NCBI GenBank assembly: GCA_015065585.1
Contig: SVQC01000004.1
Span: forward strand, 1 to 64,000
Origin: Oscillospiraceae bacterium
GTDB lineage: Bacteria > Bacillota > Clostridia > Oscillospirales > Acutalibacteraceae
DNA length: 64,000 bases
Direction: 5' to 3'
A model generated the notes under the pieces. That model was not told the origin of the DNA. It made no database searches and saw nothing but the letters and a program-made list of their open reading frames with translations. Positions 1 to 64,000 of the stretch are shown here, in pieces. Made by a program: the position numbers and the translations under genes. Positions within the stretch are counted from its first letter, which is position 1. Each line of letters starts with the position of its first letter.

Positions 1-485
1 TGATAGTTTGAATCAAGCTTCTGGGAAACAACTATAGAGGTAGGACCGTCGGCAGCACCGATTATTGCTATGGAAGCGGCATCGTTTTCTGCAAAGAAAA
101 TACTTGCAAGACAAAGTGTAAAGAAGATACCGAACTGTGCAGCCGCACCGAAAACCATAAGTTTAGGATTGGAAAGTACGGGACCGAAATCTATCATTGC
201 GCCGATACCTATGAAAAGAAGCAAGGGAAAAAGCTCGTTAGAAATACCCGCATTAAAGAGGGTGGTGAGAAAACCTGGCTCGGCTGCGTCACCGATTGCG
301 GCTGAATGAGGGAAGTTAACGAGTATAGTACCGAATCCCATAGGAAGAAGAAGAGTAGGCTCCATTTCTTTTTTTATGGCGAGGAAAACAAGAGTGCCTC
401 CGATAAGCCACATAACAAGCTGTTGCCATGTGATTTGGGAAGCAAATTCCCATAAAAATCCAAAAGTGTTCTGAATAAAATCCAA
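1..485 (-). CDS. Sodium ion-translocating decarboxylase subunit beta, partial (cut by window edge)
   Basis: Reading the minus strand from a TTG at 485 gives an open frame to the window edge, about 161 residues. It resembles the N-terminal part of the OadB/GcdB/MmdB family: an N-terminal hydrophobic segment, then MEPTLLLPMGFGTILVNFP, ELFPLLLFIGIGAMIDFGP, AAAQFGIFFTL and GAADGPTSIVVS, all hallmark stretches of this polytopic membrane subunit. In the family it couples decarboxylation of an organic or acyl-CoA substrate to export of sodium. The TTG start is supported by an AGGAG about 9 nt upstream, and no in-frame ATG is better placed. It lies 24 nt after the SDR gene and is probably the third gene of the uxu operon. 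The C-terminal part, and any alpha or biotin subunits, lie outside the window. Confidence 0.85.
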   Translation of the reverse strand, partial: MDFIQNTFGFLWEFASQITWQQLVMWLIGGTLVFLAIKKEMEPTLLLPMGFGTILVNFPHSAAIGDAAEPGFLTTLFNAGISNELFPLLLFIGIGAMIDFGPVLSNPKLMVFGAAAQFGIFFTLCLASIFFAENDAASIAIIGAADGPTSIVVSQKLDSNY

Positions 486-509
486 AATAATTTCTCTCCT
501 TTTTAAAAT

Positions 510-1361
510 TTAAACACCGCTGTAAGCAGAAAAACCACCGTCGACAGGAAGAACGACACCGGTTATAAAGCCTGCGGCTTGCTCGTTAACCAAAAATAAC
601 AGTCCGCCTTCAAGTTCTTCGGTTTTTCCGAAGCGTCCCATAGGGGTGGCGGCAAGAATTTTACCGGTTCTCGCTGTGGGAGTGCCGTCTTCATTAAAGA
701 GAAGCTTGGCATTCTGTTTTGTGGAGAAAAATCCCGGAGCAATAGCATTTACACGGATACCCTCTTTTGAAAAATGAACGGCAAGCCATTGAGTGAAGTT
801 TGAAATAGCAGCTTTAGCACCGGAATATGCAGGAATTTTTGTAAGAGGTGTATAGGCGTTCATTGATGAAATATTAATTATGTTGCAACCCTTTCTGCCA
901 AGCATCTGAGAAGCAAAGCATTGAGTAGGAATAAGGGTTCCGAGGAAATTAAGGTTAAATACAAAACCAACACCCTCGCTGTCAAGGTCGAAAAAGCTTT
1001 TTGTATCAGCGTCAATATCACCGGATTCGTAATATTCCTTATCGGTGGTAGCTCTGGGATTGTTGCCGCCGGCGCCGTTAATGAGAATATCACAGGGACC
1101 AAGGTCAGCTAAAACCTTTTCGGCAACCTCTGAACAAACAGCCTTATCAAGTACGTTACAAGCGTAAGCCTTCGCAATACCGCCCTCGGAGTTGATTTCT
1201 TCGGCAAAGCCTTTCGCAGCTTCTTCGTTAAGGTCAAGGAGAGCTACCTTTGCACCAGCACGGGCAAGAACCTTTGCAAAATAACTACAAAGAACTCCTC
1301 CGGCACCGGTAACAACACAAACCTTACCCGATAAATCGGTATTAATAACATTTTTATTCAT
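510..1361 (-). CDS. SDR-family oxidoreductase, probable D-mannonate oxidoreductase (fructuronate reductase)
   Basis: This is a 283-residue classical short-chain dehydrogenase/reductase. The Rossmann cofactor loop is TGAGGVLCSYFA (residues 18-29), followed by NGAGG near residue 96, the catalytic Ser in NISS, and YxxxK in YSGAKAA. The C-terminal PVDGGFSAY is typical of the family. It sits directly downstream of mannonate dehydratase, the same arrangement as the YjmF-type enzymes that interconvert D-fructuronate and D-mannonate with NAD(P)H. The start ATG has GAAAGG about 8 nt upstream. The SDR fold is certain; the fructuronate/mannonate substrate is inferred from the neighbour and from the length and loop features of this SDR subgroup. 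Confidence 0.85.
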   Translation of the reverse strand: MNKNVINTDLSGKVCVVTGAGGVLCSYFAKVLARAGAKVALLDLNEEAAKGFAEEINSEGGIAKAYACNVLDKAVCSEVAEKVLADLGPCDILINGAGGNNPRATTDKEYYESGDIDADTKSFFDLDSEGVGFVFNLNFLGTLIPTQCFASQMLGRKGCNIINISSMNAYTPLTKIPAYSGAKAAISNFTQWLAVHFSKEGIRVNAIAPGFFSTKQNAKLLFNEDGTPTARTGKILAATPMGRFGKTEELEGGLLFLVNEQAAGFITGVVLPVDGGFSAYSGV

Positions 1362-1387
1362 TGTGTAGTTTCCTTTCTGTAAAATTA

Positions 1388-2434
1388 TCAGCCTTTTTCG
1401 TATGCTTCGAACAGACCGTTTATATATGCGGCACCCAAAGCTCTGTCATAAAGACCGTAACCGGGTTTTCCGCTTTCTCCCCAAATCATTCTTCCATGGT
1501 CTGGACGAACATATCCGTCATAACCGTTTTGGGCAAGAATTTTAACAATTTCAGCTACATCAAGAGAACCGCAGGAGGAAAGATGGGCAGTTTCTTCAAA
1601 AGAACCGTCCTCAAAATTCTTTACGTTCCTTATGTGCATAAAGGCAATGCGGTCTTTCTTTACGTATTTTTCAACAAGACGGGGGATATCATTAAAGCTT
1701 GCACAGCCAAGACTGCCGGTGCAAAGACAAAGACTGTTTGCAGGGCTGTCAACAATAGATAACATTCTGTCGAGATTTTTTTCGCAGGTGATAATTCTCG
1801 GAATAGAAAAAATAGGATATGGCGGGTCATCGGGATGAATAGCCATTCTGACATCGCATTCCTCGGCAACGGGAATAACCTTTTTAAGAAATTTCTCAAG
1901 GTTTTTCCATAAACCTTCTTCACCAAGAGCGCTGTAGGCAGAAATAAGGCCTCTTATTTCCTCTTTAGAATAGCTTGCGTCCCATCCTGGAAGGTCAATA
2001 TCGTCGGTTAAGGGGTTAAGACCCTTTAACTGCTCCATGTACATAACGAGGCTTGTAGAACCGTCATTGGCTTCTTTATCAAGCTGAGTTCTTGTCCAGT
2101 CGAAAACAGGCATAAAGTTATAGGTAACGCATTTTACGCCGTACTTTGCGCAACGGCGAATGTTTTCACAATATACGTCGATAAGTCTGTCAGCAGTTTC
2201 TTTGCCGAGCTTTATATCCTCATGAACGGGAATAGATTCTATAACGTCGAAAATAAGTCCGTTATTTTCACAGGACATTTTTATTCTTTCAAGACTTTCT
2301 TCACTCCATACTTTTCCGGGGGCAACATCATATACCGCCGAAACTACAGAGCGCATGCCGGGGATTTGGGAAATGTATTTTAGAGAAACGGGGTCATCTT
2401 CACCGTACCAACGAAAAGACATTTTCATATTCAT
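1388..2434 (-). CDS. uxuA: Mannonate dehydratase
   Basis: This 348-residue protein matches UxuA throughout: the N-terminal SFRWYGEDDPVSL, the central CVTYNFMPVFDWTRT, and the metal-site region with MAIHPDDPP, CLCTGSLG, FMHIRNV and RPDHGRMIWGE near the C terminus. UxuA is a TIM-barrel metalloenzyme that converts D-mannonate to 2-keto-3-deoxygluconate in hexuronate (glucuronate/pectin) catabolism. I place the start at ATG 2434, because a longer frame opening at GTG 2446 would begin inside the AGGAGGTG ribosome binding site. It is the first gene of a minus-strand operon with the SDR reductase and the decarboxylase beta subunit. An inverted repeat overlaps its -35 box and may be the operator. Confidence 0.96.
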   Translation of the reverse strand: MNMKMSFRWYGEDDPVSLKYISQIPGMRSVVSAVYDVAPGKVWSEESLERIKMSCENNGLIFDVIESIPVHEDIKLGKETADRLIDVYCENIRRCAKYGVKCVTYNFMPVFDWTRTQLDKEANDGSTSLVMYMEQLKGLNPLTDDIDLPGWDASYSKEEIRGLISAYSALGEEGLWKNLEKFLKKVIPVAEECDVRMAIHPDDPPYPIFSIPRIITCEKNLDRMLSIVDSPANSLCLCTGSLGCASFNDIPRLVEKYVKKDRIAFMHIRNVKNFEDGSFEETAHLSSCGSLDVAEIVKILAQNGYDGYVRPDHGRMIWGESGKPGYGLYDRALGAAYINGLFEAYEKG

Positions 2435-2455
2435 TTTTAAAATCACCTCCTTTTG

Positions 2456-2499
2456 AGTATATCACAACAATACAAAAAAGACAATTGTTTTTATTGTCT
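2456..2499 (-). promoter_or_regulatory. uxu operon promoter with overlapping inverted repeat (candidate operator)
   Basis: On the minus strand TTGTCT (2484-2479) and TATACT (2461-2456) are 17 nt apart. A 7-bp inverted repeat, AGACAAT-N7-ATTGTCT (2479-2499), covers the -35 box, as expected for a repressor site. The -10 box is only a few bases from the ribosome binding site, so the mRNA leader would be very short. Confidence 0.6.
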
Positions 2500-2552
2500 A
2501 TAACCATTACTTTTTTAACATAGGGAGTTTTCAAAAAATAAAAAATAAGGTA

Positions 2553-2581
2553 TTGACAAAATTTGAGCTATTGGATATAAT
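2553..2581 (+). promoter_or_regulatory. SigA-type promoter for the DUF177-rpmF operon
   Basis: TTGACA (2553-2558) and TATAAT (2576-2581) match the vegetative consensus exactly, with a 17-nt spacer, and lie about 28 nt before the first gene. Confidence 0.85.
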
Positions 2582-2608
2582 ACTCTAGTAACGATGGGAG
2601 GACTATGT

Positions 2609-3112
2609 GTGATTCTTGACCTTAAAAAGCTTTTTGTAACCGAGAATTATACCCTTCCTATTGACCATAATGTTGATTTGTCCGACCTTGAGTTTTCGGG
2701 TGCATATCCGCTCAAAAAGCCCGTAACCACTAGCGGAAAAATCACAAACAGAGCCGGTCTTGTAACGCTTTCTCTTAATATGGTGTATGTCTTTTCAGCT
2801 CCTTGTGACAGATGCGGGCTACCAACCGAAATCTGCCATACTGTAGAGCTTGAAAAGTCCTTGGCTCCCGAAATCGCCGGAACAGACAGTGATGATATAA
2901 TCGTTATAGATGATTATAAGCTTGATTTGGATGAATTAATCTACACCGAAATTGTCATTTCTCTTCCGATGAAGCACCTCTGCCGTGAGGATTGCAAGGG
3001 TTTATGCAATATTTGCGGTAAAAACTTAAACGAAGGCGTTTGTAAGTGCGAAACCAAAACGGTTGACCCCAGACTGCAGGCTTTGGCACACCTATTAAAA
3101 AACGAAGATTAA
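2609..3112 (+). CDS. DUF177 (YceD-family) protein
   Basis: The protein has 167 residues if translated from GTG 2609. GGGAGG lies 7 nt upstream of that GTG, whereas the upstream ATG (2594) would put the ribosome binding site inside the gene. The sequence carries a CDRCG motif in its first half and CREDCKGLCNICGKNL near the end, a Cys-rich pattern typical of DUF177 proteins. YceD-family proteins are encoded next to rpmF in most bacteria and have been linked to 23S rRNA processing and large-subunit maturation. The same YceD-rpmF order is seen here, 29 nt apart, in one operon from a consensus promoter. Confidence 0.9.
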   Translation: MILDLKKLFVTENYTLPIDHNVDLSDLEFSGAYPLKKPVTTSGKITNRAGLVTLSLNMVYVFSAPCDRCGLPTEICHTVELEKSLAPEIAGTDSDDIIVIDDYKLDLDELIYTEIVISLPMKHLCREDCKGLCNICGKNLNEGVCKCETKTVDPRLQALAHLLKNED

Positions 3113-3141
3113 CTTTTTATTATTAAGGAGTTGTATTTAAA

Positions 3142-3324
3142 ATGGCAGTACCGAAGAGAAAAACATCTAAAGCTAGAAGAGACAAAAGACGTAATAACTT
3201 ATGGAAAATCACCGCACCCGCACTTGTAAAGTGTCCTCGTTGCGGCGAGTACAAGCGTCCTCATCGCCTTTGTAATGCTTGCGGCTACTACGGTGACCGT
3301 CAGGTAGTTAAGGTAGAAGACTAA
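3142..3324 (+). CDS. rpmF: 50S ribosomal protein L32
   Basis: This is a 60-residue basic protein of standard L32 length: MAVPKRKTSKARRDKRR at the N terminus and a zinc-binding CPRCGEYKRPHRLCNACGYY near the middle. The four Cys residues are all kept, so this is the zinc-binding (C+) form. The start has AAGGAG 10-11 nt upstream. It is the second gene of the DUF177-rpmF operon, which ends at the terminator at 3343-3379. Confidence 0.99.
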   Translation: MAVPKRKTSKARRDKRRNNLWKITAPALVKCPRCGEYKRPHRLCNACGYYGDRQVVKVED

Positions 3325-3342
3325 TCTGGAATTTTAGAAAAA

Positions 3343-3379
3343 GGGGCAGAGGGGAAAATTATTCTCTCTGCCTTTTTAT
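3343..3379 (+). terminator. Rho-independent terminator after rpmF
   Basis: GGCAGAGGGG pairs with TTCTCTCTGCC (two G-T pairs) around a short AT loop, followed by a T-rich tail. It ends only about 20 nt before the start of the next gene. Confidence 0.85.
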
Positions 3380-3398
3380 TTTGAGGCAGGTGAAATGG

Positions 3399-4700
3399 TT
3401 GGCAGTTAAGATTGATTCGGTGATAAAAGGCTCACCGGCGGATAAAAAAGGTATAAAAAGCGGTGATAAAATTCTCGCCTTAAACGGCGAGGAAATTATG
3501 GACGTTCTTGACTACCGTTTTTATCAGAATGAAAAAAGACTTAAGGTTGAAATCGAAACAGCCGAAGGTAAGGTTAAAAAAATAACCGTACATAAAAAAG
3601 AATATGACGAGCTCGGCCCTATGTTTGATTCTTACCTTATGGACAAGCAACATTCCTGCCGTAATAAATGTATATTCTGTTTTATAGACCAACTGCCAAA
3701 GGGGATGAGGGATACCCTTTATTTTAAGGATGACGATTCCCGTCTTTCCTTCCTTTTCGGCAATTATATAACCCTTACTAATTTAAGTGAACACGAAATT
3801 AACCGTATTATAAAAATGCATATAAGTCCCGTTAACATTTCGGTTCATACTACTAATAAGGAACTTCGCTGTAAAATGATGAATAACCGTTTTGCAGGAG
3901 AAAGTCTTGACGTTTTAAGACGTTTTAATGATGCGGGAATCAGTATGAACTGTCAGTTGGTTTTGTGCCACGGTTATAATGACGGCGAACAGCTTAAAAG
4001 CAGTCTTTCTGACCTATTAGAATTTGAAAATGTGAATTCTGTCGCCTGTGTTCCCGTTGGTCTTACAAAATACAGGGAAAATCTTGCAAAAATAGAGCCT
4101 TACAATAGCGAGAGTGCGAAAGAAGTTATTGAAATTATAGACGGTTTTGCGGTAAAATATATTGAGAAATATGGGATACGTAAGGTTTATGCCGCCGATG
4201 AGTTTTATCTAAAGGCTAAAATGGAAATTCCAAAAGAGGAATTTTACGGTGATTTTGACCAGCTTGATAACGGGGTAGGTATGTGGGCGCTTTTACTGGG
4301 CGAAGCAAACCGCGCTATCGATGACAGTAAAGGCTGTGATAAGGTAAAGAAAACCGTTGTTACAGGGGTAGCGGCATATCCGCTTATAAATGAAATAGTT
4401 TCAAAGGCAAAAAACAAATGGCAAGACCTTGATTGTCAGGTTATAGCTATAAAGAATGACTTTTTCGGAGAACAAATTACCGTTGCCGGTCTTGTTACGG
4501 GCAGAGATATTATAAATCAGGTATCTGGCAAGGATTTAGGAGAAAAGCTTTTGATACCGTCATCAATGCTCAGACATGAAAACGATATGTTTTTAGACGA
4601 CGTTACTGTGTGTGAATTAGAAGAAAAACTAAAAATTAAGGTGGTCGCTATAGAAAATGACGGCTACGAACTTATAGAAGAAATTTTGGGGGAGGGGTAA
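3399..4700 (+). CDS. DUF512 radical-SAM-like protein with N-terminal PDZ domain
   Basis: This is a 433-residue protein. Residues 1-60 form a PDZ-like domain (IKGSPADKKGIKSGDKILALNGEEIMD). It is followed by a CxxxCxxC cluster (CRNKCIFC, with CFIDQLPKGMR) as in radical SAM enzymes, and then the DUF512 region. Its biochemical role is unknown to me; it is often found beside der (engA), as here, where only 3 nt separate it from der. I choose TTG 3399 because AGGTGA lies 5 nt upstream; a frame from TTG 3381 would contain that site. The der ribosome binding site (GGGGAGGGG) lies inside its last codons, so the two are translationally close. Confidence 0.85.
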   Translation: MAVKIDSVIKGSPADKKGIKSGDKILALNGEEIMDVLDYRFYQNEKRLKVEIETAEGKVKKITVHKKEYDELGPMFDSYLMDKQHSCRNKCIFCFIDQLPKGMRDTLYFKDDDSRLSFLFGNYITLTNLSEHEINRIIKMHISPVNISVHTTNKELRCKMMNNRFAGESLDVLRRFNDAGISMNCQLVLCHGYNDGEQLKSSLSDLLEFENVNSVACVPVGLTKYRENLAKIEPYNSESAKEVIEIIDGFAVKYIEKYGIRKVYAADEFYLKAKMEIPKEEFYGDFDQLDNGVGMWALLLGEANRAIDDSKGCDKVKKTVVTGVAAYPLINEIVSKAKNKWQDLDCQVIAIKNDFFGEQITVAGLVTGRDIINQVSGKDLGEKLLIPSSMLRHENDMFLDDVTVCELEEKLKIKVVAIENDGYELIEEILGEG

Positions 4701-4703
4701 TAA

Positions 4704-6032
4704 ATGTCAAAACCTGTTATTGCTGTAGTAGGCAGACCAAACGTTGGCAAATCTACTCTTTTTAATAAGCTTATCGGTCAGCGTCTGTCTATTGTTGATG
4801 ACACCCCCGGTGTCACAAGAGACAGAATTTACGGTGACTGTGAGTGGCGTAACCGTAAGGTTATGCTTGTTGATACGGGCGGTATTGAGCCTAAAACCGA
4901 TGATATTATATTAAAATCAATGAGGGCTCAGGCTAATCTTGCTATTGAAACGGCTGAGGTTATTATTTTTGTTACCGATTTAACCTCCGGTGTGACCGCC
5001 GCGGATAACGATATTGCCGCCATGCTTCAGAAAAGCGGTAAACCCGTTGTCCTTTGTGTAAATAAATGCGACAGTCTTGGCAAAACCCCTGTTGAATTCT
5101 ATGAATTTTATAATTTAGGACTTGGCGACCCTGTGGCTGTTTCGTCGGTGCACGGACATGGTACGGGAGATTTGCTTGACGCTGTTTTTGAACATCTTAA
5201 TGCAGAAGATAATGAAGATAGTGAGGAAGATATTATAAACGTAGCGGTAATAGGTAAGCCTAATGCCGGAAAATCCTCCCTTATTAACTTTATTTCGGGA
5301 GAGGAACGCTCAATAGTTTCTTCTATTGCCGGTACTACCCGCGATGCTATAGATACAAGAATAACTAAGGACGAGGTAGTCTATAATTTTATTGATACTG
5401 CGGGTCTCAGACGCAAAAGCAAGGTTGAAGACCAGATTGAAAAATACAGTGTTTTACGCGCCCAAATGGCAATAGAACGCAGTGACGTATGCGTAATTAT
5501 GCTGGATGGTGTGGAAGGCTTTACCGAGCAGGATTCAAAGGTTGCCGGTCTTGCTATGGAGCAGGGAAAGGCATGTATTATAGCCGTTAATAAGTGGGAT
5601 GCCGTTGCTAAGGATAGCTTCACTATGGATTCCTACAGAAAGAAGCTTATGAATGATTTCTCATTTATGCCTTATGCTCCTATAATTTTTATTTCCGCTA
5701 AAACGGGTCAGAGGGTTGACAGACTTTTTGAGCTTATTCATTTTGTATATGAGCAAAACAATATGCGAATTTCAACGGGTAAGCTTAATGATATTCTTGC
5801 CGATGCCACGGCCCGCGTGCAACCGCCTACCGATAAGGGAAAGCGCCTTAAAATCTACTATATGACTCAGGCGTCCACAGCCCCTCCAACCTTTGTTTGC
5901 TTTTGTAATAATAAGGAATTATTCCATTTTTCGTATCAGCGTTATCTTGAAAATCAAATCCGTTCTATTTTTGGACTTGAAGGTACGCCTATCCGTTTTG
6001 TTATCAGAGAAAGAGGAGAAGATAAAAAATGA
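4704..6032 (+). CDS. der: Ribosome biogenesis GTPase Der (EngA)
   Basis: The 442-residue protein has the tandem GTPase domains unique to Der. The first has GRPNVGKST (residues 9-17), DTPGVTRD and NKCD; the second, from about residue 180, has GKPNAGKSS, SIAGTTRDA, DTAGLRRKSKV and NKWD. A C-terminal KH-like domain covers roughly residues 355-442. Der is essential for late 50S assembly. It starts at ATG 4704 with GGGAGGGG upstream and overlaps plsY by 4 nt (ATGA), which indicates coupled translation. Confidence 0.98.
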   Translation: MSKPVIAVVGRPNVGKSTLFNKLIGQRLSIVDDTPGVTRDRIYGDCEWRNRKVMLVDTGGIEPKTDDIILKSMRAQANLAIETAEVIIFVTDLTSGVTAADNDIAAMLQKSGKPVVLCVNKCDSLGKTPVEFYEFYNLGLGDPVAVSSVHGHGTGDLLDAVFEHLNAEDNEDSEEDIINVAVIGKPNAGKSSLINFISGEERSIVSSIAGTTRDAIDTRITKDEVVYNFIDTAGLRRKSKVEDQIEKYSVLRAQMAIERSDVCVIMLDGVEGFTEQDSKVAGLAMEQGKACIIAVNKWDAVAKDSFTMDSYRKKLMNDFSFMPYAPIIFISAKTGQRVDRLFELIHFVYEQNNMRISTGKLNDILADATARVQPPTDKGKRLKIYYMTQASTAPPTFVCFCNNKELFHFSYQRYLENQIRSIFGLEGTPIRFVIRERGEDKK

Positions 6033-6676
6033 TAGCTTTAGCCGTTATAGCGCCTGTTGTTTCATACCTTGTAGGCAGTATAAGTTTTGCAGTAATTTTC
6101 ACAAAGCTTTTTTCTAAAACCGACGTAAGAGACCACGGAAGCGGTAATGCCGGTACAACTAACGTTTTAAGGGTTGCAGGAAAAACTGCAGGGCTGTTAA
6201 CCTTCCTTTGTGATGCTTTAAAAGGCGCTTTATGTGTTTTAATAGGTATGTTCGTCTACCGTTTTGTTTTTGGTGCTGAAGCTACAGCTATTATAATGTA
6301 TGGAGAATATCTTTGCGGTATAGCTTGTATGGTGGGACACGCTTTTCCTGTATGGTTTGGTTTTAAGGGAGGAAAGTGTGCTGCTACAAGTGTTGGAATA
6401 TTTGCCCTTTGCTGTCCTATTGCTATTGTGGTAGGTCTTGCAGGGTACCTCATAAATATGCTTGTTACAAGAATCGTTTCGTTAAGCACTTTGATAGCCA
6501 CCGTTCTTGTTGTGGGCTTTTCTATAGGCATAAACGGCTTTGATGCAAATGGTTATCCGGACTTTATAGTTATCGGATTAAGCCTTATTGGCGGAATAAT
6601 AGTTTTTTGGCGTCATAAGGACAATATACTCCGCTTAGTAAAAGGCGAAGAAAAGAAACTTAAAATAAAAAAATAA
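6029..6676 (+). CDS. plsY: Acyl-phosphate:glycerol-3-phosphate acyltransferase PlsY
   Basis: This 215-residue integral membrane protein matches PlsY: an N-terminal helix ending GSISFAVIF, then the conserved DVRDHGSGNAGTTNVLR loop, the GHAFPVWFGFKGGKCAAT loop and a C-terminal FWRHKDNI..RL segment. It uses acyl-phosphate (made by PlsX) to acylate glycerol-3-phosphate in the first membrane step of phospholipid synthesis. Its start overlaps the end of der. A bidirectional terminator follows directly. Confidence 0.97.
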   Translation: MIALAVIAPVVSYLVGSISFAVIFTKLFSKTDVRDHGSGNAGTTNVLRVAGKTAGLLTFLCDALKGALCVLIGMFVYRFVFGAEATAIIMYGEYLCGIACMVGHAFPVWFGFKGGKCAATSVGIFALCCPIAIVVGLAGYLINMLVTRIVSLSTLIATVLVVGFSIGINGFDANGYPDFIVIGLSLIGGIIVFWRHKDNILRLVKGEEKKLKIKK

Positions 6677-6700
6677 CGGGAGCAACCCGTTATTTTTTTT
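6668..6700 (+). terminator. Bidirectional terminator between plsY and dnaI
   Basis: AATAACGGG pairs with CCCGTTATT, with A-runs before and T-runs after, so it can serve plsY on the plus strand and the dnaI-like gene on the minus strand. Confidence 0.85.
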
Positions 6701-7634
6701 GCACTTTTTTAAGTCTTATATCGTTTCCTAAGAAGGTTTTAATACTATATTCGCCAATAAAGCGAGATGCAATTCTTGAAGTGTAGCGCTCCTGAATTTC
6801 TTCAATGGACAAATTAGTATTTATAATAGTCGGTCTGCCCTTCATAATTCGTGTATTAACGATATCGTAGAAAAGTGACTGAACAAAATTTGTCATAAAC
6901 TCAGTGCCTAAATCATCAATTACAAGCAGGTCGGCGTTGAGAAGAACGTCAAGGCTGTCGCTTGTTCCACTATAGGAAAAATGCTCCTTTTCAACCTCGC
7001 TGAAAAGATTCTGTGCAGGACCGTAAACAACGTTATACCCTTTCTTTATAGCCTCTTTTATGATTGCTATGGAAAGATGGGTTTTACCGAGTCCGCTTTT
7101 GCCCATAAATAAAACATTGTCGGAGTCCTTAGAAAAAGTATTAGCGTATTTCTTTGAATAATTAAAAATATTATTCATTTTACCCTTTACTTCCTCGGGA
7201 TAAAAATCAATATCAAAGTTTCCAAAACTGCATTTATCAAGAGGCATTATTTCTGCCATTTTTGATAGGGCAAGCTCTTTCGCTACGGCTTTTATACATT
7301 CGCAAAGCTTTCCGCCGACATATCCCGTGTCTCCGCATACCTTGCAAAAACATTCTTTATCCTTAACTCCGGCTTTTTTGAGCAGTTCTTCTTTTTCTTT
7401 TGAAAGGTTTTCGCTTTCATTTCTAAGCTCGTTTATCTTTTGGGTATTGCCGCTTAGCGCCGCCATCATAAGAGAAGCTCCTATTGCCGACAGAGCAGTG
7501 TTTATTTCGGCTATACGAGGATTTTTATCGGCGGCATCGTTTAATGCTTTTTCATATAAAGCATCGGCTTTTCTTACGGCTTCTTCCTTTAAAGAAAGGG
7601 CAGATTTTACCGCTTCACTTGATAGTGCCATCAT
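6690..7634 (-). CDS. Primosomal protein DnaI-like ATPase (DnaC family helicase loader)
   Basis: A 314-residue AAA+ ATPase. Residues about 1-95 are helical. CFCKVCGDTGYVGGKLCECI (about 95-113) is a zinc-binding Cys cluster of the DnaI type. Walker A is GKSGLGKTHL, Walker B is LLVIDDLGTE, and the arginine-rich YTSRIASRF lies near the end. These proteins load the replicative helicase onto DNA. The gene overlaps the upstream DnaD-like gene by 4 nt, the usual Firmicutes pairing of DnaD/DnaB-type and DnaI-type primosome genes. The end of the gene lies within the shared terminator with plsY. Confidence 0.92.
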   Translation of the reverse strand: MMALSSEAVKSALSLKEEAVRKADALYEKALNDAADKNPRIAEINTALSAIGASLMMAALSGNTQKINELRNESENLSKEKEELLKKAGVKDKECFCKVCGDTGYVGGKLCECIKAVAKELALSKMAEIMPLDKCSFGNFDIDFYPEEVKGKMNNIFNYSKKYANTFSKDSDNVLFMGKSGLGKTHLSIAIIKEAIKKGYNVVYGPAQNLFSEVEKEHFSYSGTSDSLDVLLNADLLVIDDLGTEFMTNFVQSLFYDIVNTRIMKGRPTIINTNLSIEEIQERYTSRIASRFIGEYSIKTFLGNDIRLKKVQKK

Positions 7635-8530
7635 TCATCCTCCTTATTCATAATACTGTTTATATAATCTGCATATTCGTTATTATTTTCTTGATTTTTC
7701 GGTTTTTCTTCTTTTATATCATCAACGGTTTTGACACCGTCGTTATGCCACTTTTCAAGAATTTTCTTTATGTAGGGGAAAGAAAATTCGCTTATCGTAT
7801 CAATACAGGTTTCATAGGCTTTCTCAAGTATTTTACGGTCAAATTTCCATTCTTTGACCCAAAGAACCGAAAGCTCAGCTTCTTTTTTGCTTGGTTTTCT
7901 CTTAGTGATTCCGAAAGCGGCGGCAACAAGCTTGAAGCACTGGTCGTAAATTAAAGCCTCCTGCATTTTTGCTTCGGCATCGGCAATGGTTTCAACGCCG
8001 TCATCAATCCAGCTTATTGCGGTAGATTCTATAAAACGCAGGCTGACTTTTTCCTCTTTTACGGCAAATTTAAGCAGCATAAGGATAACAGAAACGTCCA
8101 TACCCTCGTCTTTATAAAGCCAAGCTAAAAGGCTGGTTTCAGATTGGCGCAAAGGACGGGCAAAGCAATTTTGGGCTTCTCTGAGTAAGAACTGAAGCTT
8201 TTCGTCGGTAGCACCCATTCTTGCGATTTCCTCACGGGTGGGCTTTTCACTTTGAATTCGGGCTTTTTTAGTGTCAGATGCAATAACAACCGAATTTCCT
8301 TTTAAAATTCCCATAGAGCTCCAGAAACCGATAGCGTCGTTAACTTCGCTTATATCAATAGAAAGCTTTTCGGCTATTTCGTCTGTGCTAAGCTCGTCGG
8401 CGCAAAAGCGGAAAATAAAGAGCAGTACCTTAAGCTGAGTGGCGCTGGCAAGCTTTATGCATTTGTCTACCGCCGCGGCAGGAAAGGAAAAGGTTTCGGT
8501 AAAAACCTCGGGATTAATTAAACTATTCAT
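7631..8530 (-). CDS. DnaD-domain primosome protein
   Basis: A 299-residue protein with an N-terminal winged-helix part (LKVLLFIFRFCADELSTDEIAEKLSIDISEVNDAIGFW, about 35-75). A DnaB/DnaD-like helical domain follows, ending in the signature FSFPYIKKILEKWHNDGVKTVDDI near residues 250-275. This family remodels DNA at replication origins and works with the DnaI loader encoded next to it (4-nt overlap). The fold is clear from the YIxxILxxW motif. Its exact equivalence to DnaB or DnaD of Bacillus cannot be settled from sequence alone. Confidence 0.9.
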   Translation of the reverse strand: MNSLINPEVFTETFSFPAAAVDKCIKLASATQLKVLLFIFRFCADELSTDEIAEKLSIDISEVNDAIGFWSSMGILKGNSVVIASDTKKARIQSEKPTREEIARMGATDEKLQFLLREAQNCFARPLRQSETSLLAWLYKDEGMDVSVILMLLKFAVKEEKVSLRFIESTAISWIDDGVETIADAEAKMQEALIYDQCFKLVAAAFGITKRKPSKKEAELSVLWVKEWKFDRKILEKAYETCIDTISEFSFPYIKKILEKWHNDGVKTVDDIKEEKPKNQENNNEYADYINSIMNKEDE

Positions 8531-8607
8531 AAAAACTCTCCAAAAAGTCTTGCATTTTAATGTCTTTAAACTTATAATAATAGTAATGTTGGTATAAACT
8601 TAAGTTT

Positions 8608-8636
8608 ATTATATCATACATAATTTGCTTTTACAA
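8608..8636 (-). promoter_or_regulatory. Promoter for the dnaD-dnaI pair
   Basis: On the minus strand TTGTAA (8636-8631) and TATAAT (8613-8608) are 17 nt apart in the divergent region between dnaD and galE. Confidence 0.65.
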
Positions 8637-8660
8637 TTATTATTTTGGAGTTGATTTTTA

Positions 8661-9674
8661 GTGGCAGTTTTAGTTACCGGCGGTGCCGGTTATATAGGTT
8701 CTCATACCTGTATTGAGATGATTAAGTCAGGCTATGACGTTATCGTGGTGGATAACCTTGATAACAGTAGCGAGGAATCTCTTAAGAGAGTCAGCGAAAT
8801 TGTAGGTAAGCCTATAAAATTTTATAAGGAAGACGTTAGAAATAAAGAGGCTTTGAGAAGCATATTCAAAGAGAACAGCGTTGATGCAGTTATTCACTTT
8901 GCAGGCTTAAAGGCTGTTGGCGAATCGGTGGCAAAGCCTATTGAATATTACGATAACAACCTTATAAGCACATTAGTACTTTTAGAGGTTATGCGTGAAT
9001 TTGACGTAAAGAAGATTGTTTTCTCCTCCTCTGCTACCGTTTACGGTGTTGCAAAGGAAATGCCCCTTAAAGAAGAAATGCCTTTAGGTGCTATTAATCC
9101 TTACGGAAGAACAAAGCTCTTTATTGAAGAAATGCTCCGTGACCTTTACGTTTCCGATAATAGCTGGACTATTGCTCTACTCAGATACTTTAATCCTATC
9201 GGCGCGCATGAAAGCGGTATGATAGGTGAGGACCCTAAGGGTATTCCCAATAACCTTATGCCTTATATTTCTCAGGTTGCCGTTGGCAGACTTGAAAAGC
9301 TTAACGTTTTCGGTGATGATTATAATACCGTTGACGGTACGGGCGTCAGAGATTATATCCACGTTGTTGACCTTGCAAAAGGCCACGTAGCTGCTGTAAA
9401 CTGGGCTGTTAAAGAAACCGGCTGCGAAGCCTTTAATCTTGGTACCGGAAGCGGTACCTCGGTGCTTCAGTTAAAAGACGCTTTCGGAAAAGCTGCCGAT
9501 ATGGAAATTCCTTTTGCTATCGCACCACGCCGCCCCGGTGACCCCGACGAAGTTTATGCCGATGCTTCAAAGGCTAAAAACGTTCTAGGCTGGCAGGCTG
9601 AGTATGATATTGAAAGAATGTGTGTTGATACTTGGCGTTGGCAGAAAAATAATCCCGATGGATATAAAAAGTAA
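8661..9674 (+). CDS. galE: UDP-glucose 4-epimerase
   Basis: The 337-residue protein is full length for GalE, an extended SDR. The NAD-binding TGGAGYIGSHT is at residues 6-16, followed by DNLDNSS, HFAGLKAVGES, the catalytic SSSATVYG and YGRTK, and RYFNPIGAHESGMIGEDP. It interconverts UDP-glucose and UDP-galactose in the Leloir pathway and supplies UDP-galactose for surface glycans. A GTG start is used, with GGAG 10 nt upstream. galT is elsewhere in the window (55-56.6 kb), so the Leloir genes are dispersed here. Confidence 0.98.
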   Translation: MAVLVTGGAGYIGSHTCIEMIKSGYDVIVVDNLDNSSEESLKRVSEIVGKPIKFYKEDVRNKEALRSIFKENSVDAVIHFAGLKAVGESVAKPIEYYDNNLISTLVLLEVMREFDVKKIVFSSSATVYGVAKEMPLKEEMPLGAINPYGRTKLFIEEMLRDLYVSDNSWTIALLRYFNPIGAHESGMIGEDPKGIPNNLMPYISQVAVGRLEKLNVFGDDYNTVDGTGVRDYIHVVDLAKGHVAAVNWAVKETGCEAFNLGTGSGTSVLQLKDAFGKAADMEIPFAIAPRRPGDPDEVYADASKAKNVLGWQAEYDIERMCVDTWRWQKNNPDGYKK

Positions 9675-9680
9675 AATTCT

Positions 9681-9703
9681 CCCGTGTGTATTTTGCACAC
9701 GGG
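9681..9703 (+). terminator. Hairpin after galE (weak terminator)
   Basis: CCCGTGTG pairs with CACACGGG around a short loop just after the galE stop codon. There is no long T-run, so termination efficiency is uncertain. Confidence 0.5.
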
Positions 9704-9711
9704 AACTATAT

Positions 9712-9786
9712 GCCCACATAGTTCAATGGATAGAATAAAATCCTCCTAAGATTTAGATGTAGGTTCGATTCCCACTGTGGGTGCCA
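9712..9786 (+). tRNA. tRNA-Arg (anticodon CCU)
   Basis: A full cloverleaf can be drawn. The acceptor stem GCCCACA/TGTGGGT has a terminal G-T pair, with discriminator G and encoded CCA. The D arm closes GTTC with GAAT. The anticodon stem AAATC/GATTT encloses the loop CTCCTAA, giving anticodon CCT at 9745-9747. The T loop is TTCGATT. The T stem GTAGG/CCCAC has one A-C mismatch. It decodes the rare Arg codon AGG. A strong terminator follows immediately, and then the hairpin array. Confidence 0.93.
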
Positions 9787-9820
9787 AAAAACTCTCGTTT
9801 ACTTGAACGAGAGTTTTTTT
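9787..9820 (+). terminator. Rho-independent terminator after tRNA-Arg
   Basis: AACTCTCGTT pairs perfectly with AACGAGAGTT around a 6-nt loop, followed by a run of T. Confidence 0.93.
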
Positions 9821-10017
9821 ATCCATTGCGAAAGCAATGGTATATCATCACGCGTTAGCGTGTATATCATCAAAGGCGGCACACCGCCTTTGTATATCAT
9901 CACACCTTTAGGTGTGTATCAAAAAAATGCTTTCGCAATGATGATATACAACTTCTTGCAAAGTTGATGATATGCAATTCCTGCGGAATTGATGATATAC
10001 AATGCTCTGCATTGATT
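9821..10017. repeat. Array of eight short hairpins separated by a constant 8-nt spacer, in two opposed halves
   Basis: Small inverted repeats, each beginning with C and ending with G, sit at 9823-9840, 9849-9862, 9871-9892, 9901-9916, about 9926-9940, 9949-9966, 9975-9991 and 10000-10014. Their arms differ from unit to unit (CCATTGC/GCAATGG, CACGC/GCGTG, CAAAGGCGG/CCGCCTTTG, CACACCT/AGGTGTG, CAACTT/AAGTTG, CAATTCC/GGAATTG, CAATGC/GCATTG), with loops of 2-6 nt including GAAA. The linker between them is constant: TATATCAT in the first half and its reverse complement ATGATATA in the second (once ATGATATG). The switch occurs around 9917-9925. The fifth hairpin is imperfect and is a reverse copy of the first (shared CATTGCGAAAGCA). 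There is no coding potential. The function is unknown to me. Confidence 0.9.
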
Positions 10018-10040
10018 TGACTCTGATATTATGCTATACT
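10012..10040 (+). promoter_or_regulatory. SigA-type promoter at the edge of the hairpin array
   Basis: TTGATT (10012-10017) and TATACT (10035-10040) are 17 nt apart, with TATG before the -10 as in extended -10 promoters. The -35 box overlaps the last hairpin of the array. It would give the hydrolase gene at 10196 a leader of about 150 nt. Confidence 0.55.
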
Positions 10041-10078
10041 AAACCTAACTGGAGATTATATAATTTTTTTATAATTAC

Positions 10079-10106
10079 TGAGAGAAAAGTTATAATAATC
10101 CGTCAA
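10079..10106 (+). promoter_or_regulatory. Putative ECF-sigma promoter upstream of the hydrolase
   Basis: TGAGAG-N16-CGTCAA, resembling the TGAAAC-N16-CGTC consensus of Bacillus ECF sigma factors. The same sequence with identical spacing occurs upstream of the ECF sigma gene at 11523-11550. Confidence 0.65.
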
Positions 10107-10195
10107 ATAAATAAAAAGCAACAGTTTTGCCGTTTTGCATAATGTTCTTAATATCGTGTATTGGTTCTAATGATATTAAAAAGGGTGACTAAAAA

Positions 10196-11449
10196 ATGAG
10201 TAAGAAAAATATTATAATAATGATAAGCGCTTCAGTGCTTTTGGTTGCTGTTATAGTTACCGTTTTATTGTTATGGTTACTGCCTGATAGCGGTTCGAAC
10301 AAAAAAAGCAAATCGCCCTCAAGACCTGTAACTGCTTCTTCAAGTGTTACCGCCGCTGTTAAAGAACGTCCCGAAAAGATAAAAGAGGTGTTTTCTTTTA
10401 GCGGTAATTTAACTTCTCCCGCCTTCAGATATGAAACCTTTCATGATTCACAAAACGGTAATGTAATTCCATACCGTTTATATGTTCCTGTAAATTATGA
10501 CTCGTCTAAAAAGTATCCTATTGTTTTATTTTTACATGGTGCCGGTGAAATAGGCAGTGACAATGAAAAACATGTAGGTAACGCTAAGAAAATGTTTATG
10601 AATAATGCAGATTTGATGTGTGAAGCTATTGTTGTTTGCCCACAAACTTATGAATGGTGGAATTTGGACAGAGAGTATCCGGGCGACCAAAAGGGGACTT
10701 TAGGCAGCGTATTGCATTTACTTACCGAAATACAAAAGACTTATTCCTGCGACAGAAACCGTATTTATGTAACCGGTCTTTCAATGGGTGGCTATGCAAC
10801 GTGGAATTTACTTTCGGAGTATGGCCATATATTTGCGGCAGGTATGCCGGTTTGTGGTGGCGGCGATTCGAGTAAGGGTTATGAGCTAAAGGATATACCA
10901 ATAAGAATTTATCACAGCAAAGACGACCCCACCGTATCTTTTTCCGGCTCAGAGAGAATGTATAATGCCATTATAGCCGCAGGCGGAAAAAAGGTTAAGT
11001 TTATTCGTCTTGACGGTTTGGGACATAATTCTTGGGACTATGCCTATTCTGACAGAGAAGGCTTTTGCTGGATGTTTGCTCAGAATAGAACCCAAAATCC
11101 GACAGGCACATATGAGAGTGTACCTTATTTCAGAGTGGTAGATTCAAACGGTAAAACTGTTATTTCGGAGAAAAACGTACAGTTCGTTTTTTCACGGGTT
11201 ATTTTTGGTGAAAATAATGCCACTACTGTAGATTTGGTTTTAAGTAAAACTGGAGAAAACAAACTTAAAACTGCTTATGAATCAAATTCGTCAAAAGAAT
11301 TTACGGTTTATTGGCATACTGAAAAATTATATACCTTTACCGTAAGCGGTCCGCCAATAGATAATACTTTTTCTATTGCAGGTATTTTTGATGCTGAATC
11401 GGCAAAGGCTTTTTGCACTTCTATTGAAAAACAAATAGCTCAAAACTAA
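10196..11449 (+). CDS. Membrane-anchored alpha/beta hydrolase (esterase/peptidase-like) with extra C-terminal domain
   Basis: A 417-residue protein. Residues 5-30 form one membrane segment or uncleaved signal anchor, followed by a Ser/Lys/Pro-rich linker to about 60. Residues about 77-298 are an alpha/beta hydrolase of the PHB-depolymerase/carboxylesterase type: the oxyanion-hole region PIVLFLHGAGEIGSDNE, nucleophile Ser196 in GLSMGGYATW, Asp243 or 244 in HSKDDPTVS, and His277 in DGLGHNSW. Residues about 305-417 form a separate beta-rich domain I do not recognise. It should act on the outer face of the membrane; the substrate is unknown. A putative ECF promoter identical in plan to that of the sigma operon suggests co-regulation. 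The gene is monocistronic, ended by the hairpin at 11471-11509. Confidence 0.85.
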   Translation: MSKKNIIIMISASVLLVAVIVTVLLLWLLPDSGSNKKSKSPSRPVTASSSVTAAVKERPEKIKEVFSFSGNLTSPAFRYETFHDSQNGNVIPYRLYVPVNYDSSKKYPIVLFLHGAGEIGSDNEKHVGNAKKMFMNNADLMCEAIVVCPQTYEWWNLDREYPGDQKGTLGSVLHLLTEIQKTYSCDRNRIYVTGLSMGGYATWNLLSEYGHIFAAGMPVCGGGDSSKGYELKDIPIRIYHSKDDPTVSFSGSERMYNAIIAAGGKKVKFIRLDGLGHNSWDYAYSDREGFCWMFAQNRTQNPTGTYESVPYFRVVDSNGKTVISEKNVQFVFSRVIFGENNATTVDLVLSKTGENKLKTAYESNSSKEFTVYWHTEKLYTFTVSGPPIDNTFSIAGIFDAESAKAFCTSIEKQIAQN

Positions 11450-11470
11450 ATGGTAGATAATAATATTGCT

Positions 11471-11515
11471 TTTAATAAAAACTCCATGAAACATGGAGTT
11501 TTTATTAAATTTTTA
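11471..11515 (+). terminator. Terminator between hydrolase and sigma gene
   Basis: A perfect 18-bp stem (arms 11471-11488 and 11492-11509) with a 3-nt AAA loop. The 3' arm contains the T-run and is followed by more T. Confidence 0.85.
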
Positions 11516-11522
11516 AAATAAG

Positions 11523-11550
11523 TGAGAGAATTTACAATATAATTCGTCAA
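11523..11550 (+). promoter_or_regulatory. Putative ECF-sigma autoregulatory promoter
   Basis: TGAGAG-N16-CGTCAA lies 30 nt before the sigma gene. Over TGAGAGAA-N14-CGTCAAATA it is identical to the copy at 10079-10109, while the spacer differs. This is the pattern expected for a promoter read by the sigma factor it controls. Confidence 0.7.
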
Positions 11551-11580
11551 ATAGGTGAGTAAATCGAAAAGGGGAAAAAC

Positions 11581-12138
11581 GTGGACATTGGAGAGAATTG
11601 TTATCGCCGTTTCCTTGACGGCGATGACGAGGGACTTACATTGATTATTAAAGATTACAAAGACGGACTGATTTTGTATATTAATAATTATGTTAATAAT
11701 ATTTACATAGCTGAGGATTTGATGCAGGAAACTTTCTTTAAAATTGCAGTTAAAAAGCCAAATTTTAAGGGTAAAAGCACCTTTAAAACCTGGCTTTACG
11801 CCATAGGGCGAAATGTTGCCATTGATTATTTAAGACGCAACTCAAAGGTTTCTTCTTTATCGGCTGATGATATGCAAAATTATATTGAAGACAAAGCCAA
11901 TCTGGAAAACATGTTTATCAATAACGAAAGAAAAGCGACCTTACATAAAGCAATAGCAAAGCTGAACCCTGAGTATAGACAGGTTTTATGGCTTATATAT
12001 TTTGAGAATTTTTCAAACCTTGAAGCCTCACAGGTTATGAATAAGTCGAAAAGGCAAATTGAAAATCTGCTTTTCAGAGCAAAACAAAATCTTAAATCCA
12101 TACTTAATAAGGAGGGAATAGATTATGAAGAACTATAA
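11581..12138 (+). CDS. ECF-family RNA polymerase sigma factor
   Basis: A 185-residue sigma-70 family protein of ECF size with only regions 2 and 4. Region 2 contains LYINNYVNNIYIAEDLMQETFFKIAVKKPNFKGKSTFKTWLYAIGRNVAIDYLRR. Region 4 contains LNPEYRQVLWLIYFENFSNLEASQVMNKSKRQIENLLFRAKQNLKS, with the helix-turn-helix. It starts at a GTG with GGGG upstream. The next gene begins 14 nt before its stop codon and encodes a single-pass membrane protein, the standard position for an anti-sigma factor. The ECF-like motif before this gene and before the neighbouring hydrolase suggests autoregulation. Confidence 0.95.
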   Translation: MDIGENCYRRFLDGDDEGLTLIIKDYKDGLILYINNYVNNIYIAEDLMQETFFKIAVKKPNFKGKSTFKTWLYAIGRNVAIDYLRRNSKVSSLSADDMQNYIEDKANLENMFINNERKATLHKAIAKLNPEYRQVLWLIYFENFSNLEASQVMNKSKRQIENLLFRAKQNLKSILNKEGIDYEEL

Positions 12139-13108
12139 GGAAGTAGCAAATAATGTCTTTGAGCGCAGAAACAAATATATAAAACAACGAAAAGAGAAGA
12201 TAAAAATTGCAATAGCCGCTTGTTCGACTCTGCTTTGTAGCTTTATTTTACTAACAAGTTTTGGCTTGTGGAAGGGCGGATTTTTCGATAATTATATCGG
12301 CGTTACCCGAAATCCACAAAAAGAAAACTCCTCAAAAGTAAGCGGTTCGGCAGAAAAATACCCTTATTTCGAGAACAATTCCTCAAACAATTCCTCATAC
12401 GATAAATATTCCTCTTCTTCGCCGTCTTACGTAAATCCCGATAATCCGTCCTATCAGGAAAATTCCTTTATTGACAGTATTGATAAAGTTAATTTCTATT
12501 CGGCTAAAAAAATAATAAGCGAGAATTCACTTTTGCCTATTGGAATGGGTGCAAATGGCTTAACTATGACAAATATAACTAAGCTTGTTAATACTTATGC
12601 AGAATATCCTATTGATAAAAACAAAGTATTTACAATAACAATGGTTACTTACTTTAAAATTGAACTTAATAATGAAAAAGGATTTTTAGCTCAAAAGCTT
12701 GGAGGAACAGGACTAGTTGAGGTTGTTGTTACCGAGAATAATCTAGAACAGCTCGGTCAAATGATAACCTTTAAGAGAAATGATGAATATTACACTTGTC
12801 TTATGAATAACGGAGAATATAATGATGGGGGCAAAAAAAGCTACGGATTTTCTTCGCACAAATATATAAAGGGCTTCAATCTGGTTAAAAATGAAGAACA
12901 AGAAAATTATAGATTTACTGTTCATTATGACGGCACTAAGGTTGTGGGATTTGACTGTGAACCTTATCATAGCGAGCCTAAAAAATATGTTGTTGACGAT
13001 GTAACGCTCGTTGAAGATTATTGTATAGTTTTTTATACCAAACAAAATTTCACTATAGGCCAATTAGAGTATTATTATAAAAATGAGGAAAAGGACGAAA
13101 CGTTATGA
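12125..13108 (+). CDS. Putative membrane anti-sigma factor with extracytoplasmic paralogous domain
   Basis: A 327-residue single-pass protein. Residues 1-26 are a short basic cytoplasmic tail (MKNYKEVANNVFERRNKYI), 27-48 a membrane helix, 60-112 a Ser/Asn/Tyr-rich linker, and about 117-317 an extracytoplasmic domain. The short VxxRRxxY-type tail resembles tails I know from clostridial ECF anti-sigma proteins; that role is inferred from the tail and the gene order. The outer domain is clearly repeated in the next gene (shared FLAQKLGGTG.VEVV, MITFK, FSSHKY, QENY.FTV and KYVVDD). It overlaps the sigma gene by 14 nt, with AAGGAGGG 8 nt before the ATG, and overlaps the lipoprotein gene by 4 nt. 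I do not recognise the outer domain. Confidence 0.75.
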   Translation: MKNYKEVANNVFERRNKYIKQRKEKIKIAIAACSTLLCSFILLTSFGLWKGGFFDNYIGVTRNPQKENSSKVSGSAEKYPYFENNSSNNSSYDKYSSSSPSYVNPDNPSYQENSFIDSIDKVNFYSAKKIISENSLLPIGMGANGLTMTNITKLVNTYAEYPIDKNKVFTITMVTYFKIELNNEKGFLAQKLGGTGLVEVVVTENNLEQLGQMITFKRNDEYYTCLMNNGEYNDGGKKSYGFSSHKYIKGFNLVKNEEQENYRFTVHYDGTKVVGFDCEPYHSEPKKYVVDDVTLVEDYCIVFYTKQNFTIGQLEYYYKNEEKDETL

Positions 13109-15012
13109 AGAAATTGATTTCGGTTGTTCTTATTCTGATTATAATGTTTAGCTTCACAGGCTGTCATAAAAAGAGTGGACAAAACAAAAACGGTAGCGGA
13201 TATAGTGAGTCTGGGGATAATACAGTAAAATCTAATAATTCTTCCGGACAGGATATTTCAGAAGACCAAAACGGAACAAATGATTATGCGCTAAACAGCA
13301 TTAAAATCCAAAATGTTAAAATCGATAGTTTGGATAAACTGAATTTTTATGCAGTAAAAAAAGCAATTGCTGAAAACGGTATTACGCCCATGTCGTATAC
13401 GGCAGAGCTGCCAAAGGCATCTACACTTACTGACACCGGTATATACAATTTACTAAACCTTACAAGTACAAAAGTTACAGCTATAAATCCTAACTCATCT
13501 TTTGTTATAACGATGTATAGTTATTTTACTGTTACTATCAGTGATTCGAGAGGCTTTTTAGCGCAGAAATTGGGAGGAACTGGTCAAGTAGAGGTTGTCA
13601 TTACGCAAAATAATTTTAACAATATGATAACCTTTAAAAAGGGTGAAAGATATTATTCTTGTTTCCAAACCTCGCTGACCGAAAATGCAATGTCATTTTC
13701 TTCTCATAAATATGTGGATGGATATAAATTGGTTGAGAATTATGACCAAGAAAACTATGAATTCACGGTTTATTTTGAGGATGATAAGGTTATCGGTATG
13801 AACTGTGGCCGTTTTAATCAAGGGAGTAATTACAAATATGTGGTTGACGATATAAAGTATAACGACAATCTTTGCTTTGTTATACACAAGAAACAAAGCT
13901 TTACTGCCGAACAGCTAGAGGGACTTTTTGCAGGGAATAATTCCTTTGTTGATGACGGTGTTGTTTTAAATGACGGAAGTATTTTATTTGGTAAATCTTC
14001 TGTAACAAATAATTCGGTGGCTTTTAAAAATAAATCCGGCTCATCTGTGATAACCAATAAACACATAAAGCAAATAAGTGCTATGTATAATAAAGAGTTA
14101 GGATTCTGCATAAGGTTGGATTTGGCGTCGAATATAAATATTTCGGGAAATATAAACCTTAATTTTTATCTTAATAATTCTATTGTCAGAGAGTTGACAC
14201 TTAAAAAGAAAGAAACGGCGGTTTATATTACAAATCTTGATAACAAATCCCGAATGTCCGATATTTTTTATAAATTAACCGCTGTTAATACAAGTAATAT
14301 AATAGACAGAATTATTGATAATAATGATTTTGTAAGAGAAGTATCTAAAAGGCTTAACCTTGATAATTATAATCTTTTAGAAGAGGACCATAGTTCGAAA
14401 TTTGGTAATGGTCTTAAAATAATAGATTATACATATGATTTGAAATTCGGCAAATCCATTAGTTATAAAGTATCAAATTATAATGTTACAATTGATGGTA
14501 TAACTTTTAATATGCCCATAAAGGTTTCAGATTTTTTAAGTAAAGGGTTTACTGTAAAAGAGAAATTTTTTGATGACCGTATTTTACAAGGTGGAGCTTT
14601 CTTTACATCGCCAAGCGGAAACAAAGTTGATGGATATATAATGAATTTCTATGGAAACTCAAGGAATTTTAATGACTGTTATATTACACAAATCGGCTTT
14701 ATGTGTTATGAAAACACAGTTAAGTACCAAGAAGGTATAAGCCCGACACGTCCTGACTTTGAAATGATTGAAGGAATAAACAAGGATTCCACTCTTGATG
14801 ATATAATCTCAAGACTTGGCGAACCAAATAAAATAATCCTTATGACTACAGATAATCAAGCGATGAATTATAAAGATTGTATTATTCAGCTTTACTATAA
14901 AGTAGCTACACCTTCGTTACCAAACGGAGAGTTGGTGTTTAATATCAGACCGGTTTTGAATAGAAAAGCTCCGGCTGATTTTCTGACTGATGTCAGCTTT
15001 GCTCTGCAATAA
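13105..15012 (+). CDS. Lipoprotein sharing the anti-sigma outer domain, plus a larger C-terminal region
   Basis: A 635-residue protein with a lipoprotein signal: hydrophobic residues 4-17 and lipobox FTGC with Cys20. A polar linker follows, then at about 74-275 a domain homologous to residues 117-317 of the preceding protein (FLAQKLGGTG, MITFK, SFSSHKY, DQENYEFTV, YKYVVDD). Residues about 280-635 are unrelated to the first protein. They end with a region (DSTLDDIISRLGEPNKIIL) like the short start-of-fold motifs of outer-surface lipoproteins that predict stability or interaction, but I cannot name the family. The stop/start overlap with the anti-sigma gene indicates co-translation. A function in sensing or signal modulation is inferred only. 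Confidence 0.75.
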   Translation: MKKLISVVLILIIMFSFTGCHKKSGQNKNGSGYSESGDNTVKSNNSSGQDISEDQNGTNDYALNSIKIQNVKIDSLDKLNFYAVKKAIAENGITPMSYTAELPKASTLTDTGIYNLLNLTSTKVTAINPNSSFVITMYSYFTVTISDSRGFLAQKLGGTGQVEVVITQNNFNNMITFKKGERYYSCFQTSLTENAMSFSSHKYVDGYKLVENYDQENYEFTVYFEDDKVIGMNCGRFNQGSNYKYVVDDIKYNDNLCFVIHKKQSFTAEQLEGLFAGNNSFVDDGVVLNDGSILFGKSSVTNNSVAFKNKSGSSVITNKHIKQISAMYNKELGFCIRLDLASNINISGNINLNFYLNNSIVRELTLKKKETAVYITNLDNKSRMSDIFYKLTAVNTSNIIDRIIDNNDFVREVSKRLNLDNYNLLEEDHSSKFGNGLKIIDYTYDLKFGKSISYKVSNYNVTIDGITFNMPIKVSDFLSKGFTVKEKFFDDRILQGGAFFTSPSGNKVDGYIMNFYGNSRNFNDCYITQIGFMCYENTVKYQEGISPTRPDFEMIEGINKDSTLDDIISRLGEPNKIILMTTDNQAMNYKDCIIQLYYKVATPSLPNGELVFNIRPVLNRKAPADFLTDVSFALQ

Positions 15013-15036
15013 ACTCTAAATTTATATGTTGTTTTT

Positions 15037-15146
15037 GAAGGCGCATTTTTTAGAATTATCATTTCTCCTTTTGATTTATTTTTATCTCACATTATATAGC
15101 GCCTTCTCCTAGAGATGACTTCCCAATAGGCAAGGGAAGTCATCTC
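15037..15146. other. Structured intergenic region: distant 8-bp repeat and a 13-bp hairpin
   Basis: GAAGGCGC (15037-15044) is matched by GCGCCTTC (15099-15106). A perfect 13-bp stem follows (15112-15124 with 15134-15146, 9-nt loop). Neither has a T-run after it, so a terminator role is doubtful. No gene is present between the lipoprotein and the next promoter. Confidence 0.55.
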
Positions 15147-15233
15147 GGTAGGGGGTTCCAAATTTATCAGATTTATTTTTCCAAAAACATACAAAAAAAT
15201 CTAATTTTTATGCAAAAAGTGTAAAAATGCGCA

Positions 15234-15262
15234 TTGACTTATTTAAAAAATTATGCTATATT
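15234..15262 (+). promoter_or_regulatory. SigA-type promoter for the 754-residue secreted protein
   Basis: TTGACT (15234-15239) and TATATT (15257-15262) with a 17-nt spacer and TATG before the -10. The ATTATGCTATA core is the same as in the promoter at 10012-10040. Confidence 0.75.
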
Positions 15263-15297
15263 AACAATATAAAACTATCCGAAAGGAGAACTTTAAA

Positions 15298-17562
15298 ATG
15301 AAAAAAACTCTAAGCTTTTTACTTGTAGGCTGTATGCTATTCACTATGCTCAGTCTTCCTGCAATCGCCGTTGAGAAGACACAAGTAATGGTAGCAAGTT
15401 ATAACGGAAATAATGGACACATTAAAGTTAATGGCAGCGATGTGAATTTCAGCACCAGTAATACTGTTAAAGGTACTACGGTAAAATCCGGTTTAGGTCC
15501 GCTTCTTAAAGAGGGTAACGGGTATAAAATTATTCCTGCCTATGCCAAAATAATTAATTGGCCCAACGGCGTTACCGTACCTCATAAGGGTAACGTTTCA
15601 TATATAGATAGAGCTACGGCTGCTATAGGTTCATTTATTTGTTCTCCGAACACTCCTGAGGATACCGAAATCGGTTCTTTGAAGATGGTTTCTTCAGCAG
15701 GTTATGACTGTTATGTAGCGACACTTAAGGATGCCGACGGTAATCCTGTTATTGCAAAAGCAAATACTGAATATGTTGTCAGACTCGCCTACGTTCAGAA
15801 GGGCGCAGGCGTTACCAGAGTAAATATCAGTGCGGGTAGAAAGGCTACTATGGCTTCAAAAACGCAGGAAATACAGCAAGACGGTTTGATGACCAATTTT
15901 TCAACTGCCACTGCTGTTGAAAACAGCATATTTGATGATTTTAGCGTTTCTAAGGGAACATTCTTAGGCCAACTTTGCGAAACCTATCCTGAAGGTGTTC
16001 AGTATGCCACCTTTAACTTTACCACCGGTGATATGGCAAACGCTGTTCCTGAATTCAACCTCGTTATTACTCCTCAGGGTCTTCTTGGCAGATATGAAGG
16101 AACTCACTATGCCGGTGTTCCTCAGGATGAATATGGCGGAAACAAATGGAGCTCTTCTAACTGGGGAAGATATGAAGTAGTAGGAATTCCCGAGTTCGAA
16201 ATTAAGAGCATTGAATTCTTAGAAGTTAACGATGGCGAAACCGTTATTAACTTCATTAAAGCGGATGAACAAATTTTAAAGAAAGCTGTCGCCGGTAGCT
16301 CTTTTGAGGGCATTGCACCCGCTAACTTTGAAGGAAAATGGTATAAGACCACCGATAATAACAAAACAGGCAACGTGATTTCTACTTTCCCTTATATCCA
16401 TACTAATGTTTATGACTTTAGTGCGCTTGAACAGGACCATTCTAAGAGAGAATATTTAGGCTCCCGTGGTATGTACGTAACTAAGTACGACGGCAGAGAA
16501 GTACTTCAGTACAGACCCTTTACCTACGAAGAGTATAATGAAAAGTACGGTACCGGACTTGCTACAGGTGCATATGTTCCTAATCAGACTATTGCCAAAC
16601 AGTTAGAAATAATGAATAAGGTTTACACAACTGAACTCTGGAATATGTACCGTGTACCTACTGCTGCTCTTGTGAACGGTAAGACCTATAAGGCTACCGT
16701 TACCTATAAGGCTCCCGTAGCTCCTAACGGAATTTCTATTCAGTTTACTACAGGTAATGACGTTTCTGCCGTTGCTGATAACAATTACCTTGATAATTTA
16801 GAGGTTCAGCAGACTAACGAATGGGTAACCAAGACTGTTTACTTCGTTGCAAACCTCCCCACCACCGTTACAAAAGCAACCGACGGTCTTGACGATACCT
16901 TCACCGTTAAATCCAACCTTCTTTACATTAATCCTTATAGCGAAATCAAAGAAGCTGATATCTTAGATAATGCAGGCGTATTGGAATTTGCTGAAGGCAA
17001 ACGTCCTGAACTTTATATCAGCGACATTACAGTTGAAGCTGTTGACGATGCTCTCACCGTAGGCGGCGCTGCTTGTCTTAAGGATGAAGTAGCCGAGGCT
17101 CAGGGTGAACAGGCTATCCGCGTATTCTTCAACTATAAGACAAACGCTAACGGTACTAAGATTGTTATCGACGGTAAGGAATTCAATATCGTATCCCGTG
17201 GTGTAATCTATAAGAGTGGCGATAGATATACATTGAATAATACCTTTGACCTTATTAACAATCGTAAATCTTCTGAATTTAATGTAGATAATAATGCCTT
17301 AATTTCAAAAAAAGAAGATAACTTTACAAATTGCTGGAAATACGATGAAGAAAGCGGTATGCTTACCTTCTCTAACTATATCGTAGACTTCGACCTTGAA
17401 GCTCAGTTAGATACAAGACTTATCGCGCGTGGCTTCGTTGAGTACGAGGGTGAAGACGGCGCAACCCATATTCTTTACTCTGCAGCAATCAACCGTAGCG
17501 TAAACGGTATTAAGTCTGCAAACGGAAATACTATCGAAAACTTCGAAAACGAAGTAGGATAA
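15298..17562 (+). CDS. Large secreted protein of unknown function
   Basis: A 754-residue protein with a cleavable Sec signal (MKKTLSFLLVGCMLFTMLSLPAIA, residues 1-24). The rest is hydrophilic and beta-rich, without membrane segments, LPXTG motif or dockerin, so it is probably released or loosely surface-bound. The last 150 residues or so (from about AIRVFFNYKT to HILYSAAINRSVNG) look like a separate module of a kind I associate with secreted clostridial proteins, but I cannot name it. Codon use is even and highly biased (many GCT, GGT, AAC codons), unlike the AT-rich sigma operon before it, which suggests strong expression. The start has GAAAGGAG upstream and its own near-consensus promoter. 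It ends at a bidirectional terminator. Confidence 0.8.
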   Translation: MKKTLSFLLVGCMLFTMLSLPAIAVEKTQVMVASYNGNNGHIKVNGSDVNFSTSNTVKGTTVKSGLGPLLKEGNGYKIIPAYAKIINWPNGVTVPHKGNVSYIDRATAAIGSFICSPNTPEDTEIGSLKMVSSAGYDCYVATLKDADGNPVIAKANTEYVVRLAYVQKGAGVTRVNISAGRKATMASKTQEIQQDGLMTNFSTATAVENSIFDDFSVSKGTFLGQLCETYPEGVQYATFNFTTGDMANAVPEFNLVITPQGLLGRYEGTHYAGVPQDEYGGNKWSSSNWGRYEVVGIPEFEIKSIEFLEVNDGETVINFIKADEQILKKAVAGSSFEGIAPANFEGKWYKTTDNNKTGNVISTFPYIHTNVYDFSALEQDHSKREYLGSRGMYVTKYDGREVLQYRPFTYEEYNEKYGTGLATGAYVPNQTIAKQLEIMNKVYTTELWNMYRVPTAALVNGKTYKATVTYKAPVAPNGISIQFTTGNDVSAVADNNYLDNLEVQQTNEWVTKTVYFVANLPTTVTKATDGLDDTFTVKSNLLYINPYSEIKEADILDNAGVLEFAEGKRPELYISDITVEAVDDALTVGGAACLKDEVAEAQGEQAIRVFFNYKTNANGTKIVIDGKEFNIVSRGVIYKSGDRYTLNNTFDLINNRKSSEFNVDNNALISKKEDNFTNCWKYDEESGMLTFSNYIVDFDLEAQLDTRLIARGFVEYEGEDGATHILYSAAINRSVNGIKSANGNTIENFENEVG

Positions 17563-17582
17563 CGTCCGATATAAACTAAACA

Positions 17583-17618
17583 AAAAGGGAACTCAAATTG
17601 CTTTGAGTTCCCTTTTAA
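17583..17618. terminator. Bidirectional terminator
   Basis: AAGGGAACTCAAA pairs with TTTGAGTTCCCTT around TTGC, with A- and T-runs on either side. It serves the secreted protein (+) and the hydrolase (-). Confidence 0.9.
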
Positions 17619-17619
17619 T

Positions 17620-18594
17620 TTAACAGTTATCATATTCCTTGAAAAATTCTTTTGTAATATTTTCGTATCCCGTTTTGTCTACAAAGTAGCTCATACCGTG
17701 GGCAGCACCGGGGACAACAAAAAGTCTTTTTGGCGCGGTGCAGGCTTTATAATTTTCATATGTCATTTCTATAGGGACGAATTTATCGTCGGTTCCGTGA
17801 ACGAAAAGCACGGGAACGGTACAATTGTTTAACGCCTCAGTGCAAGAATATCCGTCGCTTGCCGACTGAATTTTGCGTTTGCAAATATCGTTAACTACGG
17901 CGCTCATAAGTCCATATGGTATTTTAAGGTTATTTTGTGCAACGTGCTTCCATATAGCATGGGGAGATGTAAAACCGCAATCGGCAATTATACCCTTAAC
18001 GCTTTCAGGAAGCTCAAAGCCTGACGCCATAAGTACGGTAGTAGCACCCATTGAGACACCGCACATATAGACAGGAAGCTCTCCGTTTGTTCTTTCATCG
18101 ACCCATTTAACCCATTCAAAACAGTCGTAGCGTTCCAGTAATCCAAAGCCCATATATTCGCCTTCGCTATTACCCTGAGCGCGCTGTTCGGCATATAAAA
18201 CAGCGCAATCGTTTTTGTGCCAGAAGGGTGCTATAACACCGAAATCCTGAGACCAACCCGAACGCCAACCGTGCATAGCAACGATAACACGCTTGGGATT
18301 TTCCGGACAGTACCAATGTCCTACAAGTTTTACCCCATCAAAGCTTTCAATTTCTACATTTTCAAAGGATTCCTTTTCAAGTTCGGCAGCAGCTTTAAGC
18401 ATTACTTCAAGCATTTTGCTGTATTCGTCCGAGCCGGTAATACGCTTTTTATCTCTCTCTTTGGCTTTTGGCTGACTTCTGTCAAGAGCAACCTTTAAAA
18501 GATAATTTGCGGTAGTAAGATATGCGGCGACAGCGCCTGAAATTACGGCGGTTACACCGGCGGCAACAAGCAGACCCTTTTTGCGTTTTTTCAT
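17620..18594 (-). CDS. Alpha/beta hydrolase with N-terminal membrane anchor
   Basis: A 324-residue protein with one hydrophobic segment at about 7-30 after a KKRKK start. The alpha/beta hydrolase domain shows MHGWRSGWSQDFG (oxyanion region), the nucleophile Ser in GVSMGATTVLMAS, Asp in VPVLFVHGTDDKFVP and His in VPGAAHGMSY. This is the arrangement of serine aminopeptidase S33/BAAT-like hydrolases such as YqkD-type proteins. The substrate is unknown. It starts 4 nt after the LOG-family gene ends, so the two are probably co-transcribed. The anchor suggests a membrane-bound catalytic domain. Confidence 0.88.
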   Translation of the reverse strand: MKKRKKGLLVAAGVTAVISGAVAAYLTTANYLLKVALDRSQPKAKERDKKRITGSDEYSKMLEVMLKAAAELEKESFENVEIESFDGVKLVGHWYCPENPKRVIVAMHGWRSGWSQDFGVIAPFWHKNDCAVLYAEQRAQGNSEGEYMGFGLLERYDCFEWVKWVDERTNGELPVYMCGVSMGATTVLMASGFELPESVKGIIADCGFTSPHAIWKHVAQNNLKIPYGLMSAVVNDICKRKIQSASDGYSCTEALNNCTVPVLFVHGTDDKFVPIEMTYENYKACTAPKRLFVVPGAAHGMSYFVDKTGYENITKEFFKEYDNC

Positions 18595-18598
18595 TCTA

Positions 18599-19177
18599 TC
18601 AGCCTTCTTTTAAGTCTTTTATTGTCCTTTGCTTTTGTGGAGAGGAAAGATAATTAAATATTTCCTCCTCATTATTGGATATAAAAAATAGTTCAAGACA
18701 GTCCTCTTTGATAAATTTTTTGCTTACTGCCTGTTTCATTGTTTTAAAGAGCTCGTCATAGTACCCTAACTGATTATAAACGGCAATAGGCTTATTATGT
18801 CGGCAGAGCTGTTTTAAGGTGAGAATTTCGAAAAATTCCTCATATGTGCCGATACCACCTGGAACAACTATAAAAGCATCGGAATTATCCTCCATTATCT
18901 GCTTTCTTTCCCGCATAGTTTCAGGGGTTATAAGCTTATCGCAAAAATCGCAGATAGCTTCAATATTTTCGCTATCAAAAAAAGAGGGGATAACTCCAAG
19001 GATACTGCCGCCTGCTTTTTTAACACCTCTGGCAGCAGCTCCCATAAGACCGTTACCGCCGCCGCCGAAAACAAGGCTATGACCTTTTTTTACCATAGCT
19101 TCACCCATCTTTTCGGTAAGCTCAATATATTTTTTATCAATAGACGGGGAAGCAGCCCCATATACACAAATCCTCAA
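18599..19177 (-). CDS. LOG family protein (cytokinin riboside 5'-monophosphate phosphoribohydrolase-like)
   Basis: A 192-residue Rossmann-like protein with the LOG signature: VFGGGGNGLMGAAARGV (about 40-58) and PGGIGTYEEFFEILT (about 113-127). LOG enzymes hydrolyse nucleoside 5'-monophosphates to a free base and ribose 5-phosphate; the bacterial physiological substrate is usually unknown. I place the start at TTG 19177, where AAAGG lies about 10 nt upstream; the longer frame from TTG 19195 would include that site. The hydrolase gene follows after 4 nt. Confidence 0.9.
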   Translation of the reverse strand: MRICVYGAASPSIDKKYIELTEKMGEAMVKKGHSLVFGGGGNGLMGAAARGVKKAGGSILGVIPSFFDSENIEAICDFCDKLITPETMRERKQIMEDNSDAFIVVPGGIGTYEEFFEILTLKQLCRHNKPIAVYNQLGYYDELFKTMKQAVSKKFIKEDCLELFFISNNEEEIFNYLSSPQKQRTIKDLKEG

Positions 19178-19354
19178 AAAAATCAAACCTTTCAAAGTTT
19201 AGTTTGTATTTAATTTTCAAAATAATACCTATATACAGGCACTCTCGAAAATTGTTCCTTAATTAAATTATATACAAGAATATTTAATTTCGCAATATTT
19301 TTAATTTACTTTTAGAAAATATACGAAAAGACTTTCAATATACAACAACCGCTA

Positions 19355-19383
19355 TTGCTTTTTGTCTTGCCCTGTGATAGAAT
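19355..19383 (+). promoter_or_regulatory. Promoter for mscL
   Basis: TTGCTT (19355-19360) and TAGAAT (19378-19383) with a 17-nt spacer, about 35 nt before the start. The remaining AT-rich sequence at 19196-19350 shows no gene. Confidence 0.55.
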
Positions 19384-19418
19384 ATTTAAAGTAAAATAAT
19401 TTGCAAGGGGAGTTTAAT

Positions 19419-19886
19419 ATGAAGAAATTTTTTCAGGAATTCAAAGAATTTGCTATGAAGGGTAATGTTCTTGATATGGCTGTCGGCGTTGTTGTCGGCG
19501 GTGCTTTCAAGGAAATCGTGACTGCGTTGGTTAACAATATTATTAACCCTCTTATCGGCGCTCTTACCGGTCAGGGTAATCTTTCCGACCTTAAGTACGT
19601 TATTTCAAAGGCTGTTATTGAAAATGGTGTTGAAGTAATTCCGGAAAATGCTGTTACATACGGTGTTTTCCTTCAGTCAATTATAGATTTCCTTATTATT
19701 GCTTTTTCTATCTTTGTTGCTCTAAAGGTTATGATGAATGCAGAAAAGAAACTTGCTGAGCTTCTTACAAAGAAAAAAGAGGAAGAGGCTGCAGAAGAAG
19801 TAGCAGAGACGGTTGCGGAAGAAACCGAGATAGCAGTATTAAAAGAAATCCGCGATATGTTAAAAGAAAATAAAAAATCCGAATAA
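19419..19886 (+). CDS. mscL: Large-conductance mechanosensitive channel MscL
   Basis: A 155-residue protein with the MscL layout: an amphipathic N terminus (MKKFFQEFKEFAMKGNVLDMAVGVVVGGAFKEIVTALVNNIINPL, including the first membrane helix), an extracellular loop, the second membrane helix at about 83-105 (FLIIAFSIFVALKVM) and a charged cytoplasmic helix rich in Lys and Glu, slightly longer than in Escherichia coli. It releases solutes on hypo-osmotic shock. The ATG at 19419 has AGGGGAG upstream; a frame from TTG 19401 is less likely because it would include that site. Confidence 0.97.
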   Translation: MKKFFQEFKEFAMKGNVLDMAVGVVVGGAFKEIVTALVNNIINPLIGALTGQGNLSDLKYVISKAVIENGVEVIPENAVTYGVFLQSIIDFLIIAFSIFVALKVMMNAEKKLAELLTKKKEEEAAEEVAETVAEETEIAVLKEIRDMLKENKKSE

Positions 19887-19901
19887 ATTGAATTTATTTT
19901 A

Positions 19902-19930
19902 TTGACAAATACCATAAGATGTGATAAAAT
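19902..19930 (+). promoter_or_regulatory. Promoter for the glpP leader
   Basis: TTGACA (19902-19907) and TAAAAT (19925-19930) with a 17-nt spacer, directly followed by the leader hairpin region. Confidence 0.75.
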
Positions 19931-19934
19931 ACTT

Positions 19935-20010
19935 TTGTTAAGTGAGTTATGGAGATGCAAAAACTACAGGGAGCCCCCTGTGGTTTTTGTGTTTTTTTAT
20001 TTTCTGATGA
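19935..20010 (+). promoter_or_regulatory. Leader with intrinsic terminator, probable GlpP antitermination target
   Basis: A 14-bp stem (19958-19971 with 19976-19989, one G-T wobble, loop AGCC) followed by a T-run lies between the promoter and the glpP start. Terminators in this position in glp operons are overcome by GlpP bound to the leader RNA when glycerol-3-phosphate is present. Here the gene behind it is glpP itself, which suggests autoregulation. Confidence 0.75.
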
Positions 20011-20027
20011 CAGTAGGAGTGGATTTT

Positions 20028-20588
20028 GTGACTTTAAAAGAATTTAAAGATTCCTTAGAGCGTTTCCCTGTAATAGCAACTGTCCATAAGCAGATGTTAG
20101 AAAAAGCTATAGTTTCTCCTGCAGAAATACTTGTTCATATGAATGCCGATTTGCTGAGTATTGAGGAAGACGTAAAGGCAATACACGAAAGCGGTAAATA
20201 TGTTCTTGTGCATATTGACCTTGCCCAAGGTATTGCAGGAGATAAAACCAGTCTTCTTTATCTATCAAGTCTAGGGGTTGACGGTATAATAAGCACAAGG
20301 GGTAAGCTTATTCGTCAGGCAAAGGAAATGGGACTTATAACGGTTCAGCGTTTTTTTGCTCTTGATACCCAAGGCATTGAAAGTATAGAGGAAATGCTGA
20401 CCATTTGCTGTCCGGATTTTATGGAAATAATTCCCGGAGTTATAGGTAAGGTTATTTCCCGCTTTTCTTCCAGAGGCATACCTGTAATTGCGGGAGGACT
20501 TATAGAAAGCAAAACCGAAATAACCGAAGCGATTTCTTCGGGTGCTTCGGCTGTATCAACTGGTAAAGAAGAACTTTGGTATGTGTAG
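20028..20588 (+). CDS. glpP: Glycerol-3-phosphate responsive antiterminator GlpP
   Basis: A 186-residue protein of the GlpP family: RFPVIATVHK near the N terminus, HMNADLLSIEEDV, VLVHIDLAQGIAGDKTSLLYL, GVDGIISTRGKLIRQAK, VQRFFALDTQ and, in the C-terminal phosphate-binding part, IPVIAGGLIESKTEI and GASAVSTGKEELW. GlpP is a TIM-barrel RNA-binding regulator that activates glycerol-use operons by antitermination. GTG 20028 is chosen because TAGGAGT lies 8 nt upstream and homology begins there; a longer frame open from 19902 runs through the leader hairpin and is not coding. The mgtC-like gene follows 11 nt later. Confidence 0.95.
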   Translation: MTLKEFKDSLERFPVIATVHKQMLEKAIVSPAEILVHMNADLLSIEEDVKAIHESGKYVLVHIDLAQGIAGDKTSLLYLSSLGVDGIISTRGKLIRQAKEMGLITVQRFFALDTQGIESIEEMLTICCPDFMEIIPGVIGKVISRFSSRGIPVIAGGLIESKTEITEAISSGASAVSTGKEELWYV

Positions 20589-20599
20589 GTGAATAAACA

Positions 20600-21250
20600 T
20601 TGTTACCTGAAAATTATATAGAAATTATCGTAAGGCTTGTCCTCACTATTGTTTTTGGCGGTATAATAGGGCTTGAACGTTCGGGAAGCAACCACGATGC
20701 AGGACTTCGCACCCATATACTTGTGTGTATGGGCAGTGCCGCTGTGATGCTTATGAGTCAGGAAATTTCTGTTCAGTACGGCGGAGATGTTATGCGAATC
20801 GGCGCTCAGGTTGTCAGCGGAATAGGATTTTTGGGAGCAGGCTGTATACTTGTACACGGCAAGAGAATAAGAGGCCTTACTACTGCGGCGGGACTTTGGG
20901 CAACAGCCTGTCTTGGTCTTGTTATAGGCTCTGGATTTTACTTTATAGCAATAGTGATGTCACTTCTTGTTGTTGCGGTTATGCTTGTTTTGCGTCCCGT
21001 AACAAAATATTTGCAGGAAAGAAAAAGTAAAAAGGTTTGTAAAATTAAAATTTATCCCGAAAAGCCTGAGGATTTTGGTAATGCTTATAAATATATAACC
21101 GAGAGTGCTTTCCATATAACCGCTATGGTAAGAGAGGACGACGGAAGTGTTTTGGTAAGCGTTCGTGACACCGACGAAAATACCTCTGACCTTATAATAT
21201 CAACCTTGCTTACCGATACCAGTATAAGAAAAATTGAAAAGGTAAATTAA
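20600..21250 (+). CDS. MgtC/SapB family membrane protein
   Basis: A 216-residue protein with four or five N-terminal membrane helices and the MgtC signature (IIGLERSGSNHDAGLRTHILVCMGSAAVML, GAQVVSGIGFLGAGCILVHGKRIRGLTTAAGLWATACLGLVIGSG). A C-terminal soluble ACT-like domain spans about 145-216. MgtC proteins influence ATP synthase and membrane potential in other bacteria and are often called magnesium-related, but they are not proven magnesium transporters. It starts at TTG 20600 with GGTGA upstream, 11 nt after glpP, and is likely in the same transcript. Confidence 0.93.
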   Translation: MLPENYIEIIVRLVLTIVFGGIIGLERSGSNHDAGLRTHILVCMGSAAVMLMSQEISVQYGGDVMRIGAQVVSGIGFLGAGCILVHGKRIRGLTTAAGLWATACLGLVIGSGFYFIAIVMSLLVVAVMLVLRPVTKYLQERKSKKVCKIKIYPEKPEDFGNAYKYITESAFHITAMVREDDGSVLVSVRDTDENTSDLIISTLLTDTSIRKIEKVN

Positions 21251-21258
21251 ACCGCTTC

Positions 21259-21292
21259 GGCACAAGTAAATTCACTTGTGCCTTTTATTTTT
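21259..21292 (+). terminator. Terminator after the mgtC-like gene
   Basis: GGCACAAGT pairs with ACTTGTGCC around a 6-nt loop, followed by TTTTATTTTTT. Confidence 0.92.
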
Positions 21293-21372
21293 TAAATAAA
21301 TACTTGTTTATCTATGTTATTTGTGTTAAAATTAATGAGAATATATTTCTCTTTTTAAAGGGGTTAATTGTT

Positions 21373-22374
21373 ATGTGTACAGAAACACAAAAGAAAAAAG
21401 TTTTAAGCTGCATACAGCCCAGCGGAATTCCTACGTTAGGCAATTATCTCGGCGCGCTTAAGAATTGGGTTAATATGCAGGATGAATATGATTGTACCTT
21501 TGCAGTGGCTGATTTACACGCCATAACCGTAAGACAGGAACCGGCAAAGCTCCGCGCTCAGATTTATTCTATGTTTGCGCTCTTTTTGGCTTTGGGTCTG
21601 GATAGTGAAAAAAGTACTTTGTTCATTCAGTCGCAGGTGCCTGCTCACAGCCAGCTTGCATGGATACTTTCCTGTTATACTCAGTTTGGCGAGCTTTCCC
21701 GTATGACGCAGTTTAAGGATAAGTCTGCCCGCCACGCTGATAATATAAACGCAGGTCTTTTTGCTTATCCCGCGCTTATGGCGGCGGATATACTTTTATA
21801 TCAACCTGATTTTGTTCCCGTTGGCGACGACCAGAAACAGCATCTTGAAATTACCCGTGATATCGCCACCCGTTTTAATCACATTTACGGGGACGTATTT
21901 ACAATTCCGGAGCCTCTTATAAGCAAAAGCGGCGCCCGTATTATGTCGCTTCAGGAACCTACTAAAAAAATGTCAAAGTCGGACGAAAATGCCAATGCAT
22001 TTATATCGTTGCTTGACAGTCGAGAGGATATACTTCGTAAATTCAAACGCGCCGTTACCGACAGCGAGGCAAGAATTTGTGTTGCAGAGGGTAAAGACGG
22101 CATAAATAATCTTATTGATATTTACAGCACTGTTAAAGGTGTTTCGGTAGCGGATACAGTTAAGGCATTTGAAGGTGTTGGCTACGGTGAATTTAAGCTT
22201 GCGGTAGGCGAGGCTGTTGCAGATGCTCTTTGTCCTGTGAGAGAACGCTATAACGAATATATAAACGATAAGAAAAAGTTAGAAGAACTTGCTAAAACGG
22301 GTGCTGAAAAGGCTTACTATACATCCCGTAAAACCATGAGCAAGGTAATGAAGAAGGTCGGTTTTGTGCTATGA
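21373..22374 (+). CDS. trpS: Tryptophan--tRNA ligase
   Basis: A 333-residue class I synthetase. The HIGH-like motif is PSGIPTLGNYLGALKNW (residues 16-32). DLHAIT, PALMAADILLYQPDFVPVGDDQKQHLE and the KMSKS motif KKMSKSDENA (about 199-208) follow. It charges tRNA-Trp. The start is ATG 21373, behind AAAGGGG; an upstream frame is open to 21304 but lacks a ribosome binding site. No T-box leader is seen before this gene. It overlaps holB by 4 nt. Confidence 0.98.
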   Translation: MCTETQKKKVLSCIQPSGIPTLGNYLGALKNWVNMQDEYDCTFAVADLHAITVRQEPAKLRAQIYSMFALFLALGLDSEKSTLFIQSQVPAHSQLAWILSCYTQFGELSRMTQFKDKSARHADNINAGLFAYPALMAADILLYQPDFVPVGDDQKQHLEITRDIATRFNHIYGDVFTIPEPLISKSGARIMSLQEPTKKMSKSDENANAFISLLDSREDILRKFKRAVTDSEARICVAEGKDGINNLIDIYSTVKGVSVADTVKAFEGVGYGEFKLAVGEAVADALCPVRERYNEYINDKKKLEELAKTGAEKAYYTSRKTMSKVMKKVGFVL

Positions 22375-23288
22375 TGTTCCCACTTGCAGGAAACGAAGGT
22401 GTAAAATCATCTCTTGAAATTGCACTAAAAACCTCACGAATTCCCCACGCCATTATTATTGAGGGGGAAAGCGGAAGCGGTAAGTCTGTTCTTGCGCGGT
22501 ATATTATAGCCGCCAGGCTTTGTGAGGAAAGAGATGAACCCTGTGGTGTATGTAAAAACTGCCGTATGGTTTTAGCTGGAACACATCCTGATTTGATAAA
22601 CGTCACCTTAGCCGATAATAAGAAAAATATCTCGGTTAACCAAATCAGAAGTATGAGGAATGAGGTATATATAAGGCCTCAGATGAGTAATTGGAAGGCT
22701 TTTAATATTGATTATGCGGACACCATGAATGCAGAAGCGCAGAATTCTATTTTAAAGGTTTTAGAGGAACCTCCGGGAAACGTACTTTTTATTCTTCAGG
22801 TGCGCTCCAGAGCAGGACTTTTGCCCACCATACTTTCAAGATGTGTGGCATATTCCCTAAGAGAGCCTAAGCTGGAACAATCGGTGCAATATCTTTGCAA
22901 AGAAAAGAATTTAACAACAGAAGAAGCAAAAGAGCTTTTAAATCAGAACGGTCTTCAAATAGGTAAGGTTCTTGCCAGTCTTGAAAGCAAGAAAAAGGAT
23001 ATTACCTATCAGCTTGCCGTTGATTATATCGATACTGCAGATAACGGTAGTTTATACGATATGCTTTTACTTACCTTTATCCTTGAAAAAGATAGGGTAA
23101 AGGCATCAGCCTTTTTTGAGCATATTTCTTATATTTTGCTTTGTATTATGAAGGAAAAAGCTAAAAAAGGCGAGGAAATTAAAAAAATATATTCAAGATA
23201 CGAGCAGACTCAAAAAGCAATAGAAATGCTTAAAAGCAATATTAATCTTTCTTTGCTGTTTTCAAGTTTTGCGGCAGAGTTTAAATGA
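22371..23288 (+). CDS. holB: DNA polymerase III subunit delta'
   Basis: A 305-residue AAA+ clamp-loader subunit: Walker A-like GESGSGKSVLAR (residues 28-39), zinc module CEERDEPCGVCKNC, the AEAQNSILKVLEEPPGNVLFIL stretch and a sensor-1 region with TILSRC. It is translationally coupled to trpS (ATGA overlap) and followed 25 nt later by ricT, the usual holB-ricT order of Firmicutes. The short C terminus (about 305 residues) is normal for the family. Confidence 0.93.
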   Translation: MMFPLAGNEGVKSSLEIALKTSRIPHAIIIEGESGSGKSVLARYIIAARLCEERDEPCGVCKNCRMVLAGTHPDLINVTLADNKKNISVNQIRSMRNEVYIRPQMSNWKAFNIDYADTMNAEAQNSILKVLEEPPGNVLFILQVRSRAGLLPTILSRCVAYSLREPKLEQSVQYLCKEKNLTTEEAKELLNQNGLQIGKVLASLESKKKDITYQLAVDYIDTADNGSLYDMLLLTFILEKDRVKASAFFEHISYILLCIMKEKAKKGEEIKKIYSRYEQTQKAIEMLKSNINLSLLFSSFAAEFK

Positions 23289-23312
23289 TAAATTTATTGT
23301 AAGGAGATAGTT

Positions 23313-24167
23313 ATGACCGAGGTTATATCTATAAAATTCAAAGACGACGGTGCGGTTTACTACTTTGACCCCGATAACAAATCGTATACCACGGGAAGCT
23401 ACGCTATTGTAGAAACTTCTCAGGGTATTGAATGCGGTATGGTCAGTGAGGGTAATCACAGCGTTGATGACGAAAAAATCGTTCAGCCTCTTAAAAAAGC
23501 CTTGAGGGTTGCCACTAAGAAGGATATGGAAAAGGTAGAAGAAAATAAGGTTAAGGCGGCTGAGGCTTTTAAAATTTGTGAGGAAAAGGTATTAAATCAT
23601 AAGCTTGATATGAAGCTTATTGAGGCTCAATATTCCTTTGATGCAAGTAAAATTATATTCTTTTTCACCTCCGACGGCAGAGTTGATTTTCGCGAGCTTG
23701 TCAAAGACCTTGCGGCAACCTTCCATACAAGAATTGAACTTCGTCAAATCGGTGTAAGAGATGAGGCAAGAATGTTAGGCGGTCTTGGTATATGCGGTCA
23801 GCCTTTCTGTTGCTCTCGCTTTTTGAACGGTTTTCAGCCCGTTTCTATTAAAATGGCAAAAGAGCAGGGACTTTCGCTTAATCCTACTAAGATTTCTGGT
23901 AGCTGCGGCAGACTTATGTGCTGTCTTAAATATGAACAGGACGCCTATGAATATCTTTTAAAGAAAACTCCCTCAATCGGTTCTACCGTTGATACAGAGG
24001 CTGGTGTGGGCGTTGTTATTGACGTGAATGTTATAACAGGTAACCTTATTGTAAAGATAAATGAGAATGAAGGTTTGCCCTTTAAAACCCATAGAGATAA
24101 GGTGAAAGTGCTTTCACGCGGTAAAAATAAAAAGCCGGTAGAAGTGTCGGAAAATGACGAAAAATAA
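23313..24167 (+). CDS. ricT: Regulatory iron-sulfur protein RicT (PSP1/YaaT family)
   Basis: A 284-residue PSP1-domain protein. The conserved core is RQIGVRDEARMLGGLGICGQPFCCSRFL, then LNPTKISGSCGRLMCCLKYEQ, with the Cys residues that ligate Fe-S clusters in the RicAFT complex. In Bacillus RicT works with RicA and RicF in RNase Y-dependent mRNA processing and in development. The holB-ricT neighbourhood is the standard one. The start has AAGGAG 8 nt upstream. Confidence 0.95.
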   Translation: MTEVISIKFKDDGAVYYFDPDNKSYTTGSYAIVETSQGIECGMVSEGNHSVDDEKIVQPLKKALRVATKKDMEKVEENKVKAAEAFKICEEKVLNHKLDMKLIEAQYSFDASKIIFFFTSDGRVDFRELVKDLAATFHTRIELRQIGVRDEARMLGGLGICGQPFCCSRFLNGFQPVSIKMAKEQGLSLNPTKISGSCGRLMCCLKYEQDAYEYLLKKTPSIGSTVDTEAGVGVVIDVNVITGNLIVKINENEGLPFKTHRDKVKVLSRGKNKKPVEVSENDEK

Positions 24168-24173
24168 AAATAC

Positions 24174-24201
24174 TTGCAATTTTTAAAAAATGTAGTACAA
24201 T
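24174..24201 (+). promoter_or_regulatory. Promoter for the ferredoxin gene
   Basis: TTGCAA (24174-24179) and TACAAT (24196-24201), 16 nt apart, about 55 nt before the start codon. Confidence 0.6.
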
Positions 24202-24256
24202 ATATAAGAGATTATTAAATCTTTTAGCTATTCAATGTGACAGGAGGTGTTCCGGA

Positions 24257-24427
24257 ATGGCTTACAAAATTACTGACGATTGTATCGGTTGCGGTAGCTG
24301 TGCAGGCGGTTGCCCTGTAGAAGCTATTGCTGAAGCTGACGATAAATTTGCAATTGATGCTGATAAGTGCATTGATTGCGGTGCTTGTGCAGGCGGTTGC
24401 CCTGTTGAAGCTATCGTTGAGGCTTAA
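24257..24427 (+). CDS. Small 2[4Fe-4S] ferredoxin
   Basis: A 56-residue clostridial-type ferredoxin, read directly from the sequence. There are two near-identical halves, CIGCGSCAGGCPVEAI (residues 9-24) and CIDCGACAGGCPVEAI (38-53), each with the CxxCxxCxxxCP cluster motif. Such ferredoxins carry two [4Fe-4S] clusters and act as low-potential electron carriers. The start ATG 24257 has AGGAGG 12-13 nt upstream. The gene is monocistronic, from its own promoter to the hairpin at 24471-24505. The internal repeat is the ancestral duplication known for this family. Confidence 0.97.
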   Translation: MAYKITDDCIGCGSCAGGCPVEAIAEADDKFAIDADKCIDCGACAGGCPVEAIVEA

Positions 24428-24470
24428 TTTGTACTTAGCGTTCCGGTTAAGCTCTAATCGGGAAATATTC

Positions 24471-24505
24471 GCACGGAGAAGCAAATTCTCTGTGCTTTTA
24501 TTTTG
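24471..24505 (+). terminator. Terminator after ferredoxin
   Basis: GCACGGAGAA pairs with TTCTCTGTGC (one G-T) around GCAAA, followed by TTTTATTTT. Confidence 0.88.
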
Positions 24506-24600
24506 ACTTTTCTTTATATTAGTCTTGATTTATGCTTAATATTAGTATAAAATATAAAGGTAATAATTTTGCATCTTGCAAACGAAAGGAAGAAAATAAA

Positions 24601-25464
24601 ATGTTAGTATCAGCAAAAGAAATGTTAAACAAAGCTAAGGCAGGAAAATATGCTGTAGGTCAGTTTAATATCAATAACCTTGAATGGACAAAAGCTATAC
24701 TTCAGACTGCTGAGGAACTCAAATCTCCCGTTATTTTGGGCGTTTCTGAGGGCGCAGGTAAGTATATGTGCGGCTATACCACTGTTGTAGGTATGGTTAA
24801 CGGTATGATTAAGGAACTCGGTATTACCGTTCCCGTTGCTCTTCATCTTGACCACGGTTCTTATGAAGGCGCAAAGGCTTGTATTGCTGCAGGCTTCTCA
24901 TCCGTTATGTTTGACGGCTCACATTATCCCATTGAGGAAAACATTGAAAAAACAAAGGAACTTGTTGCAACCTGTAACGAACTTGGACTTTCTTTAGAGG
25001 CTGAGGTTGGCGCTATCGGTGGCGAAGAAGACGGCGTTATCGGCAGCGGTGAAGTTGCTGACCCCAAGGAATGTAAAATGATTGCTGACCTTGGCGTTAC
25101 TATGCTTGCCGCAGGTATCGGTAATATTCACGGTAAATATCCTGAAAATTGGGCTGGTCTTTCCTTTGATACTCTTGATGCTATTCAGCAGCTTACCGGT
25201 GATATGCCTTTAGTTCTTCACGGCGGTACAGGTATTCCTGCAGATATGATTAAAAAGGCTATTTCTCTCGGTGTTTCCAAAATTAACGTTAATACTGAAT
25301 GTCAGCTTGCTTTCGCTGCTGCTACCAGAGAATATATTGAGGCAGGCAAAGACCTTCAGGGCAAGGGCTTTGACCCCAGAAAGATTCTCGCTCCCGGCGT
25401 AGAAGCTATTAAGGCTACCGTTAAGGAAAAAATGGAACTCTTCGGTTCTATTGGCAAGGCTTAA
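24601..25464 (+). CDS. fba: Class II fructose-bisphosphate aldolase
   Basis: A 287-residue class II aldolase: GQFNINNLEWTKAIL at the N terminus, LHLDHGSYEGAKACIAAGFSSVMFDGSH with the zinc-binding His and Asp, EAEVGAIGGEEDGV, GIGNIHGKYP, LVLHGGTGIPADMIKKAISLGVSKINVNTE. It splits fructose-1,6-bisphosphate in glycolysis. The start is ATG 24601 with AAAGGAAG upstream; an open frame extends upstream to 24532 but has no ribosome binding site. The small Cys-rich gene follows with no gap. Confidence 0.97.
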   Translation: MLVSAKEMLNKAKAGKYAVGQFNINNLEWTKAILQTAEELKSPVILGVSEGAGKYMCGYTTVVGMVNGMIKELGITVPVALHLDHGSYEGAKACIAAGFSSVMFDGSHYPIEENIEKTKELVATCNELGLSLEAEVGAIGGEEDGVIGSGEVADPKECKMIADLGVTMLAAGIGNIHGKYPENWAGLSFDTLDAIQQLTGDMPLVLHGGTGIPADMIKKAISLGVSKINVNTECQLAFAAATREYIEAGKDLQGKGFDPRKILAPGVEAIKATVKEKMELFGSIGKA

Positions 25465-25653
25465 TTGAAAAAGGAAAAGAAAACCGTTTCTTCCTGTGAT
25501 ATATGCGCTAATTTTGCATATAACGAAGAAACAGAGGAATATGAATGTATGGCAAGTATGGATGAGGATGAGGTTATGTCCTTTTATACCACTAAAAATT
25601 GCCCCGCTTTCAGACTTTACGACGAATACGGCGTAGTCAGAAAACAAAACTAA
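25465..25653 (+). CDS. Small Cys-containing protein, probably DUF6472 family
   Basis: A 62-residue acidic protein starting at a TTG that directly follows the fba stop codon. It has CDICANFAYNEETEEYECMASMDEDEVMSFY, then NCPAF and DEYGVVRKQN at the end. The four Cys (CxxC...C...C) suggest a bound metal, possibly zinc. I recognise this as a short family frequent in clostridia (DUF6472, from memory); the function is unknown. A strong terminator follows. Confidence 0.75.
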   Translation: MKKEKKTVSSCDICANFAYNEETEEYECMASMDEDEVMSFYTTKNCPAFRLYDEYGVVRKQN

Positions 25654-25686
25654 AAGAAGTGTGGAATTTCCACACTTCTTTTTTTA
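25653..25686. terminator. Terminator after the fba/DUF6472 pair
   Basis: AAGAAGTGTGG pairs with CCACACTTCTT, followed by a T-run. It also lies at the 3' end of the minus-strand AraC remnant. Confidence 0.9.
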
Positions 25687-26064
25687 AACTGAATTTCTAT
25701 ATTTTCCGGGGGGCATTCCCATTTGTTCTTTAAATACTTTATTAAAAAAGTAAACATCGGTAATTCCTACGAGTTCAGCAGTTTGCGTAACGTTATAAAT
25801 GCCCGACTTAAGAAGGTCACAAGCATAGTTTATTCTTAACTGAGTTATATACTTTTGAGGAGAAATACCGAACTTTTCAATAAATATGCGGCTCAGATAG
25901 GAATAGCTTATATTACAAAGTTCTGCTAAATAAGGATAAGAAAGATTACTGTTTGTAAAATTATTGTTTATATAATCGATAGCCGGCTTTATAAGAAGAA
26001 ACTTTTTTTCGGGAATGTACTTTTTTCTTTGTAGTTCGGAAATTATGTCGTATATAATACCCAT
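25684..26064 (-). pseudogene. 5'-truncated AraC-family regulator (DNA-binding domain only)
   Basis: 126 residues from the first ATG. They hold a complete AraC double helix-turn-helix: YPYLAELCNISYSYLSRIFIEKFGISPQKYITQLRINYACDLL and then VTQTAELVGITDVYFFNKVFKEQMGMPPGKYR. Normal family members have an extra N-terminal cupin sensor of about 150 residues. Upstream of ATG 26064 the frame continues as ARETGYYYKC, which still looks like AraC linker, then meets the GH130 remnant on the other strand near 26083-26100. No ribosome binding site precedes the ATG. I therefore read it as the 3' part of a broken gene, though a short regulator cannot be fully excluded. Confidence 0.75.
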
Positions 26065-26082
26065 ACATTTATAATAATAACC

Positions 26083-26238
26083 GGTTTCTCTGGCGGATGC
26101 GTGTTCCCTACAGGCGCATTTGTTGTTGATAAAACCTTATATGTTTATTATGGCGCCAGTGATAAATATTGTTGTCAGGCAACCTGCGACGTTGACGAAT
26201 TATTAGATTATCTTTTGACTGAGTGCAAATGTGATTAA
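26083..26238 (+). pseudogene. 3' remnant of a GH130 glycoside phosphorylase gene
   Basis: An open frame of 51 codons without a start codon reads GFSGGCVFPTGAFVVDKTLYVYYGASDKYCC..DVDELLDYLL. This is the C-terminal signature of GH130 beta-mannoside phosphorylases (FPTG... YVYYGAxD). Everything 5' of this point is missing. A strong terminator (26258-26297) still follows at the normal distance. It lies back to back with the truncated AraC regulator, as if a single deletion removed the 5' halves of two divergent genes. Confidence 0.8.
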
Positions 26239-26257
26239 AAATTTTATTTTAGCAATA

Positions 26258-26297
26258 GAAAAACGGATGTGTGGAAATTTCTACACATCCGTTTTTA
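26258..26297 (+). terminator. Terminator after the GH130 remnant
   Basis: AAAAACGGATGTGT pairs with ACACATCCGTTTTT around a short AT loop, with a T-run in the 3' arm. The stretch 26298-26420 holds no gene that I can see. Confidence 0.88.
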
Positions 26298-26420
26298 AAA
26301 TAGCATTATTGTGATATATTGAAATGCAATTTGAGATGTTATACTTCGTAAAATTCGGTATGGCTGCCTAACAGTAAACGACTAGGTTGGGAGTTTTTGT
26401 ATAACATATTTATCCATATT

Positions 26421-26672
26421 TTACTTAAATTTATTAATAATATTTACAATATGCTTCATTAAATAATAAGGAAGTGCTAATATTAGAACAGCGATTATTA
26501 TTGGAAAAAATAATATTGTCAATAAGCGTGTATAAAAAATCCGTTTTTCGATAACTACAGTTTTGGTGTACCTGCCACATTTTTCACAAGTATCATAAGA
26601 AAGTATAAAATGTTTTGATTTATAATTTGTATTAAATATTTCATTTACACAATCTATGCAGTATTCAGCCAT
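26421..26672 (-). CDS. Small zinc-ribbon-like membrane protein
   Basis: An 83-residue protein starting at ATG 26672, with GGGTGA about 5 nt upstream; the frame stays open to 26717 but would then run into the palindrome. Two Cys pairs (YCIDCVN and TCEKCGRY) suggest a zinc ribbon in residues 4-35. One or two hydrophobic stretches at about 47-70 (LLTILFFPIIIAVLILALPYYL) indicate membrane insertion, and the C terminus is basic. I do not know the family. It is divergent from the RHH gene across a 42-nt palindrome. Confidence 0.6.
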   Translation of the reverse strand: MAEYCIDCVNEIFNTNYKSKHFILSYDTCEKCGRYTKTVVIEKRIFYTRLLTILFFPIIIAVLILALPYYLMKHIVNIINKFK

Positions 26673-26690
26673 TTTCATCACCCAAATCAT

Positions 26691-26732
26691 TATACCAAAT
26701 ATGCATTGCGATTGCAATGCATATTTGGTATA
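26691..26732. repeat. Perfect 19-bp inverted repeat (42-nt palindrome)
   Basis: TATACCAAATATGCATTGC (26691-26709) is followed by GATT and its exact reverse complement (26714-26732). It lies in the divergent promoter region of a small membrane protein and a ribbon-helix-helix protein. The right arm overlaps a candidate -35 box (TTGGTA, 17 nt before TATAAG). It has no T-run and is better placed as an operator than as a terminator. Confidence 0.9.
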
Positions 26733-26781
26733 GGAATTGCATTACACTATAAGCAAGACGATTGTATTGCGAGGTGTGGAA

Positions 26782-26949
26782 ATGGAAAAGTTTAAAATCC
26801 CTGTAATTCCGTCTACAACAAATAAAACTATACGGTTTCCTAATGATGTTATAGAAGAAGTAGAAAAGGCAATCAGAGGTAAAGAATGTACCTTTTCTGC
26901 TTTTGTAATTGCAGCTGTAAAGATGGCACTTGAAAATATTGATGAATAA
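26782..26949 (+). CDS. Ribbon-helix-helix (Arc/CopG-like, YlcI/YnfO-type) DNA-binding protein
   Basis: A 55-residue protein: MEKFKIPVIPSTTNKTIRFPNDVIEEVEKAIRGKECTFSAFVIAAVKMALENIDE. The stretch NKTIRFPNDVIEEVEKAI is a short beta strand followed by helix 1, and CTFSAFVIAAVKMALEN is helix 2, the RHH fold. RHH proteins dimerise and bind inverted repeats with the strand. The start ATG 26782 has GAGGTG upstream; the frame upstream to 26737 lacks support. The nearby palindrome is a natural candidate for its operator. No toxin gene is adjacent, so a toxin-antitoxin role is not supported. Confidence 0.75.
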   Translation: MEKFKIPVIPSTTNKTIRFPNDVIEEVEKAIRGKECTFSAFVIAAVKMALENIDE

Positions 26950-26984
26950 AAAATGACGGTTTTAAACCGTCATTTTTATTTTAC
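26946..26984. terminator. Bidirectional terminator between the RHH gene and yerC
   Basis: AAAATGACGGTTT pairs with AAACCGTCATTTT, flanked by A and T runs. Confidence 0.9.
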
Positions 26985-27245
26985 AAATTTTTCATAGCCT
27001 TTGCCGTATTTAACGCAGCTTGAAATACGGGCAAGGGTGGCGCTTGCAATTCCTGTTTCTTTTATAACCTCGTTGTAAGTGGATCCGTTTTTAAGAAGCT
27101 TTGCCGCATATATGCGCTGTGCCATATTCTCAATTTCTTTATGAGTGCAAAGGTCGTCAAACAGCATTTTACATTCCTCTGCAGTAGTTAAATTGGCTAT
27201 AATCTCATATAAATCATTAATTTTGTCTTCAGGAACTTTTGCCAT
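26976..27245 (-). CDS. YerC/YecD family TrpR-like protein
   Basis: An 89-residue all-helical protein of the TrpR-related YerC/YecD family: LTTAEECKMLFDDLCTHKEIENMAQRIYAAKLLKNGSTYNEVIKETGIASATLARISSCVKYG. The helix-turn-helix is in NEVIKETGIASATLARIS. It is a probable DNA-binding regulator of unknown target; in Bacillus and clostridia members are found in many contexts. It is 12 nt downstream of the ABC transporter ATPase gene, so it may be the last gene of the transporter transcript. Confidence 0.9.
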   Translation of the reverse strand: MAKVPEDKINDLYEIIANLTTAEECKMLFDDLCTHKEIENMAQRIYAAKLLKNGSTYNEVIKETGIASATLARISSCVKYGKGYEKFVK

Positions 27246-27256
27246 AGAAAATACTC

Positions 27257-28015
27257 CTAAATTTCTTCTAAAGATTTTGCAAGGAAGGCTTTGGTTTTAG
27301 GACTTTGAGGATTATCAAAGACTTCGGCAGGCGTTCCTGCTTCTTCAATAACACCGTCAGCCATAAAAATAACCTTATCGGCAACGTTTTTTGCAAACTC
27401 CATTTCATGTGTAACAACTATCATAGTGTTGTCACCTGATTTAAGGGATTTTATTACCTTTAAAACTTCGCCTGTAAGCTCAGGGTCGAGGGCGCTTGTG
27501 GGTTCGTCAAAGCAAAGTATACGCGGATTCATAGCTAACGCTCTGGCTATGGCAACACGCTGCTGCTGACCTCCGGAAAGCTGACAGGGGTAAGATTCCA
27601 GTTTGTCTGAAAGTCCAACCTTTTCAATGAGGCTTAAAGCGTTTTTCTTGATTTCTTCATCAGAGCCACGCTTTAAAAGGGAAGGGGCTAAGGTGACGTT
27701 TTCTAAAACATTATATTGTGGGAAAAGATTAAAATTCTGGAAAACAAGTCCAAAATGAAGTCTGTTTTGCCGTATAGCTTCATCGTTCAGGGTTGAACTG
27801 TTTCCACTGTCGTAAAGAATCTTTTCGCCAACGGTAATAGAGCCTGTATCAGGTGTTTCCAAAAAATTAAGACAACGAAGCAGAGTGGTTTTACCACTGC
27901 CTGATGAACCGATAATGGCAAGAACCTCACCCTTATTAAGAGAAAAATCAATTCCCTTCAGAACTTCGGTTTTTCCAAAACTTTTCTTAATATTTTTAAC
28001 TTCTAATACTGCCAT
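27257..28015 (-). CDS. Polar amino-acid ABC transporter ATP-binding protein
   Basis: A 252-residue ABC ATPase of the GlnQ/HisP type: Walker [13 protein letters not shown] (residues 36-47), Q-loop [20 protein letters not shown], signature [15 protein letters not shown], Walker [15 protein letters not shown] and the switch His in [16 protein letters not shown]. It powers the permease encoded 3 nt upstream. The D-loop, spacing and neighbours identify it as the ATPase of a polar amino-acid importer; which amino acid cannot be told. Confidence 0.95.
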
Positions 28016-28018
28016 ATA

Positions 28019-28747
28019 TTAACTCCTGAAATAACTAAGTTTCTTTTCAACTTTACCCAGAACTACGGTTAAAATTCCAACAAAAATTAAATAGAAAACG
28101 CCTGTATAGAAAAGAGGCCAAACAAGTGCTTGTGTGGCGGCAAGTTCCTTTGCTTGCTTTATGATTTCGGGAATCATAATGCAGTTTGCGAGGGCAGTGT
28201 CTTTAATAAGGGTTATTATTTCATTGGACATAGGCGGTACTATGCGCTTTATAACTTGCTTCAGGACAATCTTCTTAAATACTTGTGATTTAGTAAGGCC
28301 TAAAACATAGCCCGCTTCATATTGCCCCTTTGAAATGCTTTCAATACCACCCCTGTAAATTTCTGAAAAATAGCAGGCGTAATTAATAGAAAAGGCAATT
28401 AAAACAGAAACGAGTCCGCCGGCGTTAACGAGCAATAATTGAACTAAACTACCGTCGGTAGGTATGTTGAAATTAGCAATAATATATCTGTCTATCTGGC
28501 TGAAAACCGGATAGTTAAAAAGCAGACCGGGTACATAGTAGATAATAAATATCTGAAGCATAAGAGGGATACCTCTTACAATCCAAACGATTATCTTTGA
28601 AATTGTTCTAAGGGGTTTAAAACGGCTCATAGAACAAAAAGCTATGGGAAGCCCTAAAGGAATGCCTAAAAGTAATGTAACGGCAAAAATTATAAGGGAT
28701 ATAACAAATCCGTTTGCAAGAAACACCGTAATATCAAGAAAAGACAT
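28019..28747 (-). CDS. Polar amino-acid ABC transporter permease
   Basis: A 242-residue membrane protein of the HisM/GlnP family with several hydrophobic helices. The EAA loop that contacts the ATPase is visible as AGYVLGLTKSQVFKKIVLKQVIKRIVPPMSNEII. It also shows VIWRGIPLML-like VRGIPLMLQIFIIYY. It lies between the ATPase gene (3 nt) and the solute-binding protein gene, from which it is separated by a stable hairpin. Confidence 0.94.
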   Translation of the reverse strand: MSFLDITVFLANGFVISLIIFAVTLLLGIPLGLPIAFCSMSRFKPLRTISKIIVWIVRGIPLMLQIFIIYYVPGLLFNYPVFSQIDRYIIANFNIPTDGSLVQLLLVNAGGLVSVLIAFSINYACYFSEIYRGGIESISKGQYEAGYVLGLTKSQVFKKIVLKQVIKRIVPPMSNEIITLIKDTALANCIMIPEIIKQAKELAATQALVWPLFYTGVFYLIFVGILTVVLGKVEKKLSYFRS

Positions 28748-28771
28748 TTTTTTACTCCAAAATACAGTTTT

Positions 28772-28797
28772 GCTGACGGGAAAATTTCCCGTCAGCG
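28772..28797 (-). other. Intercistronic hairpin between binding-protein and permease genes
   Basis: GCTGACGGGAAA is matched by TTTCCCGTCAGC with almost no loop. There is no T-run on the minus strand. Such hairpins commonly stabilise the binding-protein part of the mRNA or partly terminate, raising binding protein over permease. Confidence 0.7.
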
Positions 28798-28830
28798 TTA
28801 GTTTTTATAATATAGAACTTTGCTTATTAA

Positions 28831-29616
28831 TTATTTTGCCTGGTCAGAGAAATCAGTGATAGCGGTAGTAGCTACACCGTATTTTTCAGCAAGCTTAGCA
28901 ATGGTGCCGTCTTTGCCGAGAGCAGAAAGCTGAGCGTTTACGTTCGCGGTAAGTTCACTGCCTTTTTTGAAGCCGATAGCATAGTATTCAACATCGCTGG
29001 AGAGTGCATCAACAATCATAAGGTTAGCATAGTCGCCTTTACCAACGTAGCTCTTAGCAAGCTGAGCGTCAACTACAGCAAAATCAGCAGTAGAAGAATT
29101 TACTTCAAGAAGGGTGTCGGTCTGCTTAACAGCGCCTTTGAAGACAATACCTTCAAATCCTTTTGCATAAGCTTCACCGGCAGAACCACTTTCTGCAAGT
29201 CCGATTTTACCGTTAAGGTCAGCGGCAGCAGCAATACCGGAATCCTTCTTAACAACTACAACCTGACGGTTTTCCATATAGTTATAAGAAAAGTCAACCT
29301 TGTCTGAACGGAGAACACCGTCATCATCAGCAGTGTTGCAGGTAAAACCGTTCCATATACAGTCGATAGTATCGGAGTTAAGGTCGGTATATTTGTTTTC
29401 CCACTGAATCTCTTTGAAAACAACCTTGTAACCGAGATTGCCGAAAACAGCTTCAGCAAGTTCGGTATCGAAACCAACAAGTTTACCGCTTTCATCAAGG
29501 TAGTTCATAGGTTCATAAATAGTGTAACCAACGACTATCGTTTTTTCTTCTTTACAACCTGCGAAGCAGCAAACAATCATCATTACCGCTAAAATAAGTG
29601 CTAAAATCTTTTTCAT
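28831..29616 (-). CDS. Polar amino-acid ABC transporter substrate-binding lipoprotein
   Basis: A 261-residue type-2 periplasmic-binding-fold protein. The lipoprotein signal MKKILALILAVMMIVCCFAGC has lipobox CFAGC. The SBP_bac_3 core is GYTIYEPMNYLDESGKLVGFDTELAEAVFGNLGYKVVFKEIQWENK, and then DFSYNYMENRQVVVVKK and GLAESGSAGEAYA. It captures an amino acid outside the membrane for the permease and ATPase encoded downstream. ATG 29616 is chosen since AAAGGAAG lies just upstream; the frame open to 29634 includes that site. Confidence 0.95.
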   Translation of the reverse strand: MKKILALILAVMMIVCCFAGCKEEKTIVVGYTIYEPMNYLDESGKLVGFDTELAEAVFGNLGYKVVFKEIQWENKYTDLNSDTIDCIWNGFTCNTADDDGVLRSDKVDFSYNYMENRQVVVVKKDSGIAAAADLNGKIGLAESGSAGEAYAKGFEGIVFKGAVKQTDTLLEVNSSTADFAVVDAQLAKSYVGKGDYANLMIVDALSSDVEYYAIGFKKGSELTANVNAQLSALGKDGTIAKLAEKYGVATTAITDFSDQAK

Positions 29617-29669
29617 ATTAAATCTTCCTTTCATAAGTAGCGAAGTTATCGCGTGTTGATTGTGTTATT

Positions 29670-29698
29670 ATTATACTTCACTACGATGAAGTTGTAAA
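29670..29698 (-). promoter_or_regulatory. Promoter of the ABC transporter operon with an inverted repeat in the spacer
   Basis: On the minus strand TTTACA (29698-29693) and TATAAT (29675-29670), 17 nt apart. The spacer holds ACTTCA-N6-TGAAGT (from about 29675 to 29692), a likely operator. Confidence 0.65.
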
Positions 29699-29749
29699 GT
29701 ATTTTTTGCTGTTTTTTTGAAGTTTGTGAATTATAGATATTATGCATAA

Positions 29750-29797
29750 AAATAAAAGAGCTTTATTTAGCAAATTTGACTAAATAAAACTCTCTTT
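29750..29797 (-). terminator. Terminator after pgeF
   Basis: On the minus strand AAAGAGAGTTTTATTTAG pairs with CTAAATAAAGCTCTTT (one bulge), followed by TATTTTT. Confidence 0.85.
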
Positions 29798-29800
29798 TTG

Positions 29801-30628
29801 CTATTTGAGGGCTATTAAAGCGGCTAAAACTCCGCGCTGTCCGCCGGTAAAACGATGAGAATGGAAAATATCGGGGTTGCAATTTGTACATAGGTCGGTA
29901 ACATCAATATGCTCCGGTAAAATACCGGAATTAATAAGAATCTGTCGATTGGTTTCCCAAAGGTCAAACATATATTTATCTCCGTATTTATGTGTGAAAA
30001 CCGTATCCTTATCAATATAAGGAATTTCACAAATCGGTTTAAACACGGGGGAGTCAACCTCATAACAATTTTTACATATCGATGGCCCGATTGCCGCGAT
30101 AATATCCTTTGGATTACAGCCGAATTCACTTTTCATCTTTTCAACCGTAATTCTGCCGATTTCTCCAGCCGTGCCTCTCCAACCAGCGTGAGAGGTAGCA
30201 ACAACCTTTTTTACTGGGTCGCAAAAAAGTAATGGCGTACAGTCGGCATAGTGAGTAACGAGGCAAACACCTTTAATATTAGTTATAATGCCGTCAACAT
30301 CGTCATAGTCCCTCTCCTTTGAAAAGCCTTTGCCAATGTCTTCTTTGGTTATAATACGCACGTTCGTAGTATGAGTTTGTTTTGAAAGGGTGACCTTATT
30401 AATATCTACATTAATAGCATTACAGATTCTCTTATAGTTTTCTCTGACAGCAACGTCATTATCACCTAAATTAAAACTCATATTCATTGAAGAAAATATA
30501 CCTTCGCTTACACCGCCTAAACGGGTAGTGAATGCGTGATTGACTAATCCTGTTGCGTCAAGCTTAGGGAAAGTAATGTAATATAGGTCACTTTTGTTTC
30601 TTATATTCAGATTATTTGATTTAATCAT
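29801..30628 (-). CDS. pgeF: Peptidoglycan editing factor PgeF (YfiH/laccase-domain family)
   Basis: A 275-residue protein with the Cu-oxidase_4 signatures: NHAFTTRLGGVSEG, the metal-site stretch THYADCTPLLFCDPVKKVVATSHAGWRGTAG, GPSICKNCYEVD and, at the C terminus, DLCTNCNPDIFHSHRFTGGQRGVLAALI. Homologues hydrolyse wrongly incorporated peptidoglycan precursors or act on purine nucleosides. I set the start at ATG 30628, 8 nt after GAAAGG, rather than ATG 30634, which lies only 2 nt after it. It overlaps the upstream phosphatase gene by 8 nt, so it is a member of that operon. Confidence 0.93.
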   Translation of the reverse strand: MIKSNNLNIRNKSDLYYITFPKLDATGLVNHAFTTRLGGVSEGIFSSMNMSFNLGDNDVAVRENYKRICNAINVDINKVTLSKQTHTTNVRIITKEDIGKGFSKERDYDDVDGIITNIKGVCLVTHYADCTPLLFCDPVKKVVATSHAGWRGTAGEIGRITVEKMKSEFGCNPKDIIAAIGPSICKNCYEVDSPVFKPICEIPYIDKDTVFTHKYGDKYMFDLWETNRQILINSGILPEHIDVTDLCTNCNPDIFHSHRFTGGQRGVLAALIALK

Positions 30629-31346
30629 CAACATTTCCTTTCAGTGTAGTTTCTAATTTTTGAGAATTTTTTATGCACTTTACTAGCTGAGAATGAAAAG
30701 ATACTCTTAATTTAGAAAAAGCTTCATTAAAGCATACAGGTCGTGTTTCAATATTATGAGCATCGGAAGCGATAAAACTAACCACGTCTTTCTTTAAAAG
30801 GTAATTAACAGGCTTTACAAAGGAATTGTCAAAAATGAAATCGGTGGATATCTGAGCCTTGGCATGACCGTTCTTTATGATTTTTAAAAGCTTTTTAAAA
30901 AGCTTTTCACCTGCATATCTTTCGATATGAGCAATAATAACTGATAATCCTATATCCATATCGAGCTTAACGATTTCATCTAACATATTTTGAGTAAGAG
31001 GAGAAAGAAAAGGAAGCTCCAGGAGTATAATGTTAGTGTTTTCAAAGCAGAATTTATCTAAGTCAGTACAATGGGAAATTCCGGAGAAATACTGAACCTC
31101 ATAACCTAAATAAAGCTTTGGAAGGTCCATATCTTTAACGGCATCCTTTAAGCTTTCGTAACTTGCTTTGCATTTTTCAAGGTGTTCGTCCATATTATGA
31201 AGATGGGGATAGAAATGAGGGGTAAGTACAACAGATGTAACACCGTTTTCTTTTTCCTGTTTTAATAGTGTTATAGCTTCATCTATAGTCTTAGCTCCGT
31301 CATCAACACCGGGTAGAATATGTGAATGACTATCAGAAAATCCCAT
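30621..31346 (-). CDS. CpsB/CapC-type tyrosine-protein phosphatase (PHP domain)
   Basis: A 241-residue PHP-domain enzyme: DSHSHILPGVDDGAKT (metal-binding HxH at residues 6-8), PHFYPHLHN, LLELPF, VIIAHIERY and FIASDAHN, all metal-ligand motifs of YwqE/CpsB phosphatases. It removes phosphate from the tyrosine cluster of the BY-kinase encoded upstream, thereby controlling polysaccharide export. The start has GGAGGTC upstream, just after a terminator that lies between kinase and phosphatase. Confidence 0.93.
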   Translation of the reverse strand: MGFSDSHSHILPGVDDGAKTIDEAITLLKQEKENGVTSVVLTPHFYPHLHNMDEHLEKCKASYESLKDAVKDMDLPKLYLGYEVQYFSGISHCTDLDKFCFENTNIILLELPFLSPLTQNMLDEIVKLDMDIGLSVIIAHIERYAGEKLFKKLLKIIKNGHAKAQISTDFIFDNSFVKPVNYLLKKDVVSFIASDAHNIETRPVCFNEAFSKLRVSFHSQLVKCIKNSQKLETTLKGNVDD

Positions 31347-31357
31347 AATTGACCTCC

Positions 31358-31390
31358 AAAAAAACCGATAGGATAATCCTACCGGTTTTA
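31358..31390 (-). terminator. Terminator between kinase and phosphatase genes
   Basis: On the minus strand ACCGGTAGGAT pairs with ATCCTATCGGT (one G-T), followed by TTTTTTTT. It would limit, but not need to stop, transcription into the phosphatase gene, whose ribosome binding site begins right after it. Confidence 0.85.
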
Positions 31391-31393
31391 TCT

Positions 31394-32125
31394 TTAATAC
31401 TTGTACTGATATTTGTAAGCGTAGCGGTAGCCACCGTATTTATATTTACGGTAAGAATATTTACGGGAATTTTTGGGGTCTACGCAGTTGATAACAGCAC
31501 CTAATATATTAATGTTAGCAAATTTACAAGCCGAAAGAGCATGATGAACGTCATCACGTCTTGTAGTACCCTCAAGTACCAATAAAACAAGACCATCGGT
31601 TTTTGGAGCAAGAGAAATAGCATCAGAAACTATATTGATAGGAGTAGAGTCAAAAATAATATAGTCGTAATATTCCTGTAAACTGCTTAGAAGCTCGGTA
31701 AGAGCAACAGATTCAATAAGTTCAATAGGATTAGAGGGAAGGGGACCTGAAGTTAAGACATCAAGGAATTTATTGGAATGTTGTATACATTCGTCAATAG
31801 AAGCAATGCCGGAGAGAACCGAGCAAAGACCTTTTGTGTTGACGAGCTTTAATTTTTTATGAATAGAAGGACGGCGTAGGTCAGCGTCGATAAGAAGAAC
31901 TTTTTTGCCAAGCTGTGAAAAAGCAACAGCCATATTAACAGCGGTTGTTGACTTGCCTTCTCCGGGAACCGAACTTGAAATTACAAAAGAACGGCAACCA
32001 TCTTGAGGCAGAGAGAAAGACAGATTGGTACGTATAGTCTTATATGCTTCGACAACGGCAAAGGGAACCTTCTTGCTATTTGTGGTATCTACAGGCTGTT
32101 GAACAGTTTTATTAGTATTTTCCAT
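31394..32125 (-). CDS. CpsD/CapB-type tyrosine-protein kinase (BY-kinase)
   Basis: A 243-residue cytosolic BY-kinase. Walker A SSVPGEGKSTTAVN (residues 51-64), Walker A' VLLIDADLRRP (76-86), Walker B DYIIFDSTPINIV. The C-terminal tail (about 222-243) is packed with tyrosines (KYSYRKYKYGGYRYAYKY), the autophosphorylation cluster. It is activated by the membrane partner encoded 2 nt upstream and is reset by the PHP phosphatase downstream. These modules regulate capsule or exopolysaccharide assembly. Confidence 0.95.
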   Translation of the reverse strand: MENTNKTVQQPVDTTNSKKVPFAVVEAYKTIRTNLSFSLPQDGCRSFVISSSVPGEGKSTTAVNMAVAFSQLGKKVLLIDADLRRPSIHKKLKLVNTKGLCSVLSGIASIDECIQHSNKFLDVLTSGPLPSNPIELIESVALTELLSSLQEYYDYIIFDSTPINIVSDAISLAPKTDGLVLLVLEGTTRRDDVHHALSACKFANINILGAVINCVDPKNSRKYSYRKYKYGGYRYAYKYQYKY

Positions 32126-32127
32126 AA

Positions 32128-32877
32128 TTACTGACCTCCTGCCGTAGTAGAAACATTACCGGACTTAGCTTTATAAGCATAAGTCGGGCTGTTATCAAAA
32201 TCGGGAACGGTTCCGAGAATCGGAATGTCAAAATAAGATACGAATTCTTCTTCACTCTTTATGGTCTGGTCCATAAACGAGATAAGTAAAATAATAGCAC
32301 AGGAAACGATAGCACCTATTAATGCAAAAATAAAGGTGGTATTAATAGTCTGGGGGAAAACTTTATTTGCAGTATCTGCTTCTTCGAGAATTTCAACCTT
32401 AACCGAGGGAAGAATAGCCTCAATACTTGAAGGAACAAGCTGTGTAAAGGCGTTAGCAAGAAGAATGGCTTCACTTTTGTCGGTGCTTCTGAAAGAAATA
32501 TTTATAAAAAGACTGTCTTCTTCTTTCTTTTCAACTGTAAATCCACTTTTAAGAGATTTATAATTATATTTATCGGAAGTAGCAACAGCAAGTTCCTTAT
32601 AAATTTTTTGTGACTTAAGTATATCTACACAGGTATTAACAAGGTAGATAGAAGCAGAAAGGTCGCCAGATTTGATGGTATCGTCACCACTTTCGGTAAT
32701 AACACCACCGTTGGTTATAAGTATGGAAGTAGTCGCTCTGTATACGGGTTTAACAATGAATTTGCAATAACTGAAAGCAATAGCAGCGCAAAGTACGGTA
32801 ACAATGATGATTAACCAAATGCGCTTAAGCAATGCTGCAAATATACCCGAAAGGGAAATCTCGTTCATTTTTCGCAC
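32128..32877 (-). CDS. Wzz-domain polysaccharide co-polymerase / BY-kinase modulator (CpsC/CapA-type)
   Basis: A 249-residue protein with two membrane helices, at about 17-36 (IWLIIIVTVLCAAIAFSYCKF) and about 180-203 (TFIFALIGAIVSCAIILLISF), around an extracytoplasmic Wzz-like domain. The C-terminal cytoplasmic tail has PILGTVPDF and ends after the second helix, the part that activates the kinase in Gram-positive systems. It is the first gene of the four-gene operon, from a TTGACT/TATAAT promoter. Confidence 0.93.
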   Translation of the reverse strand: MRKMNEISLSGIFAALLKRIWLIIIVTVLCAAIAFSYCKFIVKPVYRATTSILITNGGVITESGDDTIKSGDLSASIYLVNTCVDILKSQKIYKELAVATSDKYNYKSLKSGFTVEKKEEDSLFINISFRSTDKSEAILLANAFTQLVPSSIEAILPSVKVEILEEADTANKVFPQTINTTFIFALIGAIVSCAIILLISFMDQTIKSEEEFVSYFDIPILGTVPDFDNSPTYAYKAKSGNVSTTAGGQ

Positions 32878-32924
32878 TCCGTTTCAACAAATTGGCGGAA
32901 TAACCGCTTTTAACATACAAAAAC

Positions 32925-32953
32925 ATTATATAACAAAAATATTATTAAGTCAA
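32925..32953 (-). promoter_or_regulatory. Promoter of the cpsC-type operon
   Basis: On the minus strand TTGACT (32953-32948) and TATAAT (32930-32925), 17 nt apart. The -35 box lies within the last codons of rqcH. A small hairpin (GCGG/CCGC) lies in the leader. Confidence 0.8.
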
Positions 32954-34681
32954 GGAACTATTTAGATTTTTAGGTGGCGTTACAAAAAGAGTTTTTTCGT
33001 TTGTATAAATTACCATACCTGGCTTTGCGCCGCTTGGCTTTTTGACAAACTTTATCATAGTATAATCTACCGGAACACTTGAAGAAAGGGTGGCTTTCGA
33101 GTGAAAAGCCGCAATAGAGGCGGTGAATATCAGGGTTTCTTCATCAATCGGCTGTCCGTTTGTGATTAGTACTGTATGACTGCCGGGTATGTTTTTGGTG
33201 TGAAACCATATATCCTGTTTAGACGCTACCGAGAGTGTTAATAAATCGTTTTGTCGATTATTTTTGCCGACAAGAATTTTCATTCCGTTTTTAGAGGTAT
33301 ACTCTCTAAAGGTGTTATCCGGTTTAGCCTTTTTAACATTTCGGTTAATGTAAATAATACCGGTATCGGCAAGCTCCTGTCTTATTTCGTTAAGCTCGGC
33401 AATACTATCGGCTCTTGTTATGCTGTCAAGGACCGATTCGAAATATTCAAGGTCTAATCTATCTTTTTCTATGAGCGAAGTTAGCATTTTTTCGGCAGTA
33501 TAGCTTTTTTTATATTCTTTAAAATACTTATCCGCATTAGCGACGGGTGAAATTGACGGGTCTAGGGGAATGGTTATTAAGGCGCAGTTTTCGTCATAGT
33601 AATTTTCAGCTTCAAAATAGCTAAGCCCTGATTTTATACGGTAAAGATTAGCCTTAATAAGCTCTCCGTAAATACGGAATTTTTCTCTGTCGGAACACTT
33701 TTTAAGTTCTTCTTTTCTAAGCTCGGTTTTCCTTTTTGTACGGGAAATTAAAAGGGTAAGATGCTTATATAGGTCATGAGCGTTTTGCTTTATACGCAAA
33801 GTGTGTTCTCTTGAAGAATAAAAGGTGTCAAGAGCTTCGCTGAAAGAATTAAAAGTTTTAGAGGTATATTCCGGCTCGTACTGTTTTATGTTTGTGAAAC
33901 TAAAATCTTTTGGTGAAGTATCGCCTATAATAACGGGATTTGTTCTTTCTGTTATATCCTTTATTATGTTATTCAAAGCAATTTTTAACTCAGCTCTTTG
34001 TGTCTGTGTTAATTCTTCCGGCCTTTTTTCGATATCATTACAGCAATAAAAGGCAATCTCTCTTGCGGTAAGGGGAGAAAAGCCCTCAATAGCGTTGAGA
34101 ACAGCTTTCCAAAGAGGGAAATTGTTATTACTGCATATTTTTTGAAGTACGGTATCAAGACTTACGTTTAAGATGTTTAGCTTATCGGTAGCTTCTATGT
34201 CTTTATAGCGTGCGCCCGGTTGTATTAGACGAGAGGAAGTTTCAATATCACTTCTGTGGAGAGCATCGGTTATTATTCCGTTTTGGTTAAGGAGAATAAC
34301 ATTGGGTTTACTTCCGATAAATTCACAAACAAGGTTTAATAAAACTGTATCTCCCATTTCGTTTTTGCCTGAAAATACAAGGGTTATAACCCGTTCAAAG
34401 CCATTTTGAGTTATATCGATAAGCTTCGCCGAACTGAGATGTTTTCTGAGCAACATACAAAACATTGGCGGTGATGACGGATTTTCGGGCTTAGAGGATG
34501 TGAGATGAATTCGCGCTGCGCCCTGCTTTGCGCTTATAAGAAGACGAAAAGCGCCCTCTTTTGAACGCAACAAAAACACCAGCTCGTCTTTTGACGGCTG
34601 GTAGATTTTATCGATATGAGCTTCTTTAAGGCAAGACAGTTCGTCTTTTAATTTATAAAGATAAATTCCGTCTAATGGCAT
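32945..34681 (-). CDS. rqcH: Ribosome quality control protein RqcH (NFACT/FbpA-like family)
   Basis: A 578-residue NFACT-family protein. The N-terminal part starts MPLDGIYLYKLKDEL and has KQGAARIHLTSSKPENPSSPPMFCMLLRKHL. Long coiled helices lie at about 270-440 and include a conserved YFExxLDSI-like FESVLDSI. The C-terminal NFACT-R domain contains FREYTSKNGMKILVGKNNRQNDLLTLSVASKQDIWFHTKNIPGSHTVL. RqcH adds C-terminal alanine tails to stalled nascent chains on free 50S subunits; older names are Rqc2 and fibronectin-binding protein A. It ends a minus-strand operon with trmK, a DUF1858 gene and yhaM. Confidence 0.94.
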   Translation of the reverse strand: MPLDGIYLYKLKDELSCLKEAHIDKIYQPSKDELVFLLRSKEGAFRLLISAKQGAARIHLTSSKPENPSSPPMFCMLLRKHLSSAKLIDITQNGFERVITLVFSGKNEMGDTVLLNLVCEFIGSKPNVILLNQNGIITDALHRSDIETSSRLIQPGARYKDIEATDKLNILNVSLDTVLQKICSNNNFPLWKAVLNAIEGFSPLTAREIAFYCCNDIEKRPEELTQTQRAELKIALNNIIKDITERTNPVIIGDTSPKDFSFTNIKQYEPEYTSKTFNSFSEALDTFYSSREHTLRIKQNAHDLYKHLTLLISRTKRKTELRKEELKKCSDREKFRIYGELIKANLYRIKSGLSYFEAENYYDENCALITIPLDPSISPVANADKYFKEYKKSYTAEKMLTSLIEKDRLDLEYFESVLDSITRADSIAELNEIRQELADTGIIYINRNVKKAKPDNTFREYTSKNGMKILVGKNNRQNDLLTLSVASKQDIWFHTKNIPGSHTVLITNGQPIDEETLIFTASIAAFHSKATLSSSVPVDYTMIKFVKKPSGAKPGMVIYTNEKTLFVTPPKNLNSSLT

Positions 34682-34682
34682 C

Positions 34683-35357
34683 TTAAATCTCCAGTAAATT
34701 ATTTATGTAATTTTTTATTTCTACGTATTTAAAAACCGACTTCAAATTATCTGTTCTAGAAAGGTCGTTTATGCAGTCGTCTATCCGGCGAAGCTGTTTT
34801 TCAATATAAGCTCTGCCGTCAGAAGTTTTAGCATTAATTTTACCTGTATAATAATATCCATCATCAAAAGAAATAACCTTACCTGAGTAGAAAGCTTTAA
34901 TAACGGTATAGATTTTTCCGTTTTCAGAAAGGGGAACTTCAAGGGAAATTTCAAACCCGTTTTTGCATAAATATTTCCTAAGTACCTCGGCGCTGGTCAT
35001 GGGCTGAAGTAAAAGGGTGATGTCTGAGTTTTTAATCCAAGGGCAAGAACCGATAATTCCCGAAATCACATCTCCGCCCATACCGGCAATAATAACGGTA
35101 TCGACTTCGCCGGATTTTATAGGTTCAAGGCCGTTTCCAAGACGAGTTTCAATATCATTTACAGAGAATTTTTCTATATTTTCTCTTGCGTTTTCAAGAG
35201 GTCTTTCCTTGATGTCACAAGCTATTATTTTACTGCATTTTCCACTTAGAGATAAAGCAATAGGAAGATAAGCGTGGTCAGTGCCTATATCGGCAACCTT
35301 TGCTGATACAGGCACTAGCTGAAAAATCGCTTCAAGTCTTTTACTTAACTTGTGCAT
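34683..35357 (-). CDS. trmK: tRNA (adenine(22)-N1)-methyltransferase TrmK
   Basis: A 224-residue class I SAM-dependent methyltransferase: RLEAIFQLVPVSAKVADIGTDHAYLPIAL (SAM-binding DIGTDHA), ACDIKERPLENA, ETRLGNGLEPI, VIIAGMGGDVISGII and LLLQPM. It matches TrmK (YqfN), which methylates A22 of tRNAs. One base separates it from rqcH, and it overlaps the DUF1858 gene at 35357, so the genes are coupled. Confidence 0.94.
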   Translation of the reverse strand: MHKLSKRLEAIFQLVPVSAKVADIGTDHAYLPIALSLSGKCSKIIACDIKERPLENARENIEKFSVNDIETRLGNGLEPIKSGEVDTVIIAGMGGDVISGIIGSCPWIKNSDITLLLQPMTSAEVLRKYLCKNGFEISLEVPLSENGKIYTVIKAFYSGKVISFDDGYYYTGKINAKTSDGRAYIEKQLRRIDDCINDLSRTDNLKSVFKYVEIKNYINNLLEI

Positions 35358-35557
35358 TATTTATCTGCAAAATAATCGTTAAGCTTTTTAACGAGAGCAT
35401 CGCAATCGGTGTTGTGAACGGCGCAAGCCTGTTCGATAGATTCACCTCTGGAAGCGGGACAACCAAGACAGTGCATACCTATTTCAAAGAAAAACTCAGC
35501 ACAGCCGGTATCAATATCAAGTACATCGCCGATAAGCATATCTTTTGTAATTTTCAT
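35357..35557 (-). CDS. DUF1858 domain protein
   Basis: A 66-residue protein that is almost entirely a DUF1858 domain: ITKDMLIGDVLDIDTGCAEFFFEIGMHCLGCPASRGESIEQACAVHNTDCDALVKKLNDYF. The CLGCP motif could take part in metal or Fe-S binding or redox chemistry. The family occurs with hybrid-cluster and nitrogen-metabolism proteins in anaerobes; its function is not established. It lies between trmK and yhaM. Confidence 0.9.
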   Translation of the reverse strand: MKITKDMLIGDVLDIDTGCAEFFFEIGMHCLGCPASRGESIEQACAVHNTDCDALVKKLNDYFADK

Positions 35558-35583
35558 GATTTTTTATCTCCTTTTTATTATTG

Positions 35584-36555
35584 TTAGAATAAAATTGTTG
35601 GTTTATTCAAATCGCTTTTTCCGTGATTATAAAGCTTACGGTTATCCATAGACCAAAGTCTTCCGGTAAACTCGCCTGCATCCACACCTTCAACAGCGTC
35701 CTTCATTTCGTAAATTCTGGCGTCAAGCATATCAAGCTCGCTTAAAATTTCTGCCTCAATAAACATAGGTCGCACAGCCGCGCCAAACTCAGGGTCGCCG
35801 TGGTGAGAAAGAAGCATATGTTCAATAAGATTAGAGGTTTCCTCGGAAACGCCAACCTTTTCGGCGGTTCTTCTTACAATTATAGCGCCTTCGGCGAGAT
35901 GACCGATAAGATTACCCTTAACGCTATAACCGGTTGCAATACCGCTATCAGCGACTTGGAACTCACCAATTTTTGCAATATCGTGAAGCATAGCGCCGGC
36001 AATAAGAAGTTCCTTGTTTATAAAGGTGTAAATATTGCTTATATTCTGACAAAGTCTAACTATAGACAAGGTGTGGAGTAGAAGTCCACCTCGTATAGCG
36101 TGATGAAGCTTGAAAGCGGCAGGCCAGTAAAGCAGAGCAAGACGGTGTTCGTTTAATATTGTTGTAACGAGCAGGGAAAGCTCTTTATCTTCAAAGGAAG
36201 AAGCGATATCAAAGAGCGCGTCATACATAGCGGAACTGTCGTAACCAGCAGATTTTACAAAATCTTCAATTTTAACGCCGTCTTCATCGTTAATCGGACG
36301 GATACGCTCAATTCTTAATTGGTCGACTCCGTTATATACCGAAATAGTACCGCGGATTTTAACCAAAGAATTAGCCTCATAAACACCGTGAAGATTTTCG
36401 TTATAGTTCCAGAGCTTAGCGTTAATTTCACCATGACTGTCGGCAAGGGTTAAATCAAGATAGGTATCACCCTTGGAGGAGGTTTTTTTATCAACGCTTT
36501 TAACAAGGCAAAAGCCTTCAACAAGACCTTTTGAGTCAATAGATTTAAAGTTCAT
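35584..36555 (-). CDS. yhaM: 3'-5' exoribonuclease YhaM family protein
   Basis: A 323-residue protein with an OB-fold nucleic-acid-binding N-terminal domain (about 1-95: LVKSVDKKTSSKGDTYLDLTLADSHGEINAKLWNY) and an HD domain (about 150-300). The HD metal-binding residues are in HHAIRGGLLLHTLSI, AGAMLHDIAKIGEF and HMLLSHHG. YhaM removes short 3' ends from RNA and, in some species, acts on DNA. The start has GAAAGG upstream. It is the first gene of the yhaM-DUF1858-trmK-rqcH run. Confidence 0.93.
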   Translation of the reverse strand: MNFKSIDSKGLVEGFCLVKSVDKKTSSKGDTYLDLTLADSHGEINAKLWNYNENLHGVYEANSLVKIRGTISVYNGVDQLRIERIRPINDEDGVKIEDFVKSAGYDSSAMYDALFDIASSFEDKELSLLVTTILNEHRLALLYWPAAFKLHHAIRGGLLLHTLSIVRLCQNISNIYTFINKELLIAGAMLHDIAKIGEFQVADSGIATGYSVKGNLIGHLAEGAIIVRRTAEKVGVSEETSNLIEHMLLSHHGDPEFGAAVRPMFIEAEILSELDMLDARIYEMKDAVEGVDAGEFTGRLWSMDNRKLYNHGKSDLNKPTILF

Positions 36556-36624
36556 AAAGTTGATTACCTTTCAAAGATATCTTACTCTAAGTATTATACA
36601 ACAATAGTTATTTATGTGCAATAC

Positions 36625-36656
36625 TAAAATAAAAAGAGCCGTAAAGGCCCTTTTTA
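36625..36656 (-). terminator. Terminator after ireB
   Basis: AAAAAGGGCC pairs with GGCTCTTTTT around a 5-nt loop, with the T-run in the 3' arm on the minus strand. Confidence 0.82.
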
Positions 36657-36902
36657 TTAATCGGCTAAATAGTACTTCACAAGATTTTGAAGCAAGGTGT
36701 CGCGGTCAACCCGTCTGATAAGATTACGGGCATTATTGTGAGTAGTAATATATGTGGGGTCTTCGGACAAAATGTAACCTACTATCTGATTGATAGGATT
36801 ATAACCCTTTTCTTTTAGCGCTTCGTAAACCTGCAAAATTATTTTGCGGATTTCGAGTTCTTCGTCATTTATTAAAGAAAATTCCATGGTTTTATCAATC
36901 AT
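36657..36902 (-). CDS. IreB family regulatory phosphoprotein
   Basis: An 81-residue protein of the IreB/UPF0297 (YrzL) family: [75 protein letters not shown]. In Enterococcus IreB is phosphorylated by the IreK Ser/Thr kinase at threonines near the N terminus and modulates cephalosporin resistance. ATG 36902 has AGAGGTG upstream; the frame open to 36950 lacks support. In many Firmicutes it precedes alaS-yqgF; here it stands alone between yhaM and pheT. Confidence 0.95.
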
Positions 36903-36967
36903 ACTTAACACCTCTTTTAATATATTACAACACTTTTTCAAAAAGTACAAGTAAATTTTTTGTTAAC

Positions 36968-39358
36968 TTACATTCTGAGTGTTGCGCCCATAGCTTCAAG
37001 CTTTTTAATTATTTTCTTGCTTACGCTGTCAATCTGCTCATCGGTAAGGGTAGCCTCTTTGCTTCTCAGAGTTACGCTGAAGGCAACACTCTTTTTGCCT
37101 TCGGGAATCTGATTGCCCTCATAAACGTCAAAGAGGGTAACGTTTTCACAAAGCTTGCCGGCTGCAATGCACATAGCCTCTTCTAAATCGCCGACAGGAA
37201 TTTCTTTATCACAGAGAAGCGCAAAGTCTCGGTTAACAGCAGGGAATTTGGGCAGGGGTTGATATATAGTTTTTTCGGGAGTTGTGGCAAAAAGCTTATC
37301 AATATAGATTTCTGCAACATAAGCTTTTGTGCCAATGCTGTATTTATCAAGTACGTCGGGATGAACTTCACCTAATATAGCAACACAGTCTTCACCAAAT
37401 TTAGCTTCAGCCTGTCTTCCTGGGTGGAGGAAGGGCTTATCACTCTTAGAGAATTTACCCTTAACTTTAAAGAGGTCAAAAACCTCCTCGACAACGCCTT
37501 TGAGGGTGAAGAAATCTTCCGCGGTACCGTACATACCAATACTCATAGTCGGTATTTCTTTCGGTGCATCTTTAAGAGGGAGTGATTCGGGAATAAAGCG
37601 TTTGCTTATTTCAAAGAAACGAACCTCAGGTATTTTGCGGTTAAAGTTAGTTGAAAGAACACTTAGCATACTGGTAATAAGCTGAGTTCTTAAGGTTGAA
37701 TATTCATCTCCAAGGGGATTAAGAAGCTTTACAGACTGGCGCAAGGCATCATCTTCGCTGAGAAGCAGAGTATCAAGAGCTTTTGAGGAAATAAAGGAAT
37801 AGGTAGCGATTTCGTTCATACCAAGGGAAATCATAGCTGATTTAACAAGGTCTGATTTAATGCGCTCGTCATTTTTTCTGCCTCGTCTAACACTTCCGGT
37901 CATAGGAGTGCTCTTAATATGGTCATAGCCGTATATACGCATGATTTCTTCTGCAAGGTCGGCTCTGCCCTCAATATCGTCACGGATAGAAGGAACGCTT
38001 ACGGTAAGCATATTACCGTCAAGGGTGGTATCAAGACCGAGAGCGTTAAGAATTCTAACCATTTCAGATTCTTCTATAGAAAGACCCAAAAGGGCGTTTA
38101 TAGAATCGGTAGTACAATTTAATATACGATTTTTGGGCAATGAAAGATTTTTATCAATAACACCGTCAATAACGTCGCCGGCATCAAGGACATTAATAAG
38201 ATTAAGGGCGCGGTCCATAGCAAAAGAGGTATTATTGATATCAATACCTTTTTCGAATCTGCCGGAGGATTCGGTGCGGATACCGAGAGCTCTGCCTGTA
38301 CGGCGGATATTATCTCTCTTGAATTTTGCAGACTCAAGGAAAAGGTCGGTGGTGCTGTCGGTAATTTCACTTTCAAGACCACCCATTATACCTGCAAGGC
38401 AGGAGGGCTTTTCTCCGTCAGCAATAACCAGCATTTCTTCATTCAGCTCGTATTTTTTTTCGTCAAGAGTCTGAATGAATTCGCCCTTTTTGGCTTTGCG
38501 GACGATAATATGCTTATCGGCAAGGTCGTTATAGTTGAAGGCGTGCATAGGCTGACCGGTTTCAAGCATAACGAAATTTGTTATATCAACGATATTGTTA
38601 ATAGGACGCATACCGCAGGTTTTAAGCACCTGCTTCATCCAGTCAGGAGATTCTTTGATGCGAAGGTTTTTAACTACTCTGCCGACATATCTGGGGCAAA
38701 GCTCAAAATCCTCAACGTCGATTTTAATATGTTCGTTTATGTCGCCACCAACGGTTTTATAACTGCTGTCGGGCATTTTAAATGGAACGCCGAGAACAAC
38801 GCTTACTTCTTTGGCAACACCGATAATGCAGTTACAGTCAGGACGGTTAGCAGTGATTTTAAAATCAATAACGTAATCGTTAAGTCCGAGTATATCGCGC
38901 ATATCGGTACCAGGAGCATATTCGTCCTTTAAAATAAGGATACCGTTAACCGAAGCACCGGGGTAATCAGCATCAGTAAGCTCAAGTTCTCCGCCGGAGC
39001 AAAGCATACCGTTAGAGGCAACACCGCGAAGTTTACCCTTTGTAATGTGAATTCCTCCGGGAAGATGGCTGTCATGAAGCGCTGCAGGAACAAGAGCGCC
39101 TTCAAAAACGTTCTGTGCGCCTGTAACTATCTGAACGGGTTCGCTTTCACCAATATCCATCTGACAGATAAGGAGATGGTCACTGTTTTCGTGGGGAGCA
39201 ATAGAGAGAATTCTTGCTGCAACAACGTTGTCCATTTTATCTCTTAAATTTTCGATAGATTCTACTTCGAAACCTGCCATAACCATTTTGTCACAGAGTT
39301 CTTCTACCGAAACGTTTATATCAACGTAATATCTTAGTGTGTTAAGTGCAATTTTCAT
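36968..39358 (-). CDS. pheT: Phenylalanine--tRNA ligase subunit beta
   Basis: A 796-residue protein of full length: an N-terminal EMAP-like tRNA-binding domain (about 40-150, VVAARILSIAPHENSDHLLICQMDIG), B3/B4 editing domains, B5 (about 405-475), the catalytic-like core and a C-terminal FDX-ACB domain (PKFPAVNRDFALLCDKEIPVGDLEEAM... FDVYEGNQIPEGKKSVAFSVTLRS). With PheS it forms the alpha2beta2 enzyme and it proofreads Tyr-tRNA-Phe. It is 17 nt after pheS in the T-box controlled operon. Confidence 0.98.
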   Translation of the reverse strand: MKIALNTLRYYVDINVSVEELCDKMVMAGFEVESIENLRDKMDNVVAARILSIAPHENSDHLLICQMDIGESEPVQIVTGAQNVFEGALVPAALHDSHLPGGIHITKGKLRGVASNGMLCSGGELELTDADYPGASVNGILILKDEYAPGTDMRDILGLNDYVIDFKITANRPDCNCIIGVAKEVSVVLGVPFKMPDSSYKTVGGDINEHIKIDVEDFELCPRYVGRVVKNLRIKESPDWMKQVLKTCGMRPINNIVDITNFVMLETGQPMHAFNYNDLADKHIIVRKAKKGEFIQTLDEKKYELNEEMLVIADGEKPSCLAGIMGGLESEITDSTTDLFLESAKFKRDNIRRTGRALGIRTESSGRFEKGIDINNTSFAMDRALNLINVLDAGDVIDGVIDKNLSLPKNRILNCTTDSINALLGLSIEESEMVRILNALGLDTTLDGNMLTVSVPSIRDDIEGRADLAEEIMRIYGYDHIKSTPMTGSVRRGRKNDERIKSDLVKSAMISLGMNEIATYSFISSKALDTLLLSEDDALRQSVKLLNPLGDEYSTLRTQLITSMLSVLSTNFNRKIPEVRFFEISKRFIPESLPLKDAPKEIPTMSIGMYGTAEDFFTLKGVVEEVFDLFKVKGKFSKSDKPFLHPGRQAEAKFGEDCVAILGEVHPDVLDKYSIGTKAYVAEIYIDKLFATTPEKTIYQPLPKFPAVNRDFALLCDKEIPVGDLEEAMCIAAGKLCENVTLFDVYEGNQIPEGKKSVAFSVTLRSKEATLTDEQIDSVSKKIIKKLEAMGATLRM

Positions 39359-39375
39359 TTTTACTACTCCTTTCC

Positions 39376-40395
39376 TTAAAACTGGTCAAGAAAACGCTTG
39401 TCGTTTTCGAAAAGTAGGCGTATATCGCTTATCTTATAACGGGTGGTGGTAAGACGGTCGAGACCGATACCAAAGGCAAAGCCGGTATATTCTTCGGGGT
39501 CAATACCGCAATTTCTCAGTACGTTGGGATGCACCATACCTGCACCGAGAATTTCTATCCAACCGGCGCCCTTACATACGCGGCAGCCTTTACCTCCGCA
39601 TTCTGAACAGGTAACGTCAACCTCAACGCTGGGCTCGGTAAAGGGGAAGAAGGATGGGCGGAATTTAACCTTTGTTTCAGGACCGTAAATTTCGTGAGCA
39701 AACTGCTCAAGAACACCCTTAAGGTCGCACATAGTAATTCCCTTGTCTACAACAAGACCTTCAATCTGATGGAAAACGGGAGAATGGGTAGCGTCAACCT
39801 CATCTGCACGGAAAACTCTGCCGGGACAAACCATACGGATAGGGGGCTGAGTTTTTTCCATAGTACGAGCCTGAGCCGCGGAAGTCTGGGTACGGAGTAA
39901 AAGAGAATCGGTAATATAAAAGGTATCCTGCATATCTCTTGCGGGATGGTCGGCAGGAACGTTTAACTGTTCAAAGCAGTAGTGGTCGGTTTCGACTTCA
40001 GGACCGTCAACAACGTCAAAGCCCATAGACTGAAAAATATCAAGCATATCGTCAAGAACCTTATTAAGAGGATGAAGACTACCGATTTTTCTCTTTTTAG
40101 AGGGCATCGTAACGTCGATTTCTTCTTCCTTTAATTTTGCATTTTGTTCCTCTTTTTCAATATAAGAAACCTTTTCGGTTATTGCACAGTCGATAGCAGA
40201 GCGAACTTCATTTGCCATTTGACCTACAATGGGGCGTTCCTCAGCCGAAAGGCTTCCCATAGATTTTAAAATAGCAGTGATTTCGCCTTTTTTGCCGAGA
40301 TATTTGATACGGATTTCCTCAATATCATTTCGGCTCTTACTGTTTTCAACGGCAGAAAGAGCTTCAGCCTTTAAAGTAGATAGCTTTTCTTTCAT
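39376..40395 (-). CDS. pheS: Phenylalanine--tRNA ligase subunit alpha
   Basis: A 339-residue class II synthetase subunit: N-terminal coiled-coil (residues 1-85), [53 protein letters not shown] (motif 1 region), motif 2 [27 protein letters not shown], and motif 3 [21 protein letters not shown] 40395 is chosen because TGGAGG lies just upstream; the open frame upstream to 40497 crosses the T-box leader and is not coding. A zinc-finger-like [16 protein letters not shown] insert is present. Confidence 0.98.
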
Positions 40396-40407
40396 TTTAT
40401 ATCCTCC

Positions 40408-40660
40408 AAAAATAAAAATAGTCCCCGTCCCACACAATAGGGACGAAGACGAGAATTCTCCGCGGTACCACCCACATTTTTGCATCAGAGCAAACACTCT
40501 TTGGAAATATAACGTTTTCCTCTCCGTCAGCGCTTACTTTAAATTCGGCACTGCCGCTCAAAAGGGAACTTCAGTAAAAGGACGGTTTGCATTTTTCAGC
40601 CGGGAATGCAATCTCTGTAAAGGTCGTATTTTACTTACTTTCCTTCGTCATAGCGTTTAA
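40408..40660 (-). promoter_or_regulatory. T-box riboswitch (tRNA-Phe) controlling pheST
   Basis: Read on the minus strand, the leader shows the AG-box-like GGAAAGTAAG, then a stem I with TTC (Phe codon) in the expected specifier position (GAAGTTCCC). The highly conserved T-box GGGTGGTACCGCGG (about 40473-40460 in plus coordinates) follows, and then a terminator stem CGTCCC/GGGACG with a T-rich tail before the pheS ribosome binding site. When tRNA-Phe is uncharged, its CCA end pairs with the T-box and prevents termination. Confidence 0.93.
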
Positions 40661-40670
40661 ACTATATAAG

Positions 40671-40699
40671 AATATACCACAAAAATAAATCAAAATCAA
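40671..40699 (-). promoter_or_regulatory. Promoter of the T-box-pheST operon
   Basis: On the minus strand TTGATT (40699-40694) and TATATT (40676-40671), 17 nt apart, just upstream of the T-box. Confidence 0.75.
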
Positions 40700-40716
40700 C
40701 CTTTTTATTAAAAAAA

Positions 40717-40745
40717 TTGAAAAACTAAGGCTTTTGTGATATACT
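40717..40745 (+). promoter_or_regulatory. Promoter for the UPF0340 gene
   Basis: TTGAAA (40717-40722) and TATACT (40740-40745), 17 nt apart, about 20 nt before the start codon. It is divergent from the pheST promoter. Confidence 0.7.
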
Positions 40746-40764
40746 AGGCTTCGGAGATGATTTG

Positions 40765-41310
40765 ATGTTTAAGGAACTTGAAAAGCAAAGCTATAACGCT
40801 GTTAAGGAAATTATTGAAAAAGCGGGACTTAAAAAGGGAGATATACTGGTAATCGGCTGTTCTACGAGCGAGGTGCTTGGCAGTAAAATCGGAACTGATT
40901 CTTCTCCCGAGGCGGCAGAGCTTATGTGCAAGGGTGTATTGACCGCCGCTGAGGAAGACGGAATTTATATTGCGGCACAGTGCTGTGAGCATCTTAACAG
41001 AGCTATTATTATAGAGAAAGAAGCCGTAAAGGACTGGGATATAGTTAACGTAATGCCTCAACCTAAGGCGGGGGGGAGCTTTGCCACGGCTGTATACAGT
41101 GCATTCAAAAATCCTGTAGCGGTGGAAGAAATTTCTGCTGACGCTGGAATAGATATCGGCTTTACTATGATAGGTATGCATATAAAAAAGGTTGCCGTAC
41201 CTGTAAGACTTGAAAACAGCAAAATTGGCTCTGCAACGGTGCTTGGTGCCCGCAGCCGTCCTAAATTTATAGGCGGAGAGAGAGCTGTTTACAACAAAGA
41301 ATTACTTTAA
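40765..41310 (+). CDS. UPF0340 / TIGR01440 family protein (YwlG-like)
   Basis: A 181-residue protein matching the YwlG family: KKGDILVIGCSTSEVLGSKIGTDSSPEAAELM, IAAQCCEHLNRAIIIEKE, VNVMPQPKAGGSFATAVYSAF and IGMHIKKVAVPVR...IGSATVLGARSRPKFIGGERAVYN. The function is unknown; the family is widespread in Firmicutes. ATG 40765 has GGAG 8 nt upstream. It converges with the DUF4363 gene and overlaps it by 4 nt at the 3' ends. Confidence 0.93.
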   Translation: MFKELEKQSYNAVKEIIEKAGLKKGDILVIGCSTSEVLGSKIGTDSSPEAAELMCKGVLTAAEEDGIYIAAQCCEHLNRAIIIEKEAVKDWDIVNVMPQPKAGGSFATAVYSAFKNPVAVEEISADAGIDIGFTMIGMHIKKVAVPVRLENSKIGSATVLGARSRPKFIGGERAVYNKELL

Positions 41311-41669
41311 AAAAATGAACGTAATGAAAGTTTCTCGCTGATTGATAGGTGGGAAACTTTTTCTTTTAACTGGGCTGATTCTTTTAAGAAGTCTTCTTCG
41401 TCACCTGCTCTGACCATGCTTATCGAAACTCCGATTTCTTCTATACTTTCGTGGTTTGTAAAAATATATAAAAGTGGCTCGGCATTTTCCCATATATCTT
41501 CAATATCATCTAAGTAAACATCAGTGCTTTCTCCATCTTTAAAGGCTATTTCGCTTTTATTTATAAGGGTAAGTATAGTATCGCAGTATTTATCTATAAT
41601 ATTAGCGCTAGTCACCGTCAGCCCGATGATAATTATAATCATAACAAAAGCCACAATTAGTCTTTTCAT
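41307..41669 (-). CDS. DUF4363 family membrane-anchored protein
   Basis: A 120-residue protein with one N-terminal hydrophobic segment (residues 3-22, RLIVAFVMIIIIIGLTVTSA) and a helical outer part (about 25-120) with DDIEDIWENAEPLLYIFTNHESIEEI. This layout is that of DUF4363, usually encoded next to a DUF421 (YetF) gene, as here (2 nt apart). The function is unknown; a partner role for the DUF421 protein is inferred from gene order. Confidence 0.85.
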   Translation of the reverse strand: MKRLIVAFVMIIIIIGLTVTSANIIDKYCDTILTLINKSEIAFKDGESTDVYLDDIEDIWENAEPLLYIFTNHESIEEIGVSISMVRAGDEEDFLKESAQLKEKVSHLSISEKLSLRSFF

Positions 41670-41671
41670 AT

Positions 41672-42349
41672 TTATTTCTCCTTAAAAATTATTTCTTTTG
41701 TTCCTGCTGCATCAAGTGTCATAAGGAAAATATCCTGAGGCAAGGCAGGAAAAATAATTTTTTTGAGCTTTTCAGGAGAAATATTAAGATTTATAAGGGA
41801 TTCGTTTATAATTACCCCGTCGCTTATGACTGGGATAGGCAGAGTTGCAGACTCGGGTTCAAGATTTTCAATATCGCCCGTTTTAAGAGGTCTGTACTGA
41901 GCTTTTTCAATAACGCTTAAATCCCCGTTAACCTCAAGAATGGCAAAGGCTATTTCCTCAATTTTAAAATAACCTTGCTCTCTTAGAAGCTCAATAAGGT
42001 CTATAACGGTAAGCCTTACCTTTTTCATCATCTTTTGGTCTATTATGCCGTCGTTTATTACTACAACCGAATTTCCACTCATAATTTTACGCACCGCAAG
42101 AAATTTCATAGCAAGAACGGAAATTATTATTTCTATAATAACCAGCATAAAAATAGCTACTACTCCGTTAAGCACTGGCTGTGTGCTGTCCTGCAGGGGA
42201 ATAGCGGCTATTTCAGAAATGAGCAGAGTTACTACAAGTTCATTGGGCTGCATATCACCGATTTGTCTTTTGCCCATAAGCCGTATGGCAAGGGTTACAA
42301 AAAAATAAACAACTGCGGTTCTTATGACAGTTACTATCATTTTAATCAC
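41672..42349 (-). CDS. DUF421 (YetF family) membrane protein
   Basis: A 225-residue protein with three N-terminal membrane helices (IRTAVVYFFVTLAIRLMGKRQIGDMQPNELVVTLLISEIAAIPLQD... VAIFMLVIIEIIISVLAMKFL) and a soluble C-terminal DUF421 domain from about 90 (GNSVVVINDGIID... LIELLREQGYFKIEEIAFAILEVNGDLSVI). YetF-type proteins occur in many spore-formers; some homologues affect spore germination and dipicolinic-acid handling, but the role here is not shown. It is paired with DUF4363. Confidence 0.92.
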   Translation of the reverse strand: MIKMIVTVIRTAVVYFFVTLAIRLMGKRQIGDMQPNELVVTLLISEIAAIPLQDSTQPVLNGVVAIFMLVIIEIIISVLAMKFLAVRKIMSGNSVVVINDGIIDQKMMKKVRLTVIDLIELLREQGYFKIEEIAFAILEVNGDLSVIEKAQYRPLKTGDIENLEPESATLPIPVISDGVIINESLINLNISPEKLKKIIFPALPQDIFLMTLDAAGTKEIIFKEK

Positions 42350-42365
42350 CGCAGTTATTGTTTAC

Positions 42366-43001
42366 TTATTTGTTTTTATTATTCATATTATAAGAAAGTG
42401 TCATTAATTTATCACCGAAATGAACGTTTTCAACCGAAACTTCAGGATAAGCAAGACCTAAATCGTAGTGGCTAAAATTAAGGAAACCCTTAATACCAAG
42501 CTTTACAAGCTTATAGGATAAAGCTTCAGCCGCTTCTTTGGGTATACAAAGCACGGCGGCGGTAGGCTTATTTTCTTTGCAGAACTCGTCAAGAGAACTC
42601 ATTGGCCTTATGGGCAGATTATGTACAACCTGACCTATAAGAGATTCTTTTTGGTCAAAAAGACCGATAAGTTCATATCCTTTGTTGTCAAAACGGATAT
42701 GAGTGGATATAGCGCGACCTAAATTACCCATACCTATAATTATTATTTTCTGGTTTTTATCAATGCATAGAATTTTCGAAATTTCAAGGGTTAGGGAATC
42801 AACGTTATAACCATAGCCCTGCTGTCCAAAACCTCCGAAGCAGTTAAGGTCCTGACGAATCTGACTTGCAGTAAGTCCCATTCTTCTAGATAACTCGGAA
42901 GAAGATATTCTGGTTATACCCTGATTTTTTAAATCCTGTAAAAATCTATAGTATCTGGGAAGTCGGCGAATAACCGAAGGAGAAATAGAACGGTAAGCCA
43001 T
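42366..43001 (-). CDS. rex: Redox-sensing transcriptional repressor Rex
   Basis: A 211-residue protein. The N-terminal winged helix (SISPSVIRRLPRYYRFLQDLKNQGITRISSSELSRRMGLTASQIRQDLNCFGGFGQQGYGY) is followed by a Rossmann NADH-binding domain with IIGMGNLGRAISTHI. Rex senses the NADH/NAD+ ratio and represses fermentation and respiration genes when NADH is low. ATG 43001 has TGGAGG upstream; the frame to 43046 lacks support. Confidence 0.97.
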   Translation of the reverse strand: MAYRSISPSVIRRLPRYYRFLQDLKNQGITRISSSELSRRMGLTASQIRQDLNCFGGFGQQGYGYNVDSLTLEISKILCIDKNQKIIIIGMGNLGRAISTHIRFDNKGYELIGLFDQKESLIGQVVHNLPIRPMSSLDEFCKENKPTAAVLCIPKEAAEALSYKLVKLGIKGFLNFSHYDLGLAYPEVSVENVHFGDKLMTLSYNMNNKNK

Positions 43002-43083
43002 ATTGTACCTCCATACAGATTGCTTTATTCTACTATTATGTAACAAAAAATGTGATTTGTCAATACAAATAGTGCGGCTTTCA

Positions 43084-43112
43084 TTGACAAAAATAATTAA
43101 AAATAGTATACT
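43084..43112 (+). promoter_or_regulatory. Promoter for the small lipoprotein
   Basis: TTGACA (43084-43089) and TATACT (43107-43112), 17 nt apart, about 30 nt before the start. Confidence 0.8.
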
Positions 43113-43143
43113 TTATGTAAATAAAAATTAAAGGTTGGTAGAG

Positions 43144-43518
43144 ATGAAAAGAAGTCTGGCTTTATTAGTATGTATTTTACTTATGATAACTCTTTGCGGT
43201 TGCGCAAATATAAATGATATGAAAAAGAATCTCGAAAAAGCGGGATACGAAATTACCGAAATGAGCGAAAGTAAAATTGCTTCTTTAAACAGTGATATGG
43301 TCTACACATATAATGGAAAAGGTACGATAATAAGCGGTTGCTACGGTACCGACAAAAATGGTAACAATGTTTTTATGGTAGAACTTACCGACAGAGATGA
43401 TGTTACTATTCTATACAGAGAATTGAAATCTCAGCTTGATAACGGCCAGATAATAGATATCAAAGGCAAAGTCATCGTTTACGGGTATGCAGACGGTGTA
43501 AAACAAGCTATTAAATAA
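43144..43518 (+). CDS. Small putative lipoprotein of unknown function
   Basis: A 124-residue protein with a lipoprotein signal (MKRSLALLVCILLMITLCGC, Cys20 in LCGC). The mature part is about 104 residues: an N-terminal helix (INDMKKNLEKAGYEITEM) and then short beta strands. The pattern of a helix with KxxLEKAGYExTxM is seen in a number of small clostridial lipoproteins, but I cannot name a family. It lies between divergent rex and serS with its own promoter; the ribosome binding site is weak. Confidence 0.7.
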   Translation: MKRSLALLVCILLMITLCGCANINDMKKNLEKAGYEITEMSESKIASLNSDMVYTYNGKGTIISGCYGTDKNGNNVFMVELTDRDDVTILYRELKSQLDNGQIIDIKGKVIVYGYADGVKQAIK

Positions 43519-43521
43519 GCC

Positions 43522-43550
43522 TTGAATAAGGTAAAACATTGTGTTATACT
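43522..43550 (+). promoter_or_regulatory. Promoter for serS
   Basis: TTGAAT (43522-43527) and TATACT (43545-43550), 17 nt apart. A short self-complementary TACCCCTTGGGGTA (43568-43581) sits in the leader just before the ribosome binding site. No T-box is present. Confidence 0.65.
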
Positions 43551-43596
43551 TTGAATGTTATTAGTTTTACCCCTTGGGGTAGAAAGGAAGTAAAAA

Positions 43597-44886
43597 ATGC
43601 TGGATATTAAATTTGTGAGGGAAAATCCCGAAATTGTTAAAGAAAATATCAGAAAAAAATTCAAAGAGCATAAGCTGGCTCTTGTAGATGAGGTTATAAG
43701 ACTTGACGAAGAAAAGCGTTCTGCTCAGACCACTGCTAACGAGCTTCGTGCTCTAAGAAATAAGGTAAGTAAGGAAATCGGCGCTTTGATGGCTCAGGGT
43801 AAGCGTGAGGAAGCCGAGGAAAAGAAAAAGCTTGTTACTGCTCAGGCTGAAGAACTTGCCGCATTAGAGGCTAAGGAGACCGAGCTTGGCGAGGCGCTTA
43901 AAAATAGTATGATGAAAATTCCTAACATTATTGATGACAGCGTTCCTATCGGCAAGGATGACAGCGAAAATGTTGAGGTTAAACAGTACGGTGAGCAGAC
44001 AAGCGTTGATTTTGAAATTCCTTACCATACCGATATTATGGCGCTCTTTAACGGTATAGATAAAGAGTCTGCTGGTAAGGTTGCCGGCGAAGGTTTTTAT
44101 TATCTCTGCGGTGATATAGCCCGTCTTCACAGCGCAGTAACCGCTTATGCGAGAGATTTTATGATTGATAAGGGATTTACATACTGTATACCGCCCTTTA
44201 TGATTCGCTCAAACGTTGTAACAGGTGTTATGAGTTTTGAAGAAATGGACGCTATGATGTACAAGATTGAGGGAGAAGACCTTTATCTTATAGGTACGAG
44301 CGAGCATTCAATGATAGGCAGATATATTGATACCATAACAAATGAAGAAAAGCTTCCCTTAACCCTTACAAGTTATTCTCCCTGTTTCAGAAAGGAAAAG
44401 GGTGCCCACGGTATAGAGGAAAGAGGTATTTACAGAATTCATCAGTTTGAAAAGCAGGAAATGATAGTTATCTGTAAGCCTGAAGAAAGCATGGAATGGT
44501 TCGACAAAATGTGGAGTTACTCGGTTGAACTTTTCAGAAGTCTTGATATTCCCGTAAGAACCCTCGAATGCTGCTCCGGTGATTTGGCTGACCTTAAGGT
44601 TAAATCCTATGACGTAGAGGCCTGGTCTCCTAAGCAGAAGAAATATTTCGAAGTTTGCTCCTGTTCTAACCTTGGAGATGCTCAGGCAAGAAGACTCGGC
44701 ATAAAGGTTAAAGATGTAAACGGTAATAAATACTTTGCCCATACCCTTAATAATACCGTTGTCGCTCCCCCCAGAATGCTTATTGCTTTCCTCGAAAACA
44801 ATCTTCAGTTTGACGGTGAGAAATATTCAGTAAGAATTCCTGAGGCTTTAAGACCTTATATGGGCGGTAAAGAAATTATTGAATAA
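43597..44886 (+). CDS. serS: Serine--tRNA ligase
   Basis: A 429-residue class II synthetase. The N-terminal helical arm, about 1-105 (MLDIKFVRENPEIVKENIRKKFKEHKLALVDEV), holds the tRNA-Ser variable arm. The catalytic domain has motif 2 in SYSPCFRKEKGAHGIEERGIYRIHQFEKQEMIVI, the TSEHS serine site and motif 3 NNTVVAPPRMLIAFLENNLQ. The start has GAAAGGAAG upstream. Confidence 0.98.
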   Translation: MLDIKFVRENPEIVKENIRKKFKEHKLALVDEVIRLDEEKRSAQTTANELRALRNKVSKEIGALMAQGKREEAEEKKKLVTAQAEELAALEAKETELGEALKNSMMKIPNIIDDSVPIGKDDSENVEVKQYGEQTSVDFEIPYHTDIMALFNGIDKESAGKVAGEGFYYLCGDIARLHSAVTAYARDFMIDKGFTYCIPPFMIRSNVVTGVMSFEEMDAMMYKIEGEDLYLIGTSEHSMIGRYIDTITNEEKLPLTLTSYSPCFRKEKGAHGIEERGIYRIHQFEKQEMIVICKPEESMEWFDKMWSYSVELFRSLDIPVRTLECCSGDLADLKVKSYDVEAWSPKQKKYFEVCSCSNLGDAQARRLGIKVKDVNGNKYFAHTLNNTVVAPPRMLIAFLENNLQFDGEKYSVRIPEALRPYMGGKEIIE

Positions 44887-44899
44887 TAAAAGCAAAATA

Positions 44900-44938
44900 A
44901 AAAATCTCGGTTCAATTTCGAACCGAGATTTTTGTTGT
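44900..44938. terminator. Bidirectional terminator between serS and the cohesin/dockerin gene
   Basis: AAAATCTCGGTTC pairs with GAACCGAGATTTT around a short loop, with A and T runs. Confidence 0.9.
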
Positions 44939-44944
44939 TTACAA

Positions 44945-46627
44945 TCAGATTAAATCTTCAAAATTGGTTATTGCACCGGCGAGATAGAGCTTGAGCTGAG
45001 CAAGGTCGGTAACGTTTACGGATTCACTACGATTAACATTGGCAACATCAAGCTGTTTTTCGGTGAGTTCCATTGCACCAACGAGATAAAGCTTCATAAG
45101 GGCTAAGTCGGAAATATCTACTTCACCGCTGTCATCTATATCACCGAGAAGTCTCTTTACGGTAATTTCACATTCTGCAGAATAGATAGTGCCGTTATAT
45201 TCGAAGGACACGGTAACTGTTGCAGTACCAACAGTTTTAGCAGTAATTACACCGTTTGCTACGGTAATAATATCTTCATCGTCAGATTCCCAAGTAACCT
45301 GTACACCTGCAGGAACGGTGTCGATAGTTAGGGTTTCTGTTTTTCCTTCGATAATAACTGCAGAGGTTTTGTTTAGTGTAACAGCAGGAGTCTTAACAGT
45401 AGCGGTTACAAAGTTATCAAAGCCTTCGTAAGAAATCTTAACCTGTTTTTCTCCGGCAGTGCTGAAATCGTAATTGGTGGTGTAGCCTTCTTCTACATAT
45501 TCTACTTCTTCGTTATTGTAGGTTACTTTAAGAGAAATAGAATTGATAACTAATTCATCATCTATAAAATAGGTGTTTTCATAATCAATTTCGTCGATTT
45601 CTACCGAAACGATAGAAACGGGTATAACGGTTATAACGCAATCGGCAGAATAAGTGATTCCGTTTTTAATAAAGGAAGCGGTAATTGTGGCTTCGCCTTC
45701 GGCAACAGCAGTAATAACGCCGTTGTCGACAGTTGCAACAGAAGTCTTACTTGATACCCAAGAAACCTGTGCATCTGCAGGTACCGTTGTTACGGTAACT
45801 GTATGTTTTTCTCCTACTATAACAGTTTCGGCATTATCCGAAAGAGTAATAGAGGGAGAAGCAACAGTTACGCTGAATGTATCGGATTTTCCGCCGTAAT
45901 TGACAGTTACGGTTTTTGTGCCGGCAGTACTGAAGTCGTAGCTGGTTTCATAACCGGTTGTAATGGTTTCTTCATCGCCGTTATTATATGTAACCTTAAT
46001 GGATATAGAATTGATTTTAAGAGAATCGCCGATATAGTAATTCTCAACTACATCCTTTTCTAAAATTTCAACGCTGCTTACGGCAATTTGTTCTACGTTA
46101 ACGGATAAGCCTTTTGAATTAGCTATAGTAATATCGGTAGCGTAGGGATTTTCCGTAATAATCCTAGTACCGTCTATAAAAGTAAGACCGAAATTATAGG
46201 TGTTGGTAGGAACAGTTTCTTTAGCTTTAAATGTAATGGTAGCAACGGTACCGTTAGCGGTAAAGTTGTCAGTACCCTTGTTATCCCAAAGCATACGGAT
46301 TTTGTTGCTGGCTGTTTTATTGTAAGAGAAATTAGGGGAGTTTTGACTTTGTATTGACTCATTGCCAACAAAATTTCCGGAAGCGCTGGCGGATACAAAA
46401 TCAAAATATTCGCTGTTAAAGGTTAAATCTGAACGCCAGGCGTAAATGCCTGAATTTTCGGAAATATTCACAGAAACAGAAAATGTCTGACCGGGATAAA
46501 CGGTGACAGGTGCGCCGGTAAGTTCCATTACAATACCAGTCGCTACGGGTGCGTTTGCAAAAGCAGCCATAGGTACAGCAGCAAGAAATAAACATACCGA
46601 TATGATAATTGCTAAAAGTTTTTTCAT
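44945..46627 (-). CDS. Secreted cohesin - (Big_3-Big_2)x2 - dockerin protein
   Basis: A 560-residue secreted protein. There is a Sec signal (residues 1-25) and then a cohesin-like domain (about 30-178: GAPVTVYPGQTFSVSVNISENSGIYAWRSDLTFNSEYFDFVSAS... NKIRMLWDN..NGTVATITFKAK). Two copies of an Ig-like pair follow, Big_3-like at about 182-257 and 337-412 (YIGDSLKINSISIKVTYNNGDEETI) and Big_2-like at 258-335 and 413-490 (ATVDNGVITAVAEGEATITASF). A type I dockerin closes the protein (about 493-556), with two calcium loops starting DIDDSGEVDISDLALMKLYL and ANVNRSESVNVTDLAQLKLYL. The first has the classic Asp/Asn pattern; the second is degenerate. A cohesin and a dockerin in one chain suggests an adaptor in a cellulosome-like or surface assembly. 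Confidence 0.9.
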   Translation of the reverse strand: MKKLLAIIISVCLFLAAVPMAAFANAPVATGIVMELTGAPVTVYPGQTFSVSVNISENSGIYAWRSDLTFNSEYFDFVSASASGNFVGNESIQSQNSPNFSYNKTASNKIRMLWDNKGTDNFTANGTVATITFKAKETVPTNTYNFGLTFIDGTRIITENPYATDITIANSKGLSVNVEQIAVSSVEILEKDVVENYYIGDSLKINSISIKVTYNNGDEETITTGYETSYDFSTAGTKTVTVNYGGKSDTFSVTVASPSITLSDNAETVIVGEKHTVTVTTVPADAQVSWVSSKTSVATVDNGVITAVAEGEATITASFIKNGITYSADCVITVIPVSIVSVEIDEIDYENTYFIDDELVINSISLKVTYNNEEVEYVEEGYTTNYDFSTAGEKQVKISYEGFDNFVTATVKTPAVTLNKTSAVIIEGKTETLTIDTVPAGVQVTWESDDEDIITVANGVITAKTVGTATVTVSFEYNGTIYSAECEITVKRLLGDIDDSGEVDISDLALMKLYLVGAMELTEKQLDVANVNRSESVNVTDLAQLKLYLAGAITNFEDLI

Positions 46628-46667
46628 TATTGGTGACCCTCCTTAAGATAATACATATACATTTCAA

Positions 46668-46696
46668 ATTATAATACTTCTGTTTGGAAAAGTCAA
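46668..46696 (-). promoter_or_regulatory. Promoter for the cohesin/dockerin gene
   Basis: On the minus strand TTGACT (46696-46691) and TATAAT (46673-46668), 17 nt apart. Confidence 0.8.
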
Positions 46697-46718
46697 TATT
46701 AACAAAAACTTTTAAGAT

Positions 46719-47666
46719 TTATAATATTTGTTGAGCTATAGCGACAAAAAGCGGCATTGTTATTATAGAAAACAGTGTGGAAACCGATACGAGCTTTACT
46801 GAAAGAGCGGTATCACAGTTATGCTTTTCCGAAAAAATTGTAGTAAGGGCGGCGCAAGGCGCGCTTGCTGCAATAACAAGAGAAACGGCAATAGTGCTGT
46901 TAACGGCAAGAGGTGTAAATTTAAGGGCGTAAAGAAGAGCAATACAAATCAAAGGTGAAATAACAAGCCTTGATATTATAGAAACCCATATTCTAGAATC
47001 TGTAATTGCCGAAATAATTTTAGATTTTGAAAGATGGTAACCGATTATCATCATAGGAATAGGGGTATTGAGATTACAAATATGATTTACGGCAGTCTCA
47101 ATAGGTGCCGGTATATATTTCGCTAAATTAAATATAAATAGGATAATACCTACCGTAATGCTTATAACACCGGGGTTAAATATAAGCTTCGCAGTGGTTA
47201 TCTTTGTGCCCTTTCCACCCATAAGAATAAGGCCGTAGGTCCATACGATAATATTAAAAACTACCACGTAGGACGAACCGAAAAAGGTTCCGTCTTCGCC
47301 TAAAATTGCCATTTGAAGCGGTAATGACATAAAACCTGCATTAGAGAAAATCACGGCAAATTTCTTGACCGAATCAGAACCTATATTTTTATCGTGGGCA
47401 AAAATATAAGCAACTGATAATGTGATAATATGAAAAACCGTAGAAACAGCAAAGGCTATAAGCAGTTTAAAGAGCATTTTGCTGTCAAATGGTCGGAAGA
47501 AAGATGCAATTATAACGGCGGGGGTAGTAAAGTAGAGACAGATATCAGATAGACCTTTAGACACAGAATCGTTTATTATCTTTACCTTTCCGCAAACAAA
47601 ACCTACTCCTATTAATATGAAAAGTATAGCAACCTGTTGTGCTACGGTTAAAAAATTAGTAATCAT
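46719..47666 (-). CDS. AEC family transporter (auxin efflux carrier-like permease)
   Basis: A 315-residue protein with about ten hydrophobic helices. It matches the AEC family of small-molecule exporters by its N-terminal ILIGVGFVCGKVKIINDSVSKGLSDICLYFTTPAVIIASF and by the paired PxxIxG-type helix breaks typical of the family (NTPIPMMIIGYHLSKS). AEC members carry organic acids, often malate, citrate or auxin-like molecules; the substrate here is not evident. Its start overlaps the end of the Nif3-like gene by 4 nt. Confidence 0.88.
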   Translation of the reverse strand: MITNFLTVAQQVAILFILIGVGFVCGKVKIINDSVSKGLSDICLYFTTPAVIIASFFRPFDSKMLFKLLIAFAVSTVFHIITLSVAYIFAHDKNIGSDSVKKFAVIFSNAGFMSLPLQMAILGEDGTFFGSSYVVVFNIIVWTYGLILMGGKGTKITTAKLIFNPGVISITVGIILFIFNLAKYIPAPIETAVNHICNLNTPIPMMIIGYHLSKSKIISAITDSRIWVSIISRLVISPLICIALLYALKFTPLAVNSTIAVSLVIAASAPCAALTTIFSEKHNCDTALSVKLVSVSTLFSIITMPLFVAIAQQIL

Positions 47667-48418
47667 ATATTAATACACACCTTAATTGCGCTGTTATAAT
47701 CAACGCTAAAGTTTATATCTTTAAATTTTTCTGTCAGAATATTAGATAATGGTTCAAGAATCACGGCTTCGGTAGGAAAGTGACCTGCATCAATAAGAGT
47801 AAAGTTTTGATGTTCTGCTGAAATAAAATGGTGATGCTTTACTTCTGACGTGACTAAAGCGTCACAACCGAACTTTATGGCGTCTTTTGAATATTCACTT
47901 CCCGAACCGCTGCAAACCGCAACTGTCTTAACCATAGTTTCGCCAACGTATTTAACGGCAGTATCAAGTTTCCTGCCGACATAAGCGGCAAAATCGTCAC
48001 TGTTCATTTCCTCTTTTAATGTGCCTATTCTTAAAGGAAAATTATCAGAAGCCGTTACTGTTTTTATATTTTCAAGGCAAAGCGTGTTTGCAAGAGCGTC
48101 ACAAACTCCGTCTTTTCCTACATCTAAATTTGTATGCATAGAAATTACCGCTATATTGTTTTTAATAAGACGGTAAATGATATCGTCCTTAGTGATATTT
48201 GTGATTTTATCAAAAATAACGGGATGATGGGTAATTATGAGCTGCGAACATGTGCTTATAGCGTGGTCGATAACATCATCGGTACAGTCAAGAGCCAAAA
48301 CAGCAGACTTAACGTCTGCTGTTTTATCACCTATAAGAAAACCGACATTATCATAATCCACAGCGCTGTCAACGGGGAATTTCTCGTTTAGAAAATCGAA
48401 GATTTTTTCTGCGGTCAT
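47663..48418 (-). CDS. Nif3-like dinuclear metal-centre protein
   Basis: A 251-residue protein of the Nif3/YqfO family, with metal-binding His and Asp residues in SAVDYDNVGFLIGD, LIITHHPVIFDKITN, AVISMHTNLDVGKDGVCDAL and LIDAGHFPTEAVILEPL. It lacks the extra central domain found in longer homologues. The enzymatic function is not settled; a GTP-cyclohydrolase-like role has been suggested. It often follows trmK, but here it lies between an AEC transporter and glnS. Confidence 0.92.
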   Translation of the reverse strand: MTAEKIFDFLNEKFPVDSAVDYDNVGFLIGDKTADVKSAVLALDCTDDVIDHAISTCSQLIITHHPVIFDKITNITKDDIIYRLIKNNIAVISMHTNLDVGKDGVCDALANTLCLENIKTVTASDNFPLRIGTLKEEMNSDDFAAYVGRKLDTAVKYVGETMVKTVAVCSGSGSEYSKDAIKFGCDALVTSEVKHHHFISAEHQNFTLIDAGHFPTEAVILEPLSNILTEKFKDINFSVDYNSAIKVCINI

Positions 48419-48427
48419 TAAAACACC

Positions 48428-50110
48428 TTATTTCTTGAAAGAATCCTTAAGGGCTACGATTCGGTTAATAACAATATTGCCTTTAGTAGTGTCCTTATCA
48501 ATTGCAAAATAACCCTGACGCATAAACTGGAAACGACTGCCGATTTCGGCATTTTTTATGTCATTTCCAACCTTGCAGTTATTTATAACCTCGAGGGAAT
48601 TAGGGTTAAGGTTATCGGCAAAGGAGGAAACACCTTCTTCATCAGAAGGATTTTCAACATTAAAGAGCCTGTCGTAAAGACGAACGGTAGCATCGGTACA
48701 GTAATCGGCGCTAATCCAATGAAGAGTACCTTTAACCTTTCTGCCGTCGGGGGTTTCTCCGCCAAATGACTCGGGGTCATAGGTGCAGTGAACAACGGTA
48801 ATGTTGCCGTCCTTATCAGTTTCGTGAGAAGCGTATTTAATATAGTAAGCGCCTTTCAGACGAACTTCCTTTTCGGGACAAAGACGGAAATATTTTCCGG
48901 GAGGCTCAAGCATAAAGTCGTCCTGTTCGATATAAAGAGTTTTTGTGAAAGGAACGGTGTGTTTTGCAAGTTCAGGCTTGTTGGGGTTAACTTCAACCTC
49001 TATATTGTCAACCTTATCTTCGGGGTAGTTGTCTATAACTACCTTTAAAGGACGAAGGACAGCCATAGTGCGAGGAGCGTTAATATTAAGCTCGTCACGT
49101 ACGCATGATTCAAGCAAAGCGTAGTCGATAACGCTGTAAGCCTTTGATACGCCGATTTTTTCAACGAAAGCACGGATTGCACTTGCAGGGTAGCCACGTC
49201 TGCGCATACCACACAGGGTTGCCATTCTGGGGTCGTCCCAACCGTTGACAAGACCGTCATTTACAAGCTTTAAACATTTGCGTTTGCTGGTTAAGGTGTA
49301 GTTAACGTTCATTCTTGCAAATTCAATCTGTCTTGGAGGCATTTTAATATCAAGGGCGTTAAGGAACCAGTTATAAAGAGGACGATGGTTCTCAAACTCA
49401 AGAGAGCAAAGGGAATGGGTTACTCCTTCTTTGGCATCAGAAAGGGGATGGGCAAAGTCATACATGGGATAAACACACCACTTGTCTTTGGTGCGATGAT
49501 GATAAGCCTTCATAACACGGTAAATAATGGGGTCGCGCATATTAAGATTAGGGGACGCCATATCTATTTTTGCTCTGAGCACTAAAGTGCCTTCGTCAAA
49601 TTCGCCGGCAGTCATACGGGCAAAAAGGTCTTTGGTCTCTTCAATAGGTCTGTTCCTAAAGGGACTTTCTTTGCCCGGCTCGGTAAGGGTACCTCGGTAC
49701 TCTCTTATCTGTTCCGGGGTAAGTTCATCTACATAAGCAAGACCTTTGTCTATTAAAGCAAGAGCGCATTCGTAAATATAGTCGAAGTAATCGGAAGCGT
49801 AATAAACGTTGGCATAGTTAAAGCCTAACCATTTAATATCTTCCTCAATAGCATCAACATATTCGGTATCTTCTTTTGTTGGGTTAGTGTCGTCAAGGCG
49901 AAGATTGCAGATACCACCGTATTTTTCAGCGGTAGAAAAGTCAATGCATATAGCCTTGGCGTGACCTATATGAAGATAACCGTTAGGCTCTGGAGGAAAG
50001 CGGGTCTGCACTCTGTCATACACACCTTCTTCAAGGTCCTTATCTATAAAATCGTAAATAAAGTTTGACGGTTTCTCGACAACTTCGGGAATATTGTTTT
50101 CGTTTTCCAT
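48428..50110 (-). CDS. glnS: Glutamine--tRNA ligase
   Basis: A 560-residue class I synthetase: RFPPEPNGYLHIGHAKAICIDF (HIGH), LRLDDTNPTKEDTEYVDAIEEDIKWLGF, KAYHHRTKDKWCVYPMYDFAHPLSDA...THSLCSLEFENHRPLYNWFL, and a KMSKS-region VNYTLTSKRKCLKLVNDG. The C-terminal anticodon-binding barrel (about 345-560) is complete. It charges tRNA-Gln directly, so Gln-tRNA need not come only from the amidotransferase pathway. gltX lies 15 nt upstream. Confidence 0.97.
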   Translation of the reverse strand: MENENNIPEVVEKPSNFIYDFIDKDLEEGVYDRVQTRFPPEPNGYLHIGHAKAICIDFSTAEKYGGICNLRLDDTNPTKEDTEYVDAIEEDIKWLGFNYANVYYASDYFDYIYECALALIDKGLAYVDELTPEQIREYRGTLTEPGKESPFRNRPIEETKDLFARMTAGEFDEGTLVLRAKIDMASPNLNMRDPIIYRVMKAYHHRTKDKWCVYPMYDFAHPLSDAKEGVTHSLCSLEFENHRPLYNWFLNALDIKMPPRQIEFARMNVNYTLTSKRKCLKLVNDGLVNGWDDPRMATLCGMRRRGYPASAIRAFVEKIGVSKAYSVIDYALLESCVRDELNINAPRTMAVLRPLKVVIDNYPEDKVDNIEVEVNPNKPELAKHTVPFTKTLYIEQDDFMLEPPGKYFRLCPEKEVRLKGAYYIKYASHETDKDGNITVVHCTYDPESFGGETPDGRKVKGTLHWISADYCTDATVRLYDRLFNVENPSDEEGVSSFADNLNPNSLEVINNCKVGNDIKNAEIGSRFQFMRQGYFAIDKDTTKGNIVINRIVALKDSFKK

Positions 50111-50125
50111 TAGTATCTCTCCAAA

Positions 50126-51781
50126 TTAAGCAAAAGCAGAAATTGCTTTGTCTATTCTTTCCATACATTTATCTTTACCCATAACCTGCATAATACTGCA
50201 AAGGTCGGGGGTATTTCTTCTGCCGGTAACAGCTATACGTAAAACGGTAGATAAATCACCTGCATGGCCTTTGTATAGTTCGGGGTTTGCTTTATAAACC
50301 TTTGTTTCAGCCGCAAAGCCTAAAGCATCACATAAGCCTTTAATCTTATTAAACCATTCTTCCTTAGTGTCGGTTTCATCATAAATCTCTTTATAGGCTT
50401 TAAGAAAAGCTACGGCATCGGAAGAATTTAAGTTTTCGGGAAGGTTGTAATCGGGATTGAACAGAGGCTCAAAGAAGTAAGAAACGTAATCCTTGGCATC
50501 CTTCCATTTAGAAATATCCTTACGGGGCTTAGCACAATCACGGTCGATTGAAAATACAGCCTTTGTAAAGTCTAAGTCTTTAATTAAAAGGTCGTAAAAT
50601 CCGCCGTCATATTCCTTAGCCCAGGCAATAATTTTTTGGCTGACGGTTTCGCCCGACATTTTTGAAACCACATTTTTACTTACGTCAATAAGCTTGTTCT
50701 GGTCAAAAAGGGCACCTGAAACGCTCATTTTTTTAAGGTTAAACTTAAATTCGGTGTAGGGCTTATCGGGATTGGCACGTCTGAAATCTTCAAAATCGGA
50801 AGCGGCAATAGTCATAAGATATTCAACCACCGATAACGCGTCATAGCCTTCTTCAATAAAGAAGTGAACGGCGGCTTCGGGGTCTTTTCTTTTGGAAATC
50901 TTTCGTTTTGCGCCGTTTTCAAGCTTCATAATTGGGGAAACGTGGGCAAATTTAGGAACCTTAAAGCCTAAAATTCTGAATAGCTGAATGTGTTTCGGTA
51001 CCGAAGAAATCCATTCGTCGCCGCGCATAACATGAGTGGTGTGCATAAGATGGTCGTCAATAGCGTGGGCAAAATGGTAGGTGGGAATTCCATCGGATTT
51101 AAGAAGAACGAAATCTTCATCATTTTCGGGCATTTCGATTTTGCCCTTTATCATATCTTCAAAAACAACCTTGTTTTCTTCATTACCGGGAGATTTAAGA
51201 CGGATAACAAAGGGCATACCTTTATCTATGTTAGCTTTTGCCTCTTCAAAGGTAATATCTCTGTGAACGGCCCATTTGCCATGATAACCTGTTCTTATGT
51301 TATCTTTCTCCTGAAGCTCTCTTACCTTTTCCAGCTCCTCAGCAGTACAAAAACAAGGATAAGCGTAACCTTGACGGATAAGCTCTTTAACATAGGTCTG
51401 ATAAATTTCGGCGCGCTTACTTTGCTGATACGGGCCGTAATTACCTTTTTCTTCCTTGCCGCTTATGAATCCTTCGTCAATGGCGATATTAAAACGGCCG
51501 AGGCCGTCAATAATATTTTCAATGCCGCCCTCAACCTCACGCTTTTTATCTGTGTCTTCAATTCTTGTGAAGAATATACCGTCGCTTGAGGTAGCGGCGA
51601 TGCGGTTTACAAGGGAAGTAAAAAGAGTACCAATATGAAGGTATCCGGTAGGACTGGGTGCAACACGGGTAACCTTAGCTCCTTCTTTTAAATTTCTTTC
51701 GGGATAAAGGGCTTCGTAATATTCGGGCTTTTTATCAATTGAGGGAAGCAAAAGCTCCGCCATTTTTTCATTATTAGTCAT
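50126..51781 (-). CDS. gltX: Glutamate--tRNA ligase
   Basis: A 551-residue class I synthetase: [26 protein letters not shown] (HIGH), [58 protein letters not shown] and a KMSKS-like [13 protein letters not shown] (the usual KLSKR form). It attaches glutamate to tRNA-Glu; whether it also charges tRNA-Gln cannot be told. It is in tandem with glnS, and nrdR lies 17 nt upstream. Confidence 0.97.
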   Translation of the reverse strand: [551 protein letters not shown]

Positions 51782-51798
51782 AAATTGCCTCCGCGGGA

Positions 51799-52248
51799 TT
51801 ATTTAATAAGGGTAGAAAGCTCCTCCATAAAGGAAGAAATATCGTTAAAGCGGCGATATACCGAGGCAAAACGAACATAAGCAACCTCGTCAACCGATTT
51901 AAGCTTGTCCATAACCATAGCGCCGATATGTTCAGAGGTAACCTCTCTGTCGAGAGAGTTCTGAATAGAAAGCTCTATTTCATCAATAATTGTCTCAAGA
52001 GTGCCTAAAGTTACGGGACGCTTTTCACAAGCGCGAAGCAGACCGTTGAGAAGCTTTTCTCTCTTAAAGGGCTCGCGGGACTTGTCCTTTTTTATAACAA
52101 TAATGGGAAGACTTTCAACTATTTCGTAGGTTGTAAATCTTTTAGCACATTTAAGGCACTCGCGTCTTCTTCTGATTTTTTCGCCTTCATCGGTAGGACG
52201 GGAGTCGACAACCTTGCTTTCTTCAAAGCCGCAAAATGGACATTTCAT
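51799..52248 (-). CDS. nrdR: Transcriptional repressor NrdR
   Basis: A 149-residue protein with a zinc ribbon ([45 protein letters not shown]) followed by an ATP-cone (about 49-139). NrdR represses ribonucleotide reductase genes, with adenine nucleotides as signals. ATG 52248 has TAGGAG upstream; the open frame upstream to 52377 does not match any known extension. Confidence 0.97.
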
Positions 52249-52282
52249 AACAATATCTCCTATCTTTGCACAATTATCTTTA

Positions 52283-52311
52283 AGTATACCACAATATATA
52301 GACGGTTGCAA
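52283..52311 (-). promoter_or_regulatory. Promoter for nrdR
   Basis: On the minus strand TTGCAA (52311-52306) and TATACT (52288-52283), 17 nt apart. Confidence 0.7.
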
Positions 52312-52336
52312 GTAGTATAAATAAAAAAATTCCCTA

Positions 52337-52365
52337 TTGAAAAGGGGAGAAAAGGCTGTTAAAAT
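52337..52365 (+). promoter_or_regulatory. Promoter for the cyclophilin gene
   Basis: TTGAAA (52337-52342) and TAAAAT (52360-52365), 17 nt apart, about 33 nt before the start. Confidence 0.6.
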
Positions 52366-52397
52366 AAGGGTAAACAAGTTATGAAAGGATGAAAAAT

Positions 52398-52991
52398 ATG
52401 CTTAAACAAATTTCGCCTGCCGAAAAAGGCGATACCATAGCGATTATGAGTACCACAATGGGCGATATAACCATAAAGCTTTTTGGTGATATTGTGCCTA
52501 AAACCGTTGAAAATTTTACTACTCATGCAAAAAACGGCTATTATGACGGAATTATTTTTCACAGAGTAATTAAGGACTTTATGATACAGGGCGGTGACCC
52601 TACCGGTACTGGTATGGGCGGCGAGAGTATTTGGGGAAGAAGCTTTGAGGATGAGTTTTCCAAAGAACTTCACAACTACCGCGGCGCACTGTGTATGGCT
52701 AATGCTGGTCCTAATACCAACGGCAGCCAGTTCTTTATTGTTCAGGCAAACACAGTTCCCACTAATATGCTTATGCAAATGAGAGAACTTCCAGATAACT
52801 TCCCGTCTGAGTGCGTAGAAGCTTATAAAGAACTTGGCGGAACTCCGTGGCTTGATTATCGCCACAGCGTTTTCGGACAGGTTATCGAAGGTATGGACGT
52901 TGTAGACGCTATTGCCAATGCTAAAACCGGCGCAGGTGATAAACCTGTAGAGGAGATTTCCATTAAAGGAATAAAAATTGAAACAGTATAA
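52398..52991 (+). CDS. Peptidylprolyl isomerase (cyclophilin type)
   Basis: A 197-residue cytoplasmic cyclophilin: [63 protein letters not shown], then FIVQAN, and [25 protein letters not shown] and QGGDPTGTG are the catalytic and binding motifs. It speeds cis-trans isomerisation of proline bonds. There is no signal peptide. I prefer ATG 52398, with AAAGGATG upstream, over ATG 52389, which overlaps the ribosome binding site. The insert around 135-155 is longer than in the smallest cyclophilins. Confidence 0.95.
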
Positions 52992-52992
52992 A

Positions 52993-53022
52993 AAAGTACC
53001 GACCTTGTGGTCGGTATTTTTT
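52993..53022. terminator. Bidirectional terminator between cyclophilin and rnpB
   Basis: TACCGACC pairs with GGTCGGTA around TTGT, with A- and T-runs either side. Confidence 0.92.
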
Positions 53023-53023
53023 T

Positions 53024-53355
53024 GCGAGTTTACCTGTAAGCCGAGTTCTGTCGTGGACGACTATCTATCTCGAAAGACTGTTGCCAATCTTCTCAAGCCG
53101 CTTTTCACGGCACATCGAGCAAATGTATTGCCGTAGTCAGCGTTGCTCCGGATAAGGTTTACAGGACCGTTATGTCTCCATAAGGTCGGTGAGCTCTTAC
53201 CTCGCCTTTCCACCCTTACCGAATAAATTCGGCGGTATATCTCTGTTGCACTATCTCTAAGGTCACCCTCGGCGGCCGTTAGCCGCTATCCTGCTCTGTG
53301 GGGCTCGGACTTTCCTCATACGAAAAAATCGTACGCAGCCGTCTGGTAAACTCGC
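53024..53355 (-). ncRNA. rnpB: RNase P RNA (type A-like)
   Basis: Read on the minus strand, the conserved core is complete. The 5' GAGGAAAGTCCGAGC occurs near 53320, AGGGTGACC and GGTAAGGGTGGAAAGGC in the middle, and ACAGAACTCGGCTTAC at the 3' end. The first and last 11 nt (GCGAGTTTACC and GGTAAACTCGC) form helix P1. The RNA cleaves the 5' leader from pre-tRNAs together with RnpA. Length is about 332 nt. Confidence 0.97.
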
Positions 53356-53361
53356 AATGGT

Positions 53362-53390
53362 ATATTATCACAAAAAGCACCAAGTGTCAA
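53362..53390 (-). promoter_or_regulatory. Promoter for rnpB
   Basis: On the minus strand TTGACA (53390-53385) and TAATAT (53367-53362), 17 nt apart, with the -10 box just before the 5' end of the RNA. Confidence 0.8.
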
Positions 53391-53459
53391 AGTCTTTTTT
53401 TTTGCATATAAAGTAATGTAGGGCTATAGCTTTAAATTAATTTGAGAGAGTGTGCTTTT

Positions 53460-54539
53460 ATGTTACTTAACAGTTTACCGAAATTTTTTCTTGCCGCAAA
53501 CTCTGCGGAGGGCTTTATTAACGGATTTTCGTCTGCTTTTGATAAAAACGACGGCTACAGCGTTTATCTTATAAAGGGAGGTCCCGGTACGGGTAAATCT
53601 TCCTTTATGAAAAGTGTGGCTGAATATTCGGCACTTAATGGATATTATACCGAAATAATACCCTGCAGCAGCGATATTTCTTCTCTTGACGGTGTTATAA
53701 TAAGGGATAAAAAAATTGTTATTTTAGATGCTACTGCACCTCATACTCTTGACCCGGTTTATCCCGCGGTGTGTGAACATATTCTTAATTTCGGCAAATT
53801 CTGGGATGCTGATAAAATCCGAAAACACAGTGGAGAAATAATCGAACTTACCGATAAAAACAAAGCACAGCATAAAAAGGTTTCGGGGTATCTTTCAGTT
53901 ATGGGAGCAGTGCTCAGGGGAAGTATGAGAATTCAGCTTCTTTCCACCGATATTGATAAGGTTTTTGATTATGCCGATAAGCTATGCAAAAGGTATTTAA
54001 AGGAAGATGGCAAAAACGGTAAGGAACAAGTCAGATACTTAAGCGCAGTAACAAATGACGGTTATGTTTTTTATGGAGATACCATAGATAAGCTTTGTGA
54101 GAACAAGGTTATTATTAAAGACGAAATCGGTACCGTTTCTAATATGCTTCTTATGGCAATACGCGACGTGCTTACTAAAAAGGGTTATGAAATAATTACA
54201 ATTAGAAACAATATTTTGCCCTCTGAAAAAATAGAACATATAATTGTTCCGCAAATTTCTCTTGCTTTTTGCACTAAAAACAGTTTTAATGGTATTGAAG
54301 ACGAAAACGTGAGAGTGATAAGTTCTACCCGCTTTACCGACAGAGAGGTATTGAAAAAAAGTAAGAATAAGCTTGTTTATCTTAGGCGAATGTATGACGC
54401 TCTTTTGCTTTCAGCTTCAAAAAATCTAAGTGAGGCAAAGTCTACTCACGATGAATTAGAGGCGTATTATATAAGCGCTATGAATTTTAACGAGCTTTCT
54501 GATTATACCGAAAAATTTATAAAGAAAATTTTAGGATAG
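53460..54539 (+). CDS. P-loop ATPase of the PRK06851 type, function unknown
   Basis: A 359-residue protein with a Walker A motif GGPGTGKSSFMK (around residues 41-52) and DKKIVILDATAPHTLDPVYPAV, consistent with a P-loop NTPase with two related halves. It has no membrane segment or DNA-binding motif that I recognise. Similar clostridial proteins are annotated PRK06851 and their role is not known. ATG 53460 is preferred over the upstream start at 53442, since GAGAGAG lies in between. A short-membrane-anchor protein gene follows after 8 nt. Confidence 0.8.
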   Translation: MLLNSLPKFFLAANSAEGFINGFSSAFDKNDGYSVYLIKGGPGTGKSSFMKSVAEYSALNGYYTEIIPCSSDISSLDGVIIRDKKIVILDATAPHTLDPVYPAVCEHILNFGKFWDADKIRKHSGEIIELTDKNKAQHKKVSGYLSVMGAVLRGSMRIQLLSTDIDKVFDYADKLCKRYLKEDGKNGKEQVRYLSAVTNDGYVFYGDTIDKLCENKVIIKDEIGTVSNMLLMAIRDVLTKKGYEIITIRNNILPSEKIEHIIVPQISLAFCTKNSFNGIEDENVRVISSTRFTDREVLKKSKNKLVYLRRMYDALLLSASKNLSEAKSTHDELEAYYISAMNFNELSDYTEKFIKKILG

Positions 54540-54547
54540 GAGTAAAA

Positions 54548-55066
54548 ATGGGAAGTAAAAAATATAAAATACTTATTGTTTCGGCTCTTTCTATGGCTGT
54601 AGTGTTCTGCACCTTGATTGCCGCCGCCATTGTATCGGAAAACTATAGAAAAGGCGGCAAAGAGGAATTTTTGCAAACTCAATATTCTTCTTTTCACGAA
54701 ATAGCTTCTGAAGCTGTTTCAAGTAGCAGCAGTTCACAGCAAGAAAGCTCTGACGACAATACAAGCAGTGAACCCATAGTGGCTGTGTATCCTGCAGGAA
54801 TATATAAGGATGAGAATAATTCGGTGACTATTTATTCCAGTGAAAACGGTTTCGTAGAAGGAAATGTCCTTTGCGGAGAAATAACTATGGAGTTTTCAGG
54901 TCAACAGGTTGACGGTGTACTTGTTGTGACTTCAAATGACAGCCATAATAACACTATTGAACTTAAGCTTACTTATGAAAACGGAAAAATCACGGCAGAC
55001 AGTAAGGTAGTTGCTCTTAGTGAAGAAAATGCAGAATATCTGAGCGTTTCGGGAATTTTTGAATAA
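54548..55066 (+). CDS. Single-pass membrane or secreted protein of unknown function
   Basis: A 172-residue protein with one hydrophobic segment near the N terminus (ILIVSALSMAVVFCTLIAAAIVS, residues 8-30). A Ser/Gln/Glu-rich linker (SSSSSQQESSDDNTSSEP) follows, and then a small beta-rich extracytoplasmic domain of about 95 residues (YPAGIYKDENNSVTIYSSENGFVEGNVLCGEITMEFSGQQVDGVLVV...). I do not recognise the domain. It follows the ATPase gene by 8 nt and is probably in its operon. Confidence 0.65.
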   Translation: MGSKKYKILIVSALSMAVVFCTLIAAAIVSENYRKGGKEEFLQTQYSSFHEIASEAVSSSSSSQQESSDDNTSSEPIVAVYPAGIYKDENNSVTIYSSENGFVEGNVLCGEITMEFSGQQVDGVLVVTSNDSHNNTIELKLTYENGKITADSKVVALSEENAEYLSVSGIFE

Positions 55067-55069
55067 TTA

Positions 55070-55100
55070 AAACGGCTATGTAGTTTAACATAGCCGTTTT
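55070..55100. terminator. Bidirectional terminator
   Basis: AACGGCTATGT pairs with ACATAGCCGTT around a short loop, followed by a T-run. It serves the plus-strand membrane protein and galT on the minus strand. Confidence 0.9.
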
Positions 55101-55105
55101 TTTTA

Positions 55106-56593
55106 TTATACTTGATTGATGAATTTTAAAAATGCTTTTCTGCCGACTTCTGTGTTTTTGTAAACACCTGCATCACTTAATACCTTTAAGAAAACAAGAC
55201 CAATTTCCTTTTCTATTATATCGTCAATATTCTCTTTAGTAATGGTATATTTATCGGTAATTTCTTTTGCCCAATCGGCATGTTTTGAAAGAACCTCGTC
55301 ATTATAAATATCCTGACCGTTTAAAAGAGCTTCTTTTAACAGGTTCATTTCTTCTTTAAGTCTTGAGGGCAATACTGCAAGACCCATAACCTCTATAAGA
55401 CCAATGTTTTCTTTCTTTATATGGTGAAGCTGACTGTGGGGATGATATACACCGAGAGGATGCTCGTCGGTGGTTATGTTGTTTCTAAGCACAAGGTCAA
55501 GCTCGAAATTTTCTTCGTTTTTACGGGCAATAGGAGTTATGGTGTTGTGGGGAGTATCGTCTGTTTTAGCAAAAATAAAGGCTTCATTGTCGGTATAATT
55601 TCTCCAACTGTTAAGAATTCTGTTGGCAAGATTAACCAATCTGTCGCTGTCCTTTGAACTTAGTCTAATAACCGACATAGGCCATTTAAGTATACCTGCA
55701 TTAACATCCTCAAAGCCCGTAAAACTGACAGGAATTTCGGTTTTAGCTTTAGCCATCGCAAAGGTGTAATTACCGCCTTGGAAATGGTCATGGCTAAGGA
55801 TTGAACCGCCGACAATGGGCAGGTCTGCATTAGAACCCACAAAATAGTGGGGGAAAAGTTTAACGAAATCAAATAGTTTTACAAAGGTGTCACGATTTAC
55901 CGACATAGGTGTATGTTCACTATTAAAAACAATACAATGCTCGTTATAGTATACATAAGGTGAGTATTGGAACATCCAATCGCTGTTGTTTATGGTAATG
56001 GGGATAATGCGGTGATTTTGACGGGCGGGGTGATTCACTCTGCCTGCATAACCTTCATTTTCCTTGCATAATTGACATTTTGGGTAAGCGCTTTGGGGAG
56101 CGTTTTTAGCAGCAGCAATAGCCTTGGGGTCCTTTTCGGGCTTGGAAAGATTTATTGTAATATCAAGGTCACCAAACTCGGTAGTAGTAACCCATTTTAC
56201 ATCTTTCTTAATACGGTAACGTCGGATATAATCGCTGTCACAGGAAAGGTTATAGTAATAATCGGTAGCTTTTTGTGGTGAAACTTTATAAAGCTCTTTA
56301 AAAGTATTTATAACTTCAGAGGGGCGGGGGAGAAGTATGCCCATAATTTTAGTGTCAAAAATGTCGCGGTAAACCCCGCTGTCTTCACATAGCCCTTCTT
56401 TAACGGCATAATCAAGAATATCTTTTAAAATATCCTCTAAATCACGGTCTTTAGAAAAGGAAACTTCACCATCAAAATCATCAAGATTTAAAGCCGAAAG
56501 AAGACTATTGGTAATAAAAATTTCATCCTCTTTTTGGAAAAAGTTTTTTGTTCTTCCATAATATATAAGTTCTTTTATCGCTTTGCTTATCAT
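55106..56593 (-). CDS. galT: UTP--galactose-1-phosphate uridylyltransferase (class II GalT)
   Basis: A 495-residue protein of the Gram-positive class II GalT family: NPARQNHRIIPI, EHCIVFNSEHTPM, ILSHDHFQGGNYTFAMAKA, and a C-terminal NHITPIARK-like NTITPIARKNEE, then YHPHSQLHHIKKENIGLIEVMGLAVLPSRLK. It transfers UMP from UDP-glucose to galactose-1-phosphate in the Leloir pathway. ATG 56593 has AGGTGAT upstream. The matching epimerase gene galE lies 46 kb away in this window; no galactokinase is visible. Confidence 0.95.
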   Translation of the reverse strand: MISKAIKELIYYGRTKNFFQKEDEIFITNSLLSALNLDDFDGEVSFSKDRDLEDILKDILDYAVKEGLCEDSGVYRDIFDTKIMGILLPRPSEVINTFKELYKVSPQKATDYYYNLSCDSDYIRRYRIKKDVKWVTTTEFGDLDITINLSKPEKDPKAIAAAKNAPQSAYPKCQLCKENEGYAGRVNHPARQNHRIIPITINNSDWMFQYSPYVYYNEHCIVFNSEHTPMSVNRDTFVKLFDFVKLFPHYFVGSNADLPIVGGSILSHDHFQGGNYTFAMAKAKTEIPVSFTGFEDVNAGILKWPMSVIRLSSKDSDRLVNLANRILNSWRNYTDNEAFIFAKTDDTPHNTITPIARKNEENFELDLVLRNNITTDEHPLGVYHPHSQLHHIKKENIGLIEVMGLAVLPSRLKEEMNLLKEALLNGQDIYNDEVLSKHADWAKEITDKYTITKENIDDIIEKEIGLVFLKVLSDAGVYKNTEVGRKAFLKFINQV

Positions 56594-56612
56594 AAATATC
56601 ACCTAAAACAAA

Positions 56613-56657
56613 AAGCAACCACGATAACCCCTAAAAAGATTAAGGGATTATGTGGGT
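56613..56657 (-). terminator. Terminator after the DUF896 gene
   Basis: On the minus strand AACCCACATAATCCCT pairs imperfectly with AGGGGTTATCGTGGTT, followed by GCTTTTTGTTTT. Confidence 0.8.
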
Positions 56658-56860
56658 TACTCTTTTTTTGAAACCTTCTTTTTAGTTCCGTCGGGATAAA
56701 GAATAGATGTGTTTTCAAGCTGAACTTCAAGACTTCTTTTAAAGGAGTCTATATATTCACGGCGAAGTACTGCCTGTTCAGCTTTTTCTTCTTCACTAAG
56801 CCCTTCCTCACGGCTTTTTTTTGCGAGAAAATTAATTCTGTCAATTTTTGCTTGTTCCAT
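56657..56860 (-). CDS. DUF896 (UPF0291, YnzC-like) protein
   Basis: A 67-residue helical protein: [58 protein letters not shown]. It matches the small YnzC family found across Firmicutes; the helical hairpin is its only domain. The function is unknown (an SOS-linked role has been proposed for the Bacillus relative YneA-YneB-YnzC operon). It overlaps recR by one base and is the last gene of dnaX-ybaB-recR. Confidence 0.93.
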   Translation of the reverse strand: MEQAKIDRINFLAKKSREEGLSEEEKAEQAVLRREYIDSFKRSLEVQLENTSILYPDGTKKKVSKKE

Positions 56861-57459
56861 TATATTTCGTTTCTCCCTTCAAGAGCGCGGGTAAGGGTTT
56901 TTTCATCGGCATATTCAAGGTCGCCGCCCACGGGGATTCCGTAAGCTAGACGGGTTACTTTAAGACCTAAGGGCTTTACCATTCTTGAAAGATAACTTGA
57001 GGTAGCCTCTCCCTCGACGGTCAGGTTGGTCGCCATTATAACCTCTTTGACAGTATTGTCGGAAAGCCTTGCCAATAGCTCTTTGATTTTCAGCTGTTCG
57101 GGTCCGATACCGTCAAGGGGGGAAAGGGCGCCGTGAAGCACGTGGTATTTACCGTTATATTCGCGGGTTTTTTCAAAAGCCAAAACATCTTTGGGGCTTT
57201 CAACCACACAAATAACAGAACCGTCACGCTGAGCGTCACTGCATACCGAACAAAGGTCAGTATCGGTAAGAGCTTGACAACAACTGCAAAAATGTATTTT
57301 TTCTCTTGCGTCCACAAGTGCTTTTGCAAAGTTTTCGGCTCTCTCAGGAGGTTGAGCCAAAATATGAAAAGCAAGACGCTGAGCAGTTTTTTTACCTATA
57401 CCCGGCAACTTTTCAAACTGCTTAATAAGCTCGTTAAGTGAAGATATACTATAAGCCAT
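56860..57459 (-). CDS. recR: Recombination protein RecR
   Basis: A 199-residue protein: helix-hairpin-helix [18 protein letters not shown] (residues 15-32), zinc finger [16 protein letters not shown] (57-72), and a Toprim domain with [17 protein letters not shown] and [18 protein letters not shown]. RecR acts with RecF/RecO in loading RecA at gaps. It is in the usual dnaX-ybaB-recR order. Confidence 0.98.
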
Positions 57460-57461
57460 AA

Positions 57462-57803
57462 TTAAAACATTCCCGGAAAATTAAGTCCGCCGGTTATAGC
57501 TCCCATTTCTTCTTCGGCAGTCTTTGAAGCTTGGTCAATAGCTGCATTTACAGCAACGGTAACAAGGTCTTCAATCATTTCGGTATCATCAGGGTCAATA
57601 ATAGAGGGGTCGATGGTTAACTTCTTTATTTTGTGCTTACCGTCCACAATAACACTGACAGAAGAACCGCCGGCAGTACCCTCGTATTCTCTTTGTTCAA
57701 GGTCTGCCTGCAGAGTTGCCATATCCTCCTGCATCTTTTGAGCCTGCTTAATCATAGCGTTCATATTTGAAGGACCGCCGGAATTTGGGATTCTGACTTT
57801 CAT
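57462..57803 (-). CDS. YbaB/EbfC family nucleoid-associated protein
   Basis: A 113-residue protein with an N-terminal coiled coil, [58 protein letters not shown], and a C-terminal helix ([23 protein letters not shown]). YbaB dimers bind DNA without clear sequence preference. It overlaps the end of dnaX by one base. Confidence 0.96.
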
Positions 57804-59383
57804 TAATTATTACCTCCGTTAAGGTTTATATTATTTAGTTTTTCGGCAACGGCGCTAAGTGGGTCAATACCCGAAGAAGCCTTTGCCTGTTTTTTATATG
57901 GACCGAGTCTGTAGGAACGACCGAGTTTTTGCTCCGCTACCTGACGGATAGAATTACGCATAGTTTCGTTACTGTTCATCATAGAACGGAACATTGGGTT
58001 TTTAGCATCTATTAATAGAAAATCACCGTCAATGTAGGCTTTTGAATCATTAAGTATGCCCATAGCCGGCGGGCAGAGCAGGAAAACTTCTGCGAGTATT
58101 TCTTCCCAGCAGTTCAAAGGACCGTTTTCGATTTTTTTATTATCTTTCTCGGGTTTTTCAGGTATAGAAGTTACTTTTTCATTAGCTGCGGGTGTTTCCT
58201 GTTTTTCTGCGGTATCTGCTTTTTCGTTTATAACAGTGCCACTGAGCTTTTCTTCAAGGGTAATTATACGGCGCAGCAGGTCGGCAGAGGTTGTATTGCT
58301 GTCGTCTTTGCCACAAAGGCGGATAAGTGCCATTTCCATTTGAAGACGGCGGTTACCTGATTGCATAGCAGGGAAAACCTGCTGTAAAATTTTGAGAGAC
58401 CACATAATATCTCTGAGAGGATAATTCTCAGCCTGCTTTTTAAGCTTTTCCATATAGTCGGGAGAGCATATTATAGGATTTTTATCGGAATTCACCGTTT
58501 TGACTATCATAAGGTCACGGAAATGCTCGGTAATTTCGTTTAAAAGGCGAAGCATATCTACCGATGAATTATGGATACTGTCAAGCAAAGTAAGTGCGGC
58601 AGAAGCATCTTTATTTTTAATAGTTTCGCAAAGGTCGATAAGATAGTCTTTACCTGCCATTCCGCAAGCCGAAGACACAACCTGCTCATCGATAGTTTGT
58701 CCGGATGAAACACAAAGGTCGAGAAGACTTAGCGCGTCGCGCATACCACCGTCAGCCGCCGCGGCAATAAGGGTAGCAGCCCCCGAAGTTAAGGTTATAT
58801 TTTCTTTTTCTGCAACAAAGGCAAGTCGTTTTGAAATAATAGCACTGTCAATGCGGTGGAAATCAAAACGCTGACAACGGGAAAGAATTGTAGCAGGGAG
58901 CTTATGCACTTCGGTAGTAGCAAGAACAAAAATAACGTGGGCAGGAGGCTCTTCTAATGTTTTGAGCAGAGCGTTAAAGGCGTTGTCGGAGAGCATATGT
59001 ACCTCGTCGATAATATAGATGCGGTACTTAGAGTTTGCAGGAGCAAAATTAACCTGCTCACGCAGACTTCGGATATGGTCAACGCCGTTGTTGGAAGCTG
59101 CATCAATTTCAGCAATATCTGTGTTTTCTCCATCTAAAAAGCCCTTACATGCTTCACATTTTCCGCAAGGGTCACCGTTTACGGGGGAGAGACAGTTTAC
59201 CGCCTTTGCAAGTATTTTGGCGCAGGTAGTCTTACCGGTACCGCGGGTACCGGTAAAGAGATAGGCGTGAAAAATTTTATCCGAGCTTAACTGATTTTTT
59301 AAGGTTTCGGTAATATGCTCCTGACCTACAACTTCGGAAAAGGAAGTAGGACGGTATTTTCTGTAAAGCGCCTGATAAGCCAA
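57803..59383 (-). CDS. dnaX: DNA polymerase III subunits gamma and tau
   Basis: A 526-residue AAA+ clamp-loader: YQALYRKYRPTSFSEVVGQEHI at the start, Walker A FTGTRGTGKTTCAKIL, zinc module CLSPVNGDPCGKCEACKGF, DEVHMLSDNAFNALLKTLEEPP and TILSRCQRF. Domain III ends at about 360 and a variable tail (about 385-526) follows. TTG 59383 is chosen because GGGAGAAA lies upstream and homology begins there; the open frame to 59494 overlaps the SRP RNA gene and is not coding. Confidence 0.97.
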   Translation of the reverse strand: MAYQALYRKYRPTSFSEVVGQEHITETLKNQLSSDKIFHAYLFTGTRGTGKTTCAKILAKAVNCLSPVNGDPCGKCEACKGFLDGENTDIAEIDAASNNGVDHIRSLREQVNFAPANSKYRIYIIDEVHMLSDNAFNALLKTLEEPPAHVIFVLATTEVHKLPATILSRCQRFDFHRIDSAIISKRLAFVAEKENITLTSGAATLIAAAADGGMRDALSLLDLCVSSGQTIDEQVVSSACGMAGKDYLIDLCETIKNKDASAALTLLDSIHNSSVDMLRLLNEITEHFRDLMIVKTVNSDKNPIICSPDYMEKLKKQAENYPLRDIMWSLKILQQVFPAMQSGNRRLQMEMALIRLCGKDDSNTTSADLLRRIITLEEKLSGTVINEKADTAEKQETPAANEKVTSIPEKPEKDNKKIENGPLNCWEEILAEVFLLCPPAMGILNDSKAYIDGDFLLIDAKNPMFRSMMNSNETMRNSIRQVAEQKLGRSYRLGPYKKQAKASSGIDPLSAVAEKLNNINLNGGNN

Positions 59384-59412
59384 AATTTTTTCTCCCTTCA
59401 GATTATTAAAAA

Positions 59413-59546
59413 TGTATCCGAGTGTACGAATGGACCGATTTACTGCGGCGCACGAAAAAATCCACTTAATGCTGCTCGGTTCCCCGCCTGACATGGTTCA
59501 TGGCATTCCGTCGCACAGGACCCGCCCATTCGCACACTCGGATACA
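59413..59546 (-). ncRNA. ffs: Signal recognition particle RNA (small/intermediate type)
   Basis: Read on the minus strand, the conserved helix 8 region is complete: CCATGTCAGGCGGGGAACCGAGCAGC. Flanking ends TGTATCCGAGTGTGCGAATGG and CCATTCGTACACTCGGATACA close a long helix, followed by a TTTTT. Length is about 134 nt, longer than the 100-nt 4.5S type and shorter than the Bacillus 6S-type form. It is the RNA scaffold for Ffh. It sits 5' of dnaX, a common Firmicutes arrangement. Confidence 0.95.
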
Positions 59547-59556
59547 CATCGGTTAC

Positions 59557-59585
59557 ATTATATACTATTTTTGTTTGTTTTACAA
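59557..59585 (-). promoter_or_regulatory. Promoter for the SRP RNA
   Basis: On the minus strand TTGTAA (59585-59580) and TATAAT (59562-59557), 17 nt apart, about 10 nt before the RNA. Confidence 0.8.
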
Positions 59586-59625
59586 GTATTAAAGTGAAAA
59601 ACTTTTTAACTATAAATTAAAAAGG

Positions 59626-59654
59626 TTGAACAAACGGGAATTTTTTGGTATAAT
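59626..59654 (+). promoter_or_regulatory. Promoter for the NUDIX-RING-HAD group
   Basis: TTGAAC (59626-59631) and TATAAT (59649-59654), 17 nt apart, about 55 nt before the start. Confidence 0.75.
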
Positions 59655-59709
59655 AACGGTAAGTTATATTTAAAAAGCGGAAATATCCGCTGGAAGAGGA
59701 ACGCCGAAA

Positions 59710-60231
59710 ATGGAAAAATGGGATATTTTAGATTCTACCGGTAAGGTTACCGGCAAAACGGCTGTTCGCGGCAGGTATCTTATGCGCCCCGGTGAATATC
59801 ATCTTGTGGTGCATATATGGGTGATATCGGATAAAGGTGAATTTTTAATTCAGCAAAGAAGTAAAGAAAAGAAACTTATGCCGGGTGAGTGGGCTGCTAC
59901 GGGCGGCTCAGCTATATCGGGTGAGACGTCTTTTTGCGCCGCACAGCGTGAATTACTTGAGGAACTGGGAATAAACTGTACGCAACGTTTTTGTAAAAAA
60001 ATGGCGCGTATAAAAAAGAGAAATTCCTTCGTTGACATTTGGTTTACGAGAAGTAACGTTCGGATTTCTTCGCTGCTATTACAGTCCAGCGAGGTTGCCC
60101 AAGCCCGTTGGGTAACTGAAGGAGAACTTCGACAAATGGTTATTAATAAGGAATTTCATAATTACGGAAAAGAATATTTTGATATGATTTTCAGGTTTGC
60201 AAAGGAATATAATAATGAGTTTGGAAATTAA
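59710..60231 (+). CDS. NUDIX hydrolase
   Basis: A 173-residue NUDIX-fold protein: EYHLVVHIWVISDKGEFLIQQRSKEKKLMPGEWAATGGSAISGETSFCAAQRELLEELGI. The NUDIX box GGSAISGETSFCAAQRELLEELGI keeps the REXXEE core as RELLEELG. It starts MEKWDILDSTGKVTGKTAVRG, the pattern seen in NUDIX proteins related to isopentenyl-diphosphate isomerase, but that activity is not established. It overlaps the next gene by 17 nt. Confidence 0.9.
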   Translation: MEKWDILDSTGKVTGKTAVRGRYLMRPGEYHLVVHIWVISDKGEFLIQQRSKEKKLMPGEWAATGGSAISGETSFCAAQRELLEELGINCTQRFCKKMARIKKRNSFVDIWFTRSNVRISSLLLQSSEVAQARWVTEGELRQMVINKEFHNYGKEYFDMIFRFAKEYNNEFGN

Positions 60232-61141
60232 AGGTGAAAGCTGTCCTATATGTCACGCTTATTTATTTGAGGAAGATGAAATTGCCGTTTGTCCTACCTG
60301 CGGCGCACCCCATCACAGAGAATGCTTTGTCAGTGCGGGTAAATGCGGTATGGAGGAGTTCCACGGCACGAATGAGCAGTATGACAAAGTAAAAAAAGCA
60401 GCTAAAGAGGAAAAAGAAAATAAGGAAAAGAAAGATACTGATGAGCAACAAAATATTATGGTAGAATGTCCTTCCTGCCATAACAGATACAGTATTAAGC
60501 AATCAAACTGCGATAAGTGCGGCGCTCAGAATATTTACGGCAGAGCCGTTATGTTGGGCTTTGATTATTACGGCGGTGTTAAGCCTAAGGAAAATTTAGG
60601 TGAAGGCCATACGGCAGAGGAAGTCAGAAATTTCGTGGCTGTGGGCACAGACCGTACTATCCCTTTGTTTAAGAAATTTAAAAACGGTAAAAAGGTGAGT
60701 TTTTCGCTGTGGAGTTTTCTTTTCCCTGCGGCTACATTTGCTTCACGCAAAATGTATCCTGCCGCAATTTTTACCGCTGTTCTTGAAATTGCTGCAGAGC
60801 TGTTTCTTATGCCCCTTTCGGCCTTTATTGCAAGTACTGATGTAAAAAGCTATGTAGAGCTTTATACTGCCGTTTTAGCCGGCAATCCTAAGCTTTTAAC
60901 GCTGGCTTATATCGGAAGTTTCATGTATTTGACTATAAAAATTGTTTGCAGTTTGATTTCAAACCGAATTTACTATAAGCACACCCTAAAAAGCCTTAGA
61001 GAGATAAAAACTGAGCCGCTGACTGATGAGGAAAGATTCGCTTTATATCGTAAAAAAGGTGGTCTTAATCTCTTGGCTTTTGTTATAACCTTTTTTGCGG
61101 TAAATTATTTACCCCAAATAATATACGCTTTAATAGCTTAA
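60215..61141 (+). CDS. RING-finger/zinc-ribbon membrane protein with DUF2628-like region
   Basis: A 308-residue protein. Residues about 7-45 hold a prokaryotic RING-like zinc finger: CPICHAYLFEEDEIAVCPTCGAPHHRECFVSAGKCG. A Lys/Glu-rich linker and a second zinc ribbon (CPSCHNRYSIKQSNCDKCG) follow. After a soluble stretch, several hydrophobic helices (from about 165 to the end) resemble the DUF2628 family (FKKFKNGKKVSFSLWSFLFPAATFASRKMY). The role is unknown. ATG 60215 is preferred over the start at 60197. The following gene also begins with a zinc ribbon. Confidence 0.8.
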   Translation: MSLEIKGESCPICHAYLFEEDEIAVCPTCGAPHHRECFVSAGKCGMEEFHGTNEQYDKVKKAAKEEKENKEKKDTDEQQNIMVECPSCHNRYSIKQSNCDKCGAQNIYGRAVMLGFDYYGGVKPKENLGEGHTAEEVRNFVAVGTDRTIPLFKKFKNGKKVSFSLWSFLFPAATFASRKMYPAAIFTAVLEIAAELFLMPLSAFIASTDVKSYVELYTAVLAGNPKLLTLAYIGSFMYLTIKIVCSLISNRIYYKHTLKSLREIKTEPLTDEERFALYRKKGGLNLLAFVITFFAVNYLPQIIYALIA

Positions 61142-61156
61142 ATCGGAGGTGTTTAT

Positions 61157-61432
61157 ATGAGAATTTGCAGTATTTGTAAAACCGAAAATGACGATAGATT
61201 TTTATATTGTAAGAACTGCGGAACGAAGTTTCCCGCGGAAACTTTGCCCGTTACTCCTGTTAAAACTAATACCAGTGTAAATAATCAGGCTGTGGCCTTA
61301 GTTCCCGTTATACTTAATTTACCAAGTATAGATGACCCTAAGGTGCTTATGCCTCAGACTGTATACGTTACTCCTGCCCAGAAAATTGCAATTGAAAATG
61401 CTCTGAAAAAGGATATTAAGGGTAATGAATAA
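61157..61432 (+). CDS. Small zinc-ribbon protein
   Basis: A 91-residue protein with an N-terminal zinc ribbon (ICSICKTENDDRFLYCKNCGTKF, residues 3-25) and an unstructured-looking Pro/Val-rich tail. I do not know the family; such zinc ribbons often precede membrane or Ig-like domains in clostridia, but none follows here. It begins 15 nt after the RING protein gene with CGGAGGTG upstream, and overlaps the HAD gene by 8 nt. Confidence 0.7.
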   Translation: MRICSICKTENDDRFLYCKNCGTKFPAETLPVTPVKTNTSVNNQAVALVPVILNLPSIDDPKVLMPQTVYVTPAQKIAIENALKKDIKGNE

Positions 61433-62093
61433 ATATACAACCCTTCTGTTCGACCTTGATAATACTCTCCTTGATTTCTATAAATCAGAGTATCTGTGTA
61501 TAAAAGAGCTTTTTAAAATAAACGGTCTTCCTTTTGATGATGAAGCCGTAAATTTATACAGTGAAATTAACGACGGATACTGGAAAAAATATGAGCGCGG
61601 AGAAATAAAGGCAGAGGGTATATACGAAAATCGATTTATTGATTTTTTGAACGAAATAGGGGTACAGTATGATAGCAAAAAGTTGCTGCACGGGTATCCG
61701 AAGCTTCTGTCAAAAAGCGCAGTTAAAATGCCCTATTGCGACGAAATACTACTGTACTGTAAAAATAAAGGCTATGATATGGCTGTAATAACCAACGGAC
61801 TTGCTTTTAACCAACACAGCAGAATAAAAATTTCAGGAATAAAGGATTATATTTCCAATACCTTTATTTCGGAAGAACTGGGCGCGCAAAAGCCTGAAAA
61901 AGCCTTTTTTGACAGGGTCCTTGAAAAAACCAAAGAAAAGGATAAAAGTAAAATTCTTGTTATAGGAGATTCGGTAACTTCCGATATAAAAGGCGCATTT
62001 AATGCAGGAATTGACAGTTGTTTTATTGGGGATAAGGATTGCGAAGCTACCTATAAGATAAAACAATTAAAAGAACTTAAAAATATAATTTAA
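61425..62093 (+). CDS. HAD-family hydrolase, YjjG-type noncanonical pyrimidine nucleotidase
   Basis: A 222-residue HAD-fold protein: TTLLFDLDNTLLDF (motif I DxD), a helical cap (about 18-95), MAVITNGLAFNQ (motif II), KPEKAFFDRVLEK (motif III Lys) and ILVIGDSVTSDIKGAFNAGIDSCFIG (motif IV). It matches the YjjG subfamily, 5'-nucleotidases that dephosphorylate non-canonical pyrimidine monophosphates. The assignment to YjjG is by overall pattern; other HAD phosphatases are possible. Confidence 0.88.
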   Translation: MNKYTTLLFDLDNTLLDFYKSEYLCIKELFKINGLPFDDEAVNLYSEINDGYWKKYERGEIKAEGIYENRFIDFLNEIGVQYDSKKLLHGYPKLLSKSAVKMPYCDEILLYCKNKGYDMAVITNGLAFNQHSRIKISGIKDYISNTFISEELGAQKPEKAFFDRVLEKTKEKDKSKILVIGDSVTSDIKGAFNAGIDSCFIGDKDCEATYKIKQLKELKNII

Positions 62094-62119
62094 GACAAGG
62101 CTTAAGCCTTGTCTTTTTT
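62092..62119 (+). terminator. Terminator after the HAD gene
   Basis: AGACAAGGCTT pairs with AAGCCTTGTCT with a minimal loop, followed by TTTTTT. Confidence 0.92.
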
Positions 62120-62147
62120 TGTGCATACTAATAAAAGAGGTGAAAAA

Positions 62148-62501
62148 ATGAAGAAGTTTATAAAGAATGCATTTTTAGGTCTTTTAATAGGTATGGTAAA
62201 CGGTATGCTTGGCGCAGGCGGCGGTATGTTGGCTGTTCCTGCTCTTAAAAGTAATAATATGTGTCAGAAAGAGGCACATGCAAATGCGGTGGCGGTAATT
62301 CTACCTATTTCGGTTGTGAGCGCCGCTCTTTATGTGTTTCGGGGAAGTGTAGAGATTACCGATGCCGTCCCCTTTGCAATATGGGGAATACCTGGTGCGA
62401 TTCTTGCGGCACTGATTCTTAAAAAAATATCTCCCGTACTGCTTAAAATTCTTTTTGGCGGTTTTATGGTATGGGCAGGAATAAGGATGTTGTTTAAATA
62501 A
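62148..62501 (+). CDS. TSUP family permease half, subunit 1 (TauE/SafE-like)
   Basis: A 117-residue protein with three or four hydrophobic helices, starting MKKFIKNAFLGLLIGMVNGMLGAGGGMLAVPALK. The GMVNGMLGAGGGMLAVPAL stretch is the repeated TSUP (TauE/SafE) signature. Full-length TSUP permeases have two such repeats in one chain of about 250 residues; this one has only one. The second repeat is the next gene (TAATG overlap). TSUP proteins export sulfur-containing or organic anions. ATG 62148 has AGAGGTG upstream. Confidence 0.88.
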   Translation: MKKFIKNAFLGLLIGMVNGMLGAGGGMLAVPALKSNNMCQKEAHANAVAVILPISVVSAALYVFRGSVEITDAVPFAIWGIPGAILAALILKKISPVLLKILFGGFMVWAGIRMLFK

Positions 62502-62896
62502 TGAATTTAGTTCAGATTATAGCAGGTTTTTTATCGGGAGTTATAGGCGGAATGGGATTTGGCGGCGGCGCGGTTTTGCTTATATATCTTCGTGTTTTTG
62601 AAAATACGGAACAGTTAAAAGCGCAGGGAATAAATCTATTGTTTTTCATTCCTATAGGTATAACCGCCGTTATAGTTTACGCTCTTAAAAAACAGATAAA
62701 ATGGAAAACGGTAGTTCCTCTGTTTTCTTTCGGTATACTGGGCGCAATACTTGGAATAATCCTAACAAAAATTATTGGCGGGGGAATGCTTAATAAGTTT
62801 TTCGCAATTTTTTTGATAGTTTTAGGTCTTATAGAAATAATTAAAGGTTTTCTCTTGAAAGTTTCAAAAAAATATGATAATATAAGAAAAGAATAA
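62501..62896 (+). CDS. TSUP family permease half, subunit 2 (TauE/SafE-like)
   Basis: A 131-residue membrane protein with the TSUP repeat signature GFLSGVIGGMGFGGGAVLLIYLRVF and further helices to residue 120. It begins with the ATG overlapping the stop codon of the preceding half, with AGGATG upstream, so the two are translationally coupled and likely form a heterodimer corresponding to one normal TSUP permease. The substrate is unknown. The gene is followed by lexA after about 20 nt. Confidence 0.87.
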   Translation: MNLVQIIAGFLSGVIGGMGFGGGAVLLIYLRVFENTEQLKAQGINLLFFIPIGITAVIVYALKKQIKWKTVVPLFSFGILGAILGIILTKIIGGGMLNKFFAIFLIVLGLIEIIKGFLLKVSKKYDNIRKE

Positions 62897-62917
62897 ATGT
62901 TCGTCAGGAGAATGTGT

Positions 62918-63505
62918 ATGTCAAGACCTGCTCTTTCAGAAAAACAGGAAAAGGTTTACCGCTATCTTGTTTCAAGTATGGCTGAGGGACTTCCGCCTAC
63001 TGTAAGAGAAATTTGTAAAGACTGCCTTATAAAATCCACCTCAACGGTGCACGGTATATTGGATGCTCTTGAGGAAAAGGGCTATATCCTTCGTGACAGC
63101 CATTCTTCCCGCGCTATTAAAATTGCCGATAATATGGCGGCGGCAAGAGTTCCGGTTATAGGTCGTGTTACGGCGGGTCAGCCTATCTTAGCGGTTGAGC
63201 AGATTGAGGATTATATACCATATCCCACTAAAGATTCAGAAGGCCTTTTTGCTTTAAGGGTTGTGGGGCTTTCTATGAGAGATGCAGGTATACTGGACGG
63301 TGATATTGTTATTGCCGATAAAAATGCGCCTTGCAAAACAGGGGATATTATTATTGGTATGGATGGTGACTCTGCTACTGTAAAGCGCCTTCTTATAAAA
63401 AACGGTCAGGTGATTTTTTTGCCCGAAAATCCTGATTTTGACCCCATTTATCCCGAAAAGCCATACGTTCTCGGTAAGGTTATAGGCAGTTACAGGAAGT
63501 ACTGA
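62918..63505 (+). CDS. lexA: LexA repressor
   Basis: A 195-residue protein: an N-terminal winged helix ([55 protein letters not shown]) and the C-terminal peptidase S24 domain with cleavage site region VTAGQPILA (Ala-Gly), nucleophile Ser in GLSMRDAGI and general-base Lys in ATVKRLL. It represses the SOS genes until RecA filaments trigger self-cleavage. ATG 62918 has AGGAGAAT upstream; a start at 62897 lies before that site. Confidence 0.96.
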
Positions 63506-63507
63506 TT

Positions 63508-63942
63508 ATGAAAAGTGTTGAAATTTTTACTGACGGTGCCTGCTCTGGCAATCCCGGACCGGGCGGTTGGGGTGCTATATTAAGATATAACGGTAAGGAA
63601 AAGGAGCTTTCGGGCGGGGAAAAGGAAACCACTAATAACCGAATGGAACTTACCGCCGCTATTATGGCTCTTAGAGCCCTTAAGGAACCCTGCAAAGTTA
63701 CTCTTACTACCGATTCTAAATATCTTTCTGACGGAATTGAAAAAGGCTGGGCAAAATCCTGGCAAAAAAACGGGTGGCGAAAAGCAGATAAAAAACCTGC
63801 ACTAAACGTTGATTTGTGGGAAGAAATTCTGGAACTTTTTGATAAACATGAGGTGAAAATCGTTTGGGTCAAAGGGCATAACGGTCATCCTGAGAATGAA
63901 CGCTGTGATGCACTTGCCGTAGCTTATTATAAATCTTTATAA
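63508..63942 (+). CDS. rnhA: Ribonuclease HI
   Basis: A 144-residue RNase H1: [24 protein letters not shown] with the first catalytic Asp, [15 protein letters not shown] with the Glu, [11 protein letters not shown] with the second Asp, and [19 protein letters not shown] with the His and last Asp. It removes RNA from RNA-DNA hybrids. It starts 2 nt after lexA, so lexA-rnhA are co-transcribed. A terminator follows. Confidence 0.97.
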
Positions 63943-63943
63943 A

Positions 63944-63978
63944 TAAAAAATCACTGACAGTGTCAGTGATTTTTTACT
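63944..63978 (+). terminator. Terminator after rnhA
   Basis: AAAATCACTGAC pairs with GTCAGTGATTTT with a short loop, followed by a T-run. The last 22 bases of the window show no further feature. Confidence 0.9.
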
Positions 63979-64000
63979 TTATTATACTGATTACTGTGCC

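Follow-up and report, generated by a model that had tools for sequence, protein, structure and literature searches.

Hairpin arrays with constant linkers form a probably mobile element family behind tRNA genes of gut Clostridia, linked to a matching S23 gene

The window, a stretch of 64,000 nucleotides from an Oscillospiraceae bacterium, contains an array of unlike hairpins joined by constant linkers. This array belongs to an unnamed family of small DNA elements which lie behind the tRNA genes of gut Clostridia together with a matching S23 gene, and which are probably mobile. The stems of the family covary; its elements are anchored at tRNA 3' ends, carry their own terminator and are linked to S23. 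The linker type follows the S23 subfamily, the elements turn over between species, and they also form tandem, co-oriented chains of array, gene and array. Good support exists for the mobility and for the link to S23; the enzymology is what we infer. On balance we favour a reading in which the elements are small, mobile and anchored at the 3' ends of tRNA genes, the array acting in cis and S23 in trans.

Anatomy of the array and its family

The array in the window is 197 nt long (9821-10017) and consists of six constant linkers between seven unlike full hairpins and one half-hairpin. It begins with ATC-hairpin 1 and continues with three left units of linker and hairpin, an A-rich centre, the half-hairpin and three right units before it ends in TTGATT. 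The features of the locus are as follows.

9712..9786, + strand: tRNA-Arg(CCT), host gene and anchoring site (ARAGORN; Rfam tRNA)
9787..9820, + strand: intrinsic terminator with A-tract, stem and T-tract (inverted repeat)
9821..9840, + strand: left end ATC and hairpin 1, CCATTGC GAAA GCAATGG (sequence)
9841..9848, + strand: left linker 1, TATATCAT
9849..9862, + strand: hairpin 2, CACGCGTTAGCGTG (fold)
9863..9870, + strand: left linker 2, TATATCAT
9871..9892, + strand: hairpin 3, CAAAGGCGGCACACCGCCTTTG (fold)
9893..9900, + strand: left linker 3, TATATCAT
9901..9916, + strand: hairpin 4, CACACCTTTAGGTGTG (fold)
9928..9940, + strand: half-unit 5, TGCTTTCGCAATG, which repeats the 5' arm and loop of hairpin 1 in inverted orientation (inverted repeat)
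9941..9948, + strand: right linker 3', ATGATATA, complementary to the left linkers (inverted repeat)
9949..9966, + strand: hairpin 6, CAACTTCTTGCAAAGTTG (fold)
9967..9974, + strand: right linker 2', ATGATATG
9975..9991, + strand: hairpin 7, CAATTCCTGCGGAATTG (fold)
9992..9999, + strand: right linker 1', ATGATATA
10000..10014, + strand: hairpin 8, CAATGCTCTGCATTG, right end of the element (fold)
10012..10040, + strand: promoter with -35 TTGATT on the right end of the element, 17 nt, and TATACT
10196..11449, + strand: esterase-like, membrane-anchored gene behind the array (Pfam/NCBIfam)

The original prediction described eight small palindromes; the array is real, but only seven of them are full hairpins and the fifth is a half-hairpin. 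This fifth unit had been taken for a reverse copy of the first. It is indeed an exact inverted copy (all 13 nt of TGCTTTCGCAATG are complementary to CATTGCGAAAGCA in hairpin 1), but the copy comprises the 5' arm and loop only. The two opposed halves were recovered as proposed, with the left linkers at 9841, 9863 and 9893 complementary to the right linkers at 9941, 9967 and 9992. The further claim of one linker on the left and its complement on the right is borne out for TATATCAT and ATGATATA, but the right linker at 9967 ends in G. The predicted position between a tRNA terminator and a promoter also agrees with the features found at 9786-9819 and from 10012. The linker-hairpin-linker motif occurs twice in the window and in none of 100 shuffles. 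The whole element is inverted-symmetric with the ends ATC...GAT, and before some arrays of the family a tRNA 3' fragment is present in duplicate.

Nine left ends are present in the source genome (1.52 Mb) and many more in related genomes, and therefore the array represents a real, dispersed family, a point not made in the original prediction. The left-end motif was found in 32 of the 245 genomes of the order; whereas a reversed control was found in one. Most loci were supplied by a strict pattern scan of GTDB genomes, which selects for good arrays, and most are metagenome-assembled. Among the matches listed, the genomes were mostly Clostridia / Oscillospiraceae MAGs from animal guts.

Comparison of the copies, which had been named as a way to challenge the original prediction, showed that the stems differ and yet stay paired. 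The mean left, right and last stems are 5.0, 4.9 and 5.5 bp, versus 2.2, 2.4 and 3.0 bp after the halves were swapped between copies. The combination of constant linkers with variable, still-paired stems is thus confirmed across copies, far above shuffles. The half-unit also matches hairpin 1 at 8.45 of 9 positions among copies (shuffled maximum, 7.07), and mismatched pairs are rare (e.g. L068 and the second array of L149). This half-unit rule holds in most of the elements tested of types A, B, C and D, whose sequences are unrelated; the exceptions are the B loci L239 and L166 and the C locus L112, and in type D the terminator itself is the first hairpin. The repetition of this rule across types is the strongest sign of a shared mechanism.

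Two other arrangements were observed. In L045, L046, L054 and L059, the same linker and hairpin units run in one direction without an inverted half. Pairs of type-A left ends lie exactly 280 bp apart in three genomes (G120:C13, G279:C31 and G223:C35).

The S23 partner gene and linker types

Behind many right ends is a gene for a 115-aa S23 protein (PF05635, E = 2e-19; TIGR02436, E = 7e-22), which usually starts about 46 nt after the array. The gene is decayed in several copies, and most array copies are without it. In the window, the esterase-like gene (10196..11449) fills the position that S23 has in other copies. The original prediction suggested looking for a co-occurring transposase, reverse transcriptase or nuclease; the linked partner is the S23 gene instead, and, apart from one recombinase-like ORF at L118, no recombinase, transposase or reverse transcriptase was seen in the flanking ORFs of the loci read. 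To our knowledge, S23 alone has no catalytic activity.

A protein search that was blind to the arrays found S23 homologues in 109 of the 245 genomes. All S23 proteins of at least 80% identity are accompanied by the TATATCAT array. At 61-68% identity, the accompanying arrays mostly follow this plan with a different linker (TATGGAATCA / TGATTCCATA), and more distant S23 proteins have yet other linkers. At least four hairpins were present upstream of S23 in 25 of the 26 loci with enough upstream sequence, versus 17% of random stretches. Moreover, type-A arrays occur in 11 of the 12 genomes with a type-A S23 and in 21 of the 233 other genomes. The array types are also clustered on the S23 tree (9 label changes versus a shuffled mean of 29.8), a figure which is only indicative because the rows include near-duplicates and the labelling is crude.

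The link between S23 and the arrays is not general to S23, since none of 30 classical S23 genes elsewhere in the phylum has a hairpin array; the idea that such arrays accompany all S23 genes was therefore ruled out. These wider-phylum S23/IVP genes (L253-L282) often have short direct-repeat words on either side, such as CTAGTA (five and nine copies, L253), CAGGAG (14 copies, L266) and ACTCAT (nine copies, L262). At least four copies of such a word were found upstream in 11/30 and downstream in 7/30, with 7% in the control.

On the favoured reading, the element would consist, in order, of its own terminator directly after the tRNA CCA, the inverted-symmetric hairpin array, an outward promoter with its -35 on the last hairpin, and one or a few small genes. 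The array's own gene would be that of the S23-family (PF05635) four-helix-bundle protein. Since every S23 subfamily is paired with a linker word of its own, the linkers and the hairpin fold are probably recognised by this protein, on single-stranded DNA or RNA, and it probably helps units to be inserted or exchanged at tRNA ends. An S23 protein that reads the linkers between folded hairpins would explain why the linkers are constant, why the stems are free but paired, and why the linker type co-varies with the protein. The binding by S23, the strand that forms the folded ladder and the manner in which units are copied or moved are what we infer.

Anchoring at tRNA 3' ends, turnover and promoters

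The window element begins directly after the CCA of tRNA-Arg(CCT). Among the 69 elements with enough upstream sequence, 40 have an intact same-strand tRNA that ends 32-46 nt upstream, versus 2 of 600 control positions, and the tRNAs of these 40 elements represent 14 isotypes. In many of the remaining elements, the intact tRNA is 150-550 nt upstream and a repeat of its 3' end directly precedes the terminator; such a second copy was found in at least six further elements, and in three more by eye. These displaced tRNA 3' ends look as if a later insertion had taken place at the tRNA end. A copy of the tRNA T-arm at every right end was also considered and rejected as not general (10/82 versus 3.4% in the control, mostly in one sublineage).

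The tRNA 3' end is also duplicated by other small inserts of about 140-220 bp that are located there (L003, L094, L120, tRNA-Glu L296, and tRNA-Thr L160/L290). In L003, L094 and L120, where the insert lies upstream of the array, it also contains a hairpin (e.g. ACAGTCCGGTGGACTGT) and T-arm-like sequence in antisense. Yet another array type, CAACTAAATCC...GGTGAAAT, directly follows the CCA of tRNA-Ser, tRNA-Tyr and tRNA-Leu in the congener G094 (L298, L310, L290 and L302) and that of the source genome's own tRNA-Ser(cga) (L176).

In G094, a near-identical type-D element (linker ATTATTCATT) is located behind eight tRNA genes (Thr, three Arg, Cys, Ser and two Leu). These copies align solidly over the terminator and the whole array, starting at the first base behind the CCA; the following genes are mostly different. 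Because one terminator thus recurs behind eight tRNAs, with homology that starts at the CCA, the terminator in the window probably also belongs to the element and not to the tRNA. Three tRNAs of the source genome have orthologues in G094, as judged by 72-79% identity upstream, and their contents differ: type A versus D at Arg-cct, C versus D at Arg-ccg, and none versus D at Arg-tct. Further differences at Cys, Tyr, Ser-gga, Leu and Lys concern tRNAs paired by anticodon only, which is weaker than aligned flanks. Near-identical type-A arrays in unrelated flanks have a sharp left end at the T-tract or terminator, and their right end is mostly 3 or 4 nt past the last hairpin. Sharp ends and differing content at tRNAs are what a mobile element would leave behind. 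For type-A elements, a clean empty site with a target duplication was not found (one genome represents the genus of the type-A S23 locus), and no movement was seen within one strain.

Co-oriented tandem chains of tRNA, array, gene and array were found at several loci (e.g. L119, L137, L149, L322, L323 and L324), and both arrays share the same terminator in four of ten tandem pairs. No common function of the cargo was found, since eight of ten cargo proteins tested had no Pfam match. The chains resemble gene cassettes at an anchor. It is conceivable, though we hold this more tentatively than the favoured reading, that they represent an undescribed class of mobile gene cassettes, in which S23 and its cognate ladder arrays insert terminator/promoter cassettes in tandem at the 3' ends of tRNAs of any isotype.

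The 3' ends of tRNA genes are targets of the integrases of phages and conjugative elements. The array units might thus be passive remnants that were moved by such elements and have no mobility of their own, which we regard as unlikely. The displaced tRNA 3' fragments before arrays resemble att relics, a large serine-recombinase-like ORF (by eye) is located upstream of one of them (L118), and the tRNA-Arg(CCT) orthologue of a congener (L252, G336:C19) is split by an insertion immediately behind its anticodon, which contains a tRNA-like sequence that shares this anticodon region. However, integrases normally match one tRNA; whereas here one element follows many tRNA isotypes with the same boundary after the CCA. 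The phage and plasmid collections contained no match to the array, the four matches in viral contigs all cover the same 52-nt span, and a passive origin does not account for a linker type that tracks the S23 subfamily.

An exact TATAAT lies 17 nt past TTGATT in 16 other right ends (chance expectation, about 0.0008 per position), and the start codon in these copies is usually 45-50 nt further on, for S23 and a few other genes. With six linker copies that end at the -35 of this promoter and S23 directly behind the array, the linkers could be DNA-binding sites of S23 at its own promoter, and the solo arrays could be regulatory sites of other genes. This operator function seems improbable, since it would leave the covarying stems, the half-unit rule, the boundary at the tRNA CCA and the carried terminator unexplained, and right ends of the GTGATT type are without this promoter.

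Folding, known systems and significance

Complementarity between the left and right linkers allows one strand to fold into a three-tier ladder; the predicted structure has three linker helices parted by junctions, with two side hairpins each. Compared with dinucleotide shuffles, the single-strand fold gave z = -9.1 for DNA and -10.3 for RNA. An alternative pairing of 13 bp between the arm of hairpin 1 and the half-unit is exclusive of the ladder. The RNA value and the covarying stems are what would be expected if read-through from the tRNA made a ladder RNA that serves in termination, in tRNA 3' processing or as a decoy. We give this little credence, because a strong terminator precedes the array, the array ends in a promoter reading away, and both strands fold alike owing to the symmetry of the array. 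The Rfam 15 scan of the array (E up to 1) gave nothing plausible, and its weak sub-threshold matches centre on the tRNA and the terminator.

The REP/BIME elements with RAYT (REPtron) combine dispersed palindromic units with one dedicated protein family. The arrays are similar in having palindromic units, many dispersed solo copies and one protein-coding partner per group. It is nevertheless very improbable that they are classical repeats, akin to REP/RAYT or MITEs, which an unlinked transposase mobilises. Stems are conserved in REP and MITE families; whereas in the arrays they differ between units and copies and the linkers are constant. Moreover, the linked gene encodes a PF05635 S23 protein instead of RAYT (HUH Y1) or a DDE enzyme, and the arrays are anchored at tRNA 3' ends. 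Stems could also be kept perfect, in the absence of selection, by templated quasi-palindrome repair, but this leaves the constant linkers, the half-unit rule and the S23 link unexplained.

The S23/IVP proteins are known mainly from the intervening sequences (IVS) of 23S rRNA, for example in Coxiella burnetii, where a role in mobility was proposed but never shown (PMC4990558). The S23-bearing copies of the array share with these IVS the PF05635/TIGR02436 protein (which the window copy does not carry), and both are short elements with complementary ends, located at a stable-RNA locus and sporadic in distribution. However, the IVS interrupt a helix of 23S rRNA; whereas the arrays follow tRNA genes at the 3' end, are multi-hairpin with type-specific linkers upstream of the gene, have their own terminator and promoter, and include many solo copies.

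Avd, the accessory protein of diversity-generating retroelements, and PF05635 were reported to be structural homologues (PMC10053308). A single-sequence structure model of S23, of low confidence (pLDDT 56), weakly matches 4dwl and 2gsc, which might be consistent with this. Unlike in these retroelements, neither a reverse transcriptase nor a template or variable repeat was noticed beside the arrays in the loci read. The arrays are also comparable to integron attC sites, since both are structured sites with variable but paired stems, associated with small genes in co-oriented tandem at an anchor. The differences are that no integron integrase was noticed beside the tandem arrays, that the anchor is a tRNA 3' end, and that each array unit carries a terminator and a promoter and is a ladder of eight units.

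A match to a described family had been named as an objection to the original prediction; none was found in Rfam, in phage and plasmid records or in the literature searched. No description of the element was found in the literature searched on palindromic repeats, tRNA-downstream repeats and S23, a scope that leaves aside preprints and most subscription articles.

The many natural examples, a large data set, in which S23 subfamilies are paired with subfamily-specific structured sites at tRNA ends make recognition and mobility directly testable. If the cassette reading is true, it would also give a function to the S23 proteins of the ribosomal intervening sequences. The arrays also expose a set of terminator-promoter modules, so far little noticed, which rewires what follows the tRNA genes in gut bacteria.
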